Source of the DNA: Bolinopsis microptera | Taxonomy: Eukaryota > Ctenophora > Tentaculata > Lobata > Bolinopsidae | Assembly: GCF_026151205.1 (NCBI RefSeq) | Contig: NC_087078.1 | Coordinates: 14,587,118-14,651,117, forward strand | Direction of reading: 5' to 3' | DNA length: 64,000 nucleotides | Shown: positions 1 to 64,000 of the stretch, piece after piece | How the letters are laid out: each line of letters begins with the position of its first letter | Numbering within the stretch: position 1 is the first letter of the stretch | The notes under the pieces: model-generated | Told to the model about the DNA's origin: nothing | Seen by the model: only the letters and a program-made list of their open reading frames with translations | Databases searched by the model: none | Position numbers and translations under genes: made by a program

Positions 1-3000
1 TAACACACGAGAATTGTTAGAAATCAGTCAAGTTCAACCGATTTTCGGCAATGCGCATTGCGACAAAGGCTTATTATCCAAAGTCCACGCTTTTAAATTC
101 ATCCTCAACATATGCAGTTATTTATCTACCCCGGTGCATTTAAGTGTTCGAGAGAGATAGTTTCATGATTTCTTGTTCTCCTGCTTTGAGCAGAAATTGC
201 TGTCTCCAGCGTCCTTGTCCACGATTTGCGGCGATCGTTTTGCCCAAATGGAAAAGGATGTGTCACGGGCGACTGGACGCGGTACGCACCAGCCTGTGAC
301 ACGGTATTAAACCGTGTCGAGATATCATCGTCTTACACATGTTTAATGCTAATTTAATCTCAAACCGTCAAATTTGTCGGCAAATTTCAAAGCAAGTCGG
401 CCTATACGAAACGTCCAGACGCATAATTTGACACTGCTCACGGATAATTTCAAGATGTTTAGCGCTTACTGGATTGTGACATCTAATTCTGAAACTTCAT
501 ACTTCTTTCGTTACGTGCCAAGCTTTGAGAGCAACGTTCGTGAACTTTTGAACTTTTAAACTCATCCCATTTTCAACGTCTGTCTTTGCAACGTTCATAA
601 TTCTCCTAGTCAACAAGTAAACGGTTTAACCAAGTGTTGCTGCGAAAATCCCTTCGTTTGTTTTCACGTAAAAGGTCGGTAGTGGACGTGCGACTAAATC
701 ACTGCTCGTCGTCTTACCATCCAAAACTGTTCTTTAACAGCTAAACCGCTGAGCGACCCTTCAAGCAGGATACGTGTCATAAAGTGACAAGAGGATTACT
801 TTATAAATTTCGTGGTTCAAGCGTAGTTTAATTAAGTTCTACGGTAGAACATCGCGCTAGGTCGTCTCAGTTCTCTCCCCATCCTCTCTCTCTCTAGCGC
901 TCTCTAGCTCTCTCTCCACGTCAAGGATTCACGACTCTGGAGACATTACAACAGCTTTCAGTCCGCCAATCAAACGGGAAATTGAGAGTATTTACTATTT
1001 GTAATGGGCGTTGGGGTATTCAAAACGTTGGGTATTTACTTATAATTAGGGTAAAATAATGTACTTAAAATTCTGAAATTTATCGGGGCAGCGTAAATAG
1101 TGGGCCGCCTTTCAACTTATAATTGCTCGCTGGCTATCCTCTGAACTATTTGGATCACAGGTTGAGCCAAATTTGATTTCAAAATAAAAGCAATTCAAAC
1201 ATTTTCGACTTGATTGTGAGCAGAGTTTTCCTCAATTCGGAACGAATTTTCTATTAAAAAAACGTACATCAAGCCGAAGATAAACTTTAAAAACTAATGT
1301 CAAGTCTGGTTTTTTAGTTATGATGAAATTCAAAATGCAATTTGAATTTCAGTGGGTATAACATACTTCTTACAACCAAAATATTATTGTAAAGCTTGAC
1401 ACTGGGTGATGCTGCGCGCACCATTTCTTATAGTCGAATCCTTTTACAGTCTGCTTCCAAATTCAGTTAATTTATACGATTGCTTCGAGAGAATGTGCAT
1501 ATTGACAACTAGAATATTTTTCAATTTCTTTTCCTCCAAATTCGTCGTAATATTCTGTCTTTAACGACTGCATCGTTCCGAAATCGAAATAATCCCACTT
1601 AAAATTTTGATTTACGCCCTGCAGATTCAATTTAAAGTGTGTTTATGATACTTTACAATACCATAAATTGCCTGGATCGGCGATATCAAAACCTCCCAGA
1701 TCAATTTAATAGTGTAATGGTGTAGCATCTCCTTGATTAGAAGTAGTGTAATCGCACCATCCCTGATGCACATCAGAGGGCCACATTAGGTAACGCATCC
1801 GGGATTTCGTAACTTTCACTGCAACAGGCTTCGCTTTTAAAAGTAAAGTTGTTTGTAAGTTGCTGTGCACCTTGCACGTTGCGGGCACTGTTCTTATGCT
1901 TTCCGAGTTTGTTGCTCACTGTTCTTTCTCGCTCTCTCTTTCTGAAACTCGTCAAATCCTGTGATCTCTGAGGTCTCTGTGTTTAGTGCAGCTTTCATTT
2001 CTTAACAATGTTTTCTTACGAATATTTTTTGTTTGTTCCAATTTTTTGTTCATGTTTTTCCAATTCAGATTTGAGTATTAAAATGTTGAAGATTATTATC
2101 ACCTAATTTTAAACAGCTTTGGATAGAACATTTACGTAGGAACTCCAGAACGTTCATATTATCTTTCGTATCACTTAGGATATTTTATGTCGCCGCTTTT
2201 AGAATCGATATAATGGATAAAGGTTAACCAAACTCTATCTGGCTAAAAGCACCTGCTGGCTATTTAAATTTTAGTAGCAACATAAATTCAATATCAATAA
2301 TGTTCTATGAAACGGCCAAAATGCCATCACCGAACTGCTGTAAAACTTTGTAATTTTTTTAATTTCTAGTACGAGTAGAAGTTGCGCTAAGAATTACAAC
2401 TAAGCTCACAGACCTTTGATGATAACGAATAGTTATGTTTTTACATGTCCCGCTGATCGTTATTCCTTCATCCACATCTTATAGTTTTGCCGGTAAAATT
2501 ATGTTTTTTTGAACAATAATTTCAAGTGCAACACCGGATTTTGGTGCGGTCAGGTGGTCACAAAACAGGCAAGCTTTTAACGCTTCTTGTTTGCTTCCTA
2601 CCCTCGGAATAATAAGTGCTGCATTATAGAACATCAACAGGTTACTGAGAAACTTAACTTTTAGCTTTGTTCTTTCTTAATTAAATTTATCTCGTTGGTC
2701 ACAGTAATTTGCTGATATGCCTCAATCGCTGACTCGGTATTTTGTCAAAATTGAGCTTGCTGTCAGTCTTTCCTGTCCTTACGTCGTTTTTCTAGCCTTC
2801 CAAACGTCCTTTGATCGTCGTCGTCTTTAGAGACATTTGCCGAGTCATTAGATTTGGAAATTGTCAAAGGTAATGCCTTCAATGGTTTTATTACGATAAA
2901 CTTAGCTCCTAAAAGCCAAATCGCGCGTTCGGGGGATGGTCATAAAACGCATTTTTATTACTTGATGTTACTTTGTTACTAATTAATGTAACGCTCCGGT

Positions 3001-3264
3001 TATTTGCTTTGCTTAGACTTGTCTATTGCTTGTGAATAAGCTGGACTTTTACCGGGATTTATTTAATTTAAAAGTGCAGAATATGTCGTAATAACATCGT
3101 ATATTTGTCATTATGCCTTCTTTAACAGTTGTTTAAACGTCAGTATAAGTATGATAAACTTTATTTAAAATGAAAGCAGAAAAGTTGTTTTATCTGTTGA
3201 CTACGCTTTCCGTTTGAATAAACCCGATTGGTATCCATTCCTCAATCAAACCGTTCTCAGATCA
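1..3264. other. Upstream region without recognisable gene
   Basis: No open frame here has convincing protein character; those present are short and lack splice-consistent neighbours. There is a pyrimidine-rich CTCTCT stretch near 885-920. The region probably holds the promoter and perhaps a non-coding first exon of the gene that follows. A good splice acceptor (ttctcag) ends at about 3260, five bases before that gene's first ATG. Confidence 0.5.
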
Positions 3265-6200
3265 ATGGCAACAACACAGCATTTAGTGGAGCTGCTCAGC
3301 AAGCAGACCGCTAAACCTGACACAAAACTCACTGGAGATCTCGTCAAATACTTTGTGGATGTCTTTGGAAGTGCTAAGAACTTCGCTGACAGAACTACTT
3401 GTTTGGGACCAGTCGGTTTGGGTTCCATGATCAAAGAAGAAAACGTGGATAGGTCGTTCATCGACCGATCTACTTCCTCTCCTGAATCAAGAACCAGTCC
3501 TCCATCTGCCCCAAGGCTCAGCCCACACGGAGGACTTAGCCCCCCTGAAAAGCAAATCACGCCTACTATACCTAGAAACAGCCCTCCTATCTCCCCCGGT
3601 TCCATCTCCCCTCAGCAATCTCACCACGGAACTAAACAGGTGTTTGAAGAGCCGAGCATGGAATGTGTGAAGTATGTTATGGGAAAACGAGGTGGGTGTC
3701 AGATTGTCTGGCAGGGACATCGCTACACTAGGGACAGAACGCGCAACGATCAGACCTACTGGGCCTGTGTTTTGAAGCGACCCCCCTACCGGTGCAAAGG
3801 CAGAATCTCAACCAAGCGATCATTCGTGACCTCCTGCACGGCTCATAACCATACACACCAAACCTCAAAGTCACAGACGGCTCGTTTGATCCATCAGTTA
3901 AAGCAGAAGGTCCAGGATTCGTATACTGAAGCTGAGGCCCCAGATATTGTACTGAGCTGCCTCCAGGAGTTTAAGTTCAACGAATCTTCCCTAAACGAAG
4001 AGCTGCCCTCCTTTGACACCTTAGTCAAGATGTGTAAGAGGATTGTGAAGAACAGAAAGAAGAATGAAGAGGATCTATCCGTCTCAATGAATGAAAACTA
4101 CACCCAAAGACTTTTAAACAAGCTTCCTACCGGACACTTCGATTTCTTGCTTAATGGCAACAAATCCCTACCAATGGACTTTGAAGGCAGTGACAAAAGA
4201 AACTCTATATCAGAAGTCACTCCGCCTTCTATGTCGATGGCGAGCTTATCTCAAGCAACGAACCAAACTCCTATGGATACAACAGATTCCCTGTCACTAA
4301 GGCACAGTCTAGCTAACTCAGGTCTTGGTCTGAGAAGTCCTCTTCTCTCCAACAACCACCACCTGAACTCCACTCTACCCACACCTCCCTGTCTCCTCAA
4401 CGGACTATTCCCCAACAGCCTCCCAACCTCTAACTTCACCATGGTCCCCCTCTCCTCATTCCTCCCCCCTACCCTGTCATCAGTAGCACGAACCCCTTCC
4501 GCGTTCACCAGCACTTCAAGTTCCCTGCCCACTGCGGTGAGCAGCTCCTGCAACACTACTCCCGCTATCAACCTTAAGATATCATCCGCTGTCACCCTGT
4601 CAGACCCAGCTGTCGATGTCATTTCCGTTGAAGCGCGGAGCGGCGAAGTTACCATGAATACTTTGCCGTCACATGAAGCACTGCTTAAGAGGGGAGTGTC
4701 CTCTATCACGGAGATTAGATCCTATCTCGACGAAGTAGAGCAACTTTATCGGGTAAGATTACGAGTTGGATAATCTATTTTTTATATTATATTAATCCCG
4801 CCAAGTAATACTCCCCGCCACAGTTCGTTTAAGTTTACCGTTTAAAGTCAATGAACAATTTTACTGAATTTAACAGTTTTACTCATTATGTTCTCCCGAT
4901 TATTCCACTGTACCGCAATACTCGGTTGAACAACCTTGACCTCACTAGGCACGTTGTGATTATTTATTTTAAAGCCTCTGTCCAGTTCAAAAAATTGGAA
5001 TTAGATAACTAAATGGTTAGTTATGTTCAGACCGTCTGTAATCCTGTAATCTTTGAAGAGCGGGGAGAGCAGCGGGGTCGGTCTCTATACAACATACCCG
5101 GCTAATTAACTCCGTGGGCTAAAACTTGGATATTGCCCTCCACTCGGTGGGAGGCTACGGGCAGCTCATACCGGCTAACTAATCTTGGAGGAAATTAAAT
5201 GTTTTGGTGGTCGGAGTTCAGAGCTAAATTTCGCTCATTTGATTGCCGTCTCGACTGTGCATTAAGCGATACACGTGGCATTTAAGAAATGCTCTTCTGA
5301 ACTGGGTGATGGCTGTCTAAGCAAAGCGGATAGAAATCTAGAAACATTCGCAAATTTCAAACGCGACTGAAATTATATACTGTCGAAATAACGCTATGAA
5401 GTGAATTCCTAAGCGATCATTCTGCCTTGATTAAAGATACATTCTCTCCCGTATTAGTGTTGAATTCTCACGGAAAACCATACTATAATAATACAACTAC
5501 ATAGACCAACAACTAAAACCTGACCTGCACAGCTCGACTTGTTTTCGTATTCGAGACATAGCCTGTCACATGTTTAGCATTGCTCGAGCTAGCTTTGACA
5601 AGTATCTACAACATAACCATCATTAACTAAACTGTGGTGATGCCGCACATGTAGGATGGGAGACGTGGCTGTTTAGGTTGTGCTGACCATTTGGTTTTCT
5701 GCTGAAATGTAGTTCTGAGACGTCCGAATTGAGCACCTTATTTGCCGATTTAAAATACCACTACCAATGAGAGAGAGTAATTACTTTCATTTTCGGTGAA
5801 ATTTGATATTTCTCAGAATAGAGCCACACAGTGCCATGTGTATCGTAGAAGTTAACATACAGCCGAGCCAAGCTCAAAAATTGTTTTTGGTTTAGTCTCA
5901 ATTTAAGATATGACAATCTTAACCTATTTATTTCTTTAAGGCTCGGGTATCAGAGATCAGAATTATCGAGGAGGACTTTAAAGCGTCAAGAGAGGACTCC
6001 AAGTCGAAGGACGATAGGATAAAATCCCTGCAACACGAGGTAAGAACTTAGTTCGGTTTAAGTTAAACTTCAAGTTAAAAGTTCAAGTTTAACTTCAGTA
6101 ACAATCTTCTATAAAATTGTTATAATTCACCGTCTATACTTAGTCTTGGCAATAAACTTGGCTTTAAGTATTTATCTCATGACACTCCAGTGGCAGTGTT

Positions 6201-8811
6201 TCACTATGACACACTACAACCTTTTATTCTCTAGCATAACCGAAGTTGACAGATAACTCCACAATTTCGTTTTGCGCTAGTTCTGGTTTCAAGATATATA
6301 AATATAAGTTCCACCACCAGCAGTACTAACATATCCCCACCTCTCTCTCCAGGTGTCAAAGTTGGACGTGGCACTTAAAGTTGCCCAGGAGGGTCTCCAG
6401 AAAGTACGGACCACGGCAGAAGACAAAGTTGAGCGCTCCCTCATCAAAGCGTTCTTCACCCAATACATCACCGCACCTGGTACTTATATATATACTTCAA
6501 ACTTTTACAACCTGGTTTAACGTTTGATATTAATAACAGATAGCTCTCCCTTTCTTACGTCGACCTGGTAGATTACCATCGGATCGGGTACGGTGGTTGG
6601 TTACTTTACTATTAATCCACTGGATCACCCCAAATTAGATCTGTCCTCGGTGGTTGCTCTGTTATGCAAATCACTATAATCACTAATTTGTTAGTCTTAC
6701 TAATTGCGAAACAGTTAATGCCAATTTGGCCTGCTCGGTCGAACCCCTTTGAACGACCGACTAGACAATAACCATGGCTTTGTTTTCCCTGCCTTTGTGT
6801 CTAGAAGAAACGTTCGGCCTTTGAATTCGGCATCTCTACTGCTTGTTCTCGGACCTCCGCTGCCCACGCTTTAGATCAACACAAATGGCGTCTGGCTGCA
6901 CAATACACCTGGCCGTCCAGTGGATAAATTAACTAAACAATTACCAAAGAACTGAGCAATACCCTCTTTAAACTGCAACTAGAGCTGGACCATCACGAGA
7001 ATAAAAAATAGCCCTGTACATTATATTGACCACCTGTCTGGGTTAATATTACGCGATCTTTGTTTGTGTGTTTGTTTGTCTGTCAGGTTTGTCGGGTCTG
7101 GTGGGTTGATGTTCGCCGCTTCCCTGTCAGTACAGGATTCACTCAAGGACAGGTTGTGTCGGCCTCTATTACCGTCTGAAACACAGCGTGCCAGTCGCCT
7201 TTGTCTGCGGAAATCGACAATCCTCCTCTGTCCGTGTGTGTGTGTGTGTGTGTGTGTTTGTCCGTTCACCAGCTCTAACCCGTCCTAATCTCTCTCAGAT
7301 AACAGGAAGCCAGAAGTACTAAAGTTGATGACCTCTATTCTAAATTACTCTGAGGAGGAGTTGGAAGTGTTACAGAGAAGTAAGGATAAGAAGTGGCTGT
7401 CCAGTTTGTTAGCTCCTGCCTCTCTGGGTGGTGCTGGTGACAAGGATGCTCTCCCTGGACAGGTAAGAGTCTACAGTGACTTGAACATGTTTTAACATGT
7501 TAAAGAGTTATGGTATAACTAGCTTGGTGAACTGAATTTTTGGTGAACTTAATTTTTAAGTTTTAAAAGCTCTATTAGCCGATTAAATTAACCGAACTTC
7601 CCTCCTCCAGAGTTTCTCCGAACTTTTCGTCTCATTCCTGGAAACTGAAGCGAACAGAGGAGCCATAATGAGCAGCCGAGGAGGGTCAGTTACCACCCCA
7701 ACCCCACAGCGGTCCACCAGCGCTCTGTCCCATCACAGATCTCCCTCTAGTTCCTCCACCACTCCCTTCCACCATCAGAGATCCCCCAGCAGTGCATCCA
7801 ACACCTCAGCTCAGTCAGCGCCTGGTAAGTTTGCATTTCTTGGAAAGTTTTAAAATAGTTTTTTAGGATACCGTCATGGCTTTTTTGAGAAAAATGATAG
7901 CGATTAATGGTACTGAATATTCACTTAGATACTCGTTACGACGAGTGGCAAAAATTATTGACAATCTCAATGTTCATTCGCAAGAAATGCGGCATACTTT
8001 TGATAAATCATGTGGAACGTTGCCATAACCTTCTCGCCTATTTTGAACATTTGCGGCATTCTTTGTAAATCGTGGAAGTTTAACAAATTTTGATGATTTG
8101 CCGACATGCTAGATCGCTTCCACTTAGAAGAAAAATAGTGATTTACAGCTTAATGAGATTCTTAACTTTCAGTGACAACCTCAAAAGACAGCTCTGGTAC
8201 AGTAGTGGACACCACCACCGCCGCGACGTCCCTTTTAGCTGGTAAGTCAAACATTGCCCTCGGCGCATCTTCAATTCGTACGTCTCGCTACCAACAAATT
8301 TATAAAAAGTTGTCTGGCTAATTAAAATTGTTTGCTGGACCGAGCAGTATCGGTGGCTCGGTTGATGGGTGTGTGGGGAGGTGCCAGCGCTCGGCCGCAC
8401 CAGGCATCAATATAGGGGTACTCTAATTCCCTCCGACCAACCGAATTATTAATATATCAAATAATATATTTATCATCGAAACGTCGGCTTCCCTTTGCCG
8501 AGAGACAATCACAAAGCTTTGTTGAGTTCGAAGATAACTTTTGACAAAATATTGCGATATTTACGGGATGGGATTGTGTTTGTGAATTGCCGACACACAC
8601 AAAATTTCAGACTTCACCCAATCAGCTGCCCTCTCCGTTATCACGTGGTTACCCGTGTACGACGAATTAATCTTTTATGAAGTGTAGCTGCCGCTCAGAG
8701 CCGCGGTGTTGTTTACTGTAAATATTTTCAGGAGCTTTGCCTGTTGGGAATACCACACCTTTAGTGGTTCCGGCCTCTCTGGCTGACCTTCTTGGTAACA
8801 AGCCCCGTTGA
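3265..8811 (+). CDS. FLYWCH zinc-finger / golgin GRAB-domain fusion protein
   Basis: Spliced model: 3265-4752, 5941-6039, 6353-6479, 7299-7462, 7611-7824, 8173-8241, 8732-8811; all junctions are GT-AG and phases agree, giving about 746 aa. The first exon carries a Ser/Pro-rich region, then a FLYWCH finger (about residues 130-195: YWAC, YRCKG, HNHTH), a helical linker and a long Ser/Thr/Pro-rich stretch. From about residue 478 a coiled coil leads into a GRAB-like module (KVERSLIKAFFTQYITAPG, then ILNYSEEELEVL) and SFSELFVSFLETE, which matches the C-terminus of GMAP-210/TRIP11 as I know it. GRAB modules bind Arf1-GTP at the Golgi; FLYWCH domains are zinc-binding and often DNA-binding. ATG 3265 follows a splice acceptor, so a 5' non-coding exon is likely. 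A TTG-started extension to 3214 is less likely. The fusion is inferred from splice phase, not transcripts. Confidence 0.75.
7233..7258. repeat. (TG)n microsatellite
   Basis: A run of about 12 TG units lies in the intron before the exon at 7299 of the FLYWCH/GRAB gene. Confidence 0.9.
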
Positions 8812-11670
8812 GGGAGCGAGAGATAGTGAGACAGTCACGAGACAGTCTCGAGACAGCCCTTAATCCTTATCAGCTGACCACACTCCGCATTGGAATGCTT
8901 CCTGGAGAAGAAGGAGAAAAGGTGTCGTCACCATCTTGTGGACTGATACCAGGGCAGAAAATGTGTGCCGAAATGTGTGACCAGGACTGTTTTTTTGGAA
9001 AGTTATTTATTACGATTCAATTTTGATGTTATGAATTTCAGTTTAATTATTTCGAGTTGAATTCTTTTGGGCTTCGTAATTTAATGTAAATTGGTTAGTG
9101 TAGAAGACTCTTATCTTTTATCGTTTATCGTTTTGCCGAAGGAAAAACAGCGTATATGCAACACAGTTGCTTTAACGTTAATATTCTCATAAGGGAAGTT
9201 TAACTATAGAAGCCGTAGACAATCACTCCATTTTTGTTTATGTTGTTTTTGCTTTCTATTAAATGCTGATATATTCTGAAATTTCCTTGATTTAAACTTG
9301 ACGTCATGTTTCGGTTTAACCTTGATTATAAATTGTCGACTTTATTTATTGTTTTGCGTCAACTTGAAGTTATCGTTATTTCTATTTTGCCGTGTCGGCC
9401 ATTAATAATTTTTCGGGAATTTGAATGTTAGGTAATCTGTGGGGTCCGCTTCTATATAGCGTCATTGAATAAATTCAATTCGGCATCATTACCTCAAAGG
9501 GACATCTTGCAACTGATCTTAACTTGCTGCTCTTCACCCTTGATTCATATCTCGACAAAGTGTTTGAAATAGAGTTAAGCAAGTGATGCCGTTCTTTGAA
9601 TGTTTTTGAAACGTGCTCAATCGGTCTGAGATTAAAGAGCTTCGGCTCCCCTTAATCGAAGTGCAGCCTCGCTGTTTGACTTGCACCACTCTAGACCTAT
9701 TAATTGACTCTCTAAAATCGGATTTCCATGCGATTGTGTTCTGTGAGGAGATTGGCAGTTTGGAATCTCTCATTTCTCAAGTTAGTGCGACACAAAGTAA
9801 ATGAGTCCAGGCTTCTTAACTCCAGCAGATACGTGAGGCAATTCGTTATAAATTCTGAGAAGATGGCGGCACGTATTGATGATAACAATTTGTTTAAAGT
9901 GGCCAAGCAAAGTCGTATACGACTCTCATAATCGTTGCGGGTCATGACAGCACGCACTGGAATTCATTGGGTGGAACGGAGGTGAGTCCCAGTACCGAAC
10001 AGCCTCCTGTCAATAGACATGTAATTGTGATTTATCTGGAGCGTGTTAAGTCACTTTGCATTCAAATGTCCAGACGGAGGCCCTTCCTTAAGATCTTGAA
10101 AGAGCTCATAGTGTTTTATCGGGCGGGGCCAGTCTCTCTCTTTCTCCGCCGAATCTTTGATGGGCGGATGTTGTGTAGCGACAAAGTGTAGAACTAGATA
10201 GATAAAGTCATCAGGTAACCGGAGTTAAAACACAACTCCGGCAGCTTTTAAACCTATTACAGTTGAACTGCGCATTTGTGGGCGTCCAATCCAAATTCAT
10301 GTTGCCCTACATAGGTAAGAACGCTCCTCTGAAAATAAAAGTATGGGTCAATTTTTGGTGTTCACTTGCCAATTGAAATATCCCTTATCTTCACGGTTTT
10401 GGTTTTGGGTCGAGGTCAGGTTGGAATATCCTGCAGTGAGAGATTGTGGCCTACTTATTATACTTATAGCTATGCCTATACTCGATCGTGTGGCACACTG
10501 TACTTCTACTTTTAGAACATAAGCTTCAATATGCTATTTACTGGGTGCCATATCATATTCCCTGAAGTCCCCCGGCATGTGCTTTTTAGACAGAATTCTG
10601 CGAATCAAAATTCTCGACTTGACATCATGACATGTCATAAACTGAAAACTCTTAATTCAAAAGGATAACCGCAACGAACGTTTAACCAAGATTGGTCTAA
10701 TATTGCTCAAGATTGAACCACTCTACCGAAATTCAGAGAGTATTTTGCAATTTTAATAGACGACTCGGAAATATGGTAAAAGCTGGCCGATGAACGTTGT
10801 CATTGGGCAGTGGTGAGTCAGTTTAATGGGTCATTTTAGTGGGTGTCTATGAAATAATCACAAATCACCGTGGGTCGCGTTTATTAGTCAATATAATTAT
10901 AATTTATAACTATAAGAAAGCCTTTCTGTTATAATTATAAATGGTTTCGTATTTTAGCCGTACGTGAATTCATGTTCGCTTGTCACTTCAGACATGTCAA
11001 CTTCAAGAACGCCATGAATATTGAAAATTCGTTAATATGGTCTTTGATTTGCGGAAAATGGAGAGTGTCAAGAAATTTAGGCCAATTTCATAGCAAAGTA
11101 CCATCTTTCCGACAATTTGCCAATTTATTTTCCCTGTGGCTAAATTGTCTTGTTAGTATATGATACAGATACTAATCGTCCATCTGTCAACACTCGGTCA
11201 TGATTATTAACATTGCTAATATGTTATTCAAATTGAGATCTCTACTGAACATAAACACAAGTGTGGCACCGTAATCAGTGCCCAAACGCATGAATATTTT
11301 TAAATAAATGTCCCGATTTAAAATTGCGCAATTAATGATTTCCATCAAAATAGGAATTTAAGTAACACCGCCATTGGTGTTGGATTCCGGCGAACTAAAA
11401 GTATAACTATAACTATGTTAATGTAATCATTCCCGATTTTGATTTATATTTTATTGATAAATGATCTCATGTTTCTGTTCCTTTTAATCTCTGCTATATA
11501 ATTTTATCGGGTATGAAGACAAGCATCAAAATTCCAAGTATATGATGTCGATTACAGACAGTGAGCAATCTCTGCTAAGGAATATGTTTGCAGTGATCCG
11601 TGATTGGATTATATCTTGTAACTACTGGATTAAATTAAATGAAATATATCATTATATATAATATATATGA
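8812..11670. other. 3' UTR and intergenic DNA
   Basis: Holds the presumed 3' UTR of the FLYWCH/GRAB gene and then DNA with several overlapping short open frames (9534-10191) on both strands that show no domain or codon signal. Near 10900-10940 there is an AT-rich inverted repeat built on ataattataa. No gene is recognised. Confidence 0.5.
9468..9473 (+). terminator. Candidate polyadenylation signal
   Basis: An AATAAA hexamer lies about 650 bases after the stop codon of the FLYWCH/GRAB gene. It is a plausible 3' end, but the composition is AT-rich, so chance occurrence is possible. Confidence 0.3.
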
Positions 11671-11885
11671 TCATTGATTCAAAGTTAAGTCCTCAAATTT
11701 AAATGGTAGCATCTTCATAAAATTGATGGGCGAATAAGTAGTTAAGTAAGCCATGTCTGCTTGAAACTTTATTGCCGCTCCAAATTCTTGGAATTCACTT
11801 TATGCTTTACCATATTTTGACTAAAAAACACCGTTATCACTGGAACAGTATTAAATATTATACAACTCAGTCGCATCATTGATCA
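11671..11885. repeat. Direct repeat, left copy
   Basis: About 210 bp that recurs in the same orientation at about 13348-13535. Shared blocks include aaattgatgggcgaataa and aaattcttggaattcactt. The copies have diverged by substitutions and small indels. They bracket the poly-G and foldback sequences. Confidence 0.8.
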
Positions 11886-12054
11886 TGATTGATCTTGACA
11901 CACGCTGCACGAGAGGTGTACAACGTGTAGCAAGATTGATCCATTTACAATAACTGTGAGTGTGATGAACATGAGGTCACAAATTCACCACATATGAGTG
12001 CATCAATGTTACAAATACAAGACCATTGTTTATTTTTGTTAAACAGTCTTTTAA

Positions 12055-12075
12055 GGGGGGGGGGGGGGGGGGGGG
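12055..12075 (+). repeat. Poly-G tract (21 G)
   Basis: An uninterrupted run of 21 G. It can form a quadruplex-type structure and is likely length-variable. Confidence 0.95.
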
Positions 12076-12255
12076 TTTCGAGATAGCATTTGACCAACAA
12101 ACTAAGACCGGTGACCAAACTTTTGAGGGGGTCCCGGACTCCAACCGCCAAACGGTGTCCGCGGTGGAGCCACGCCCATATTTGGTCCAAATCAGGCCCA
12201 ATTTAGCCAAATACCCTGAATATGCCCAAAAACCCAGATTTTAGGTGCTCTACTT

Positions 12256-13014
12256 GTAGCTAGTGGTCCCCTGAACTCTTATATGAATTTTCATTAAGAT
12301 TGGACAAAAAATGACTGAGTTATGAGCCAAAAACCATATGACCATATTTGGGCATACGCACCAAATTTGATTGATTTTGGTCCATAAATTGGTCAAATAT
12401 CAATATTTTTTAATAAAACAAACTTTATATGGACGGTAAGCCTATACTACACATTCTCTATGACTATCAGCTCAATATCTACCTAACTGTGAATTCGATG
12501 TTCAAATAATCGCAAAAAATGAACAAAATCGCCCGTATCTCAGTTTGGGATATTTGCAAAACTGATTTCGTTCTAAACAATAGAACTCGATAGGGTTTTA
12601 ATATTTTTATATGAAATTTTCAGAATCAACGTAGAATCGCATTTCGACCTTAAGTTTTAATATGGAATTTTGAGTTAGGCCTTCAAAAACATTTGGCGGC
12701 AAACTATCTATGACTATTTATCGCAAACTGAGATACAGGCGATTTTGTTCATTTTTTGGGATTATTTGAACATAGAATCCACAGTTAGGTAGATACTGAG
12801 CTGATAATCATAGAGAATGTGTCGTATAGGCTTACCTTCCATATAAAGTTGGTTACATTAAAAAATATTGATATTTGACCAATTTATGGACCAAAATCGA
12901 TCAAATTTGGTGCGTATGCCCAAATATGGTCATATGTTTTTTGGCTCATAACTCAGTCATTTTTTTCCAATCTTAATGAAAATTCATATACGAGTTCAGG
13001 GGACCACTAGCTAC
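12256..13014. repeat. Foldback element with ~290-bp inverted arms
   Basis: The left arm (12256-12547) and right arm (12724-13014) are reverse complements with scattered mismatches, separated by a loop of about 176 bp. Arm ends read gtagctagtggtcccc and ggaccactagctac. No open frame of note lies inside. It looks like a foldback or MITE-like repeat; no clear target-site duplication was found. Confidence 0.85.
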
Positions 13015-13029
13015 AATCCAGTCTGATAG

Positions 13030-13300
13030 TGATTTGATTCAGTCCGAATAAAATAAACTAGATTCGATGCTATGCATGAAATTGGATTCTGTCAGATTCA
13101 TGAATACAGTTCAATTGAATTGAATTCGGCCCGATTCGACTCCGTTAAATTTGATTCTATTCTAATCGATTCTAATTTGCGATCGATTCTAATCTTGAAT
13201 CAGATAATACAATCTAATTCAATATCAATCGGTGTAATTCGAGTCCAATCGATCTGGATCGATTTCAATTTTCAATCAGCCAATTCTATTCCAACCTTTT
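13030..13300. repeat. Degenerate GATTC/GATTCNA-rich tract
   Basis: The words attcgattc, cgattcta and gattcaatt recur irregularly across this stretch, as in a decayed short tandem repeat. No coding signal. Confidence 0.5.
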
Positions 13301-13347
13301 AGCTGATTTAATTATATTAGGTATATGATAAATGCAAATGTATGATC

Positions 13348-13535
13348 AGTGATCATTGATTCAAATTTTAGTTTTACATGGCAGCATCTCTAAAATTGAT
13401 GGGCGAATAAACAATTTAACTTTAGTAAGCCACGTTTGCTTGAAGCTTGATTGCTGCTCTAAATTCTTGGAATTCACTTTACCATTTTATCAAAACTTAC
13501 CACTGCAATTCTCAATTCGTGTCGCATCATGATTG
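13348..13535. repeat. Direct repeat, right copy
   Basis: Diverged second copy of the 11671-11885 sequence, in the same orientation, on the far side of the foldback. Confidence 0.8.
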
Positions 13536-14223
13536 ACCCATTTATATTGGGTTGTGGAGCTCAATTTTGCTTCCTAAAGGTCTAAATTGTTTGTAGGTTT
13601 ACAACCTACCAGGACGCACGCCGAGTTGGAACAGATATTTTACGAGTATCACCCGTTAATAAATTGTTTAATAGGCTAGTTTTAAAGTTTAAAATCGAAA
13701 AGTTGCACACGTGAGGACACGCCCAAATTGATAGAAAATTCAAAATGGCTGCAGGCTGAAAATTGCTATTTTCACGATTTTTATCAACTTTGGATTCACG
13801 TTGTGATCCAAGTTCTTTTTGAAATCTTTTGAGACTTTGCATGCTTATTAAACAATATATAAAACACCAACATGCAAAAATGTATGGTGATTTAATATTG
13901 TATGTGCACGCAACGTCCGCTCAAAGTTAGCACGTGCGAAAGATGAGAATTTTGTAGGTTTACAACCTACCAGGACGCGCGCCGAGTTGGACTCGGTAAT
14001 ATATGGAACCGCTCCTACTAAATCGCTCGCCCAAATTTTAAGAAAATTCTTGTGAAAAGGCCCTTTAGGCATGAAAGTGATCTAGATCGGTGTATTTTTG
14101 GACGCTGATTCCGAATCACCCCCATGACGTAGGGTTAAAATGCTTCCCTGGAGAGTTATGGGCAAAAAACCGTTTTGGTCACGTGACAGGCTAGTAAAAC
14201 GTGAATTCGATTATTTAGGGCTC

Positions 14224-14308
14224 GGGTTAGGGTTAGGGTTGTGGTTAAGATTATGGATAGCTTCGGGGTTATGGTTAGGGTTAGGGTTGGGATTAGGGTT
14301 TATGTAAA
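14224..14308 (+). repeat. Degenerate interstitial TTAGGG repeat
   Basis: About a dozen units of GGGTTA or close variants (gttagggttagggtt and others) with interruptions. This is the canonical animal telomere motif at an internal site, inside the inverted-repeat complex. Confidence 0.85.
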
Positions 14309-14752
14309 ACCGTTTTGTACGGCTGCAAAACCAAAAAAACCAAAGTCACGTGAAATCTTTGGGCGAGCGATTTAGTAAGAGCCATATGGAACAGTACAGA
14401 TCGGTCGCGCTAAATCACTCTACAGTCGATTTTCTTATTTCATCACTTTTAGTTTCGCATTGGATAAAGCACATGTTATATCCGCGCGTTACGTGTGATC
14501 ATATTTAATCCTGATTTCCCAATTACGTTTCTACTACTTGCAGCTTTATACTTTGAATTTCAAACTTCGAGTTTTCGTCAACAGTCAATAATTATCCATG
14601 ATTCATCTGCATCAGTGCCACTTGTGTTATACCTTATATGTAGTTATGAGTTATAATCCTATAAGTTTAATGAATAGCTGTTAAAAATGTTAATCCTCAT
14701 TTGCTCGCAGGTGTACTGACATATGCTATAGGTACAAATAGAATTGTAATCG

Positions 14753-15042
14753 ATCCTAGAAATAGTGCGCAGAGCTGGTTTTGTGGTTAAGTTTTGTAGT
14801 TGGAAAGTGTTTTTAATGTAGAGTGGGATCAGCTCTGAGGATTTATAATTCGCATCATTTAGTCGTTTCAGAACCTAGAAATAGTGCTCAAAGCTGGTTT
14901 TGTGTTTAAGTTTTGAAGTTGGAAAGTGTTTTTAATTTAGAGTGGGATCAGCTCTGGGGATTTGTAATTCGCATCATTTAGTCGTTTCAGAACCTAGAAA
15001 TAGTGCTCAGAGTCGGTTTTGTGGTTAAGTTTTTTAGTTGAT
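14753..15042 (+). repeat. ~120-bp tandem repeat, about 2.4 copies
   Basis: Units begin near 14753, 14873 and 14993 with cctagaaatagtgc and contain agtgggatcagctctg. The third unit is truncated. Confidence 0.9.
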
Positions 15043-16490
15043 TGTAAACCGAGACGGTGCCCGGGTGGTTCTAATGACCAATTTAAATCTTAACAAATAT
15101 ATTATAAAAATTGTAATAATCCCTCACAAGGGCACTGCACTCTTGATAGGAAAATGCCTCACTGTGTAGAACAGCAACTTTACGATGGAATTTAAACCTC
15201 ATCTGACAGATATTTTACGAGTATCACCCGTTAACATTTAGATGGCATTATATATGAATTTAATGCCAACTTGAATGAGTAAAAAGTGCCAGATTCAGTC
15301 AGTTATCGACAAATATGCCTATCTAAACACAAGGAAATGTTTTCAAAGGTAAAGTTTCGAAATCGTTGAAATTACCTCCTTAATAATGAAGTTATGAGTT
15401 TACATTTCGACTTTGTAAATTATCCTGACATGATAATCTAAAAGGAATGATATTTGACCAAATAGTGGACCGCAATAGTGTCTCTCTCTCTCCCAAACAA
15501 AAGGAAATGATATTAATTCGAATAACCGTCCGCAAATGCAAATTGATATCGAGAATGACATCGGTCGCTCGCTTTTAGTTTTCCCTTACTGGGCCGCGCT
15601 CAGCCTGTCATTCCGCCAATGTTAATGAACATAATAGCCTGGGGTCCCCAGGTTGCAGGTAAAGTTTTCCCATTCATTTACAATTGTAATAGATTAAGTT
15701 TTTATTTTGTTTACACTCGGTCACTTGTCAAAGCATGTAAGGTCATTCGGCGATATTTTCTTTGAAATAAAATGATGTATTTGTGTAACAATTTGAAAGT
15801 TTATTGATAAAAAAAAACTACCCGAAGGCAGCTGTACTCGGCAATAAAGATCCGATAAACAACAGCTAATTGGATCGACACTAATTGGACACTTACTACC
15901 TTACCTGAGGACCCCAGGCTAGTATGTTCATAAGCATAAAGATTCGGCGGAATGACATGCTGAGCGCCGCCCAGTAATAACTACCAACCTTATCCCAAAA
16001 TAACAGTTATCGAATACCCAAAAGAAACCCAAAGAGATTTTACAGCATGTCATGGATATAATTAATAAAAACTTTATTACAATTCGTATAACATTTGATT
16101 CACGATGTCAATCCTTCGCAGCTCGGTGAGGCACATTGCATTTCGCCGATCTACCGAAGTGTGGTTGCGAGAAGAATGGTTTGATGCGCGGCGCGACCCA
16201 GTACACAGTAGTGCATCGACCCAGTAGTGCATCGCGCTACAAGTAAAACATAATCAATAATAAGCCGTGAATGAATGGGAAAAGCGAGCGACCGATTTCA
16301 TTCTGACATTCTCGGTATCAATTTGCATTTGCGGACGGTTTTTTTAAATTAATATCATTTCCTTTTGTTTGGGAGAGAGGGACACCGTTGTGGTCCACTT
16401 TACCCTTAACGGGTGATACTCGTAAAATATCTGTTCCAGGACCGTCGACGAGTCCAACTCGGCGCGCGTCCTGGTAGGTTGTAAACCTAC

Positions 16491-19400
16491 AACTTTACCC
16501 ATGATTATGGGTTTTGGTCAAATTATTTTATCACATATATGTTGTATGTGATATGTCATTAATTATAGCGACAAGAGAAACACCATTGTTTGTTGTTTGG
16601 AGAGGACGTGATATGAGGACTCCTCTATATGCTACAGTAAAGCTACAATAAATTAATTCCTTCTGTAACGTCCTCAATAAATTTAATAGATTTGTAGTGT
16701 TGTAATTAGTTTAAATATGACAACATTATTATAAACCATGCAATGAGTGACATAAATTAAAGCTCCTGCGCGGCATGCATACAATAGCTAATTATATATT
16801 AGCTTAATTAGTGATTAGATATATAGCGTCGTTTATATAATATAAGCCGCGCACGAGAACTAAGTTTGAAAGTTGCACTTTATTCTATTGTTTGTTGCTT
16901 GGAATTCGCGCGTAACGAACTTTAAATCAGATTGATAACAGTGCCGCCCGAAAGAGAATCTGTTTGCCTGGTCGCATGTAACCAACCTGCTTACTACCTG
17001 TAACAACCTGCTGTGTAACCAACCGGCTTACTACAATGTATCGATTTCAACCTCCCTCTCACGAACTTAATTAATAATTATGGTGAAATTATGTCCTAAA
17101 ATTTGTTGAATGTTTAGTAGCTAGCGATAATCAATGACAAGTACGTATGCGGTATGTGATACCTGAACATGATCATTTATGGGACGTTTCAGTTTATTTA
17201 CATTAATCTCTTATCCGATAGTGCAGATTTTATAGTGTATGCCAGGAACGATTAAAACTCTGCATTTTATATCCAATACATTAATTGTAAGATTGATAAA
17301 AGAAGAAGATATAACATAAAAACTTGTAAAAATACGTCAAAATTTAAATAAATCCATGGATAATAAAATTAGTGAATATGATCGCCAAAATGTGGAATTA
17401 TAAAATAGATATGATATGCTAAAAACGCATAAATTATGTACCCTGGAAAGGAATTGTGCGGATCTCTAACAAATCGAAGAATGTGTGATAACATTGGTGC
17501 AGTATTATGGTCATGCATAAACCCCATGAAACCCTATAACTAATCATTTACATCAAAATCGACTAAAAAGGACATAAAGTCTCAAATCTAAAAAATGGCG
17601 AATTTTACAGCGACTTTCACGCATCCTTGAAATTCAATTAAACTCTGGAAATCTGTAATATTTACATTGTGTGACCATGCAATAAGAAGTAAATTATTAA
17701 GTACATTAAGAAAATATATCACTAAGTAAGCTTAGTATCCTACATACAATACAAGTTTACATCTTGATCTTACACTCAAAGTAATTATAGTTACTCAATA
17801 GTTAGAAAGTTTATCATATTCGTGTAGAAGGTATCTTGATGTAAATTGCTAAATGTAGGTCCTCCTGAAAAGTTATGTAAATTACTCACAAAAAGATAAC
17901 TTCAAATGTAGAGCAATTGTTTCATTATTTTAGTTTAATGAAATGCCAAAAGTTGAAGCAGGGGAGCGAAAATTTTGGGTAATGCCTTGGTGGCAATTTT
18001 ACAATCTCCCGTTACTGAGATTCCTTATTGTTACCAATACACCAATACGTAAACCAATATCGGAAAATGCTACCAATGTAAGCTACATGTTGGTGACAGT
18101 AAGAATAACCCCCGCCATGGCGCCATAATCATCTTATAAAATATATGGTAATACAGTATAAAATATAAAAGCTATTGTTATAACCCGACAGGCGACAGAT
18201 AGCAATAAATCCCATTAATTAATGGCTACACAACTATGTATGAGAACTTATTCAGGTGGATCTAAAATCCTCACTTCAAAGACTTCCCTCACACGTGCTG
18301 CGTGCACACCCTTATTATTAAGGATATTACTAAATTGCTAATTATATCTCTCGCTCTTGACAGGATGGTGCCCTCAATAAGTAAATAAATTCTCATGCTC
18401 TATTTACACGAGTAACAGTGACGTGCTTATATTCATAATTCAAACGTGCAAATTACAAATAGTGCAAATAGCGCATCCATTTCATCTGGACGCGACAGTG
18501 TGTTACAAGTGAGTGTCACACAATATGTAACACTTAAACCATGTTACAACTCCTGCCTACCTGTCGATAAAGGGGTGCCGGATCGAATAAGTCGACGTTT
18601 TCCAGCAGCTGTTCGGAGGGAAAGATAAGAAACTTTGTCTTGTCGTTTGTTGAAATCTCTTTACATTTTATTTTGTAGTGTGCTTCTTCCAACATGTAGT
18701 AGTTAACCTAACAAATTTACCTTAATTAACCTAACAAATTCATTTTCATCAGTATCAATTTATCATGTTATTAAGTTGTAACTTAATCATTCTTTAGTTA
18801 ATGAAACAATATAATCTCTCAAGCGATTGATTGATTAGATATTTAATATATTCATTGATTAGTCAAGTATAAGTAATGATAATACCGATTTGGACTATCC
18901 ATACACACAAAATAAATCAGTAAATATTTTACTTACAACTTTAGGTTTAATTCTATTGGTCTGATGCTCCTTTTCTGTACAAGTAAGTTCTCTCCAGAGA
19001 AGTCTAAAATTTTAGTGGATTATATGAGAGTTAGTGATAAGAATTATCGAGCTTATGAAACTGTTAATAAATGTTCTTGGCTGTATAATTTATATTTGTT
19101 CTGGAACATGCCATCTTGAAAAAAATATGTTTCGTTCTTTGCGTTTAATATCGTGCAGCTACATAATATAATAGTAAATATGCATTATAAGTTACTAGCA
19201 GGAACCCGTCTAACCCTAAAATGGTGTCAAGACTCAAGAGACTAAAACAATTATTACCTATTTAATTCGCATTTTTGACACCACTTGGGGTACCAAATTT
19301 TGGGCTCTAAAACTCCTATTTCTTGGCCAATTTTTTTATTTTTTCATGCTGATTTGGAGGCCATTAAAGCATTTGACCCAGTCAAAAAAGTTTCAGTTGT

Positions 19401-19542
19401 ATATCTTTTACGGTTTTTGCAGAAATTCGCGTTAAAGTTGATGCCGTGGTGTCAGTAAAATGGCACAGATAAATACATATATATCGTCTCGCTTTATATA
19501 TAGTAAGATAACACGACAATCTTAATATGTTTGAGTTATATA
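16491..19542. other. Gene-poor AT-rich interval
   Basis: Only short open frames (for example 17943-18128 and 18446-18628) without recognisable domains or splice support. No gene or RNA is recognised. Confidence 0.5.
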
Positions 19543-26947
<7,405 letters not shown>

Positions 26948-27778
26948 TGTGTTTATTTGCCAGGGGTTGATGATGTAATGGTTTAGTCATGTAGGCGAGC
27001 GAGGGACGTTTCCCTTGTTTGTAGTTTAGCTGACATTTTCTATATCTGGGAATGTTTGTCTAAGAAAGAATGTTAGAGGAATGCGAGTAGTGTCTTTTGT
27101 TGAATACAGACATGTATCTATAGTTGATCAGGCAAAGCTTTCATTATCGGACTAATCTAAAGAGTAGTCCCAGTCGGGTATATTTGAGTTGACCGTTCGC
27201 ACCGTGACGATAAGAATTTAACATCAAATAAAAATCTGTTTTCTATAGATTTATGTAAAATTATAGCTCTAAAGAGAACAAATAAAGAGTCAAAGTTACT
27301 AAAAAGTCTTTGAAAAATGTATAATTTTGAGGTCATGCAAGCTAGATCTTTTTTGCATTATTTAAAATTTAATTGCTCTTAATTGACAAAACTTGGCAAC
27401 AACGATTTAAGAACATGAACTGATGCACTGACCAGCACTGTCCTGTAAATTAAATGCCGAAATATTTACATATCAAGATTAAGATTAATTGCTAATAACC
27501 ATAGTTTGGACAACTTAAACTCTAACTGCAATTACCAGAAAATAATATCATGCTAAAATTGCTAACTTTTTATCTACGGTAGATAAAAAATAAAAATTTA
27601 TATTTACAATTTATATGTATTTAATTTTCGAATCTTAATCAAGAATGTTAACCTACATAAGCATAACAATTACAGTCCTATCAATCTAGCTACACAAATC
27701 AAAAATCTGACTTTGAATATTTTTCCACCTGGTCCTGAGCTGAATTTCCTCATCTCGTCATTTGTGCATACTACTATA
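26948..27778. other. Promoter region of the CARD/TPR gene and intergenic DNA
   Basis: The segment just upstream of the CARD/TPR start (about 26948-27085) recurs at 29531-29660, so it belongs to the duplicated block. The rest is AT-rich and contains the 3' flank of the first MFS gene. No other gene is seen. Confidence 0.5.
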
Positions 27779-29201
27779 CTACTCATTTTCATCTTGTAGT
27801 CCTATAAATTCTAGAGTTTCTCTATCTTTTCTATTGAGATAGGAGTCTCTGATAGGAAACAATCTGTTTGGGCTATTATCATCTAACAGTGCCCTTGCCT
27901 GATCGTCCAGTGTCTCTGTCTTTCTCAGCATTAGAGATAGAAGTCCCGAGATTACAGATGTGAAGACAATAGTCAATACAAGTGGCATCCAGAAGGGAAT
28001 GAAGGAGGTGTACAGGGCAGATATAACAGCACCAACTGCCTGACTGAGGTATAAGATACCGTATTTCACTCCGAAATCTTGCTCGCCAAAGTATCGGATG
28101 GTAGCGGCTGGCATGATGCCATAGTTACCTGTGCAACAGAAGTATGAAGCCCAAACAGCAATGGTGCATAGACTTGCACACGTTGTTTGTCCCGTGAGAA
28201 ACTTGCTAAGATATGACAACAAGATACAAACACCCGTAGCAAGGCAGAGCATGAACAAGGATACCTTGACTCCAAATCTGTCGTGAATGTGTCCCCAGAA
28301 AGGACGTCCCAGTGCATTGAATATTCCTGATAGTGCTATCACTACAGAGAGCAGTATTTTGTCGTCGTGCAGAAAGGTTTTCCCATAATCCCTAGCATAG
28401 GAGTGTATGTACGCTAAAGGCACTTTATTCAGTGCAAAAATCAGAAACAGTAGATAAAATCCAGGCCTGCGGAACATGTCTTTAACAGTTGCTCCGTTTA
28501 TGGAGGCACCATCACTTTTTCCCGTGTCTGGGTTTCTGACAAGGAGAAAGCTTAAAGGAAACTGAAGGAATGTTGACAGTATACCAAACATTAAAAACAT
28601 GTTTGGAACTTTGTTCAGTATGAAAGATTGGTTGAAGATTAACTCGCCATCGATAGGGTTTTTGATGGGGTCCAAATTGTTTGGGTTGGCATAGAGTGAC
28701 TCCAGAGGGCTAATAAAAATGCTAGATAGTCCATAGCCCAAACTAAGAATTCCAGAGAACAGACCGTGATATTGTTTTTCAATCCACGATAAGCCCACAA
28801 CTAAACTCATGACATATATCAGTCCTGAAGTGAACCCTACTATGAAATAGCTGGCCATGAGCGACATTACCGATGTACACGAATAATACATGACAAAGAT
28901 GTTCAAGTTAAACAAAGCAACAGCACAAATTGTAACATTGCTAGTGGAAAACTTCCGCACCATAAGTCCTCCTGTAATCATTGCAATAGCTTGTCCGGTA
29001 ATTTGAGCTGCATACACCCATGACAGGCGTGATTTATCTGTAGAGTGATCCTTATCTATAGACACAATGTAAGAATACAGATAAGGATCGACGAAGTTGA
29101 AACCATAAGTGATCCCTCCAGGAGGAAAGAGGATTACGGAGCAGGATACGATGATGGCCACGAGCAAGGCTTGACTGATGGAGCCTCTTATGACAGTACC
29201 A
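27779..29201 (-). CDS. MFS transporter, OFA/monocarboxylate-like, copy 1
   Basis: One long coding exon of about 470 codons, with twelve hydrophobic segments, an MFS loop motif GRPFWGHIHDRFG between the two halves, and repeated Gly-rich helices (GLIYVMSLVVGLSW, YGLSSIFISPLESLY). It resembles the oxalate/formate or monocarboxylate-type MFS branch in the plasma membrane; the substrate cannot be read from sequence. The exon begins after a good acceptor (ttttcag) at 29201. It has no ATG near that point, because the codon that is ATG in copy 2 is ACT here, so translation must start in an upstream exon or at a non-ATG codon. Closely similar to the gene at 30597-32028. Confidence 0.88.
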
Positions 29202-29454
29202 CTGAAAAGAGTTAGTGGTTAGGGTATTTTAACAGCAAACCATTTAATTGGAATGCATTTTAAAGAGTTTTTTGAGGTTAATTTATGATTTGTCGATACA
29301 AAATGTGTAGCAGTTCTAGATTGAGCATGTGACTAAATAATAAATCTCACATGTTTGCAAAAGGATTACCACAAATGCAGAGACTCGCCATTTTAGTTCC
29401 GAAATAAGCAAGTATTTAAACAGGATTAAAGATAATAGCGTGTTGACTGCTACA

Positions 29455-29660
29455 ATCTACATGGCATACAGCTACACAACGTAATGACAAGTCTATTCCA
29501 GCAAATGGCACCCCATCCATTCCCTCCCATTGTGTAGTTGAGAGGGGTGATGAGGTGCGGGTTTAATCTTGTTGTTTGAGTGCGAACTTTCCCTTGGTTG
29601 AACAGTTCAGCTGACATTTTCTATTATATCTGAGGAATGTTAGAAAGAATGTAATTGTAT
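29455..29660 (-). pseudogene. Duplicated start and promoter of the CARD/TPR gene (remnant)
   Basis: Read on the minus strand from 29530, the sequence aligns to the first ~20 codons of the CARD/TPR gene (shared W-x-A-I-C-x-N-R). It then loses similarity and has no matching downstream exon. The upstream 29531-29660 matches that gene's promoter (agctgacattttctat, gaaagaatg). It is a fragment carried by the duplication that also made the second MFS gene. Confidence 0.8.
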
Positions 29661-30596
29661 GTAAGTGACATTCCAGCTTGATATATTTTTTTGAATTCAG
29701 AAATTTTTCTATAATTGTGTAGGCAGTGTTAGTAGAATAATCCGAATCAAATGGTAAGTAATAAGTTTTCCACATATCTTGAGCTGACAAGATATGTTAA
29801 ATTATTTTTATAAAATTATGACGGTAAAAAGAACAAATGAAGCATCAAGGTTTATTAAAAATTTTTGAATAGCTATAGATCTAACAAAAGTACAAAGATT
29901 CTCGATTAAATCTGATTATACATAACATAATTTATACCCCATTGGTATAACAAATAACATTCAATTATTGTAATTAAAAGATATGATGACGAATTAACAT
30001 TCGAGATCATTCAAATCATCTAGGCTACTCAGATTTGCTTGCATTATCAAGATTTAGGTGCTAATTTACAAACATTGAACTATTGAAACCAAGAAATGCA
30101 GCTGCATTTATTTAGCGGGCGGCCGCTCAATTCCCGATCCATCATATAATTTATTACAGCCCATTTTTTATTATTCAGTTATATGCAAGGCTGTGGTCTG
30201 TTTAGTGAGGCACAGTGCTTGTTAGCGATCTTAAGTTTAGCGCTACGAATTTAAGACAAACTATGAAATCAAAGCCATGGATCGGAAATAAACATTAACA
30301 GGTACACTAACTAGCATACACTAGCATACAATAACTAGCAGGTCCGGCACAGTCTGTAAAAAAATGTATATAATGATTAATATTAGTTGCTAAAAACCAC
30401 AGTTTGATCACCCTGCACTGTGTTAAAACTGCGAAATTTTCAATAAAAATAAATAAATCTTCTAATCACAACATAATTATATTCAATTTTAAAATCGTTT
30501 TTACATAGAAACACAAACCATACTATTAACTATGATCTCTGAAGAATAAATGCAACTTTAATATTTAACGTTTAAATTGTCCTCATTTTTTTCACT

Positions 30597-32028
30597 CTAC
30601 TCATTTTCATCTCTATGTTCCTTAAGTTCTAGAGTGTCTCTGTTTTCTCTATTAAGCTCAAACTCTCTGCTGGGGACCAAACTGTCCGTGCTAGTATCAT
30701 CTAACAGTGCCCTTGCCTGATCGTCCAGTGTCTCTGTCTTTCTCAACATCAGAGAAAGAAGTCCCGAGATTACAGATGTGAAGACAATAGTCAAGACAAG
30801 TGGCATCCAGAAGGGAATGAAGGAGGTGTACAGGGCAGATATAACAGCACCAAGTGCCTGACTGAGGTATAAGATACCGTATTTCACTCCGAAATCTTGC
30901 TCGCCAAAGAATTGGATGGTAGCGGCTGGCATGATGCCATAGTTACCTGTGCAACAGAAGTATGAAGCCCAAATAGCAATGGTGTATAGACTTGCACACG
31001 TTGTTCGTCCCGTCAGAAACTTGCTAAGATATGACAACAAAATACAAACACCCGTAGCAAGGCAGAGCATGAACAAGGATACCTTGACTCCAAATCTGTC
31101 GTGAATGTGTCCCCAGAAAGGACGTCCCAGTGCATTGAATATTCCTGATAGTGCTATCACTACAGAGAGGATCATATCGTCGTGCAGAAAGGTCTGTCCA
31201 TAAAACTTTGAGTAGGAGCCTATGTAAGCTAGAGGCACTTTATTCAGTGCAAAAATTAGAAACAGTAGATAAAATCTAGGTTTACGGAACATGTCTTTAA
31301 CAGATTCGCCGTTTATGGAAGGCATGACATCTTCACCTTTTCTCGTGTCTGGGGTTGGGTTTTTGACAAGGAGAAAGCTTAAAGGAAACTGAAGCAATGT
31401 TGACAGTATACCAAACATTACAAACATCTTTGGAACTTTGTTCAGTATGAAAGATTGGTTGAAGATTAACTCGCCATCGATAGGGTTCTTGATGGGGTCC
31501 AAATTGTTTGGGTTGACATAGAGTGACTCCAGAGGGCTGATAAAAACGCTAGATAGTCCGTAGCCCAGACTAAGAATTCCAGAGACCAGACCATGATATT
31601 GTTTTTCAATCCATGACAAGCCCACAACCAAACTTGTGACATATATCAGTCCTAAAGTGAACCCTGCCAGAAAATAGCTTAACGCCAGTGTCATTACTGA
31701 TCTACAAGAAAAATACATGGCCAAGATATTGATATTAAACATCACAACAGCACAAATTGCAATGTTGCGAGTGGAAAACTTCCTCAACAAGAGCCCTCCT
31801 GTTATCATTGCAATAGCTTGTCCAATCATAAGAGCTGAGTACACCCATGACAGGCGTGATTTATCTGTAGAGTGATCCTTATCTAAAGACACAATGTAAG
31901 AGTACAGATAAGGATCGATGACGTTGAAGCCGTAAGTGATCCCTCCAGGAGGGAAGAGTATGATGGAGCATGATAAGATGGTAACCACAAACCTCGACCT
32001 ACTGATGGAACCTTTTATCATACCATCA
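30597..32028 (-). CDS. MFS transporter, OFA/monocarboxylate-like, copy 2
   Basis: 474 aa from the ATG at 32021, which lies seven bases after a splice acceptor (ttttttcag). Twelve membrane segments and GRPFWGHIHDRFG are present, and it is very similar over the whole length to the gene at 27779-29201. Differences cluster in the central cytoplasmic loop, where this copy has a few extra residues (NPTPDTRKGEDV), and at the C-terminus. An upstream block (32253-32275) resembling the same position of copy 1 (29381-29403) suggests a shared first exon or promoter. Confidence 0.9.
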
Positions 32029-32993
32029 CTGAAAAAAGTAGGGTTTAGTGGTAATTGGTTTGGTAGATCTAAAGTTTTGCAACGAAGGATTATGATTTCG
32101 CGATTATAGACAAAATGTCTGATATCACTAGATTGAGTATATGTCTGGAACTAGAAAACCTTTGAATTGATTTTGGGTACAATAAAGCTCACCAGTTTAT
32201 AAGCGGAGTGCTCGAACCATACCGTAAGACACAAATGTTACAATAACATTGACTTGCCATTTTAGCTCCGAAATTTAAGAAAATACACGAACAGTAATAA
32301 AGATAATAGCTTGTAGACTGCTGTGGCATTTAGATTCAACGACCCAACGTCTGATGAGGCTTAATAAGACATGGTCAATTATAACCGCTCCTGCTCTAGC
32401 GAACAATGTACCGAGTGTCAAGTTACATACACCTCCAAGTCATTAGGAGTTTTAAGAGAGAAACTCGTTAATCCAGTTAAATTTGTAGATAAAGATCTGA
32501 TAATATGTATTATATAATATACTTATATAAGTACTTTACTATTTAAATATAATAAGTTCATTTTAAATTTACTTAAATTAATAGAAAATTTAAAATATAA
32601 CATATTAAAGAAATCTACGTGGAAAAAGATGAATCTAAAGCCCCGACTCATCAGGTGTTTGCTGAATAAAACAGAAGCGGATAAATCACCGGATTTTTAT
32701 ATAATATAGATTTTCATTATTTAAATCTCAACTTACAGATATAATAAAATCGTAGTTATGCCTATTATATCAATTAACAAATACAATAGTTATCAAGTCA
32801 GTAATCAATTCAAAATATAGAAATAAATCAAGAAAAATATTTACTTTAAAGTTTAAGTACAGAAATACAATTAAACAATAAACCTAGCTCAAAATAAATA
32901 AAGTTCAAAGAATCACACAAATACAAGTTAAATTATAAATATAAATCAACCTAATTGACAACATTTTTACCAAGCATTCAATCATATCAAATT
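32029..32993. other. Intergenic, AT-rich
   Basis: Holds the promoter of MFS copy 2, similar to that of copy 1 up to about 32345, then AT-rich sequence with nothing recognised. Confidence 0.5.
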
Positions 32994-34492
32994 TCAAATG
33001 TCGGTGGCCTCACAGAATGCCTGCGAAATGGAGTTACTCGTTACAAATGATTGGGATTCCTCCTTCAAAGTGGATAAATAATGAATAAGCATCTCATGAG
33101 TGTCCACTGATAAAATCTGATATTGGTCCAGCTCCTGCTTTAGAGTCGTAAACAGACCTTCTCCCTGGGGATTAGTTTGTTTCAACTAAACAAATAGTTT
33201 CTAAAAAGCACATAATGAATGTACCGAGACATCCGAAACTAAGTTATAATGGCTACAATCTACATATTTGTCATACAACTTGTAAAATGTAGGGTCAATT
33301 AAAAAACTAGCATTAACGTTAAATTGTACAGAAGGATAAGAAGGTCTTCTCAACTAATACCTTGATTTTGAAGGATTGTAAGGCAAGACCAGTGGAAGCT
33401 AGTGCTCTGTAGAGTAAAGCAAATTGGTGAGCTACATACTTGGGGGACCCGCCAAACAGCAACTCTTCTAACATTGACACACACAGACTGTTAACCTGAC
33501 AATAGAACAGCACTGCAAACTATTGACTATCATTCATCAAATTCTTTCTTAATTTTACAAAGGATAGAAAATATCGCACATAGTTATGATGTCACAATTC
33601 CAACATTAAACATTTTGCTAACCTGTCCATAAGTTGAAAAAGTGGAGAGATGCGAGGTAAGGGGAGACTTTGCTATAACTGGTAAAAGTTCATTGCTCAC
33701 AAACTTTTCTAACAAAGGGAAAAGTTTTAAGATATCCTGTTCCTCCAGGTATGATCTTACATTAGTTGCTCCAACAGCTTTCAGTATCTTGCAGATATCT
33801 GCATAGGCCTGAGGAGAATCATCGTGAGAAATAAGTCTAACCATGTAAATGTAACCCGTGCTATTTCCTTCTATGGTAAGGCCATGCTAATATTTGTATC
33901 GAGCTTTAGTATGGCTTTAAACAACATCTGCTTTTGTATTGAAATTGCATAATCCAGACAACAATCCATTGTCTTAATCTTACCAATAGGTGTAAAAAAT
34001 TGCAATGTTTTTAATGGAATAATCACTCGATTCTTGCTTAAAATTCTTCATGACCCCAGAATCATTTATTTTACATATAAAACTGAAAATGATAAATTCT
34101 ACTAGATGATGAATACCTCACTTGTTTGTCCAACCCACTGTGTGTAACCGAATGTAGTATTCTTCAGCTTACTTAGTCTTCCACAGAGGCACTCTAGTAT
34201 GATACACCTGGTGAAGGTTGAAACTTGTGTTACTAAAATGAAAAGATCTGAAGAAGAAATTATTAGATGTGATCTCAAGATGATCAAATTTATTCTAATG
34301 AATTGGGGGAGATTCAGGAACCAATGAGGGAACAACTTACTTGGATAATATTCTCGATGCAACGGAACATGTTTTGATAGGGATGATATTGTCCAACCCT
34401 GATAATGGGCAGTCCGTGTATAAGTTAACTTGACATTTAGTGTTATATTTTATAGGCGGGATAAGAGCAGGTTGGCCATTTAAACCTATCAT
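32994..34492 (-). CDS. Unidentified conserved-looking helical protein
   Basis: Five exons on the minus strand: 34492-34341, 34247-34173, 33836-33623, 33495-33361, 33185-32994, all GT-AG with consistent phases; 255 aa from the ATG at 34492. A splice acceptor (ccttttag) sits just upstream, so more N-terminal sequence may exist. The protein is largely helical, cytosolic-looking and without membrane segments. Segments with real-protein character include KSFHFSNTSFNLHQVYHTR and AYADICKILKAVGATNV. I do not recognise the family. It lies immediately downstream of SRP14 on the same strand. Confidence 0.6.
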
Positions 34493-34989
34493 GAAACCTA
34501 AAAGGAGTTATTTAGTAAACAGATACTTAATTTTAATATAGGCAGTACTGAATGAAACAAAGGAAGGTTTAAAAGTTTTGGATACATTTTAAGAATCTTG
34601 TGTGACTCACGAGTCACATAGGTTCCATAGTTTTTTAGTCATTGCATTTTAAAGACACGCTCTCAAAATAGGTAGCAATTATCTAGTTGTCACACATAAT
34701 GATGAACTGTACAAGTAAATGTTAAATATGTTTGAGCTGCATATCATAAGGTATTTCGAAATCAGTTGAAGTTACACTTAGACCCTGAGAAAAAACAAAA
34801 ATGGTTTACTATCGTGGTTTCATTACTGCAAAGGAAGTCGTGCAGAATTTTAAACAACTAGAATAAAAATTAAATAAACAAGTCAATCATTCAAAAGTAT
34901 GTAAATTTAGCTGATAACAAAGTTGACAATAGCCCCAATAAAGTGACTCTATGTGTATCCTCATAAATCAATACCATTTAATAAAAATT

Positions 34990-35307
34990 CTATAGATCCT
35001 TCCTCTTCCGTTCTTTGCGCTCTTTACTTTTGTCATGTTTCTTCAGAGAATCCATGTTACCCCGCAAAAGTGTGGCATATGACATCTGGAATTTAGTGAC
35101 CTCTTTACTAGAAATTACGGTGGTAACCTTTGACCTGTTGTCTGAAGCTCTAATAAGGCATAAGTTTTCAATGGGTTGCTGAGGCTTTTGTCTGGTCGTT
35201 CTTCCATCATACTTTTTCAGGGTAATGTTTACACTGCCTGATGATCTGTTGCTGTGGAACATCTTAGTGAGCGCATGAAGAAATCCATCATTGTCAAGTA
35301 AAACCAT
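34990..35307 (-). CDS. SRP14: Signal recognition particle 14 kDa subunit
   Basis: Single-exon frame of 105 aa, the usual SRP14 core length. It has the family's hallmarks: N-terminal MVLLDNDGFL, SGSVNITLKKYDGRT, a central loop, SSKEVTKFQMSYATLLRGNMDSLKK, and a Lys/Arg-rich C-terminus. SRP14 pairs with SRP9 on the Alu domain of SRP RNA and slows elongation while ribosomes are targeted to the ER. The absence of introns could mean a retrocopy, but the frame is intact with no damage. Confidence 0.95.
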   Translation of the reverse strand: MVLLDNDGFLHALTKMFHSNRSSGSVNITLKKYDGRTTRQKPQQPIENLCLIRASDNRSKVTTVISSKEVTKFQMSYATLLRGNMDSLKKHDKSKERKERKRKDL

Positions 35308-36075
35308 TGCTGTAAATATTCAACTGTGAATAACAGGGTATTGGTGTACATTTTTTTTCACACACTAACATGTTGTAATCTAACAGTACATATATTCTAG
35401 TTATAATAACCCAACTTTTCAATCATTAATCGTACATCAATTTTTAGACGTTTATGTTTGTGGAGAGGTAATACAGTCGCTTTCACTAATATCATGATAT
35501 ATTTGGATCAATTTCAAATGAATTTTAAAGTTAAAATCGCTTGAAAAATCGTGTTCTCCTAACATGTCTTTATAAACTGTAAATTTCAGTGGTGTGGATA
35601 AAGCTGATCAGCTTGAGTACAAGCAGTAATTTAGTAATCTTTTTCACTTCTTTATGGGGATATTTATTGTGACCATTACAATTAGATGGTTTGTAATCTC
35701 TATTACTGGGCAAATGACGTTGTACCTTAAGCAACAGCAGGCCATTCCATACCTCTACTTAGGCTATAAGTAATAGTATAGTCATCCCTAATCCGTAGAG
35801 AATAATCTCAACACCAGATGCAAAGGGGAGTATTTCCTGCTATTCAACAGAGCCCCTGGTGGATTCATTCAGGTTTGTGCTTGGTCGTCCCTTCCTTACC
35901 TGACGTATGTACGATAAAGAAGGTACTATGGTCGGTTTGTACTCTTGACACTACTGATTGTACAGATTGTACAGAAAAAATTATCATATCGAGCTAACAA
36001 ATTGTTATGAAAAACTACCTGACTTGATAAACTGTTTTGATGGTTTTTTGCCGCTAGTCATAGATGGGATCAACT
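35308..36075. other. SRP14 upstream region
   Basis: Presumed SRP14 promoter and intergenic DNA. No coding or RNA signal recognised. Confidence 0.45.
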
Positions 36076-36363
36076 CAGTGGCCCGGCTGATCCTGCTGTG
36101 CCGCGAGGGGGGGGCATCTTAAGGGCGCCATCTTAGGGGGGGGGGGGGCAAAATCATAGTTTGAATGTGGGACAATTTAGAAAAACTTAACTGTGGTACT
36201 AGCTAAACTGCGCTTTTTGCTCTAGAAGCACACTTTTTCAGAGATTTTACCAGCGTATCCTCTAAAATCACCTAATTTGTCCAATTTTAGGAAGGGCGTC
36301 AACAGGGGCGCTTTTTCGGCGGAGGGGGGGGGGGGGGGGGGAACAGGGAATGTTATGCCACTG
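36076..36363 (-). mobile_element. hAT-type MITE, copy A
   Basis: Begins CAGTGGC and ends GCCACTG, and is flanked by a perfect 8-bp duplication, gatcaact, at 36068-36075 and 36364-36371. It contains poly-G runs (near 36136-36149 and 36324-36341). It is the reverse complement of the element at 37304-37578 with divergence. 8-bp duplications and CAGTG ends are typical of hAT elements; there is no coding capacity. Confidence 0.9.
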
Positions 36364-37303
36364 GATCAACTTACACTGGAATCTAAGTCCCTTAGATGTT
36401 GAAGATTAATCATAGCGAAACGTCTCTATTTTGGTCTCATTCCATGGTCAATGCAAAGTTTAATGGAGTTAAACGAATCGGCAATCTAAATTAACACAGA
36501 AAAAAAGTTAATATAACTTAAAGTTAAAAACTGTACACATTTCTGCTGACTGCTTATACGTTATGACCCAGGCCAAGGCTTATAACCCAGCAATGTCCCA
36601 GACTCCATCATACATAAAAGAAGGTCACACATGGTTATCGCTGACAGTGGCAGTCAGTTAAACAAGAATTGTATGCCATTTATTAAGATAAAACAAGTTT
36701 ACAATAAATCAATTTGATATTTAACGGAATCCTATTCAATAAAAATGCCCTCTCTGAAGCTTTCCAAATAGATCTTGCAGAAATGTCCAGCCCAGCTTGG
36801 TCTCCTATACTAGGACTGTTCCCTTTTATTTGGCAGCTCTAGACCATCAACTGGAAGAAGAACTGATTCAGTGATTCAGTCTGCTCATCCTTGCATTTCA
36901 CAGTTCTCATTAGTTCTGCAAAGGTGTTCAACGAGCTGTGCCGCAGTGACACGTATCCATTATAAATTATTGATTAAATTAATTTACTTTTTGTTTTAAT
37001 ACAATCACATTATGATGATGAAAATCTTAAAATAACTGGCTACAATGAGCATTTTATTAACAATAAATAGTAAAGATCAAAACTTCAATTTCCAAAAGAA
37101 TAATAATTTTAAATACCTACCTAACAAAATTACACCCGTTAAAACGTTATAAAACATCAGTAATTTAGTACAAAATTAAAGATCTTAACAATTTCTACAC
37201 TTCAAAATACTAGAATAAATGTTCATAGAACAGAATATTTGACTTTACCAGTCACTTGACGTTTCAAAGTGAAACTGAGGTTAAAGATGCAGTTACAAAA
37301 GGC
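36364..37303. other. Intergenic between two MITE copies
   Basis: AT-rich. A 40-codon open stretch on the minus strand near 36840-36960 has protein-like composition but no usable splice acceptor. No gene called. Confidence 0.4.
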
Positions 37304-37578
37304 CAGTGGCGTAACATTGCCTGTTGGCGCCCCCCTGCCGAAAAAAGCGCCCCCTCCCCTTTTGGTGCCCCTCCCTAAAATTGAACAAATTAGGTGATTT
37401 TAAAGAATACGCCGGTAAAATCTCTAAAAAAGTGTGTATCTAGAGCAAAACGCGCAGTTTTGCTAGTACTTTAGTTAAGTTTTCGAAATTGTCCCACATT
37501 CAAACGACGATTTGGCGCCCCCCTAAGACGGCGCCCCCCTGCACAGCGGGGTCAGCAGGGCCTTTCGTTACGCCACTG
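37304..37578 (+). mobile_element. hAT-type MITE, copy B
   Basis: 275 bp with terminal inverted repeats CAGTGGCGTAAC / GTTACGCCACTG and a perfect 8-bp duplication, caaaaggc, at 37296-37303 and 37579-37586. C-rich runs correspond to the G runs of copy A in the opposite orientation. Confidence 0.92.
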
Positions 37579-37842
37579 CAAAAGGCCACTGGTTCTCAAT
37601 GGTTACTGAAACAAACTTTTTCCAAAATAAGAGTTTTAAAGCAGTCCATATATCTGCTTTTCTTTGAACTAAACAGCTCAAATAGAAAAACTCATTCCCT
37701 TGTTATTAAAACAATATTTAATTTAAAGGTGTTTGTTTTCAAATAAGCAAAGTCCAATAACACTTTACTACACTTCAATATACTTGGTATTTCATTCTTT
37801 ATCATAGTAGTAGCAAAATTAGCAAAATTAGATGCTATAATA

Positions 37843-38262
37843 AGATTAGATTAGATTAGATTAAGAATAATGACATAAACATCATCACTAGTAATAAACC
37901 CTTATCTTTTCGAAAGATTAATCTTTCGCTTAAGATGTAGCCCCTTGCTTTTTTACAATTTCAACACACACACTTATAAACATTTCGTCCCTTGAACAGT
38001 TCAGTATGATGAAGCCCTGCTCAGCTGCTAGATCGACCATGGACCTACCGCTGTTACACAGGGTGATGATTCGTTCAGCTTGACATTGTAGATTCGCGTC
38101 CACAAGCTCACAACTTGATAGTAGGTGCAGTGCTGTTTGCTCATCTGAGCCACAGATGCATAGCGGAGAGGCCACTGCTCTGTCAACTCTGAAGAGAAAC
38201 GAGTTCAGTAGATTGTTCTTGTACATGAGACTCATAACTAATACTTCCACTTTGCGGCTCAA
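37843..38262 (-). mobile_element. LINE 3'-end fragment with TAATC tail
   Basis: On the minus strand about 110 codons end a LINE ORF2, with a Cys/His knuckle (CICGSDEQTALHLLSSC) typical of the far C-terminus. On the same strand it is followed by a short TAATC repeat (gattagattagatta on plus, about 37845-37863), the kind of simple tail left by target-primed integration. 5' truncated. Confidence 0.75.
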
Positions 38263-38430
38263 TCACATTAAACATGTCACATAATTGGATAGTTGAATAA
38301 AACTTCTCATGTAACAAATGTCTTTAACCCAGACCCTTGTATAGTACTGCTCAGTACGTCATATTAGAGCGGTAGCGATGTTCAGAGACGCGCGTCTTTA
38401 AATGCAGTAACAATAAAATTTTGTATCACG

Positions 38431-38512
38431 TTGCGACCCCCACGGTCGTTTCACTATCGTCCTGACGATACTGGGGGAGCCGCGCACTTCGTGCGCGGCG
38501 GGTCTTACAACG
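38431..38512. other. Compact multi-hairpin GC-rich sequence
   Basis: In about 80 bp there are two perfect hairpins, TATCGTC-ct-GACGATA and CCGCGCAC-ttc-GTGCGCGG. Flanking CCCCC/GGGGG and GACCC/GGGTC pairings enclose them. The surroundings are AT-rich. It might be a structured RNA or a short repetitive element; no known RNA family is recognised. Confidence 0.5.
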
Positions 38513-38827
38513 TATGACAAATAAAATTTGAGTGTCAAAAAGTTAAAAAATAATAATTGTATGAAATAATTGTAATTTAAAAATATATCAAAATGAATAA
38601 TGTTTTAAACATTAAAATTAAAATTACTTAATTTATACAGCGAGCGCGTTATATTAGTATTACTATTAGAGGCCGTTTTGAAGCGCCAGGCGTACTATTA
38701 TTTTTGTTTTTCATCGTAGATCGTTAGATTGACATCGTTAATCAATATGATAACAACACAAATAAATTCAACACAAATATTTAAAGTTAATTTTTTGTAA
38801 TTATATGTTTGTGATTGCTTTAAAAAA

Positions 38828-39205
38828 TGGTTGCTCATTTAGAAATTGATGGAATCCCGATCAAACAGGTTACTGAAACGAAATTTTTGGGTGTTATTAT
38901 TGATGACAAATTGAGTTGGACACCTAGCCTCATATCGAGAAACTGACTAAGAAATTAAACAGCATATGTGGCCGTATTTATCAAATAAAAACTTACTCCC
39001 CAGCCAACTGTACAAACAGATATACCACACTTTCTTTGAATCTCATCTAGGATACGGTATAACTGTATGGGGTGGTGTATCAATTACTAAGCTTTCACCG
39101 CTATTCCTTGCACAAAAGAAATGTGTCCGAATCCTGTTTAGTTTGGGGACTCAGACTAAAAGTATTTAGCGACAAGTTTAAAACCTGTTCAATCCGTCAC
39201 GTACA
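38828..39205 (+). pseudogene. LINE reverse-transcriptase C-terminal fragment, copy 1
   Basis: Reads as the region after the RT catalytic core (KQVTETKFLGVIIDDKLSW) but with stops and frame changes. It is followed directly by a second truncated copy of the same region. Confidence 0.8.
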
Positions 39206-39209
39206 GCTA

Positions 39210-40006
39210 CTGATAATGAGGCAGATAACGAATCAGAATATATACTAACTCTAAATAATACGGTAATAAAGCAAGTTAAAGAGACCAAGTTTTTAGGTGT
39301 TATTATTGACGAAAAGCTAAAATGGGATGTTCAAATAAGAGCCCTCAACTCGAAACTTAGGTGTGAGATCGGAAGACTCAGTAGAATACGACACGTTATC
39401 CCGAAAAAACACCATAAAGAATTGTACCACACGTTATTTGAGTCACACCTAAGATTTGGAATATCGGTATGGGGTGGGTCGAGTAATAATATGCTTCAAC
39501 CTATCTTCATCACTCAGAAAAAATGTATCAGAATACTATTTGGTGACCTTGAAGCATATCTAGATAAATTTAGAACATGTGCCAGAACACGTTGTATAGA
39601 TGAACAAATCCTAGGAAGGGAATTCTTTGAAAAAGAGCATACAAAGCCGTTGTTTAACAAGAACGGCCTTCTTACCGTCCACAACCTGTACAAATACACA
39701 TGTCTATTAGAACTGTTCAAAATTGTCAGATTAGAATCTCCAATCTCACTCCTATCTTTACTCCACAGATCACCATCACAAAGACGTTCAGACCAGTTCA
39801 TCACCCCGAACCCATCCTCCTCTTTCATTTATCAATCAACAAAAATGTGGAACGACTGTCGAAAAATTGACAGTTTGATAAGCTTTACTAAGTCAACGAA
39901 CTTAGTTAAAGTAACACTGAAAAGTGAGCTACTCAAGATACAGTCCAGGTACGAAGAATTAGAATGGACAGAATTAAACTTTGATAAGAATGAGCTTGTA
40001 TTTTAA
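39210..40006 (+). pseudogene. LINE reverse-transcriptase C-terminal fragment, copy 2
   Basis: An open frame from about 39219 to 40006 encodes the post-catalytic thumb and C-terminal region of a LINE ORF2 (KQVKETKFLGVIIDEKLKW, then YHTLFESHLRFGISVWGG). The catalytic YADD part is missing, so it is a 5'-truncated copy, though intact for over 250 codons. It overlaps copy 1 in sequence content, so the two are separate insertions or a duplication. Confidence 0.85.
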
Positions 40007-40708
40007 AACAGAGTCCTTTGACTTTATTATTTTGAAATTGAAGAATCGTCTGGCCATAACTCATTTCGTTCGCATTACAGATTCACATTCACTTTCATTT
40101 TCACTATCACGCACAGTACAGGGTCATACCTCAATACCAAATTATTATAGGGCACAAGAACAAATTTGTTTACAATTATCAAAATTTGTTGAGCCCAGCA
40201 GCTTACTTCCTATCCTCTCTTCCCCCGTCGTCTGGAGCGTGTGATTTTTGTTGATATCCGAGCTCTTGTTTTTATCTTTTGGTTAACTTTCTGTGATTGG
40301 ACTCGGTATTTTCGTCCCCGCCGAGTGGGACGATGCTTGCTCGCCAGTTAAGCTATACTTTAGATGACACTAATTTCTACAAACCACAAAATATTAAATA
40401 TAAAATGTGTCCAGTATGGCGCAAATGCATAATTTGATAATTTCTCGACGCTGTCGTCGGGGTGAGAGTTATCTGAACCAACTGCATGCCCCTACGATTG
40501 CGTCACCACTGGTGAGCAAGCATTTGTTTGTTGTTTAGTTGTGTTGGAAGGGAACATTACTTGATTAATTCATCCATTAGGATTTTAATAACGATGAGCT
40601 AAGATATACCGTTCATCTTAGACTATTGGATCAATCTTATTATATGATTAGATTTTATAAACGAACCTGGCATACAAAAGATTGTAATGCGGAGGTTGGC
40701 TGGCTCTT

Positions 40709-41117
40709 CTATAATAAATACGACACTCCAACTTACAGAATGCTTGCTAGAGATAAAACAAAATATTATCAGACTATACATGCAGCATGAGTAACTGGTG
40801 GATAAGCCTTCGGTAAAAACGGATCCGGAAAAGTCAATGCGGCACTCGGGTCCTTGGTATTGTCGTCGGTATATTGTCCATTATTTACGTTCTGCTTTCA
40901 TAGTTCAAACAATAGTGAGCTCTAAATATACAGCTTTAAACCGATTAAGTATGAATGAATGAAATACCTGACAATCCGCACTCCTATAATTCAAAAGCAT
41001 GAGTAACTCGTAGTGATGTACGATTTCTAGAAAGTTTAAATTAAATTTGGCGCTCACAGGTCCTCGTGATCATGTGATCGCCGCATAATGTTCTGTAAAT
41101 GCGCAGGGCACCTTCAA
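40709..41117 (+). repeat. ~410-bp dispersed repeat (inverted copy at 59285-59693)
   Basis: Reverse complement of 59285-59693 with modest divergence. Shared blocks include aatacgacactcca, ggataagccttcggtaaaaa and gatcgccgcataatg. Function unknown, with no coding signal. Confidence 0.85.
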
Positions 41118-42906
41118 GCTTAAATTATTCACCATACTGAGGCAGTCAACCAACGCGCGGCTTTATTTTTATGATATGATATGTTTTGATTGTTATTTAT
41201 AAATACCAAAATTTAAATTTGTTTTACTAAAAATTTGTTTTACTGTTCTTGTAGCAGGCCAATTCAGTGCAGTATTAACAAGAAAGGTCAAATATCCAAT
41301 GAATCAACTATACCTCACATTAAACCGTGTTCTATATGTATCAGCTTGAGGAAGACTGGTGAAAGACACGTAAGGCCACATCGCTGCCAAATACTTAGGA
41401 CAGAATTCCACTCTAGAGAATCAACAAAACCGATTTTCCAATCTAAGGAACTAATGACAATACATAATATACATAGAAACCGATGCATTACTGAAACAAT
41501 GAAGAAAGTGAAGAGTCATCAGCCCATATCTATGTATTCTCTCTTTTAGAAGTCTGAGCTCAGAGATGACAGATTTGTGACACCACAATCATCACACAAT
41601 TTCACATATAAAGGGGCAAATCTATGGAATACGTTTCTTGAGCAGCCAAATGCACGTGGTAAAATAGGTTCACTAGGCTCAATTAAATCCCAATTGAAGC
41701 ATTCTATCATGAAGGCTCAACACCAACCTGACAATATTAAAATTATAACTGGCAGGACTTAATTATAACTGGCAGGACTTAAACTTCAACACTTTCCTAT
41801 GAAAATACCCCCATTTATATTTATATCTTTTTTTCATTTTACACCTGTTACTCTCATCAAATATACACCACAAAAGAAACAGATTCAGTCGATCATTACA
41901 TTCTACACTCACTCCACCACACATGCACACAAACCATTGAAGCAGGCTACACGCAGGTGTACTGTTCACTTTATCTGAAGGGAAAAAATGATACTTTACG
42001 TAACGCACAATTTACGTTTTTGTAGCCAAATTACTCAAGCGCTACTATATAGCCAGATCTACACAAATGCGTGAGCGCTTGCGCAGCTCACTTAGCCAAC
42101 ACTCATGTTTACATCAGACAATGGTTCAGTTTAATTGTGGTAAGGGCACAGCCTGTCAAAAACCCTTTTTGCATGATCTGTTGACACCGCCTGAAGGTGA
42201 TTGCATAATAACGGATCAACGTGGAATCATACGATAATAAGCTTGCAGCTTCCAATGACAATGTGTGCGATGTTGTTTTTAATCTGGTGACATGCTTGAG
42301 TTGGTTTTGGGCCTCTTCATGTTTATATTTTATTTGTTATTGGTATTTGATATTATGAGCTAATATGAACATATACATTTAGTATCTAAAAGTGTATAGC
42401 GAGCATATTTAACAATTTTATAATCAATAATGTATTGCGAGCAGCTGTGACTTAAATATCGCATGACAATCATATAACTTAATTTTACTGCATACTGGAA
42501 TATAAGGAAAACAAAATAAATGTCAGACCCGTCACCACTCTCAGCAGTCAATCAGGGCTCATAAAAGTTTAATAGACAATAGTGCTTGGGTTCTTTCACA
42601 GCTGTGGCAATGTGAGTGGCGGTGTGGTCAGACCCACTCTTACAGCGCGTATTATTATTAAATACAAGCGCGCTAGCTGCTAGCATACTTGTATCACTTA
42701 CTTTGAAATCAAGTTTTTTCGGATATATATTTATTAATTGATTGTGTATTGAATTGGTGATAAATAATAGGAAAACAAATTTTAGGAAAACAAATTTAAA
42801 TTTTGGTATTTATTAATAACAATCAAAACATATCATATCATAAAAATAAAGCCGCGCGTTGGTTGACTGCCTCATGAGGCAGTAAGGTGAATAATTTAAG
42901 CTTGAA
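41103..42906. repeat. Inverted ~130-bp repeat pair enclosing LINE debris
   Basis: 41103-41232 and 42775-42906 are reverse complements (shared tcaaccaacgcgcggctt and atgatatgatatg). The right copy has an extra gaggcag duplication. They enclose an RT fragment and unassigned DNA. Either two inverted copies of one repeat or the ends of a compound element. Confidence 0.7.
41235..41762 (+). pseudogene. LINE reverse-transcriptase C-terminal fragment, copy 3
   Basis: Two open pieces (41235-41549, 41577-41762) separated by a stop align in order with the C-terminal part of copy 2 (HSRESTKPIFQSKELMTIHN; SSHNFTYKGANLWN). Broken remnant. Confidence 0.7.
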
Positions 42907-43578
42907 GGACTTAGGGGTCGCCCATCGATTTTAAATGCCTAAATCAATATGCCAACTGTCAGATCTTGTAGCCAACAATTTTCCCTATACGGGGATACCA
43001 AAGTTTTCAAGATTGGCCAATGTTTAGGCATGTTGAAGGTCTGATAACTAAGCTCACTTATTTATCGCATTATAATCGCGTAATTTGAGACGATCGCGCG
43101 GAGCCAAACATATAAGCTGGGTCAAGCAGCAGTATTGAAATTATTACAGTTTTTCTATGCATTATCCAAATTAGACCTCAAATAATGATAAATTAGATTT
43201 AACAGCAAAGTTTTTTGAGAAAATATCGGTCATTTCATTAATTTTGGCCACCCATGCATCACTCAGCAACCGTGGACAGCACGCCGCGCACTGAAAATTA
43301 AGTTTACCAGCTCGCCTAGCGCCAAAATATGTATTTCGCGTTGGATAAAGTTTTCACTACAGGGAACACGTTGGCGCTTTAGCTTGTTGCTTTCAACGAA
43401 CACTGCAAATCTCAGTTCCATGCATTGATGTTCTGAAACGTGGAGTTTGCCGCCCATTTCAAAACTAGTCCAAACATTTGGATCAGCACTAAGTTGGTAA
43501 TTTAATCTTGTTATATCGAAACTTAACCAACTGCTGGTTTTCTGATGTAAATAAGAAAGGTACATAAAGTAGATTGGA
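42907..43578. other. No gene recognised
   Basis: A 100-codon minus-strand frame (43263-43565) has no recognisable domain. Nothing else is supported. Confidence 0.4.
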
Positions 43579-44690
43579 TTGAAAATTTATGCTATTTGAC
43601 CTGAACCTGACCTAGAACACGAAAATCTATACTTTGTGACATTTCTTTGAACAATTGTATTACCTGACCTGTACTTTTGTACTTGATTTCGTCGCTGAAA
43701 TTTGCGGTAACCTGTCCTTTCTGAGAACTCCTGTATTTCAATCTGTCACTTAAGTTTGGCTAATTCTCTGTCAGAGATCCGTTACAGATATTGTACTTTT
43801 TCAACTCTGATATTTCCGCAATGCTGCCTGCCTGAAATCATGTTCACTCTGCCTGAAATTTATGCTATTTGACCTGAACCTGACCTAGAACACGAAAATC
43901 TATACTTTGTGACATTTTTTTGAACAATTGTATTACCTGACCTGTACTTTTGTACTTGATTTCGTCGCTGAAATTTGCGGTAACCTGTCCTTTCTGAGAA
44001 CTCCTGTATTGCAATCTGTCACTTAAGTTTGGCTCCGTTAATCTGTCACTTAAGTTTGGCTCCACTTAAGATCCGTTACAGATATTGTACTTTTCGACTC
44101 TGATATTTCCGCAATGCTGCCTGCCTGAAATCGTGTTCACTCTGCCTGAAATTTGTGCTATTTGGCCTGAACCTGACCTAGAACACGAAAATCTATACTT
44201 TGTGACATTTCTTTGAACAATTGAACTTAAGATCCGTTACAGATATTGTACTTTTCGACTCTGATATTTCCGCAATGCTGCCTGCCTGAAATCATGTTCA
44301 CTCTGCCTGAAATTTGTGCTATTTGGCCTGAACCTGACCTAGAGCACGAAAATCTATACTTTGTGACATTTCTTTGAACAATTGTATTACCTGACCTGTA
44401 CTTTTGTACTTGATTTCGTCGCTGAAATTTGGGGTAACCTGTCCTTTCTGAGAACTCCTGTATTTCAATCTGTCACTTAAGTTTGGCTAATTCTCTGTCA
44501 GAGATCCGTTACAGATATTGTACTTTTTCAACTCTGATATTTCCGCAATGCTGCCTGCCTGAAATCATGTTCACTCTGCCTGAAATTTATGCTATTTGAC
44601 CTGAACCTGACCTAGAACACGGAAATCTATACTTTGTGACATTTCTTTGAACAATTGTATTACCTGTACTTAAGTACTTCATTCTGCCTC
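43579..44690 (+). repeat. ~276-bp tandem repeat, about four copies
   Basis: Units start near 43579, 43855, 44149, 44307 and 44581 with tatgctatttgacctgaacc-type sequence. Spacings are about 276, 294, 158 and 274 bp, so one unit has an internal deletion. The array abuts the transposase-like gene. Confidence 0.9.
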
Positions 44691-47143
44691 TACTTTAAAC
44701 CTCATAATTTCTGATTGAACGTTAATAGAGGAGGTTCTCGAGAAAACTCGAGAACAAGCTCGTAAACATTCTACTTTAAGCGTTCAAACTGTCAGAAAGC
44801 GGAAGGAAGAGCTCGAGAAGAAGATTTTCATTACCTATTCTTCCTCTCCTGAAGCTCAGTCCCAGCCATCTACACCAGTAACTACTGAAGTCGAATCCGC
44901 TCTAGAGATCAACGTTGACAGTTCTGCGAGCCCTGAACCTGTTGCTGACCAGAATGTCTCTCCCGTAACTGCTGTTTCCCCTGTCCTTGAAGTCCTTGCT
45001 GGACCTTCTGCCCAGACTCAGGTAATAACACATACATTTCAGTCACGCAATTTACGAGAGAGAAAAAGACGACGGAGTCTACAACTGGACTCTGACACTG
45101 AGGGATCAGACAGTGATACCAACAGCGACAGCGACTTTGAGCCTGACCCGAGGTAAGAATCTCCTTCTTTATCCGTATCGATGGAAAGTTTCCGGTTTTA
45201 AGTTCAACGTTTGCACAGTGACTTTTGGCCGACCCTGTATTACTAATAATTTTACGTAATGGCATCATAATATAATGATTAGATAAAAAGAGGATTCAAA
45301 TTTCGTCAAAAATTTGCTAAATTCGACGAACAAACTTGTATTCTACAGATTTTTGGATTTTTTAACGGATTCGAATCGAGGCGACACATTCAACAGGAAA
45401 ATCTCACCGGTTCGAACGCTCAAATGTAAGTTTCAACCTTGGCTATTAGCAAACAAGTAATTTGAATATTGATAAGAAACCTCATTCATCAGTGCTATTT
45501 CTGCGATGTTGCTTACATTGGTAAAGTCGTCCTTTTTTGAAAAAGTTCTTGGTTTTGGAAAAATCCGGATGTGGTTTAAATTTTAGCTTTTTAGGTACGT
45601 TCTACTGATGGATGAAATTGGAAATTGGAAGTTCCAGTTTCAATAAAATATTCCATCCCCGTGACATCTCATCAACCGTGTCTAAAATTGTATCAATTTT
45701 GCATCAAATGTTTCCAAAGAGAAAAACGTAAATTTCAAAATTTAATGTTGAACTAATCCTTCAGGACACCACCAGCTAAGAAAGGGAGATACAACTTAAT
45801 GAAACTTGAAAATCTCGCTCCTCGATTAGCCGCAGAACAGTTATCAAACGGGACTGCAGCCCGTTTTCTCAGCAAATACAACGAGGTAGTCGGGATACAG
45901 GAGCAGGTGACAGAAAAGAAGATCCGGAACATACGGGCTAAGTCCAGGGGAGCTTTACTGGATAACCTAAAGGGTACAGCAGTCGAAGCCCTGTATTTCG
46001 ACGGAAGAAAAGATAGAGGAACCCTCCTCAAAGACTCAGACGAAGTTCTCCGGCGCCAAGAAGAAGAACACATTACTTTGGTGGAACAGCCGTCCGGTCG
46101 ATATCTTGGTTTCGCCACTCCTGACAGCGGAAGCGGTTAGTTAGCTAATTCCATTATTTTCATGCTCGCGAGGATTATATTTTGTGACACCAATATTGAT
46201 TGGTAGTATCTAACGTCTCATTGGTCAAACGCTGTCGAATGATACAAAAATTGGTGGCCCTTCCATAGACTCATAGAAATACTGTTCTACTTCTATCTTT
46301 AGATACTGTAATTTCTCATCTTGCTGCACATAAAGCAGCGAGATTTAAAAAAACAGTAGGTTGGTAATACTGTGCTTTAACTCTGTAATATCGGTCCGTC
46401 TACACAATTAACACAATTATCTGATAAATTTGACATTTCAGGAGTCGACACTGTCAGAGCCATCGGAGAACATTGTAAGGAGCTCGGAATTGACATAAGT
46501 GGACTTAAGTGCTGCGGCTGTGACGGGACGAGCACTAACACAGGAAGACATTCGGGAGTTGTCGTCCTCTTGGAAAAGAAGCTGGGGAGGGAACTGCAGA
46601 GAAGTGTTTGCTCATTACACAGGATAGAACTACCCTTCCGGCATTTCTTCACCTCGCTCGATGGAGTCACGACCGGACCTAATTCTTTCTCCGGCCCCAT
46701 CGGGAAGCTTGCTGCTGGACCGGTTCACCAGATGGCGTCGAGGAAGTTTGTCCCACTCAGAGCCCACACCTTCTCCCCTCTTCCTGATGGTGTTGTCAAG
46801 AAACTGAGTTGGGACCAGAAGGTTCTCTACCGCCACGTTTTAGCTGTTCAAACCGGTAAGTGTTTCTAAATTAATTCATTGATACGCTGCTTGTTCAAGC
46901 TCTTCCGAAAACTCTCTCTTGCTAAGCCTGCTCTGGTTCCATTGCTGTTAAATACTGACTCATAGGATTGAAATTTCTAAATTCTTGTTTCCGCAGGGGC
47001 ACTACCACCTAAGCTCGCAGGAACAGAAATTGGCCCCCTCTGCCACGCCAGGTGGATAACATTCCAGAGCAGAATCTTAAGATTATTCATGTCTGGCGGA
47101 GTCCCGGGTAATGTAATGGGTAAATTAAGAAAATTAGCAGAAT

Positions 47144-47858
47144 TTTGGCTACTGCCGTTGTGGTTTATTTATATTTTATATTTTAGATTTTAGAGCTTTT
47201 AATCAGTCTCAATTTATGGTTACTTGAACACAATTGATAGAGTCGTATAATAAGCCTTCAAATATAATAATACTTCCATTAATTCATTAAATAGATACCT
47301 TCGGAGATAAGGTTCATATATTGAGAGTCTTTTTATATTTCCGATTTGAATTGAACTTGTAGCTTATTAGAGAGCTACGTCGAATTGTAACTTGTTGCTA
47401 TCGCAACTAAAATTCAGATATAGTCGGGCAGTGTTGTTACCGTTAGGACGCATCGAAACACGGCTTCTAGATCGCCGATGCGTGGCCTCGTTAATGCTCA
47501 ATTGAAACTAATCAACACGGAACTATGTACCCTATATCATTTGAAGGTCCGTATATTTTGAAAGTTTTTCCGGACTAATGACCAACACCCTGGATCATTT
47601 GAGTAGACCCGTTATCGGTGTTTTATATTTTGAAAGTTTCACTGGACTAATGACCAAAGTCACTGTAGCTGTGCCTTCTAAGAGTTTTACGGGTTAATTC
47701 AATTAACTGTTTCAATCCGTAAAATAAATTTGACTTGGAGGTATACTAAAACTTTGAGTTCTCAAGAGAAATGGATTCGACAAATTCAGCCAAATGAACG
47801 GAACTTTAGCAAAGAACCACCTATAATTAAAGAGTCTTGTTGGTCCGAGAGGCCAACA
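47144..47858 (-). repeat. 3' LTR (minus-strand sense)
   Basis: 715 bp, identical to 55255-55969 except at 47737. Reads TGTTGGCC from 47858 in the element's sense. Confidence 0.95.
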
Positions 47859-47871
47859 CGATCCCCTTTTT
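47859..47871 (-). promoter_or_regulatory. Polypurine tract before 3' LTR
   Basis: Minus strand AAAAAGGGGATCG immediately precedes the LTR's TGTTGG. This is the expected plus-strand primer position. Confidence 0.75.
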
Positions 47872-48207
47872 CATAGAGTTTTTAATTTGATCATTTCACC
47901 GATTAGCCGATTCGCCAACCGAGGGCTTACTCGTACTATTCTAATGAAATATTTCTTTTTCTTTTCGTCTTCTTCTTTTCTTCTATTAAATTTTCCTTGA
48001 CATCCTTAAATTTTAAGACTCTGAATTTTAGAACCTAGGTCTCCTAATTATAATCATCATCTAACACCAAAGTTTTCCTCTCCTTCAAATAGGAGAATAT
48101 TTACTATAATTTAGCCATTAGGGCTGATCAACATTTCTTAAAACTGTTAACATATATTAATACCTAATTCGCCATTAGGGCCGCTCACCACTATTACAAG
48201 TAGTATC

Positions 48208-48448
48208 TTTCTTTTCTTTTCTTTTCTTTTCCTTCCTTTCCTTTCCTTTTCTTTGGTCTTCTTTCTTCGACGACAACGGGGGTCAGGTTACGCCCTGATT
48301 GCGATGCTTTTAAAGTCGGGTTACGTCCCGGTAACGAATTGCTACAATTATAATTCTTTCCATTCCCTCTTCTTTCTTCTTTCTTCTTCTTCTCAACGGG
48401 GGTTACGTCCCGATACGAAACAGATTCGGGTTACGTCCCGATAACGAT
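48208..48448 (-). repeat. Non-coding repeats in the element's 3' region
   Basis: A polypyrimidine run on plus (about 48208-48255, purine-rich in element sense) is followed by four copies of a motif like CGGGTTACGTCCCGATAACG (near 48279, 48316, 48397, 48426). The CGGG/CCCG halves of each can pair. It sits between the last F-box ORF and the polypurine tract. Function is unknown; an RNA-handling signal is possible. Confidence 0.7.
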
Positions 48449-49002
48449 GCGTCTACGGTCTTCGTAGGAAATGTTCCTGTGCAGAGAGGGGATACGGTTG
48501 CGATCCAGAATCTCAATAGACCGGCTAAACGAGAAGATCTACTAGCTTGTAATTTTCTATTCAAGAACTATTTAAGAACCTATGAAATAACTTGATCATA
48601 ACCCCTGGATGGGCCATTTTGGTCAGTAGACTTCAATAAACTTAAAAGGCTCTGAACTGGTACTAAATTAATAGTCTTTTGACAAACTACTTTCAATTTA
48701 TCGGATATTTAACTTATTTGCCTTTTAACTTATTCTTACTTATTTATAATTAATTTCTTACTTAACTTAATAAATGTTTAACTTATTGAAGTCTTATAAT
48801 AACTTTCACAATTTAAACTGTATACATATATTTATTATTTAGGATCTCAGTTGGGCTGAGTTCGATCCTTTACTTATCTAACTTCCTCATCTTTAAACCT
48901 GCCCGTTTTCAGTTTTATATTTTAAGTTTCAAATTTTTCAATATTTACATTTTTCATCATTCTTTATCTAAATGCAGATTCACGCATAGTTATGCGATGA
49001 AC

Positions 49003-49683
49003 TCATTTACCGTATTGCTTATCTTCGTATTTCATCATTTTACTGATTTCTTTTATTTTCTCTTCTGTCATTGTAATAGACAACCAGGTTCCATAAGCTT
49101 TACAGTATTGGTACTTTAAATAATAATCGAATTTGCATTCCATCTTAATAATTGATTTTTCGATTCTTGACAATTTCGTCCATGACTCGTGTTTATACTT
49201 TCCCCAACGTTCTAGGATAACCCAGTCCGATTCATTTGGGAATAATGACTTGTATTTTTCAAATGTTAGACATCTAGTTCTGACAAAACGAGCATAACAT
49301 TTCTTTTGTCCTAATACTGCTGCATTATACGCTCCTCTCATGGTTAGGAGTTTTATCGCGAATTTTCCAATATTCGTTTGTATCCTGGTCCAATACATCT
49401 CGTTCTCCATTAGAATGTCAAAGAGATAATATGTTTCATAATTATAGAAGCTGAAGAGATCTGGATATCCACTTGTTGTGTCTCGCAAATATTGTGAGAC
49501 GATTTTCCCCATCCTTTTGCAAATTAACCTGGCTTTGAGTAAATCACGTAGATTCAGCCTTGTCAAAATAATATGCCATAGTTCAATAGGAAGATTACAG
49601 TTTGAAACTGATTTGACTTCTTTAATGGATAGACTTTGAATTTCTTCTGTTTTTGAAGGTATCTCTTCTGATGTATTTTCCAT
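49003..49683 (-). CDS. F-box-like protein 2 of LTR element
   Basis: 226 aa from ATG. Residues about 31-67 fit an F-box (LPIELWHIILTRLNLRDLL, then ARLICKRM), which would bind Skp1 in an SCF ubiquitin ligase. The remainder has no repeat or known substrate domain. Its whole length aligns with the neighbouring 305-aa ORF (SYET/NYET-Y, IGKFA, TRCL, KMECKF), so the pair arose by duplication. Last ORF of the element. Confidence 0.75.
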   Translation of the reverse strand: MENTSEEIPSKTEEIQSLSIKEVKSVSNCNLPIELWHIILTRLNLRDLLKARLICKRMGKIVSQYLRDTTSGYPDLFSFYNYETYYLFDILMENEMYWTRIQTNIGKFAIKLLTMRGAYNAAVLGQKKCYARFVRTRCLTFEKYKSLFPNESDWVILERWGKYKHESWTKLSRIEKSIIKMECKFDYYLKYQYCKAYGTWLSITMTEEKIKEISKMMKYEDKQYGK

Positions 49684-49853
49684 TTGCTTTGCTGATCAAT
49701 ATGTGGTTAGAAAACTTTAATTAAAGTGATAATGGAAATGACGAAATAGCCTGTTTCTATAATTTTGAACCCGTTGGTGAGTTGTGATATTACGTTTGAC
49801 ATATTACGTTTGATTTACATTTTACATTTTACATTTTCCTTTTTACGGTTTGA

Positions 49854-50771
49854 TTACCCTATTAGAACTTCAATCGGGGGTTTATATTTTATAGCTTGAA
49901 GAAGATTGAAGTTTTTATTCTCTTCGGTTTTCAGCATTTTGCCTATTCTTTGGATCTTTTCCCGATTCGTAGTTATCGGTAGAGACGTACCATATTTATT
50001 CATATATAGTTTCGTTAAGAAAGTTTGGAACTTGCATTCCATTTTAATGCATGATTTTTCCAATGGGGAAATATCCGCCCAAGAATTCTTCTTATATTCC
50101 TTCCATCTTATGATCACTTCGTCGTCAGACGCTTTAGGAGTGAAGCTTCTTAGCCGGTCCTTGAAAGTATACAATGGTAGACACCGTGTTCTTAAAAACC
50201 TCAAGTATGGTTTTTCCACTTTATTGATGGCGCTGCAGTACACCCCTTTCATGATCATGTATTTCATGGCAAACTTTCCAATTTTAGTTTTCATATTCGT
50301 CCAACACATTTGATCTTCTATAAGTAATTCCGTTAAATAGAACGTTTCGTAACTATAAAATTTAAAATTTTCCATTATTACATTGGTAGGGTTCCGCAAG
50401 TAATCCTTCACCAAACTACTGAATCGTTTATTTAATTCTCGTACTTTCAGTAATTGCTTGATGGTGAGGTAATTAAATATCATCACCCATATTTCTATTG
50501 GTATTTCTGTTTCTCGTTTCGTCTCTTCTTTGTGTAGTTGTTCCAAATTATCATCGTTAGAAGCGTCATGCTCGATGTTCAATTCCTCCAGTTCCTCGTG
50601 TATATCCGAAGCACTATTTGAGTCTATTGTATTCTTTGATTCACTTTCCCAGTCGCTGACATCTTGAACACTATCATTTACATTTTCGTAATGTAAATTT
50701 ACAGCTTTCTTTACCTCTTTTTCTGGCACGTTTCCACAATTTATATTTTCGCAATTTAGGTTCCAGTTCAA
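49854..50771 (-). CDS. F-box-like protein 1 of LTR element
   Basis: 305 aa. An acidic, Asn/Glu-rich N-terminal ~90 residues precedes an F-box-like segment (IPIEIWVMIFNYLTIKQLL, VRELNKRF). The C-terminal part is shared with the 226-aa paralogue. It begins 30 bases after the envelope ORF stop, so expression may use splicing or a shared transcript. F-box recruitment of host SCF is the obvious inference, but Skp1 binding is not shown by sequence alone. Confidence 0.75.
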   Translation of the reverse strand: MNWNLNCENINCGNVPEKEVKKAVNLHYENVNDSVQDVSDWESESKNTIDSNSASDIHEELEELNIEHDASNDDNLEQLHKEETKRETEIPIEIWVMIFNYLTIKQLLKVRELNKRFSSLVKDYLRNPTNVIMENFKFYSYETFYLTELLIEDQMCWTNMKTKIGKFAMKYMIMKGVYCSAINKVEKPYLRFLRTRCLPLYTFKDRLRSFTPKASDDEVIIRWKEYKKNSWADISPLEKSCIKMECKFQTFLTKLYMNKYGTSLPITTNREKIQRIGKMLKTEENKNFNLLQAIKYKPPIEVLIG

Positions 50772-50801
50772 GTTTAAATTTGATTCTTCTACTTCGTCTA
50801 G

Positions 50802-52907
50802 TCATAAGACTCTGTTTTTCACATCGTCCACTGAATACACCTTAGTTGTACTAGGCGCTCTTTGTCGCAGTCCTTCGCTATATTCACCACTGAAATTAGT
50901 TTCATCTACTCCAGATTCTTCATCTTTTCCGCTTTCTAAAAGTTCGTCTTTATTTTGTTCTTCTAATTCTATGTCCTTTTCTACTTTCCTTGTCCTGAAC
51001 CGTTTTTTCCAATAGCTGTATAGAAGGAAGATTCCCACTATAATGCTAATCATTACTGTTAAAATTCCTATAAAATTCACAAGAGTTAGATCCTTCGTCA
51101 GATTTAGTCCGATTCTTTCAGATTTGATATGTTTAACAATTTCTTTTTGTTGAACTACATGAGCACTGAGGTGACTTAGATTCGTTCTTTTCAGCAATTC
51201 ATTTTCAGATATCAAATATTCGTCCCATTTTTCGGGGTTCGTCAACTCTAGTTCTTTCGTAAACATTGGCTCTTTAATTGATCTAATGATGTAGTTGTCG
51301 GCAACTATTTGATAATATTTATCGTAGTTGAGAAATTTCACCGTACTTCCATTTGAAATATCCACGTATTCAGTAGGACTTTCTTGCGTCGATGCTTTCA
51401 AATGATGTATTGCTCTGACCATGACACCAGAACTAGTCTGAATATTGCGCATTTGACATTTTTCCATATTCGTTTTACATATTCTTGGGTCGGCGTTTAA
51501 ACACCTTGCTTTCTTTGCAGATTCTTCGTTTTCTTTATTTCCCAGACATAATTTTATCCCACTTCGGACCTCGCAATTATTTTCGTTTTCCAATTCGTAG
51601 AATTCGCCATCTTTTTGATACACGTGATTCGGTATATCCAGACGCATGCACTGAGTACCATTGACCAAACCTACTTGGTTCACTTGATATAGGATGTACA
51701 TTTCATCACTTTTTATTTGAGGTATCGATATAATCACATGAAGATTGAAAAATTTTCCATCTTTCTTTACATCAGCTAGCCACATTCTGCCTAGACGATA
51801 GAATAAAGGGACGTTGTCAACATAAATTGCGTCCTCCATTCTTTTATGTTTCAGCAAATCCAGTATATTCGTTTCATTAAATATTGTGGGACTCACGGGA
51901 CCTTTTAATTGGCCGTCTATCAAATCTTTCGAGAGAGTGTATATATACTCTTTCCAGTCTTGAAGCTGATTTCTTTTCAGGTTATACCGAATTATACTCA
52001 TCATTTCACAGCTTAATTCTTCCAATGACTCCTGGGAATTTAATTCCAAAGTTTTGTACATTTTCAACATACCTTCATGAAATTCCGTTGCTGATTCAAT
52101 ATAGTCCGTCATTTCATTACGGAAATCCTGAAATTGGTCGTAGAACTCGTTAAGTTGAGTTGAAATTTTCGATTGTTCATAGAGACTGAACACTCCAGTA
52201 AGAATAGAACCGGCAAAAAATCCAAGGGCTGCTTGAACAAATCTTTTCTGTTTCCTGTTTTTCGTCAATTCAGTAAGTTTTTCTATTTTTGTCATTGTTT
52301 CATTGACAAAATTTTCATTTGATTTTTCAAACAGAATATTGATTCTGGACTGATATTGTCCACAGAATTTATTCTTATCTTCGACCATGCATCGCATGTC
52401 GAATTCGCTTGAACCTTTAGAATCCTGATGATACGTAGGGATGGTTTCTCTCAGAATGCAGATCACGACGTCAGATCTATATTCCACACCGAAAGCTTTA
52501 CATTTCGGTATTTTGATACATTCTCTGAAACATCGTTCCGCCATTTGTCTAGAATCATTTTCGAGGTCTTTATCCACCGAATTCTCGATTTCCTTTATTA
52601 CATTTTGGCGATCTCCGATTTTGTTGTGCACATGATTACATTTTACGTGGGTTAGCAGTCCCCAAATTACATTTTCGTCAATGTTGCATATGTTTTCGCA
52701 TTCATTTACATTTTTCATTGGATTTCTTATCTTTATAAATGTTGATATCAGCACAGGGGTAATCTCCGGTGCGACGATTCCGATTCCTTGTAAGATGAGA
52801 CCAGTCTTTTCCTGGTGGTAATTGATTTCTTCAATCATTCCTTTTGAAAGTGCTATGCAGCAACTGATAAAGAAGATAACTTGTTGATAATATCCTTTCT
52901 TCCGCAT
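50802..52907 (-). CDS. env: Envelope (class I fusion-like) glycoprotein of LTR element
   Basis: 701 aa, type I membrane protein. It has an N-terminal hydrophobic segment (about 8-20), a Cys-paired region resembling a PAN/apple module (about 126-173), and a dibasic furin-type site RKQKR at 218-222. Directly after this comes a Gly/Ala-rich hydrophobic stretch (223-242) that looks like a fusion peptide, then coiled-coil heptads. Several N-glycosylation sequons, a transmembrane segment at about 609-633 and a 68-residue cytoplasmic tail follow. The architecture resembles baculovirus F and errantivirus Env proteins. The frame is intact, with no stops or frameshifts. Confidence 0.85.
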   Translation of the reverse strand: MRKKGYYQQVIFFISCCIALSKGMIEEINYHQEKTGLILQGIGIVAPEITPVLISTFIKIRNPMKNVNECENICNIDENVIWGLLTHVKCNHVHNKIGDRQNVIKEIENSVDKDLENDSRQMAERCFRECIKIPKCKAFGVEYRSDVVICILRETIPTYHQDSKGSSEFDMRCMVEDKNKFCGQYQSRINILFEKSNENFVNETMTKIEKLTELTKNRKQKRFVQAALGFFAGSILTGVFSLYEQSKISTQLNEFYDQFQDFRNEMTDYIESATEFHEGMLKMYKTLELNSQESLEELSCEMMSIIRYNLKRNQLQDWKEYIYTLSKDLIDGQLKGPVSPTIFNETNILDLLKHKRMEDAIYVDNVPLFYRLGRMWLADVKKDGKFFNLHVIISIPQIKSDEMYILYQVNQVGLVNGTQCMRLDIPNHVYQKDGEFYELENENNCEVRSGIKLCLGNKENEESAKKARCLNADPRICKTNMEKCQMRNIQTSSGVMVRAIHHLKASTQESPTEYVDISNGSTVKFLNYDKYYQIVADNYIIRSIKEPMFTKELELTNPEKWDEYLISENELLKRTNLSHLSAHVVQQKEIVKHIKSERIGLNLTKDLTLVNFIGILTVMISIIVGIFLLYSYWKKRFRTRKVEKDIELEEQNKDELLESGKDEESGVDETNFSGEYSEGLRQRAPSTTKVYSVDDVKNRVL

Positions 52908-53075
52908 CCTTGCTATTTAAGTATTTAGATTAACCACCATTAACCAGTCATATTATAATATATTTTTATAACTGTAACTTTAGTTACAAAGATACAAGAT
53001 TCTAAATTACTACGTGCCTAATTTGGTTTTTGTGTTTTATTAGAAAAGTATACAAAACAGGTCATGCTAAAGTAA

Positions 53076-54458
53076 TTATTTTGGTTCCAGACAACAATCA
53101 CGTTCAATTTGCCTTGGATCTAAAGAGTCTTTTGGCACATTTAAGCTCAGATTTGGCACAAAATCTTGAGACATGGGTATTCCAGTAAGTTTCACTCTGT
53201 CTATACTTTCTACCTTTGAAAGGTTTACCCTCATTTCGTGTAACCCATGAGCACTTTGAGCGAGAATCGTATTATTCACCATCATATATTGGGTCGTAGA
53301 GTTGTGGCAATCTATCTCTATTGCGGTAGGCATTATCATGTTATACTTAGGATCTACATAGCCCTCAATATATTCATCATTTTCCGGCAGATTATATTCT
53401 ATTTTAAACCCGTTATAACACCTGTTGGTGTCGTTTATGAATCGATAATGTTGAATTTGCAGACAAGGATAAATCATTAACAATTTTCCGACCAATTTAG
53501 CCTTTACATCCGTCCTATTTAACTTCCATTGTACGTAATCAGTTGGATCGATTTTCGCTAGGATTCTCTCAGTCCCATATATGTCGTTGTACACGTTACA
53601 CAAATACTCCGTTTGCGCCAACGGACTTTTAATTAATTCCAAAAGATAATTAAATTTATTGACGAGTTCCTCTCTTATTGCTTCGATCGCATTTTCATTA
53701 TTCGAATTTACATTTTCAAGATTAAAATGATACGGGGCTGGGCTTCCCTTTATTTGGAAATCCCTATCGATCCAAGTGTTACCCGGATTTTTCTCCGGCA
53801 GATTAAATGACATGCTCAACTCGGGTACGAGTAGCTTCTTTTCGATTTGTGTTGCATTGAACTGCCCCACAGGCAAATAAGCCCTTTTTACATTTTCAAT
53901 CACGTTCCAAGTGACGTGTTTTCCGTTATGCGTTAGACAGTACCCTGAACTATAGTCGCAACCCTCCATATTTGACAAAGAGGACGTAAATGTATCCTCA
54001 TGATTCGCTATTACTACTCCATCCGAGAAATAACAAGATGTCGTAGTCTTAGATCTGTGTTCCAGCCACTTGAAGTCACATTTAAAATTATTAACCAATT
54101 TCGTCTGATACTCGCCTTTTTCGTTAATACATTTTCGATTTTCAATCAAATATTTAGCCCTTTCTGGGTTTACGGTGATTACTCTTTTACTTTGACCCGT
54201 GATTGTTTCTTCTCCCACAAAATTCATATATGATTCACAGGTTCGAGACATTATTACCAGAGCATTGGCTGATGATTCGTATTCCGCGATGTTACGTTTC
54301 GAGATGGAAATATTCCATTTGACGTAATTTTTATTTTTACATTTTAAATTTTCTGATAGCTTGTATAGCTTTCCCCAATATTCTTCAGAGCAGAGTAGTA
54401 ATGTGGTTTGTGCTATCGATATGGAGACCAGTATTATCACTGTCCTTGCAAACGACAT
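53076..54458 (-). CDS. Secreted Cys-rich glycoprotein of LTR element
   Basis: 460 aa with a clear signal peptide (hydrophobic residues about 6-22), many cysteines and N-glycosylation sequons, and no C-terminal membrane anchor. It lies just upstream of the fusion-type envelope ORF. A separate attachment subunit is one reading; I do not recognise the family. The frame is intact. Confidence 0.75.
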   Translation of the reverse strand: MSFARTVIILVSISIAQTTLLLCSEEYWGKLYKLSENLKCKNKNYVKWNISISKRNIAEYESSANALVIMSRTCESYMNFVGEETITGQSKRVITVNPERAKYLIENRKCINEKGEYQTKLVNNFKCDFKWLEHRSKTTTSCYFSDGVVIANHEDTFTSSLSNMEGCDYSSGYCLTHNGKHVTWNVIENVKRAYLPVGQFNATQIEKKLLVPELSMSFNLPEKNPGNTWIDRDFQIKGSPAPYHFNLENVNSNNENAIEAIREELVNKFNYLLELIKSPLAQTEYLCNVYNDIYGTERILAKIDPTDYVQWKLNRTDVKAKLVGKLLMIYPCLQIQHYRFINDTNRCYNGFKIEYNLPENDEYIEGYVDPKYNMIMPTAIEIDCHNSTTQYMMVNNTILAQSAHGLHEMRVNLSKVESIDRVKLTGIPMSQDFVPNLSLNVPKDSLDPRQIERDCCLEPK

Positions 54459-54553
54459 ATACCTATAGGTATATTTATTTATAACCCCGTTAATTTGGTG
54501 CTGTCCGGTAACACGTTAAATACATGATTTTTTGGATTTTGAGTATTAATAAA

Positions 54554-55228
54554 TTAATTACTAAGTATATCACATTCAAGAAATTCGTCCTCGCTGGACA
54601 GATAAGTCCGGTTGCTAGAGGGGTTTCCCTCTGAAGAGTCTTTCTTTTTCTTCTTTTTGGGCTCTTTCCTTTTTTCATTTTTCCTTCTATGAGCCGTGGT
54701 ACGTACCGGGTCCTCTGACCAGACTTCTGGTTCTGCTTCATTGTCCTCTTCTCTCGATTCTGGCAACTGTGTTTCTTCCATTTCTATGTCGAGATTTTCA
54801 GGGGGCGGGGGAGGAGGTGGTGAACTTGAAGGAGTGCTGACCCGGCTCCAGTCCACATCGCTACCTGTGGGTGTGATGTTTTCATATTCAGGTTCCAGAT
54901 TGGTCCTTTCCTCTTGCCTCTCTGATTTTTTACAAGTTTCTTCATTTTCGCTTCTTGTTTCCTTTTGAGCTCTAGATCTGTCTTCTTCTTGCTTCTCTGA
55001 TTCTTTACAAGTTTCTTCTTTTTCTCTTCTTGTTTCCTTTTGACTTTTAGATCTGTCTTCTTCTTGCTTCTCTGATTCTTTACAAGTTTCTTCTTTTTCT
55101 CTTCTTGTTTCCTTTTGACCTCTAGTAGACGACGAGGGAAATTGATCTTGGGACCATTTTATTGAACTTGATGTTTCAATGATTGAAGTTTGATGTTTCA
55201 GTAATTGAAGCTTGATATGAAGAGATCG
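54554..55228 (-). CDS. Glu/Lys-rich repeat ORF in gag position of LTR element
   Basis: Open for 224 codons from just after an in-frame stop at 55229-55231, but without an ATG; it may be joined to a leader by splicing or start at GTG (54856). It contains about three 25-residue repeats (QKETRREKEETCKESEKQ type), then a Pro run, an acidic segment and a Lys-rich run. It is the first ORF after the primer-binding site, where gag would lie, but no capsid or zinc-knuckle signature is seen. Confidence 0.5.
   Translation of the reverse strand, partial: RSLHIKLQLLKHQTSIIETSSSIKWSQDQFPSSSTRGQKETRREKEETCKESEKQEEDRSKSQKETRREKEETCKESEKQEEDRSRAQKETRSENEETCKKSERQEERTNLEPEYENITPTGSDVDWSRVSTPSSSPPPPPPPENLDIEMEETQLPESREEDNEAEPEVWSEDPVRTTAHRRKNEKRKEPKKKKKKDSSEGNPSSNRTYLSSEDEFLECDILSN
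54898..55122 (-). repeat. 75-bp coding tandem repeat, about three copies
   Basis: Three 75-bp units inside the gag-position ORF; the first two are nearly identical, the third diverged. Unit length keeps frame. Confidence 0.85.
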
Positions 55229-55234
55229 TCAATT

Positions 55235-55252
55235 CGAACCAGGAGGGCACCA
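55235..55252 (-). promoter_or_regulatory. Primer-binding site
   Basis: Directly inside the 5' LTR the minus strand reads TGGTGCCCTCCTGGTTCG. It opens with TGG, the complement of a tRNA CCA end, and contains GGTTCG as in a T arm. The donor tRNA was not identified. Confidence 0.75.
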
Positions 55253-55254
55253 GT

Positions 55255-55969
55255 TTTGGCTACTGCCGTTGTGGTTTATTTATATTTTATATTTTAGATT
55301 TTAGAGCTTTTAATCAGTCTCAATTTATGGTTACTTGAACACAATTGATAGAGTCGTATAATAAGCCTTCAAATATAATAATACTTCCATTAATTCATTA
55401 AATAGATACCTTCGGAGATAAGGTTCATATATTGAGAGTCTTTTTATATTTCCGATTTGAATTGAACTTGTAGCTTATTAGAGAGCTACGTCGAATTGTA
55501 ACTTGTTGCTATCGCAACTAAAATTCAGATATAGTCGGGCAGTGTTGTTACCGTTAGGACGCATCGAAACACGGCTTCTAGATCGCCGATGCGTGGCCTC
55601 GTTAATGCTCAATTGAAACTAATCAACACGGAACTATGTACCCTATATCATTTGAAGGTCCGTATATTTTGAAAGTTTTTCCGGACTAATGACCAACACC
55701 CTGGATCATTTGAGTAGACCCGTTATCGGTGTTTTATATTTTGAAAGTTTCACTGGACTAATGACCAAAGTCACTGTAGCTGTGCCTTCTAAGAGTTTTA
55801 CGGGTTAATTCAATTAACTGTTTCAATCCGTAAAATAAATTTGACTTAGAGGTATACTAAAACTTTGAGTTCTCAAGAGAAATGGATTCGACAAATTCAG
55901 CCAAATGAACGGAACTTTAGCAAAGAACCACCTATAATTAAAGAGTCTTGTTGGTCCGAGAGGCCAACA
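55255..55969 (-). repeat. 5' LTR (minus-strand sense)
   Basis: Promoter-side LTR of the element. The near identity with the other copy means insertion was recent or gene conversion has occurred. Confidence 0.95.
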
Positions 55970-56025
55970 AGAATATGTTGTAAATATATACTTTCCGATG
56001 CATATGTTGGCACTATCCGTCGCGG

Positions 56026-56412
56026 AGTCGAGTCCGCGGCGGAGCCGCCGGACTCCGGGCGGACTCCGGCGGAGCCGCCGGACTCCGAGCGGACTCCGGC
56101 GGTGCTCCGCCAAAATGTATTTACAGTGGACTCGAGTACATTTTGGCGGACTCCGAGCGGAGCCGAGCGGACTCCGAGCGGACTTTAAAGTCCGCCGCGG
56201 ACTCCGAGCGGCTCCGCGGCGGCTCGGCGGAGTGTCCGCCGCGGACTAAGCCACTAGGCGGACTCCGGTCCGCCGCGGACTCCGGCGGAGTGCTTGGCGG
56301 ACTCCGCCGGACCTCTCCGCCAGACTTGAATCCGGCGGAGTCCGGCGGAGCTTGGCGGAGTCCGCCAGCTCGGCGGACTCCGCTCGGAGTCCGCCGGACT
56401 CCAACAGAGTCC
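56026..56412. repeat. GC-rich self-complementary minisatellite
   Basis: Built from CGGACTCCG and its complement CGGAGTCCG in many arrangements (GGCGGACTCCGAGCGG types). It is strikingly GC-rich in an AT-rich window and highly hairpin-forming. It sits inside the transposase-like gene after the LTR insertion point. Confidence 0.9.
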
Positions 56413-56560
56413 ACTGACTTCCGACCTCCGTCACACGCAATCTGTGGAGCGGCTGGTCAAAGTGACGACCGACGCTTCTAAGAGAGTGTGTGGTAGGGTA
56501 AATCAGAGCGCCGAGGGTATGTTAGTTATTGCAGGACGAGGAGAGAAAAGTGTAAAGTAG

Positions 56561-57239
56561 TTTTGTAAAATACCATATTTAAGTTAAAATGGGGTTTCAA
56601 TTTATAGATAAGCAGCTAGTTAAGGGAAATATCTATAATATCCAACTACTTTGAAGTTATTGAAATTTTATACTGTGATCCATCCGTGCTCCGCTATATA
56701 TTTATTGGATTCTCTTGTTGTGTACTCGTTTATTTCACGGTAAAATCACGGTATCAGGGATTTGAAGAGAATTGTAATGATAACCTTGTTGTTGCCTTTT
56801 CGTTTTAACAGTCTTATTGTATTTCTAGGTTAACCTGAGTGTTTATTCCTACCGTATTGATGAGATTAGCTACCTTATTAGTAGTAAATAGTTGGAATGA
56901 TTAACAACACTCGCCGTGTAATACTAATCAAGATTTTCTTTAGAACATGGTTATTTTCAACTTGGATATGACAATGATTTTGGGCAGCTTCGGTACCAGT
57001 TTTAATAACAAGGGAGAGAACATTTTTTTCCCAATTTTATGTGGGTTTTTAAATTTAAATTTGTGTAGTTATAAGATTTAATATATTAGAATTTTAAAAG
57101 TTTTTCATTGCAATGCAACGGATAACTTCCACAAAATGTTGTCTTCATTGTCTACCTTGATTATACGAACTAACCATATTTCATTAAAGATTGCAGTTGC
57201 ACCAAGCCCCAAGGATGGTCAGCAACCATGGAAACGGCC
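56561..57239. other. No gene recognised
   Basis: AT-rich DNA between the transposase-like gene and the satellite. No coding, RNA or repeat signal identified. Confidence 0.45.
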
Positions 57240-58920
57240 GACATATTCGGAGTTGGACTTTCTGTTCCATTTGTACCGCGGAACAATATTTGACGAAAGT
57301 CGATTATCTTGAGATCCTACTGATAAATTTTCTTTAAACTTTCCAGATAGTTGTATGGCTATGAGACGGATATTCTGTGCGATTTTGGGCGAATTTCTAT
57401 GTGCCAAACCTGAGATATGACTTCAAACACAAGAAAATATCTCAAAATGGCACATAGAAATTCGCCCAAACTTGCTCAGATTATCTGTCTCATAGCCATA
57501 CAACTATCTGGAAAGTTTAAAGAAAATTTATCAGTAGGATCTCGAAATATGTGCCTGTGTTCTGCTAGAACGCGCCAATTTGGGATATTTTCTTGTGTTT
57601 GAAGTCATATCTCCAGTTTGGCATATAGAAATTCGCCCAAACTTGCTCAGATTATCCGTCTTATAGCCATGTAACTATCTGGAAAGTTTAAAGAAAATTT
57701 ATCAGTAGGATCTCGAAATATGTGCCTGTGTTCTGCTAGAACGTGCCAATTTGAGATATTTTCTTGTGTTTGAAGTCATATCTCAAGTTTGGCATATAGA
57801 AATTCGCCCAAAATCGCACATAATATCCGTCTCACAGCCATACAACTATCTGGAAAGTTTAAAGAAAATGTATCAGTAGGATCTCGAAATATGTGCCTGC
57901 GTTCCGCTAGAACGCGCCAATTTGGGATATTTTCTTGTGTTTGAAGTCATATCTCCAGTTTGGCATATAGAAATTCGCCCAAACTTGCTCAGATTATCCG
58001 TCTTATAGCCATGTAACTATCTGGAAAATTTGAAGAAAATTTATCAGTAGGATCTCGAAATATGTGCCTGTGTTCCGCTAGAACGCGCCAATTTGAGATA
58101 TTTTCTTGTGTTTGAAGTCATATCTCAAGTTTGGCATATAGAAATTCGCCCAAAATCGCACATAATATCCGTCTCACAGCCATACAACTATCTGGAAAGT
58201 TTAAAGAAAATTTATCATTAGGATCTCAAAATAATCGACTTTCGTCAAATATCGTTCCGAAACCTCCAATTTGAGATGTTTTCATGAGTTTGAAGTCATA
58301 TCTCAATTTTGGCACATAGAAATTCGCCCAAACTTGCTCAGATTATCTGTCTCATAGCCATACAACTATCTGGAAAATTTGAAGAAAATTTATCAGTAGG
58401 ATCTCGAAATATGTGCCTGCGTTCTGCTAGAACGCGCCAATTTGAAATATTTTCTTGTGTTTGAAGTCATATCTTAAGTTTGGCACATAGAAATTCGCCC
58501 AAACTTGCTCAGATTATCCGTCTTATAGCCATGTAACTATCTGGAAAGTTTAAAGAAAATTTATCCGTAGGATCTCGAAATATGTGTCTGTGTTCCGCTA
58601 GAACGCGCCAATTTGGAGATATTCTCTTGTGTTTGAAGTCATATCTCAAGTTTACCACATAGAAACTCACCCAAAATCGCACAGATTATCCGTCTGATAG
58701 CCATACAACTATCTGGAAAGTTTAAAGAAAATCTATCATTCAGATCTCTAAATATATACCTGTGTTCCGCTAGAACCCGCCAATTTGGAGATATTTTCTT
58801 GTGTTTGAAGTCATATCTCCATTTTTGCATATAGAAATTCTCCCAAACTCTTACACATTATCCGTCATATAGCCATCTAACTATCTGGAAAGTTTAAAGA
58901 AAATCTATCAGTCAGATCTT
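57240..58920 (+). repeat. ~172-bp satellite array with inverted first monomer
   Basis: About nine monomers, marked by gaaattcgcccaaa at about 57458, 57627, 57801, 57970, 58141, 58318, 58489, 58663 (variant) and 58836 (variant). Each also contains aactatctggaaagttta and aggatctcgaaata. The first monomer (57240-57415) is reversed, giving a head-to-head palindrome around 57415. Two subtypes (acttgctcagatt and aatcgcacataat) alternate in part, suggesting a higher-order unit. Confidence 0.93.
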
Positions 58921-59284
58921 GAGAAAATCAAAATTATATTCTAAGATATTCACTAAAACACTCGATTTTCGATCTTTTTATTTGGAACAGATTTGTCGAA
59001 AGTCCTTCTGCATATTCGATAGTTTTATTACTTCGTGGCTGGCGCTGTGGTGAACTATCATAGAAAGTGTTGCATATTTCGCGCGGAATTTGTGCCGCGC
59101 ACGAGCGTACTCGCTCGCATTTGTGTAGAAATTGGAAAAATGAATGAAACATTAAGGTTCCTAAACATGGAATTCGTTAATTATAGTTTAGTAGATCTGC
59201 TGTATAACGATCTGAGTGATCGCCAGGCAGTGCTGGCAAATCGAAATTTTGACCTAACTTTCAAATGGGCGATCCCTTCAATGA

Positions 59285-59693
59285 AGGTGCCCTGCGCATT
59301 TACAGAACCTTATGCGGCGATCACATATTCATGAGGACCTGTGAGCGCCAAATTTAATTTAAAGTTTCTAGAAATCATACATCACTACGAGTTACTCATG
59401 CTTTTGGATTATAAGAGTGCTATTTGTCAGGTATTTCATTCATTCATACTTAATCGGTTTAAAGCTGTATATATTATTCAGAACTCACTATTGTTTAAAC
59501 TACGAAAGCAGAACGTAGATAATGGACAATATACCGACGACAATTCCAAGGACCCGAGTGCCGCATTGACTTTTCCGGATCCGTTTTTACCGAAGGCTTA
59601 TCCACCAGTTACTCATGCTGCATGTATAGTCTGATAATATTTTGTCTTATCTCTAGCAAGCATTCTGTAAATTGAAGTGTCGTATTTATTATA
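59285..59693 (-). repeat. ~410-bp dispersed repeat, second copy
   Basis: Reverse-complement partner of 40709-41117. It ends about 45 bases before the SR-protein start codon, so it may form part of that gene's promoter or 5' UTR. Confidence 0.85.
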
Positions 59694-59736
59694 GAATAAA
59701 ATTGTCTTTTCTAGAATGTGTCTATAGTGTTCAACA

Positions 59737-62700
59737 ATGCCTAGTTCTTACAGTTACACAGTTTATCTGGGTAAAATACCTTCCGACACTCAAGAGCAAG
59801 ACATAAAGAAGTTTTTCAAAAACTATGGTAAACTGCTGGACATTATAATAATAATAATAATAATAAGTAGGAATTTATACATCGCTTTATAGCCATAAAG
59901 AACTCAAAACCCAAAGATTCAGTTCAAACCATCTAAAGCGACTCATGAGTAACATGTACATAAGAACTTATTTTTATGAAGTATGGATTTTATGAGAAAG
60001 GTAATACATGATACTTATACAAATACGTTTTCAAAGAGATGAGTTTTTAGTTTCTTTTTAAATAAGACGATATCGGTTAGTGTTCTCAATTGATAAGGAA
60101 GCTTATTCCAAACAGAGGGTCCGCAGTAGCTGAAACTTCTCTCGGTTTTACTATAGTTTGAAATAGGAGGAACATTTAGGAGGAAATAGTCTTCTTCAGT
60201 TCTTAGTACATGTACAGGTTGACTTTTGATGTCAATACATTTGATGATATACTCCGGCGCTATGTTGTTAACGCATAAATGAACACGGTTAGAGCAATCT
60301 TATACTCTATTCGTTGTCGTATCGGAAGAAAATGGGCTTTTTTCAGGAATGGAGTGACACTGTCCCATTTTTTGATAGCTTTCCAACCAAACAAGAATCG
60401 AACACAGGAATTTTGTACCTTCTGGAGTTTCTTTATTAGAAGATCAGGTAAACCGTATAAGAGTCCATTGCAGTAGTCTAGTTTTGAAAAGATCAAGCAG
60501 TGAATGAGCTGTCTTTTTAGATCATAGTTAAGCTTTGAGCCTATAACTCGAAGGTTTCTCAGATGGATGTTGCAGCAACTGATAATTGAATTTATTTGGT
60601 CTTCAAATGTTAGGAATTGATCAAATAGGACACCTAAACTTTTCACTGTGCGGGATGCATCCACAGGGTCAGCTGCATTGTCAAGTTGTATTGAATCGAC
60701 TGGACATGAAGAGTAACTGTTCTTGGTCTGTACTACAAGAGCTTCTGTTTTGTTTTGGTTCAGTTTGAGTTTATTTTGGGTCATCCAGGTCTTAATATCT
60801 TCAAAACAATTTGTTATTCTCTCTTCGATTGTTGAGAGATCTCGAAATAGTGGGTTAAACTCAATGTACAGTTGAGTGTCATCTGCGTACATGTGGATGT
60901 TAAATCCATGTCTCTTTGCGATCTGATTGAGCTCCTTTGTGTAAAGTATAAACAGAATTGGACCTAGAATTGAACCTTGCGGGACTCCAATTCTAAGGAA
61001 GCATCTCTTTGATCTTGATTTATCAATAGTTACTGTGAAGGATCTGTTATTAAGGTATGATGTAAACCATTCGAGAACAGTACCTTCAAAACCAAAGTCC
61101 TTTTTTAGTTTTTTTAGGAGCAAGTGATGATTTACAGTATCAAAAGCAGCACTGAGGTCCAAAAGGAGGAGGATAACCTTACTTTTCATGTCACTGATAC
61201 AAAGAAGATCATTGTAGATGGTAAGGGTCGCAGTTTCGCAGCTATGATTTGACCTATAACCACTTTGATGCTCAGCATGAAGATTGTGATAGTCAAGATG
61301 TTTGGTCATCTGTTTCTGGACGCTCTTTTCAATGAGTTTCGAGAGGAAAGGTAAGTTACTAATCGGTCTATAGTTGTTGAAGCTATTGATCATCTTTGAT
61401 GGCTGGTCTGACAAGAGCACTCTTTAGGACTGACGGAAATTTTCCAGTGACAAGTGAGTCATTGATAATAAATGACACAATTGGTTTAACTTCATTAAAA
61501 CACTGCATTAGAAGTTTTAGAGGGATGGGATCCTCTTCACATTCTTTTTTGTTAAGGTCAGAAAGAATCTTTTTGAGATCATTGTCGCTTATGGTTTCAA
61601 ATTGGCTCCAGGCTTCACCTTGAAATGGTTCAGAGTGGTCAAGAAGAATGTCAGCTGCAGTATCATTGTTAATGGCAGAGTAAATCTTTTCCACTTTATC
61701 ATTGAAAAACTCTTTCATCTCCTCACATAGAGTTTCAGCAGGTTTGTTATTAGGCTTCAAGTTTTTAGATATGTCCCGATCCATCAGCTGATTGACTATT
61801 TTGTAGGTATCTTTTTTATTGTCCTCACAGCTTTGCAGACGATTTTCATAGTATAGCTGTCTAGTGGTGTTTATAACTGCCTCGGCATGCTTAACAGCTT
61901 TTTTATAGTCTAATTTTGAATCTGCAGTTTTAAGTCTCCTGTTGTCACGTTCAGCTTTTCTTCGTTTCCTTCTGGCAGTTTGACATTTTGTGTCCACCCA
62001 CTTGCTTTGATCAGGATTAATGCTAAAACAGATAAGGGGAGCATGTTTATCAAGAATTCTGCGAAGTTCTTTGTTATAGAGTTCCGTGGCAGAGTTGCAG
62101 TCAATAAACTTGTTGGGGTCATTTATGTCAGATAGCAACAGATCCTCCTTAAAAAGATTTATGTCTATATCTGATATCTTTCTGCCCACCATATCTTCTT
62201 TGTTGCTTCCTTTGTGGTGAGGAAAGGCAATAGAGAAATTTACGAAGTAGTGATCTGATGTTGTTACTGTTTTAGCTACATCTATATCTTTTATGTTCAA
62301 CATATCACACGCATTGCTTCTAGTAAGAACAAGGTCTAAGATTCCACCCCCAATGTGTGTTGAACTGGAAATATGCTGGATGAGGCCATAGTTTGATATG
62401 AGATGGATAAAATTTATCGTATCAGGATCAGTGAGGTCTTCGACATGGATATTGAAGTCTCCAGCAATGATCAGTCTACCTGGAAGGTGAGTTAGACTGT
62501 CAAGATATTCATCAAATTCCCGTAAAAAGTCTGTCATTTTGGACATTTTAGCCGTACAAGATCGATAGACACAGCAGAAACGAAGAAGGTCATTGGAACT
62601 TGACTTCAGCACACTCTCAACATGTTCAAAGGATTTATGGGTCTTTGTAGGGCGTTTATTGAAGCTAAGATCTTTCTTAAAGGCAATAGCGACACCACCT

Positions 62701-63262
62701 CCTCTACCAGCTCTAGATTGGTGAACAATATTATAGCCTAGGTCTTTAATTTCCGCTATTTTTGACGTTATAATCAAGAAGGGTTATTCTTTTGTCGTGA
62801 GTACTTTAGAATATACTATACTGTTTACAGTCTATTGTAAAAATAATCTCATGTTCATAAGATAATTATAAATTGATTAAATTTGGTGAAATAGCTCTGA
62901 AATTCCGTATGTTGATATACCTGTTATTGTGGCGTTTTTGAATGGCTAACATGAAGAGTGTTGTACTTAATAGTAAAATAAATGTGAACATTTCCTCAGG
63001 AGTTTGAAGACAGGAGAAAAGCAGAAGAGGCTTGTGACGATTTAAATAGCAGGGACTTTTTAGGAAATAGGTAAAAAGATAATTTTAAAATGTTAATATT
63101 ACAGCTGATTTTAAACTTGTTTACTTGACACAACACTTCATGATTTTACTGTGACTTACAAGTCATATTTTCAGATGTGTTGTTCAATTAGCAAAGGGAT
63201 CTAATAGAACTAAAAATAGATCGCCACCCCGTTCAGATTACTTTCCATCTACTGCAAGGTAA
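59737..63262 (+). CDS. SR-type splicing-factor RRM gene, first exon split by LINE
   Basis: The start (59737-59844) encodes VYLGKIP, an RNP2-like motif, and KKFFKNYGKLLDI. After the LINE the frame resumes at 62770 with IIKKGYSFV (RNP1-like) and a GTGAGT donor after 62796. Exons 63000-63070 (EFEDRRKAEEACDDL) and 63175-63262 (VVQLAKG, then NRSPPRS) complete an RRM and the start of an Arg/Ser tail. The order matches SRSF4/5/6-type RRMs. The frame meets TAA at 63260-63262, followed by AATAAA at 63263, so the protein would be unusually short. A donor at 63259 is an alternative. The 2.9-kb LINE in the exon should disrupt this allele unless it is spliced out. Confidence 0.75.
59850..62767 (-). mobile_element. 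CR1/L2-like LINE inserted in SR-gene exon
   Basis: A minus-strand LINE, 5' truncated within the endonuclease domain, ending in a (TTA)n tail (plus 59850-59866). It is flanked by ttataat at 59843-59849 and 62768-62774, extendable to 11 bp with one mismatch. It contains most of ORF2 and about 400 bp of 3' UTR. Confidence 0.9.
60260..62767 (-). pseudogene. LINE ORF2: APE endonuclease and reverse transcriptase
   Basis: Frame 1 (to 61383) carries an APE-type endonuclease: RLIIAGDFNIHV with the catalytic GDFN, and TTSDHYFVNF with the SDH motif. Its N-terminus is missing. Frame 2 (61420-60260) carries the reverse transcriptase: NYRPISNLPFLSKLIEK, LLLLDLSAAFDTVNH, GVPQGSILGPILF and the catalytic YADD. 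The two frames overlap at 61383-61420 and are separated by a frameshift. The RPISNLPFLSK block suits CR1/L2-type LINEs. Not active as it stands. Confidence 0.88.
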
Positions 63263-63350
63263 AATAAAAGATATTTGAAGGTTTATATTTCCAAAAAAAA
63301 TATTTCACAAAAAATGTTTCACAAAGCAGCCAATTCCATAAAATGATTAA

Positions 63351-63945
63351 CTATAAATCAACCCCATTTGAAGAGAATAATTCCGACTTGAAATTTTGCA
63401 ACATTTTACAACTGACCACAGATTTAAAGTAAAGCTTGATCTTATTTGTTTTTATGTACAGCATAATGATGTTGATAGTTGAGTTCAGTAAAATACAGTG
63501 AACGTAAATGTAGTAGGCTGAGAACTCGTAAAAGCCACTCATAGCCTTATTCGTTGTTTCTGGGAACAGGTACCTGAAAATTAAGATAATTTATATTTTT
63601 ATCCTTCCTTTAAATGAAGTGTTACTTTTCATAGATATTCCATACATCTTCAAGGCAGGGGACATTAAGTTATCAAATTTTGTAGCAAAACTTACCAACT
63701 GGTTCCGCTCAATGTGTGATAAAGACTCATTACGTATATCACATTGTAGTGGATGTTTAACAGTATGTATATGATTCCTAACAAGACAACTGTTTTAGTT
63801 GCCTCAATCCTTCTCCTCTGTCTTAACCTTTGCCCCGCGCTATTTCTTCTGCTGCACTGCACTTTTGTAGCCCGATTGTTCCAAATCTTGACACTCGAAA
63901 AAATACAACAGATAATTATTATCATAGGGATTATGACACGATTGA
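63351..63945 (-). CDS. Rhodopsin-like GPCR, C-terminal exons (partial)
   Basis: Two minus-strand exons: 63945-63696, after an acceptor (acacatcag), and 63573-63351, joined in phase by a GTAAGT donor. The first reads as TM5 (VIIPMIIIICCIFSSVKIW), a basic third loop and TM6 (KTVVLLGIIYILLNIHYNVIYV). The second gives TM7 (FYEFSAYYIYVHCILLNSTINIIMLY), with N-S-T-I-N-x-x-x-x-Y where class A usually has NPxxY, and a short tail. TM1-4 would lie beyond the window edge. Convergent with the SR-type gene, whose last exon ends about 90 bases away. Ligand unknown. Confidence 0.65.
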
Positions 63946-64000
63946 CTGATGTGTGGATGGTTGGTTAGATAAATTTTGAATTGTAGTGAATCGTAGGGCA

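What the first reader, a model, noticed from the sequence alone, without database searches (positions are those of the whole stretch)
47144..55969. Young LTR element carrying envelope and F-box genes but no gag or pol
Nearly identical LTRs (714 of 715), target duplication, primer site and polypurine tract show recent retroviral-type integration. The whole 7.4-kb interior encodes glycoproteins and F-box-like proteins in intact frames instead of replication enzymes. Intact cargo on a recently mobile, pol-less element suggests a satellite-like element maintained by its accessory genes and mobilised by a helper.
Basis: partly seen in the sequence, partly recalled or inferred. Interest (0 to 1): 0.88.

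Follow-up and report, generated by a model that had tools for sequence, protein, structure and literature searches.

The report
Gutted retrovirus keeping envelope and F-box
This is a recently inserted endogenous retrovirus copy whose replication genes were deleted; the larger point is the parent virus, which carries two different envelope glycoproteins plus two F-box genes, one of which may be made by reading through the envelope gene's stop codon.

Summary
In detail: a young LTR insertion on the minus strand with 716-bp LTRs (1 mismatch), a 4-bp target duplication, a primer site and a polypurine tract, carrying glycoprotein and F-box genes and no gag or pol.

The satellite reading is only partly supported. 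Nine other copies keep the same 3' genes, but each of the ten has its own deletion removing RT and integrase; no junction is shared. One copy (C184) with the same LTR and primer site has gag and a pol frame open to the contig end. Three deleted copies still carry gag and the start of pol beside F and the F-box genes. A related element has the whole order gag-pol-GP-F-F-box. So this is a deletion derivative of a Ty3/gypsy endogenous retrovirus, not a satellite lineage.

The parent is the novelty. GP resembles class III fusogens, F paramyxovirus fusion protein; GP precedes F at 14 of 15 further GP loci. F-box genes were found in two related families. Here the first F-box frame follows the F stop in frame at UGA-CUA-G, a known readthrough context, in 10 of 10 copies, with no AUG before the F-box: possibly an F-box on the envelope's tail.

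The parts
47139..47142 (.). target site duplication, left copy (AGAA)
47143..47858 (-). 3' LTR, 716 bp
47862..47871 (-). polypurine tract just inside the 3' LTR
   Evidence: sequence
47859..49002 (-). 3' untranslated region, matched in all ten copies
49003..49683 (-). F-box gene 2 (226 aa, own ATG); F-box at about 49495-49599
   Evidence: PF00646 2.5e-7; full length in 9 of 10 copies
49854..50801 (-). F-box frame 1 (315 codons, in frame with F, no ATG before the F-box); F-box at about 50403-50507
   Evidence: open in 8 of 10 copies
50798..50804 (-). F stop codon in context UGA CUA G (proposed readthrough site)
   Evidence: identical in 10 of 10 copies
50802..52907 (-). F, paramyxovirus-fusion-like glycoprotein, 701 aa (by eye: signal peptide, RKQKR before a hydrophobic stretch, TM near residue 620, cytoplasmic tail)
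   Evidence: open in 10 of 10 copies
53076..54458 (-). GP, class III (gB/Monjiviricetes-like) glycoprotein; here its C-terminus and TM are lost by a deletion of about 1 kb near 53160 with GATTT at both ends
54554..55153 (-). remnant of the stretch between integrase and GP (pol C-terminus or small ORF), with three 75-bp tandem repeats
   Evidence: assignment inferred
55153..55154 (-). private junction where gag and nearly all of pol (about 5.9 kb on my map) are missing
55154..55253 (-). leader up to the gag ATG, 100 of 100 nt identical to the pol-bearing copy C184
55233..55253 (-). primer binding site CTGGTGCCCTCCTGGTTCGAA
55254..55969 (-). 5' LTR, 716 bp
55970..55973 (.). target site duplication, right copy (AGAA)

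Best explanation
The window holds an internally deleted proviral copy of a Ty3/gypsy endogenous retrovirus whose full form is LTR-PBS-gag-pol-GP-F-(UGA)-FB1-FB2-PPT-LTR. Shown: shared LTR, primer site and leader; ten private deletions; one pol-bearing copy; gag and the start of pol on the same elements as F and the F-box genes in copies D, E and I; a relative with the same gene order. Inferred: each deletion arose at reverse transcription of the roughly 15-kb genome, with Gag, RT and integrase supplied by a full-length copy, so each deleted copy is a dead-end or defective-interfering-like product rather than a maintained satellite. Inferred for the parent: GP and F form a two-glycoprotein entry set. 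F is mostly made as a 701-aa protein; some ribosomes read through UGA-CUA-G and add FB1, putting an F-box (an SCF ubiquitin-ligase adaptor) on the cytoplasmic tail, likely to ubiquitinate nearby membrane or Gag proteins (removal of receptor or restriction factor, or budding). FB2 is a free F-box protein. My odds: deletion derivative as stated (the confidence below); readthrough about 0.55; the use of the F-box about 0.3.
For: Ten copies with F and FB2 at ten loci, nine of them with a GP match; 4-bp target duplications exact in 8 of 10; LTR pairs differ by 0-4 substitutions. Ten different junctions. Integrase of this family at only one place, C184; next best 42%. C184 has the same LTR and PBS, a gag frame of 508 codons and a 1399-codon pol frame open to the contig end, with RT, RNase H and integrase domains above cut-off and a protease match just below it. 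Copies D and E keep the gag frame (2 and 0 residue differences to C184); I matches C184 over 2563 bases (99.7%). Relative at C3:6112056-6127889 with LTRs 99.86% identical: pol 45 and 41%, GP 37%, F 33 and 35%, F-box 27%. Readthrough: in frame, UGACUAG in 10 of 10 copies, first Met at codon 107 of 315; of 4000 dinucleotide shuffles 0 stay open 315 codons and 1 stays open 106; about 0.001 chance of UGA-CUAG at a given stop from base composition; UGA CUA G is the published high-readthrough motif (passages). F constrained: 6 nonsynonymous of 14 changes, P 0.002.
Against: C184 ends inside pol, so no full-length copy of this family is in the assembly, and C129's lone 3' LTR does not share its flank. 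Whether deletions arose before or after integration is not shown; only near-zero LTR divergence argues for before. FB1 could be made by splicing; no RNA was available. The motif alone is weak: of 23 human genes with UGA-CUAG only four showed a conserved extension (passage), the published tests are in mammalian cells, and the window holds TGACTAG three times on both strands. The C3 relative does not use it: its F ends in UAG-UUU and its F-box gene has its own ATG in another frame. FB1 is frameshifted in 2 of 10 copies and FB2 damaged in 1; FB1 and FB2 show no significant constraint (P 0.14, 0.40). No function of the F-box was tested. The C3 relative's gag lies in two frames, so it may itself be defective.
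Confidence: 0.85

Rival explanations
1. A true satellite: a pol-less LTR lineage carrying envelope and F-box cargo that replicates as such with a helper.
For: Ten pol-less copies against one pol-bearing copy with the same LTR and PBS; F open in 10 of 10 copies.
Against: Ten different junctions in ten copies; copies D, E and I still hold all or much of gag and the start of pol.
Confidence: 0.07
2. Deleted proviruses are kept because F and/or the F-box proteins protect the host against superinfection (domesticated env and F-box cargo).
For: F, FB1 and FB2 mostly intact while GP is complete in only 2 of 10 copies; KoRV-D/E keep env while losing other genes (PMC5696478 passages).
Against: Copies are so young that intact frames need no selection after integration; sparing of the 3' genes is expected given loss of RT-integrase; GP damage may only reflect its place next to the deletions.
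Confidence: 0.15
3. Pol-bearing copies are as common as deleted ones but were lost from the assembly, so the ten-to-one ratio is an assembly artefact.
For: C184 (15.8 kb) breaks off inside pol and C129 (22.4 kb) begins inside a 3' LTR.
Against: No other contig matches this family's integrase, and F of this family is found only in the ten copies; ten deleted copies and a related 15.8-kb element were assembled through.
Confidence: 0.2
4. FB1 is expressed from a spliced RNA rather than by readthrough.
For: Drosophila errantiviruses make Env from spliced RNA (PMC12992720 passages); the leader keeps the gag AUG; the C3 relative has no readthrough frame.
Against: FB1 is in frame with F at UGA-CUA-G in 10 of 10 copies and needs no new start.
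Confidence: 0.3

Closest known systems
Envelope-carrying Ty3/gypsy elements (errantiviruses and their metazoan relatives)
   Same: Ty3/gypsy gag-pol with protease-RT-RNase H-integrase, 4-bp target duplication, fusion glycoprotein genes 3' of pol; type III and F-type envelopes are both reported in such elements (PMC13172572 and PMC12992720 passages)
   Different: GP and F lie in tandem on one element, F-box genes follow, and FB1 appears to be a readthrough extension. Chary and Hayashi 2025 is not held, so whether tandem GP-F or F-box genes are already described there could not be checked
KoRV-D/E and recKoRV (defective koala retrovirus forms)
   Same: LTRs and packaging region kept, replication genes lost, helper proposed (PMC5696478 passages)
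   Different: recKoRV and KoRV-D/E recur with a common structure at several loci; here each junction is private and env plus F-box are kept
BEL/Pao elements with chuvirus-like glycoproteins in mosquitoes
   Same: a class III viral glycoprotein captured by an LTR element (PMC13172572 passage; PMC7642597 and PMC10084718 seen only in search listings)
   Different: this is Ty3/gypsy, with a second, F-type glycoprotein and F-box genes
Lentiviral accessory proteins that recruit cullin ligases, such as HIV-1 Vpu (recalled)
   Same: a membrane-anchored viral protein would bring an SCF ligase to a membrane target
   Different: the element encodes the F-box itself; target and activity unknown

Membership tests
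Ty3/gypsy endogenous retrovirus (errantivirus-like) | pol order protease-RT-RNase H-integrase | tested here: met
   C184: PF13975 (26.2 bits, cut-off 28.2), then PF00078, PF17919, PF17921, PF00665 above cut-off in this order; absent from the window copy by deletion
Ty3/gypsy endogenous retrovirus (errantivirus-like) | 4-bp target duplication | tested here: met
   8 of 10 copies exact, E and H not
Ty3/gypsy endogenous retrovirus (errantivirus-like) | env gene 3' of pol | tested here: met
   IN-GP-F order at C3:6.11-6.13 Mb and at six other loci of 15
Ty3/gypsy endogenous retrovirus (errantivirus-like) | placement of RT inside the errantivirus clade | not tested
   no RT tree was built; the RT query did not complete
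Satellite LTR element (autonomously amplified pol-less lineage) | several integrations sharing one deleted structure | tested here: not met
   ten junctions in ten copies
Satellite LTR element (autonomously amplified pol-less lineage) | helper with same LTR and PBS | tested here: met
   C184
Internal deletion derivative of a retrovirus | both ends kept, junction joins parental sequence | tested here: met
   leader 100 of 100 identical to C184; microhomology 0-5 nt in the six copies where measured the deletion junction
Paramyxovirus-F-like class I fusion protein | Pfam PF00523 above cut-off | tested here: inconclusive
   window F itself has no match; its relative P0005 reaches 25.2 (cut-off 29.8); the F relative at C12:5489030 reaches 40.6, and window F matches that locus at E 7.6e-23
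Paramyxovirus-F-like class I fusion protein | trimeric class I fold | tested here: inconclusive
   model mean pLDDT 38, not usable
Class III fusogen (gB/Monjiviricetes) | profile match | tested here: inconclusive
   gB 22.1 bits, cut-off 43; a profile of four relatives matches nine PDB sequences at E up to 10, best E 3.3e-6, a gB; relative at C3: PF24664 26.5, cut-off 27
F-box protein | PF00646 above cut-off | tested here: met
   FB2 30.8 and FB1 25.1 against 20.5; the C3 relative's F-box protein has no Pfam match
F-box protein | binds Skp1 | not testable with these tools
   needs an experiment
Stop-codon readthrough gene | UGA CUA G context with an open in-frame extension | tested here: met
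   10 of 10 copies keep the context; extension fully open in 8 of 10
Stop-codon readthrough gene | extended protein detected | not testable with these tools
   no RNA or protein data

The most novel reading that the evidence does not exclude
A retroviral fusion glycoprotein is made in two forms by programmed stop-codon readthrough, the long form carrying an F-box on its cytoplasmic tail, so that the envelope itself recruits a host SCF ubiquitin ligase at the membrane; a second F-box gene supplies a soluble version, and pol-deleted proviruses keep expressing this set.
Probability: 0.5. Interest if true: 0.82.

Novelty: new variant of a known kind. Interest (0 to 1): 0.62.

Why it matters
Retroviruses of vertebrates hijack cullin ligases through accessory adaptors (recalled). 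A retroelement that encodes F-box proteins, and may fuse one to its envelope by readthrough, would be a direct and testable route to the same end. The tandem GP-F pair, seen at 14 of 15 further GP loci in this genome, suggests a two-glycoprotein entry system in Ty3/gypsy elements. Ten young copies with ten private pol deletions give a clean natural record of how invading retroviruses decay into defective forms.

Tried and rejected
Splicing as the cause of the deletions: junctions differ between copies, and the GP junction in the window has GATTT at both ends rather than splice signals. BEL/Pao membership, first suspected from a 5-bp duplication: the duplication is 4 bp and pol is Ty3/gypsy. 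A deletion shared by copies A and G, suggested by blastn, was withdrawn after exact walking. C184 and C129 as two sides of one insertion: 4-nt flanks differ. F-box fused in other F families with 856-905-codon frames: no Pfam match (one of those three frames was scanned). Viral contigs with F relatives: none confirmed, 13 pattern matches. F-box relatives in the protein database: none of 601 candidates. Structure model of F too poor to use. Host identity not settled; the insect guess was dropped.

Papers seen: passages of PMC13172572, PMC12992720, PMC12859917, PMC4132726, PMC12233894 and PMC5696478; search listings only for PMC7642597 and PMC10084718; Chary and Hayashi 2025 only as a reference and as summarised in PMC12859917. 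I saw no paper on an F-box gene in an LTR retroelement, but these listings were capped (20 of 22, 12 of 20 and 10 of 385 shown), so this is weak.
Full report
Observation. The window carries one LTR insertion on the minus strand. LTRs are 716 bp (47143-47858, 55254-55969) with one mismatch, a 4-bp target duplication, a primer site and a polypurine tract. Inside are GP (460 aa), F (701 aa), an F-box frame in line with F, and a second F-box gene. RT and integrase are absent, and of gag only the start codon is left.

Copies. The LTR finds 30 places in the 264.65-Mb genome, fragments included (a lower bound). The primer site finds 13, all beside family LTRs: ten in copies with the F-box genes and three elsewhere (C184, C7:6143669, C11:2581046). 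The ten copies (A window; B, D, G and H on C12; C on C6; E on C11; F on C7; I on C2; J on C3) lie at ten loci. Target duplications are exact in 8 of 10 (not in E and H). LTR substitutions within copies are A1 B0 C1 D0 E3 F1 G1 H0 I4 J1 (in B, E and J one LTR is interrupted and was compared in two parts). One further LTR, on C8, is a solo LTR flanked by TAAT on both sides.

Pol partner. C184 has an LTR 99% identical, the same primer site and 100 of 100 leader bases, then a gag frame of 508 codons (502 from its ATG) with zinc knuckles (by eye) and a 1399-codon pol frame open to the contig end, with RT, RNase H and integrase domains and a protease match just below cut-off. The integrase of this family occurs once in the genome; the next match is 42%. 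C184 breaks off inside pol, so no complete copy of this family is assembled.

Deletions. Each copy departs from C184 at a different place and re-enters at a different place: A K855, B K857, C K872, D K2902, E K3380, F K822, G K870, H K1130 (with about 22 nt of filler), I about K3418, J about K1920, where K is the position in locus L021. On my map the missing stretches are 3.6-6.9 kb and all ten cover RT to the integrase core (the map assumes no bases between the end of C184 and the first right-hand base seen in copy F; adding 500 or 1500 gave the same probabilities). Several copies have further deletions or insertions, among them the GP deletion of the window copy. Microhomology is 0-5 nt at the six deletion junctions that could measure (A 5, B 1, C 0, D 1-3, E 0, G 1); F, H, I and J were not measured there. 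Since no junction is shared, nothing shows that a deleted form moved again. Since the copies are so young, the deletions most likely happened at reverse transcription; that step is inferred. That the ancestor was one long element is shown by D, E and I, which hold gag and the start of pol, nearly identical to C184, on the same element as F and the F-box genes (gag of I has a one-base insertion).

Is the cargo selected? If deletions of these lengths fell anywhere, the chance that all ten spare F to FB2 is about 1e-4; given that RT-integrase is overlapped, about 0.04; given that RT-integrase is wholly removed, about 0.8. So loss of pol, not keeping of cargo, is the regularity to explain. F is open in 10 of 10 copies (J lacks 24 nt in frame), FB1 in 8, FB2 is full length in 9; GP is complete in 2 (E, F). 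Nonsynonymous shares are 6 of 14 in F (P 0.002), 7 of 11 in FB1 (P 0.14) and 5 of 7 in FB2 (P 0.40) (copies of unequal length were left out: J for F, D and I for FB1, G for FB2). Constraint on F fits selection during replication of the parent.

The parent. A related element at C3:6112056-6127889 has LTRs 99.86% identical, gag (in two frames, so perhaps frameshifted), one 1472-codon pol frame, a small ORF, GP (552 codons), F (714) and one F-box gene. Its proteins match ours at 45 and 41% (pol), 37% (GP), 33 and 35% (F) and 27% (F-box, E 5e-12 in a small comparison). This confirms the gene order. The stretch before GP in our family (54554-55153 in the window) may be the pol C-terminus or the counterpart of that small ORF; I could not decide. 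In the whole genome, 14 of the 15 GP loci that I paired outside the ten copies have F downstream on the same strand within 4 kb, and 7 of 15 have an integrase match upstream within 5 kb. Of 28 F loci outside the ten copies, 14 have no GP match upstream. Relatives of FB1 were found only in the window family and at C3, with a truncated F-box-gene relative in the C5:19.2-Mb copy of the C3 family, by eye.

What GP and F are. GP: Pfam gB below cut-off in the window copy; a four-sequence profile finds nine PDB sequences, top hits named glycoprotein B; the C3 relative nearly reaches Monjiviricetes fusion. F: the window sequence has no significant Pfam family, but its relative at C12 reaches paramyxovirus F0 above cut-off, and PAN domains above cut-off are seen in the N-terminal part of two other F relatives (L059, L064). 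The structure model was too poor to use.

Readthrough. The F stop is UGA followed by CUAG; the next 315 codons are open in frame and hold the F-box; the first Met is codon 107, inside the F-box. The context is identical in 10 of 10 copies, the extension fully open in 8. Of 4000 dinucleotide shuffles none stays open for 315 codons and one for 106. UGA CUA G is the published high-readthrough motif: about 31% in OPRL1 and 3.5% in MDH1 (PMC4132726), with LDHB more than 15-fold below MDH1 (PMC12233894); all in mammalian cells (passages). P0004, an F relative from the protein database, ends in a stretch 41% identical over 32 residues to the FB1 C-terminus (E 9e-7 in a three-sequence comparison), so an F-box relative seems to follow F in another source too. 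Against: the C3 relative has UAG-UUU and a separate F-box ORF with its own ATG, and only four of 23 human genes with UGA-CUAG showed a conserved extension. The host is not identified.

Verdict. An ordinary deletion derivative of an unusual retrovirus. The satellite reading is weak; the tandem glycoproteins with F-box genes, and above all the F-FB1 readthrough frame, are the part worth following.

Noticed in passing
G000 C11:8035456-8039075, C5:10100372-10103997, C6:20637320-20640945 (L055-L057): A further GP-F family whose F frame runs 856-905 codons with a long charged tail and no Pfam match (only L055 was scanned); no integrase row lies nearby, so perhaps also pol-less.
   Followed up: partly
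L065 and L066 (C11:19.895 Mb, C4:7.735 Mb): F relatives followed by an ORF of 425-457 codons with repeated KIKLGRGRGRTSEKVNED units, a possible other accessory gene.
   Followed up: no
C11:2581046-2581776 (L019) and C7:6142951 (L017): LTRs 91% identical overall; in the C11 copy the LTR end, leader and gag part are about 99% identical to this family, so it looks like a mosaic.
   Followed up: partly
copies C (L026) and J (L036): A 98% identical insertion of about 0.84 kb sits in GP of copy C and in gag of copy J: probably an independent young mobile element.
   Followed up: no
window 54908-55132: Three 75-bp tandem repeats in the stretch between the deletion junction and GP.
   Followed up: no
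L021:2314-2356: The gag and pol frames of C184 overlap by 43 nt with pol in the -1 frame, suggesting -1 frameshifting.
   Followed up: no
window 27779-32021 and 60260-62777: Tandem major-facilitator transporters and a LINE-type endonuclease/RT pair on the minus strand.
   Followed up: no
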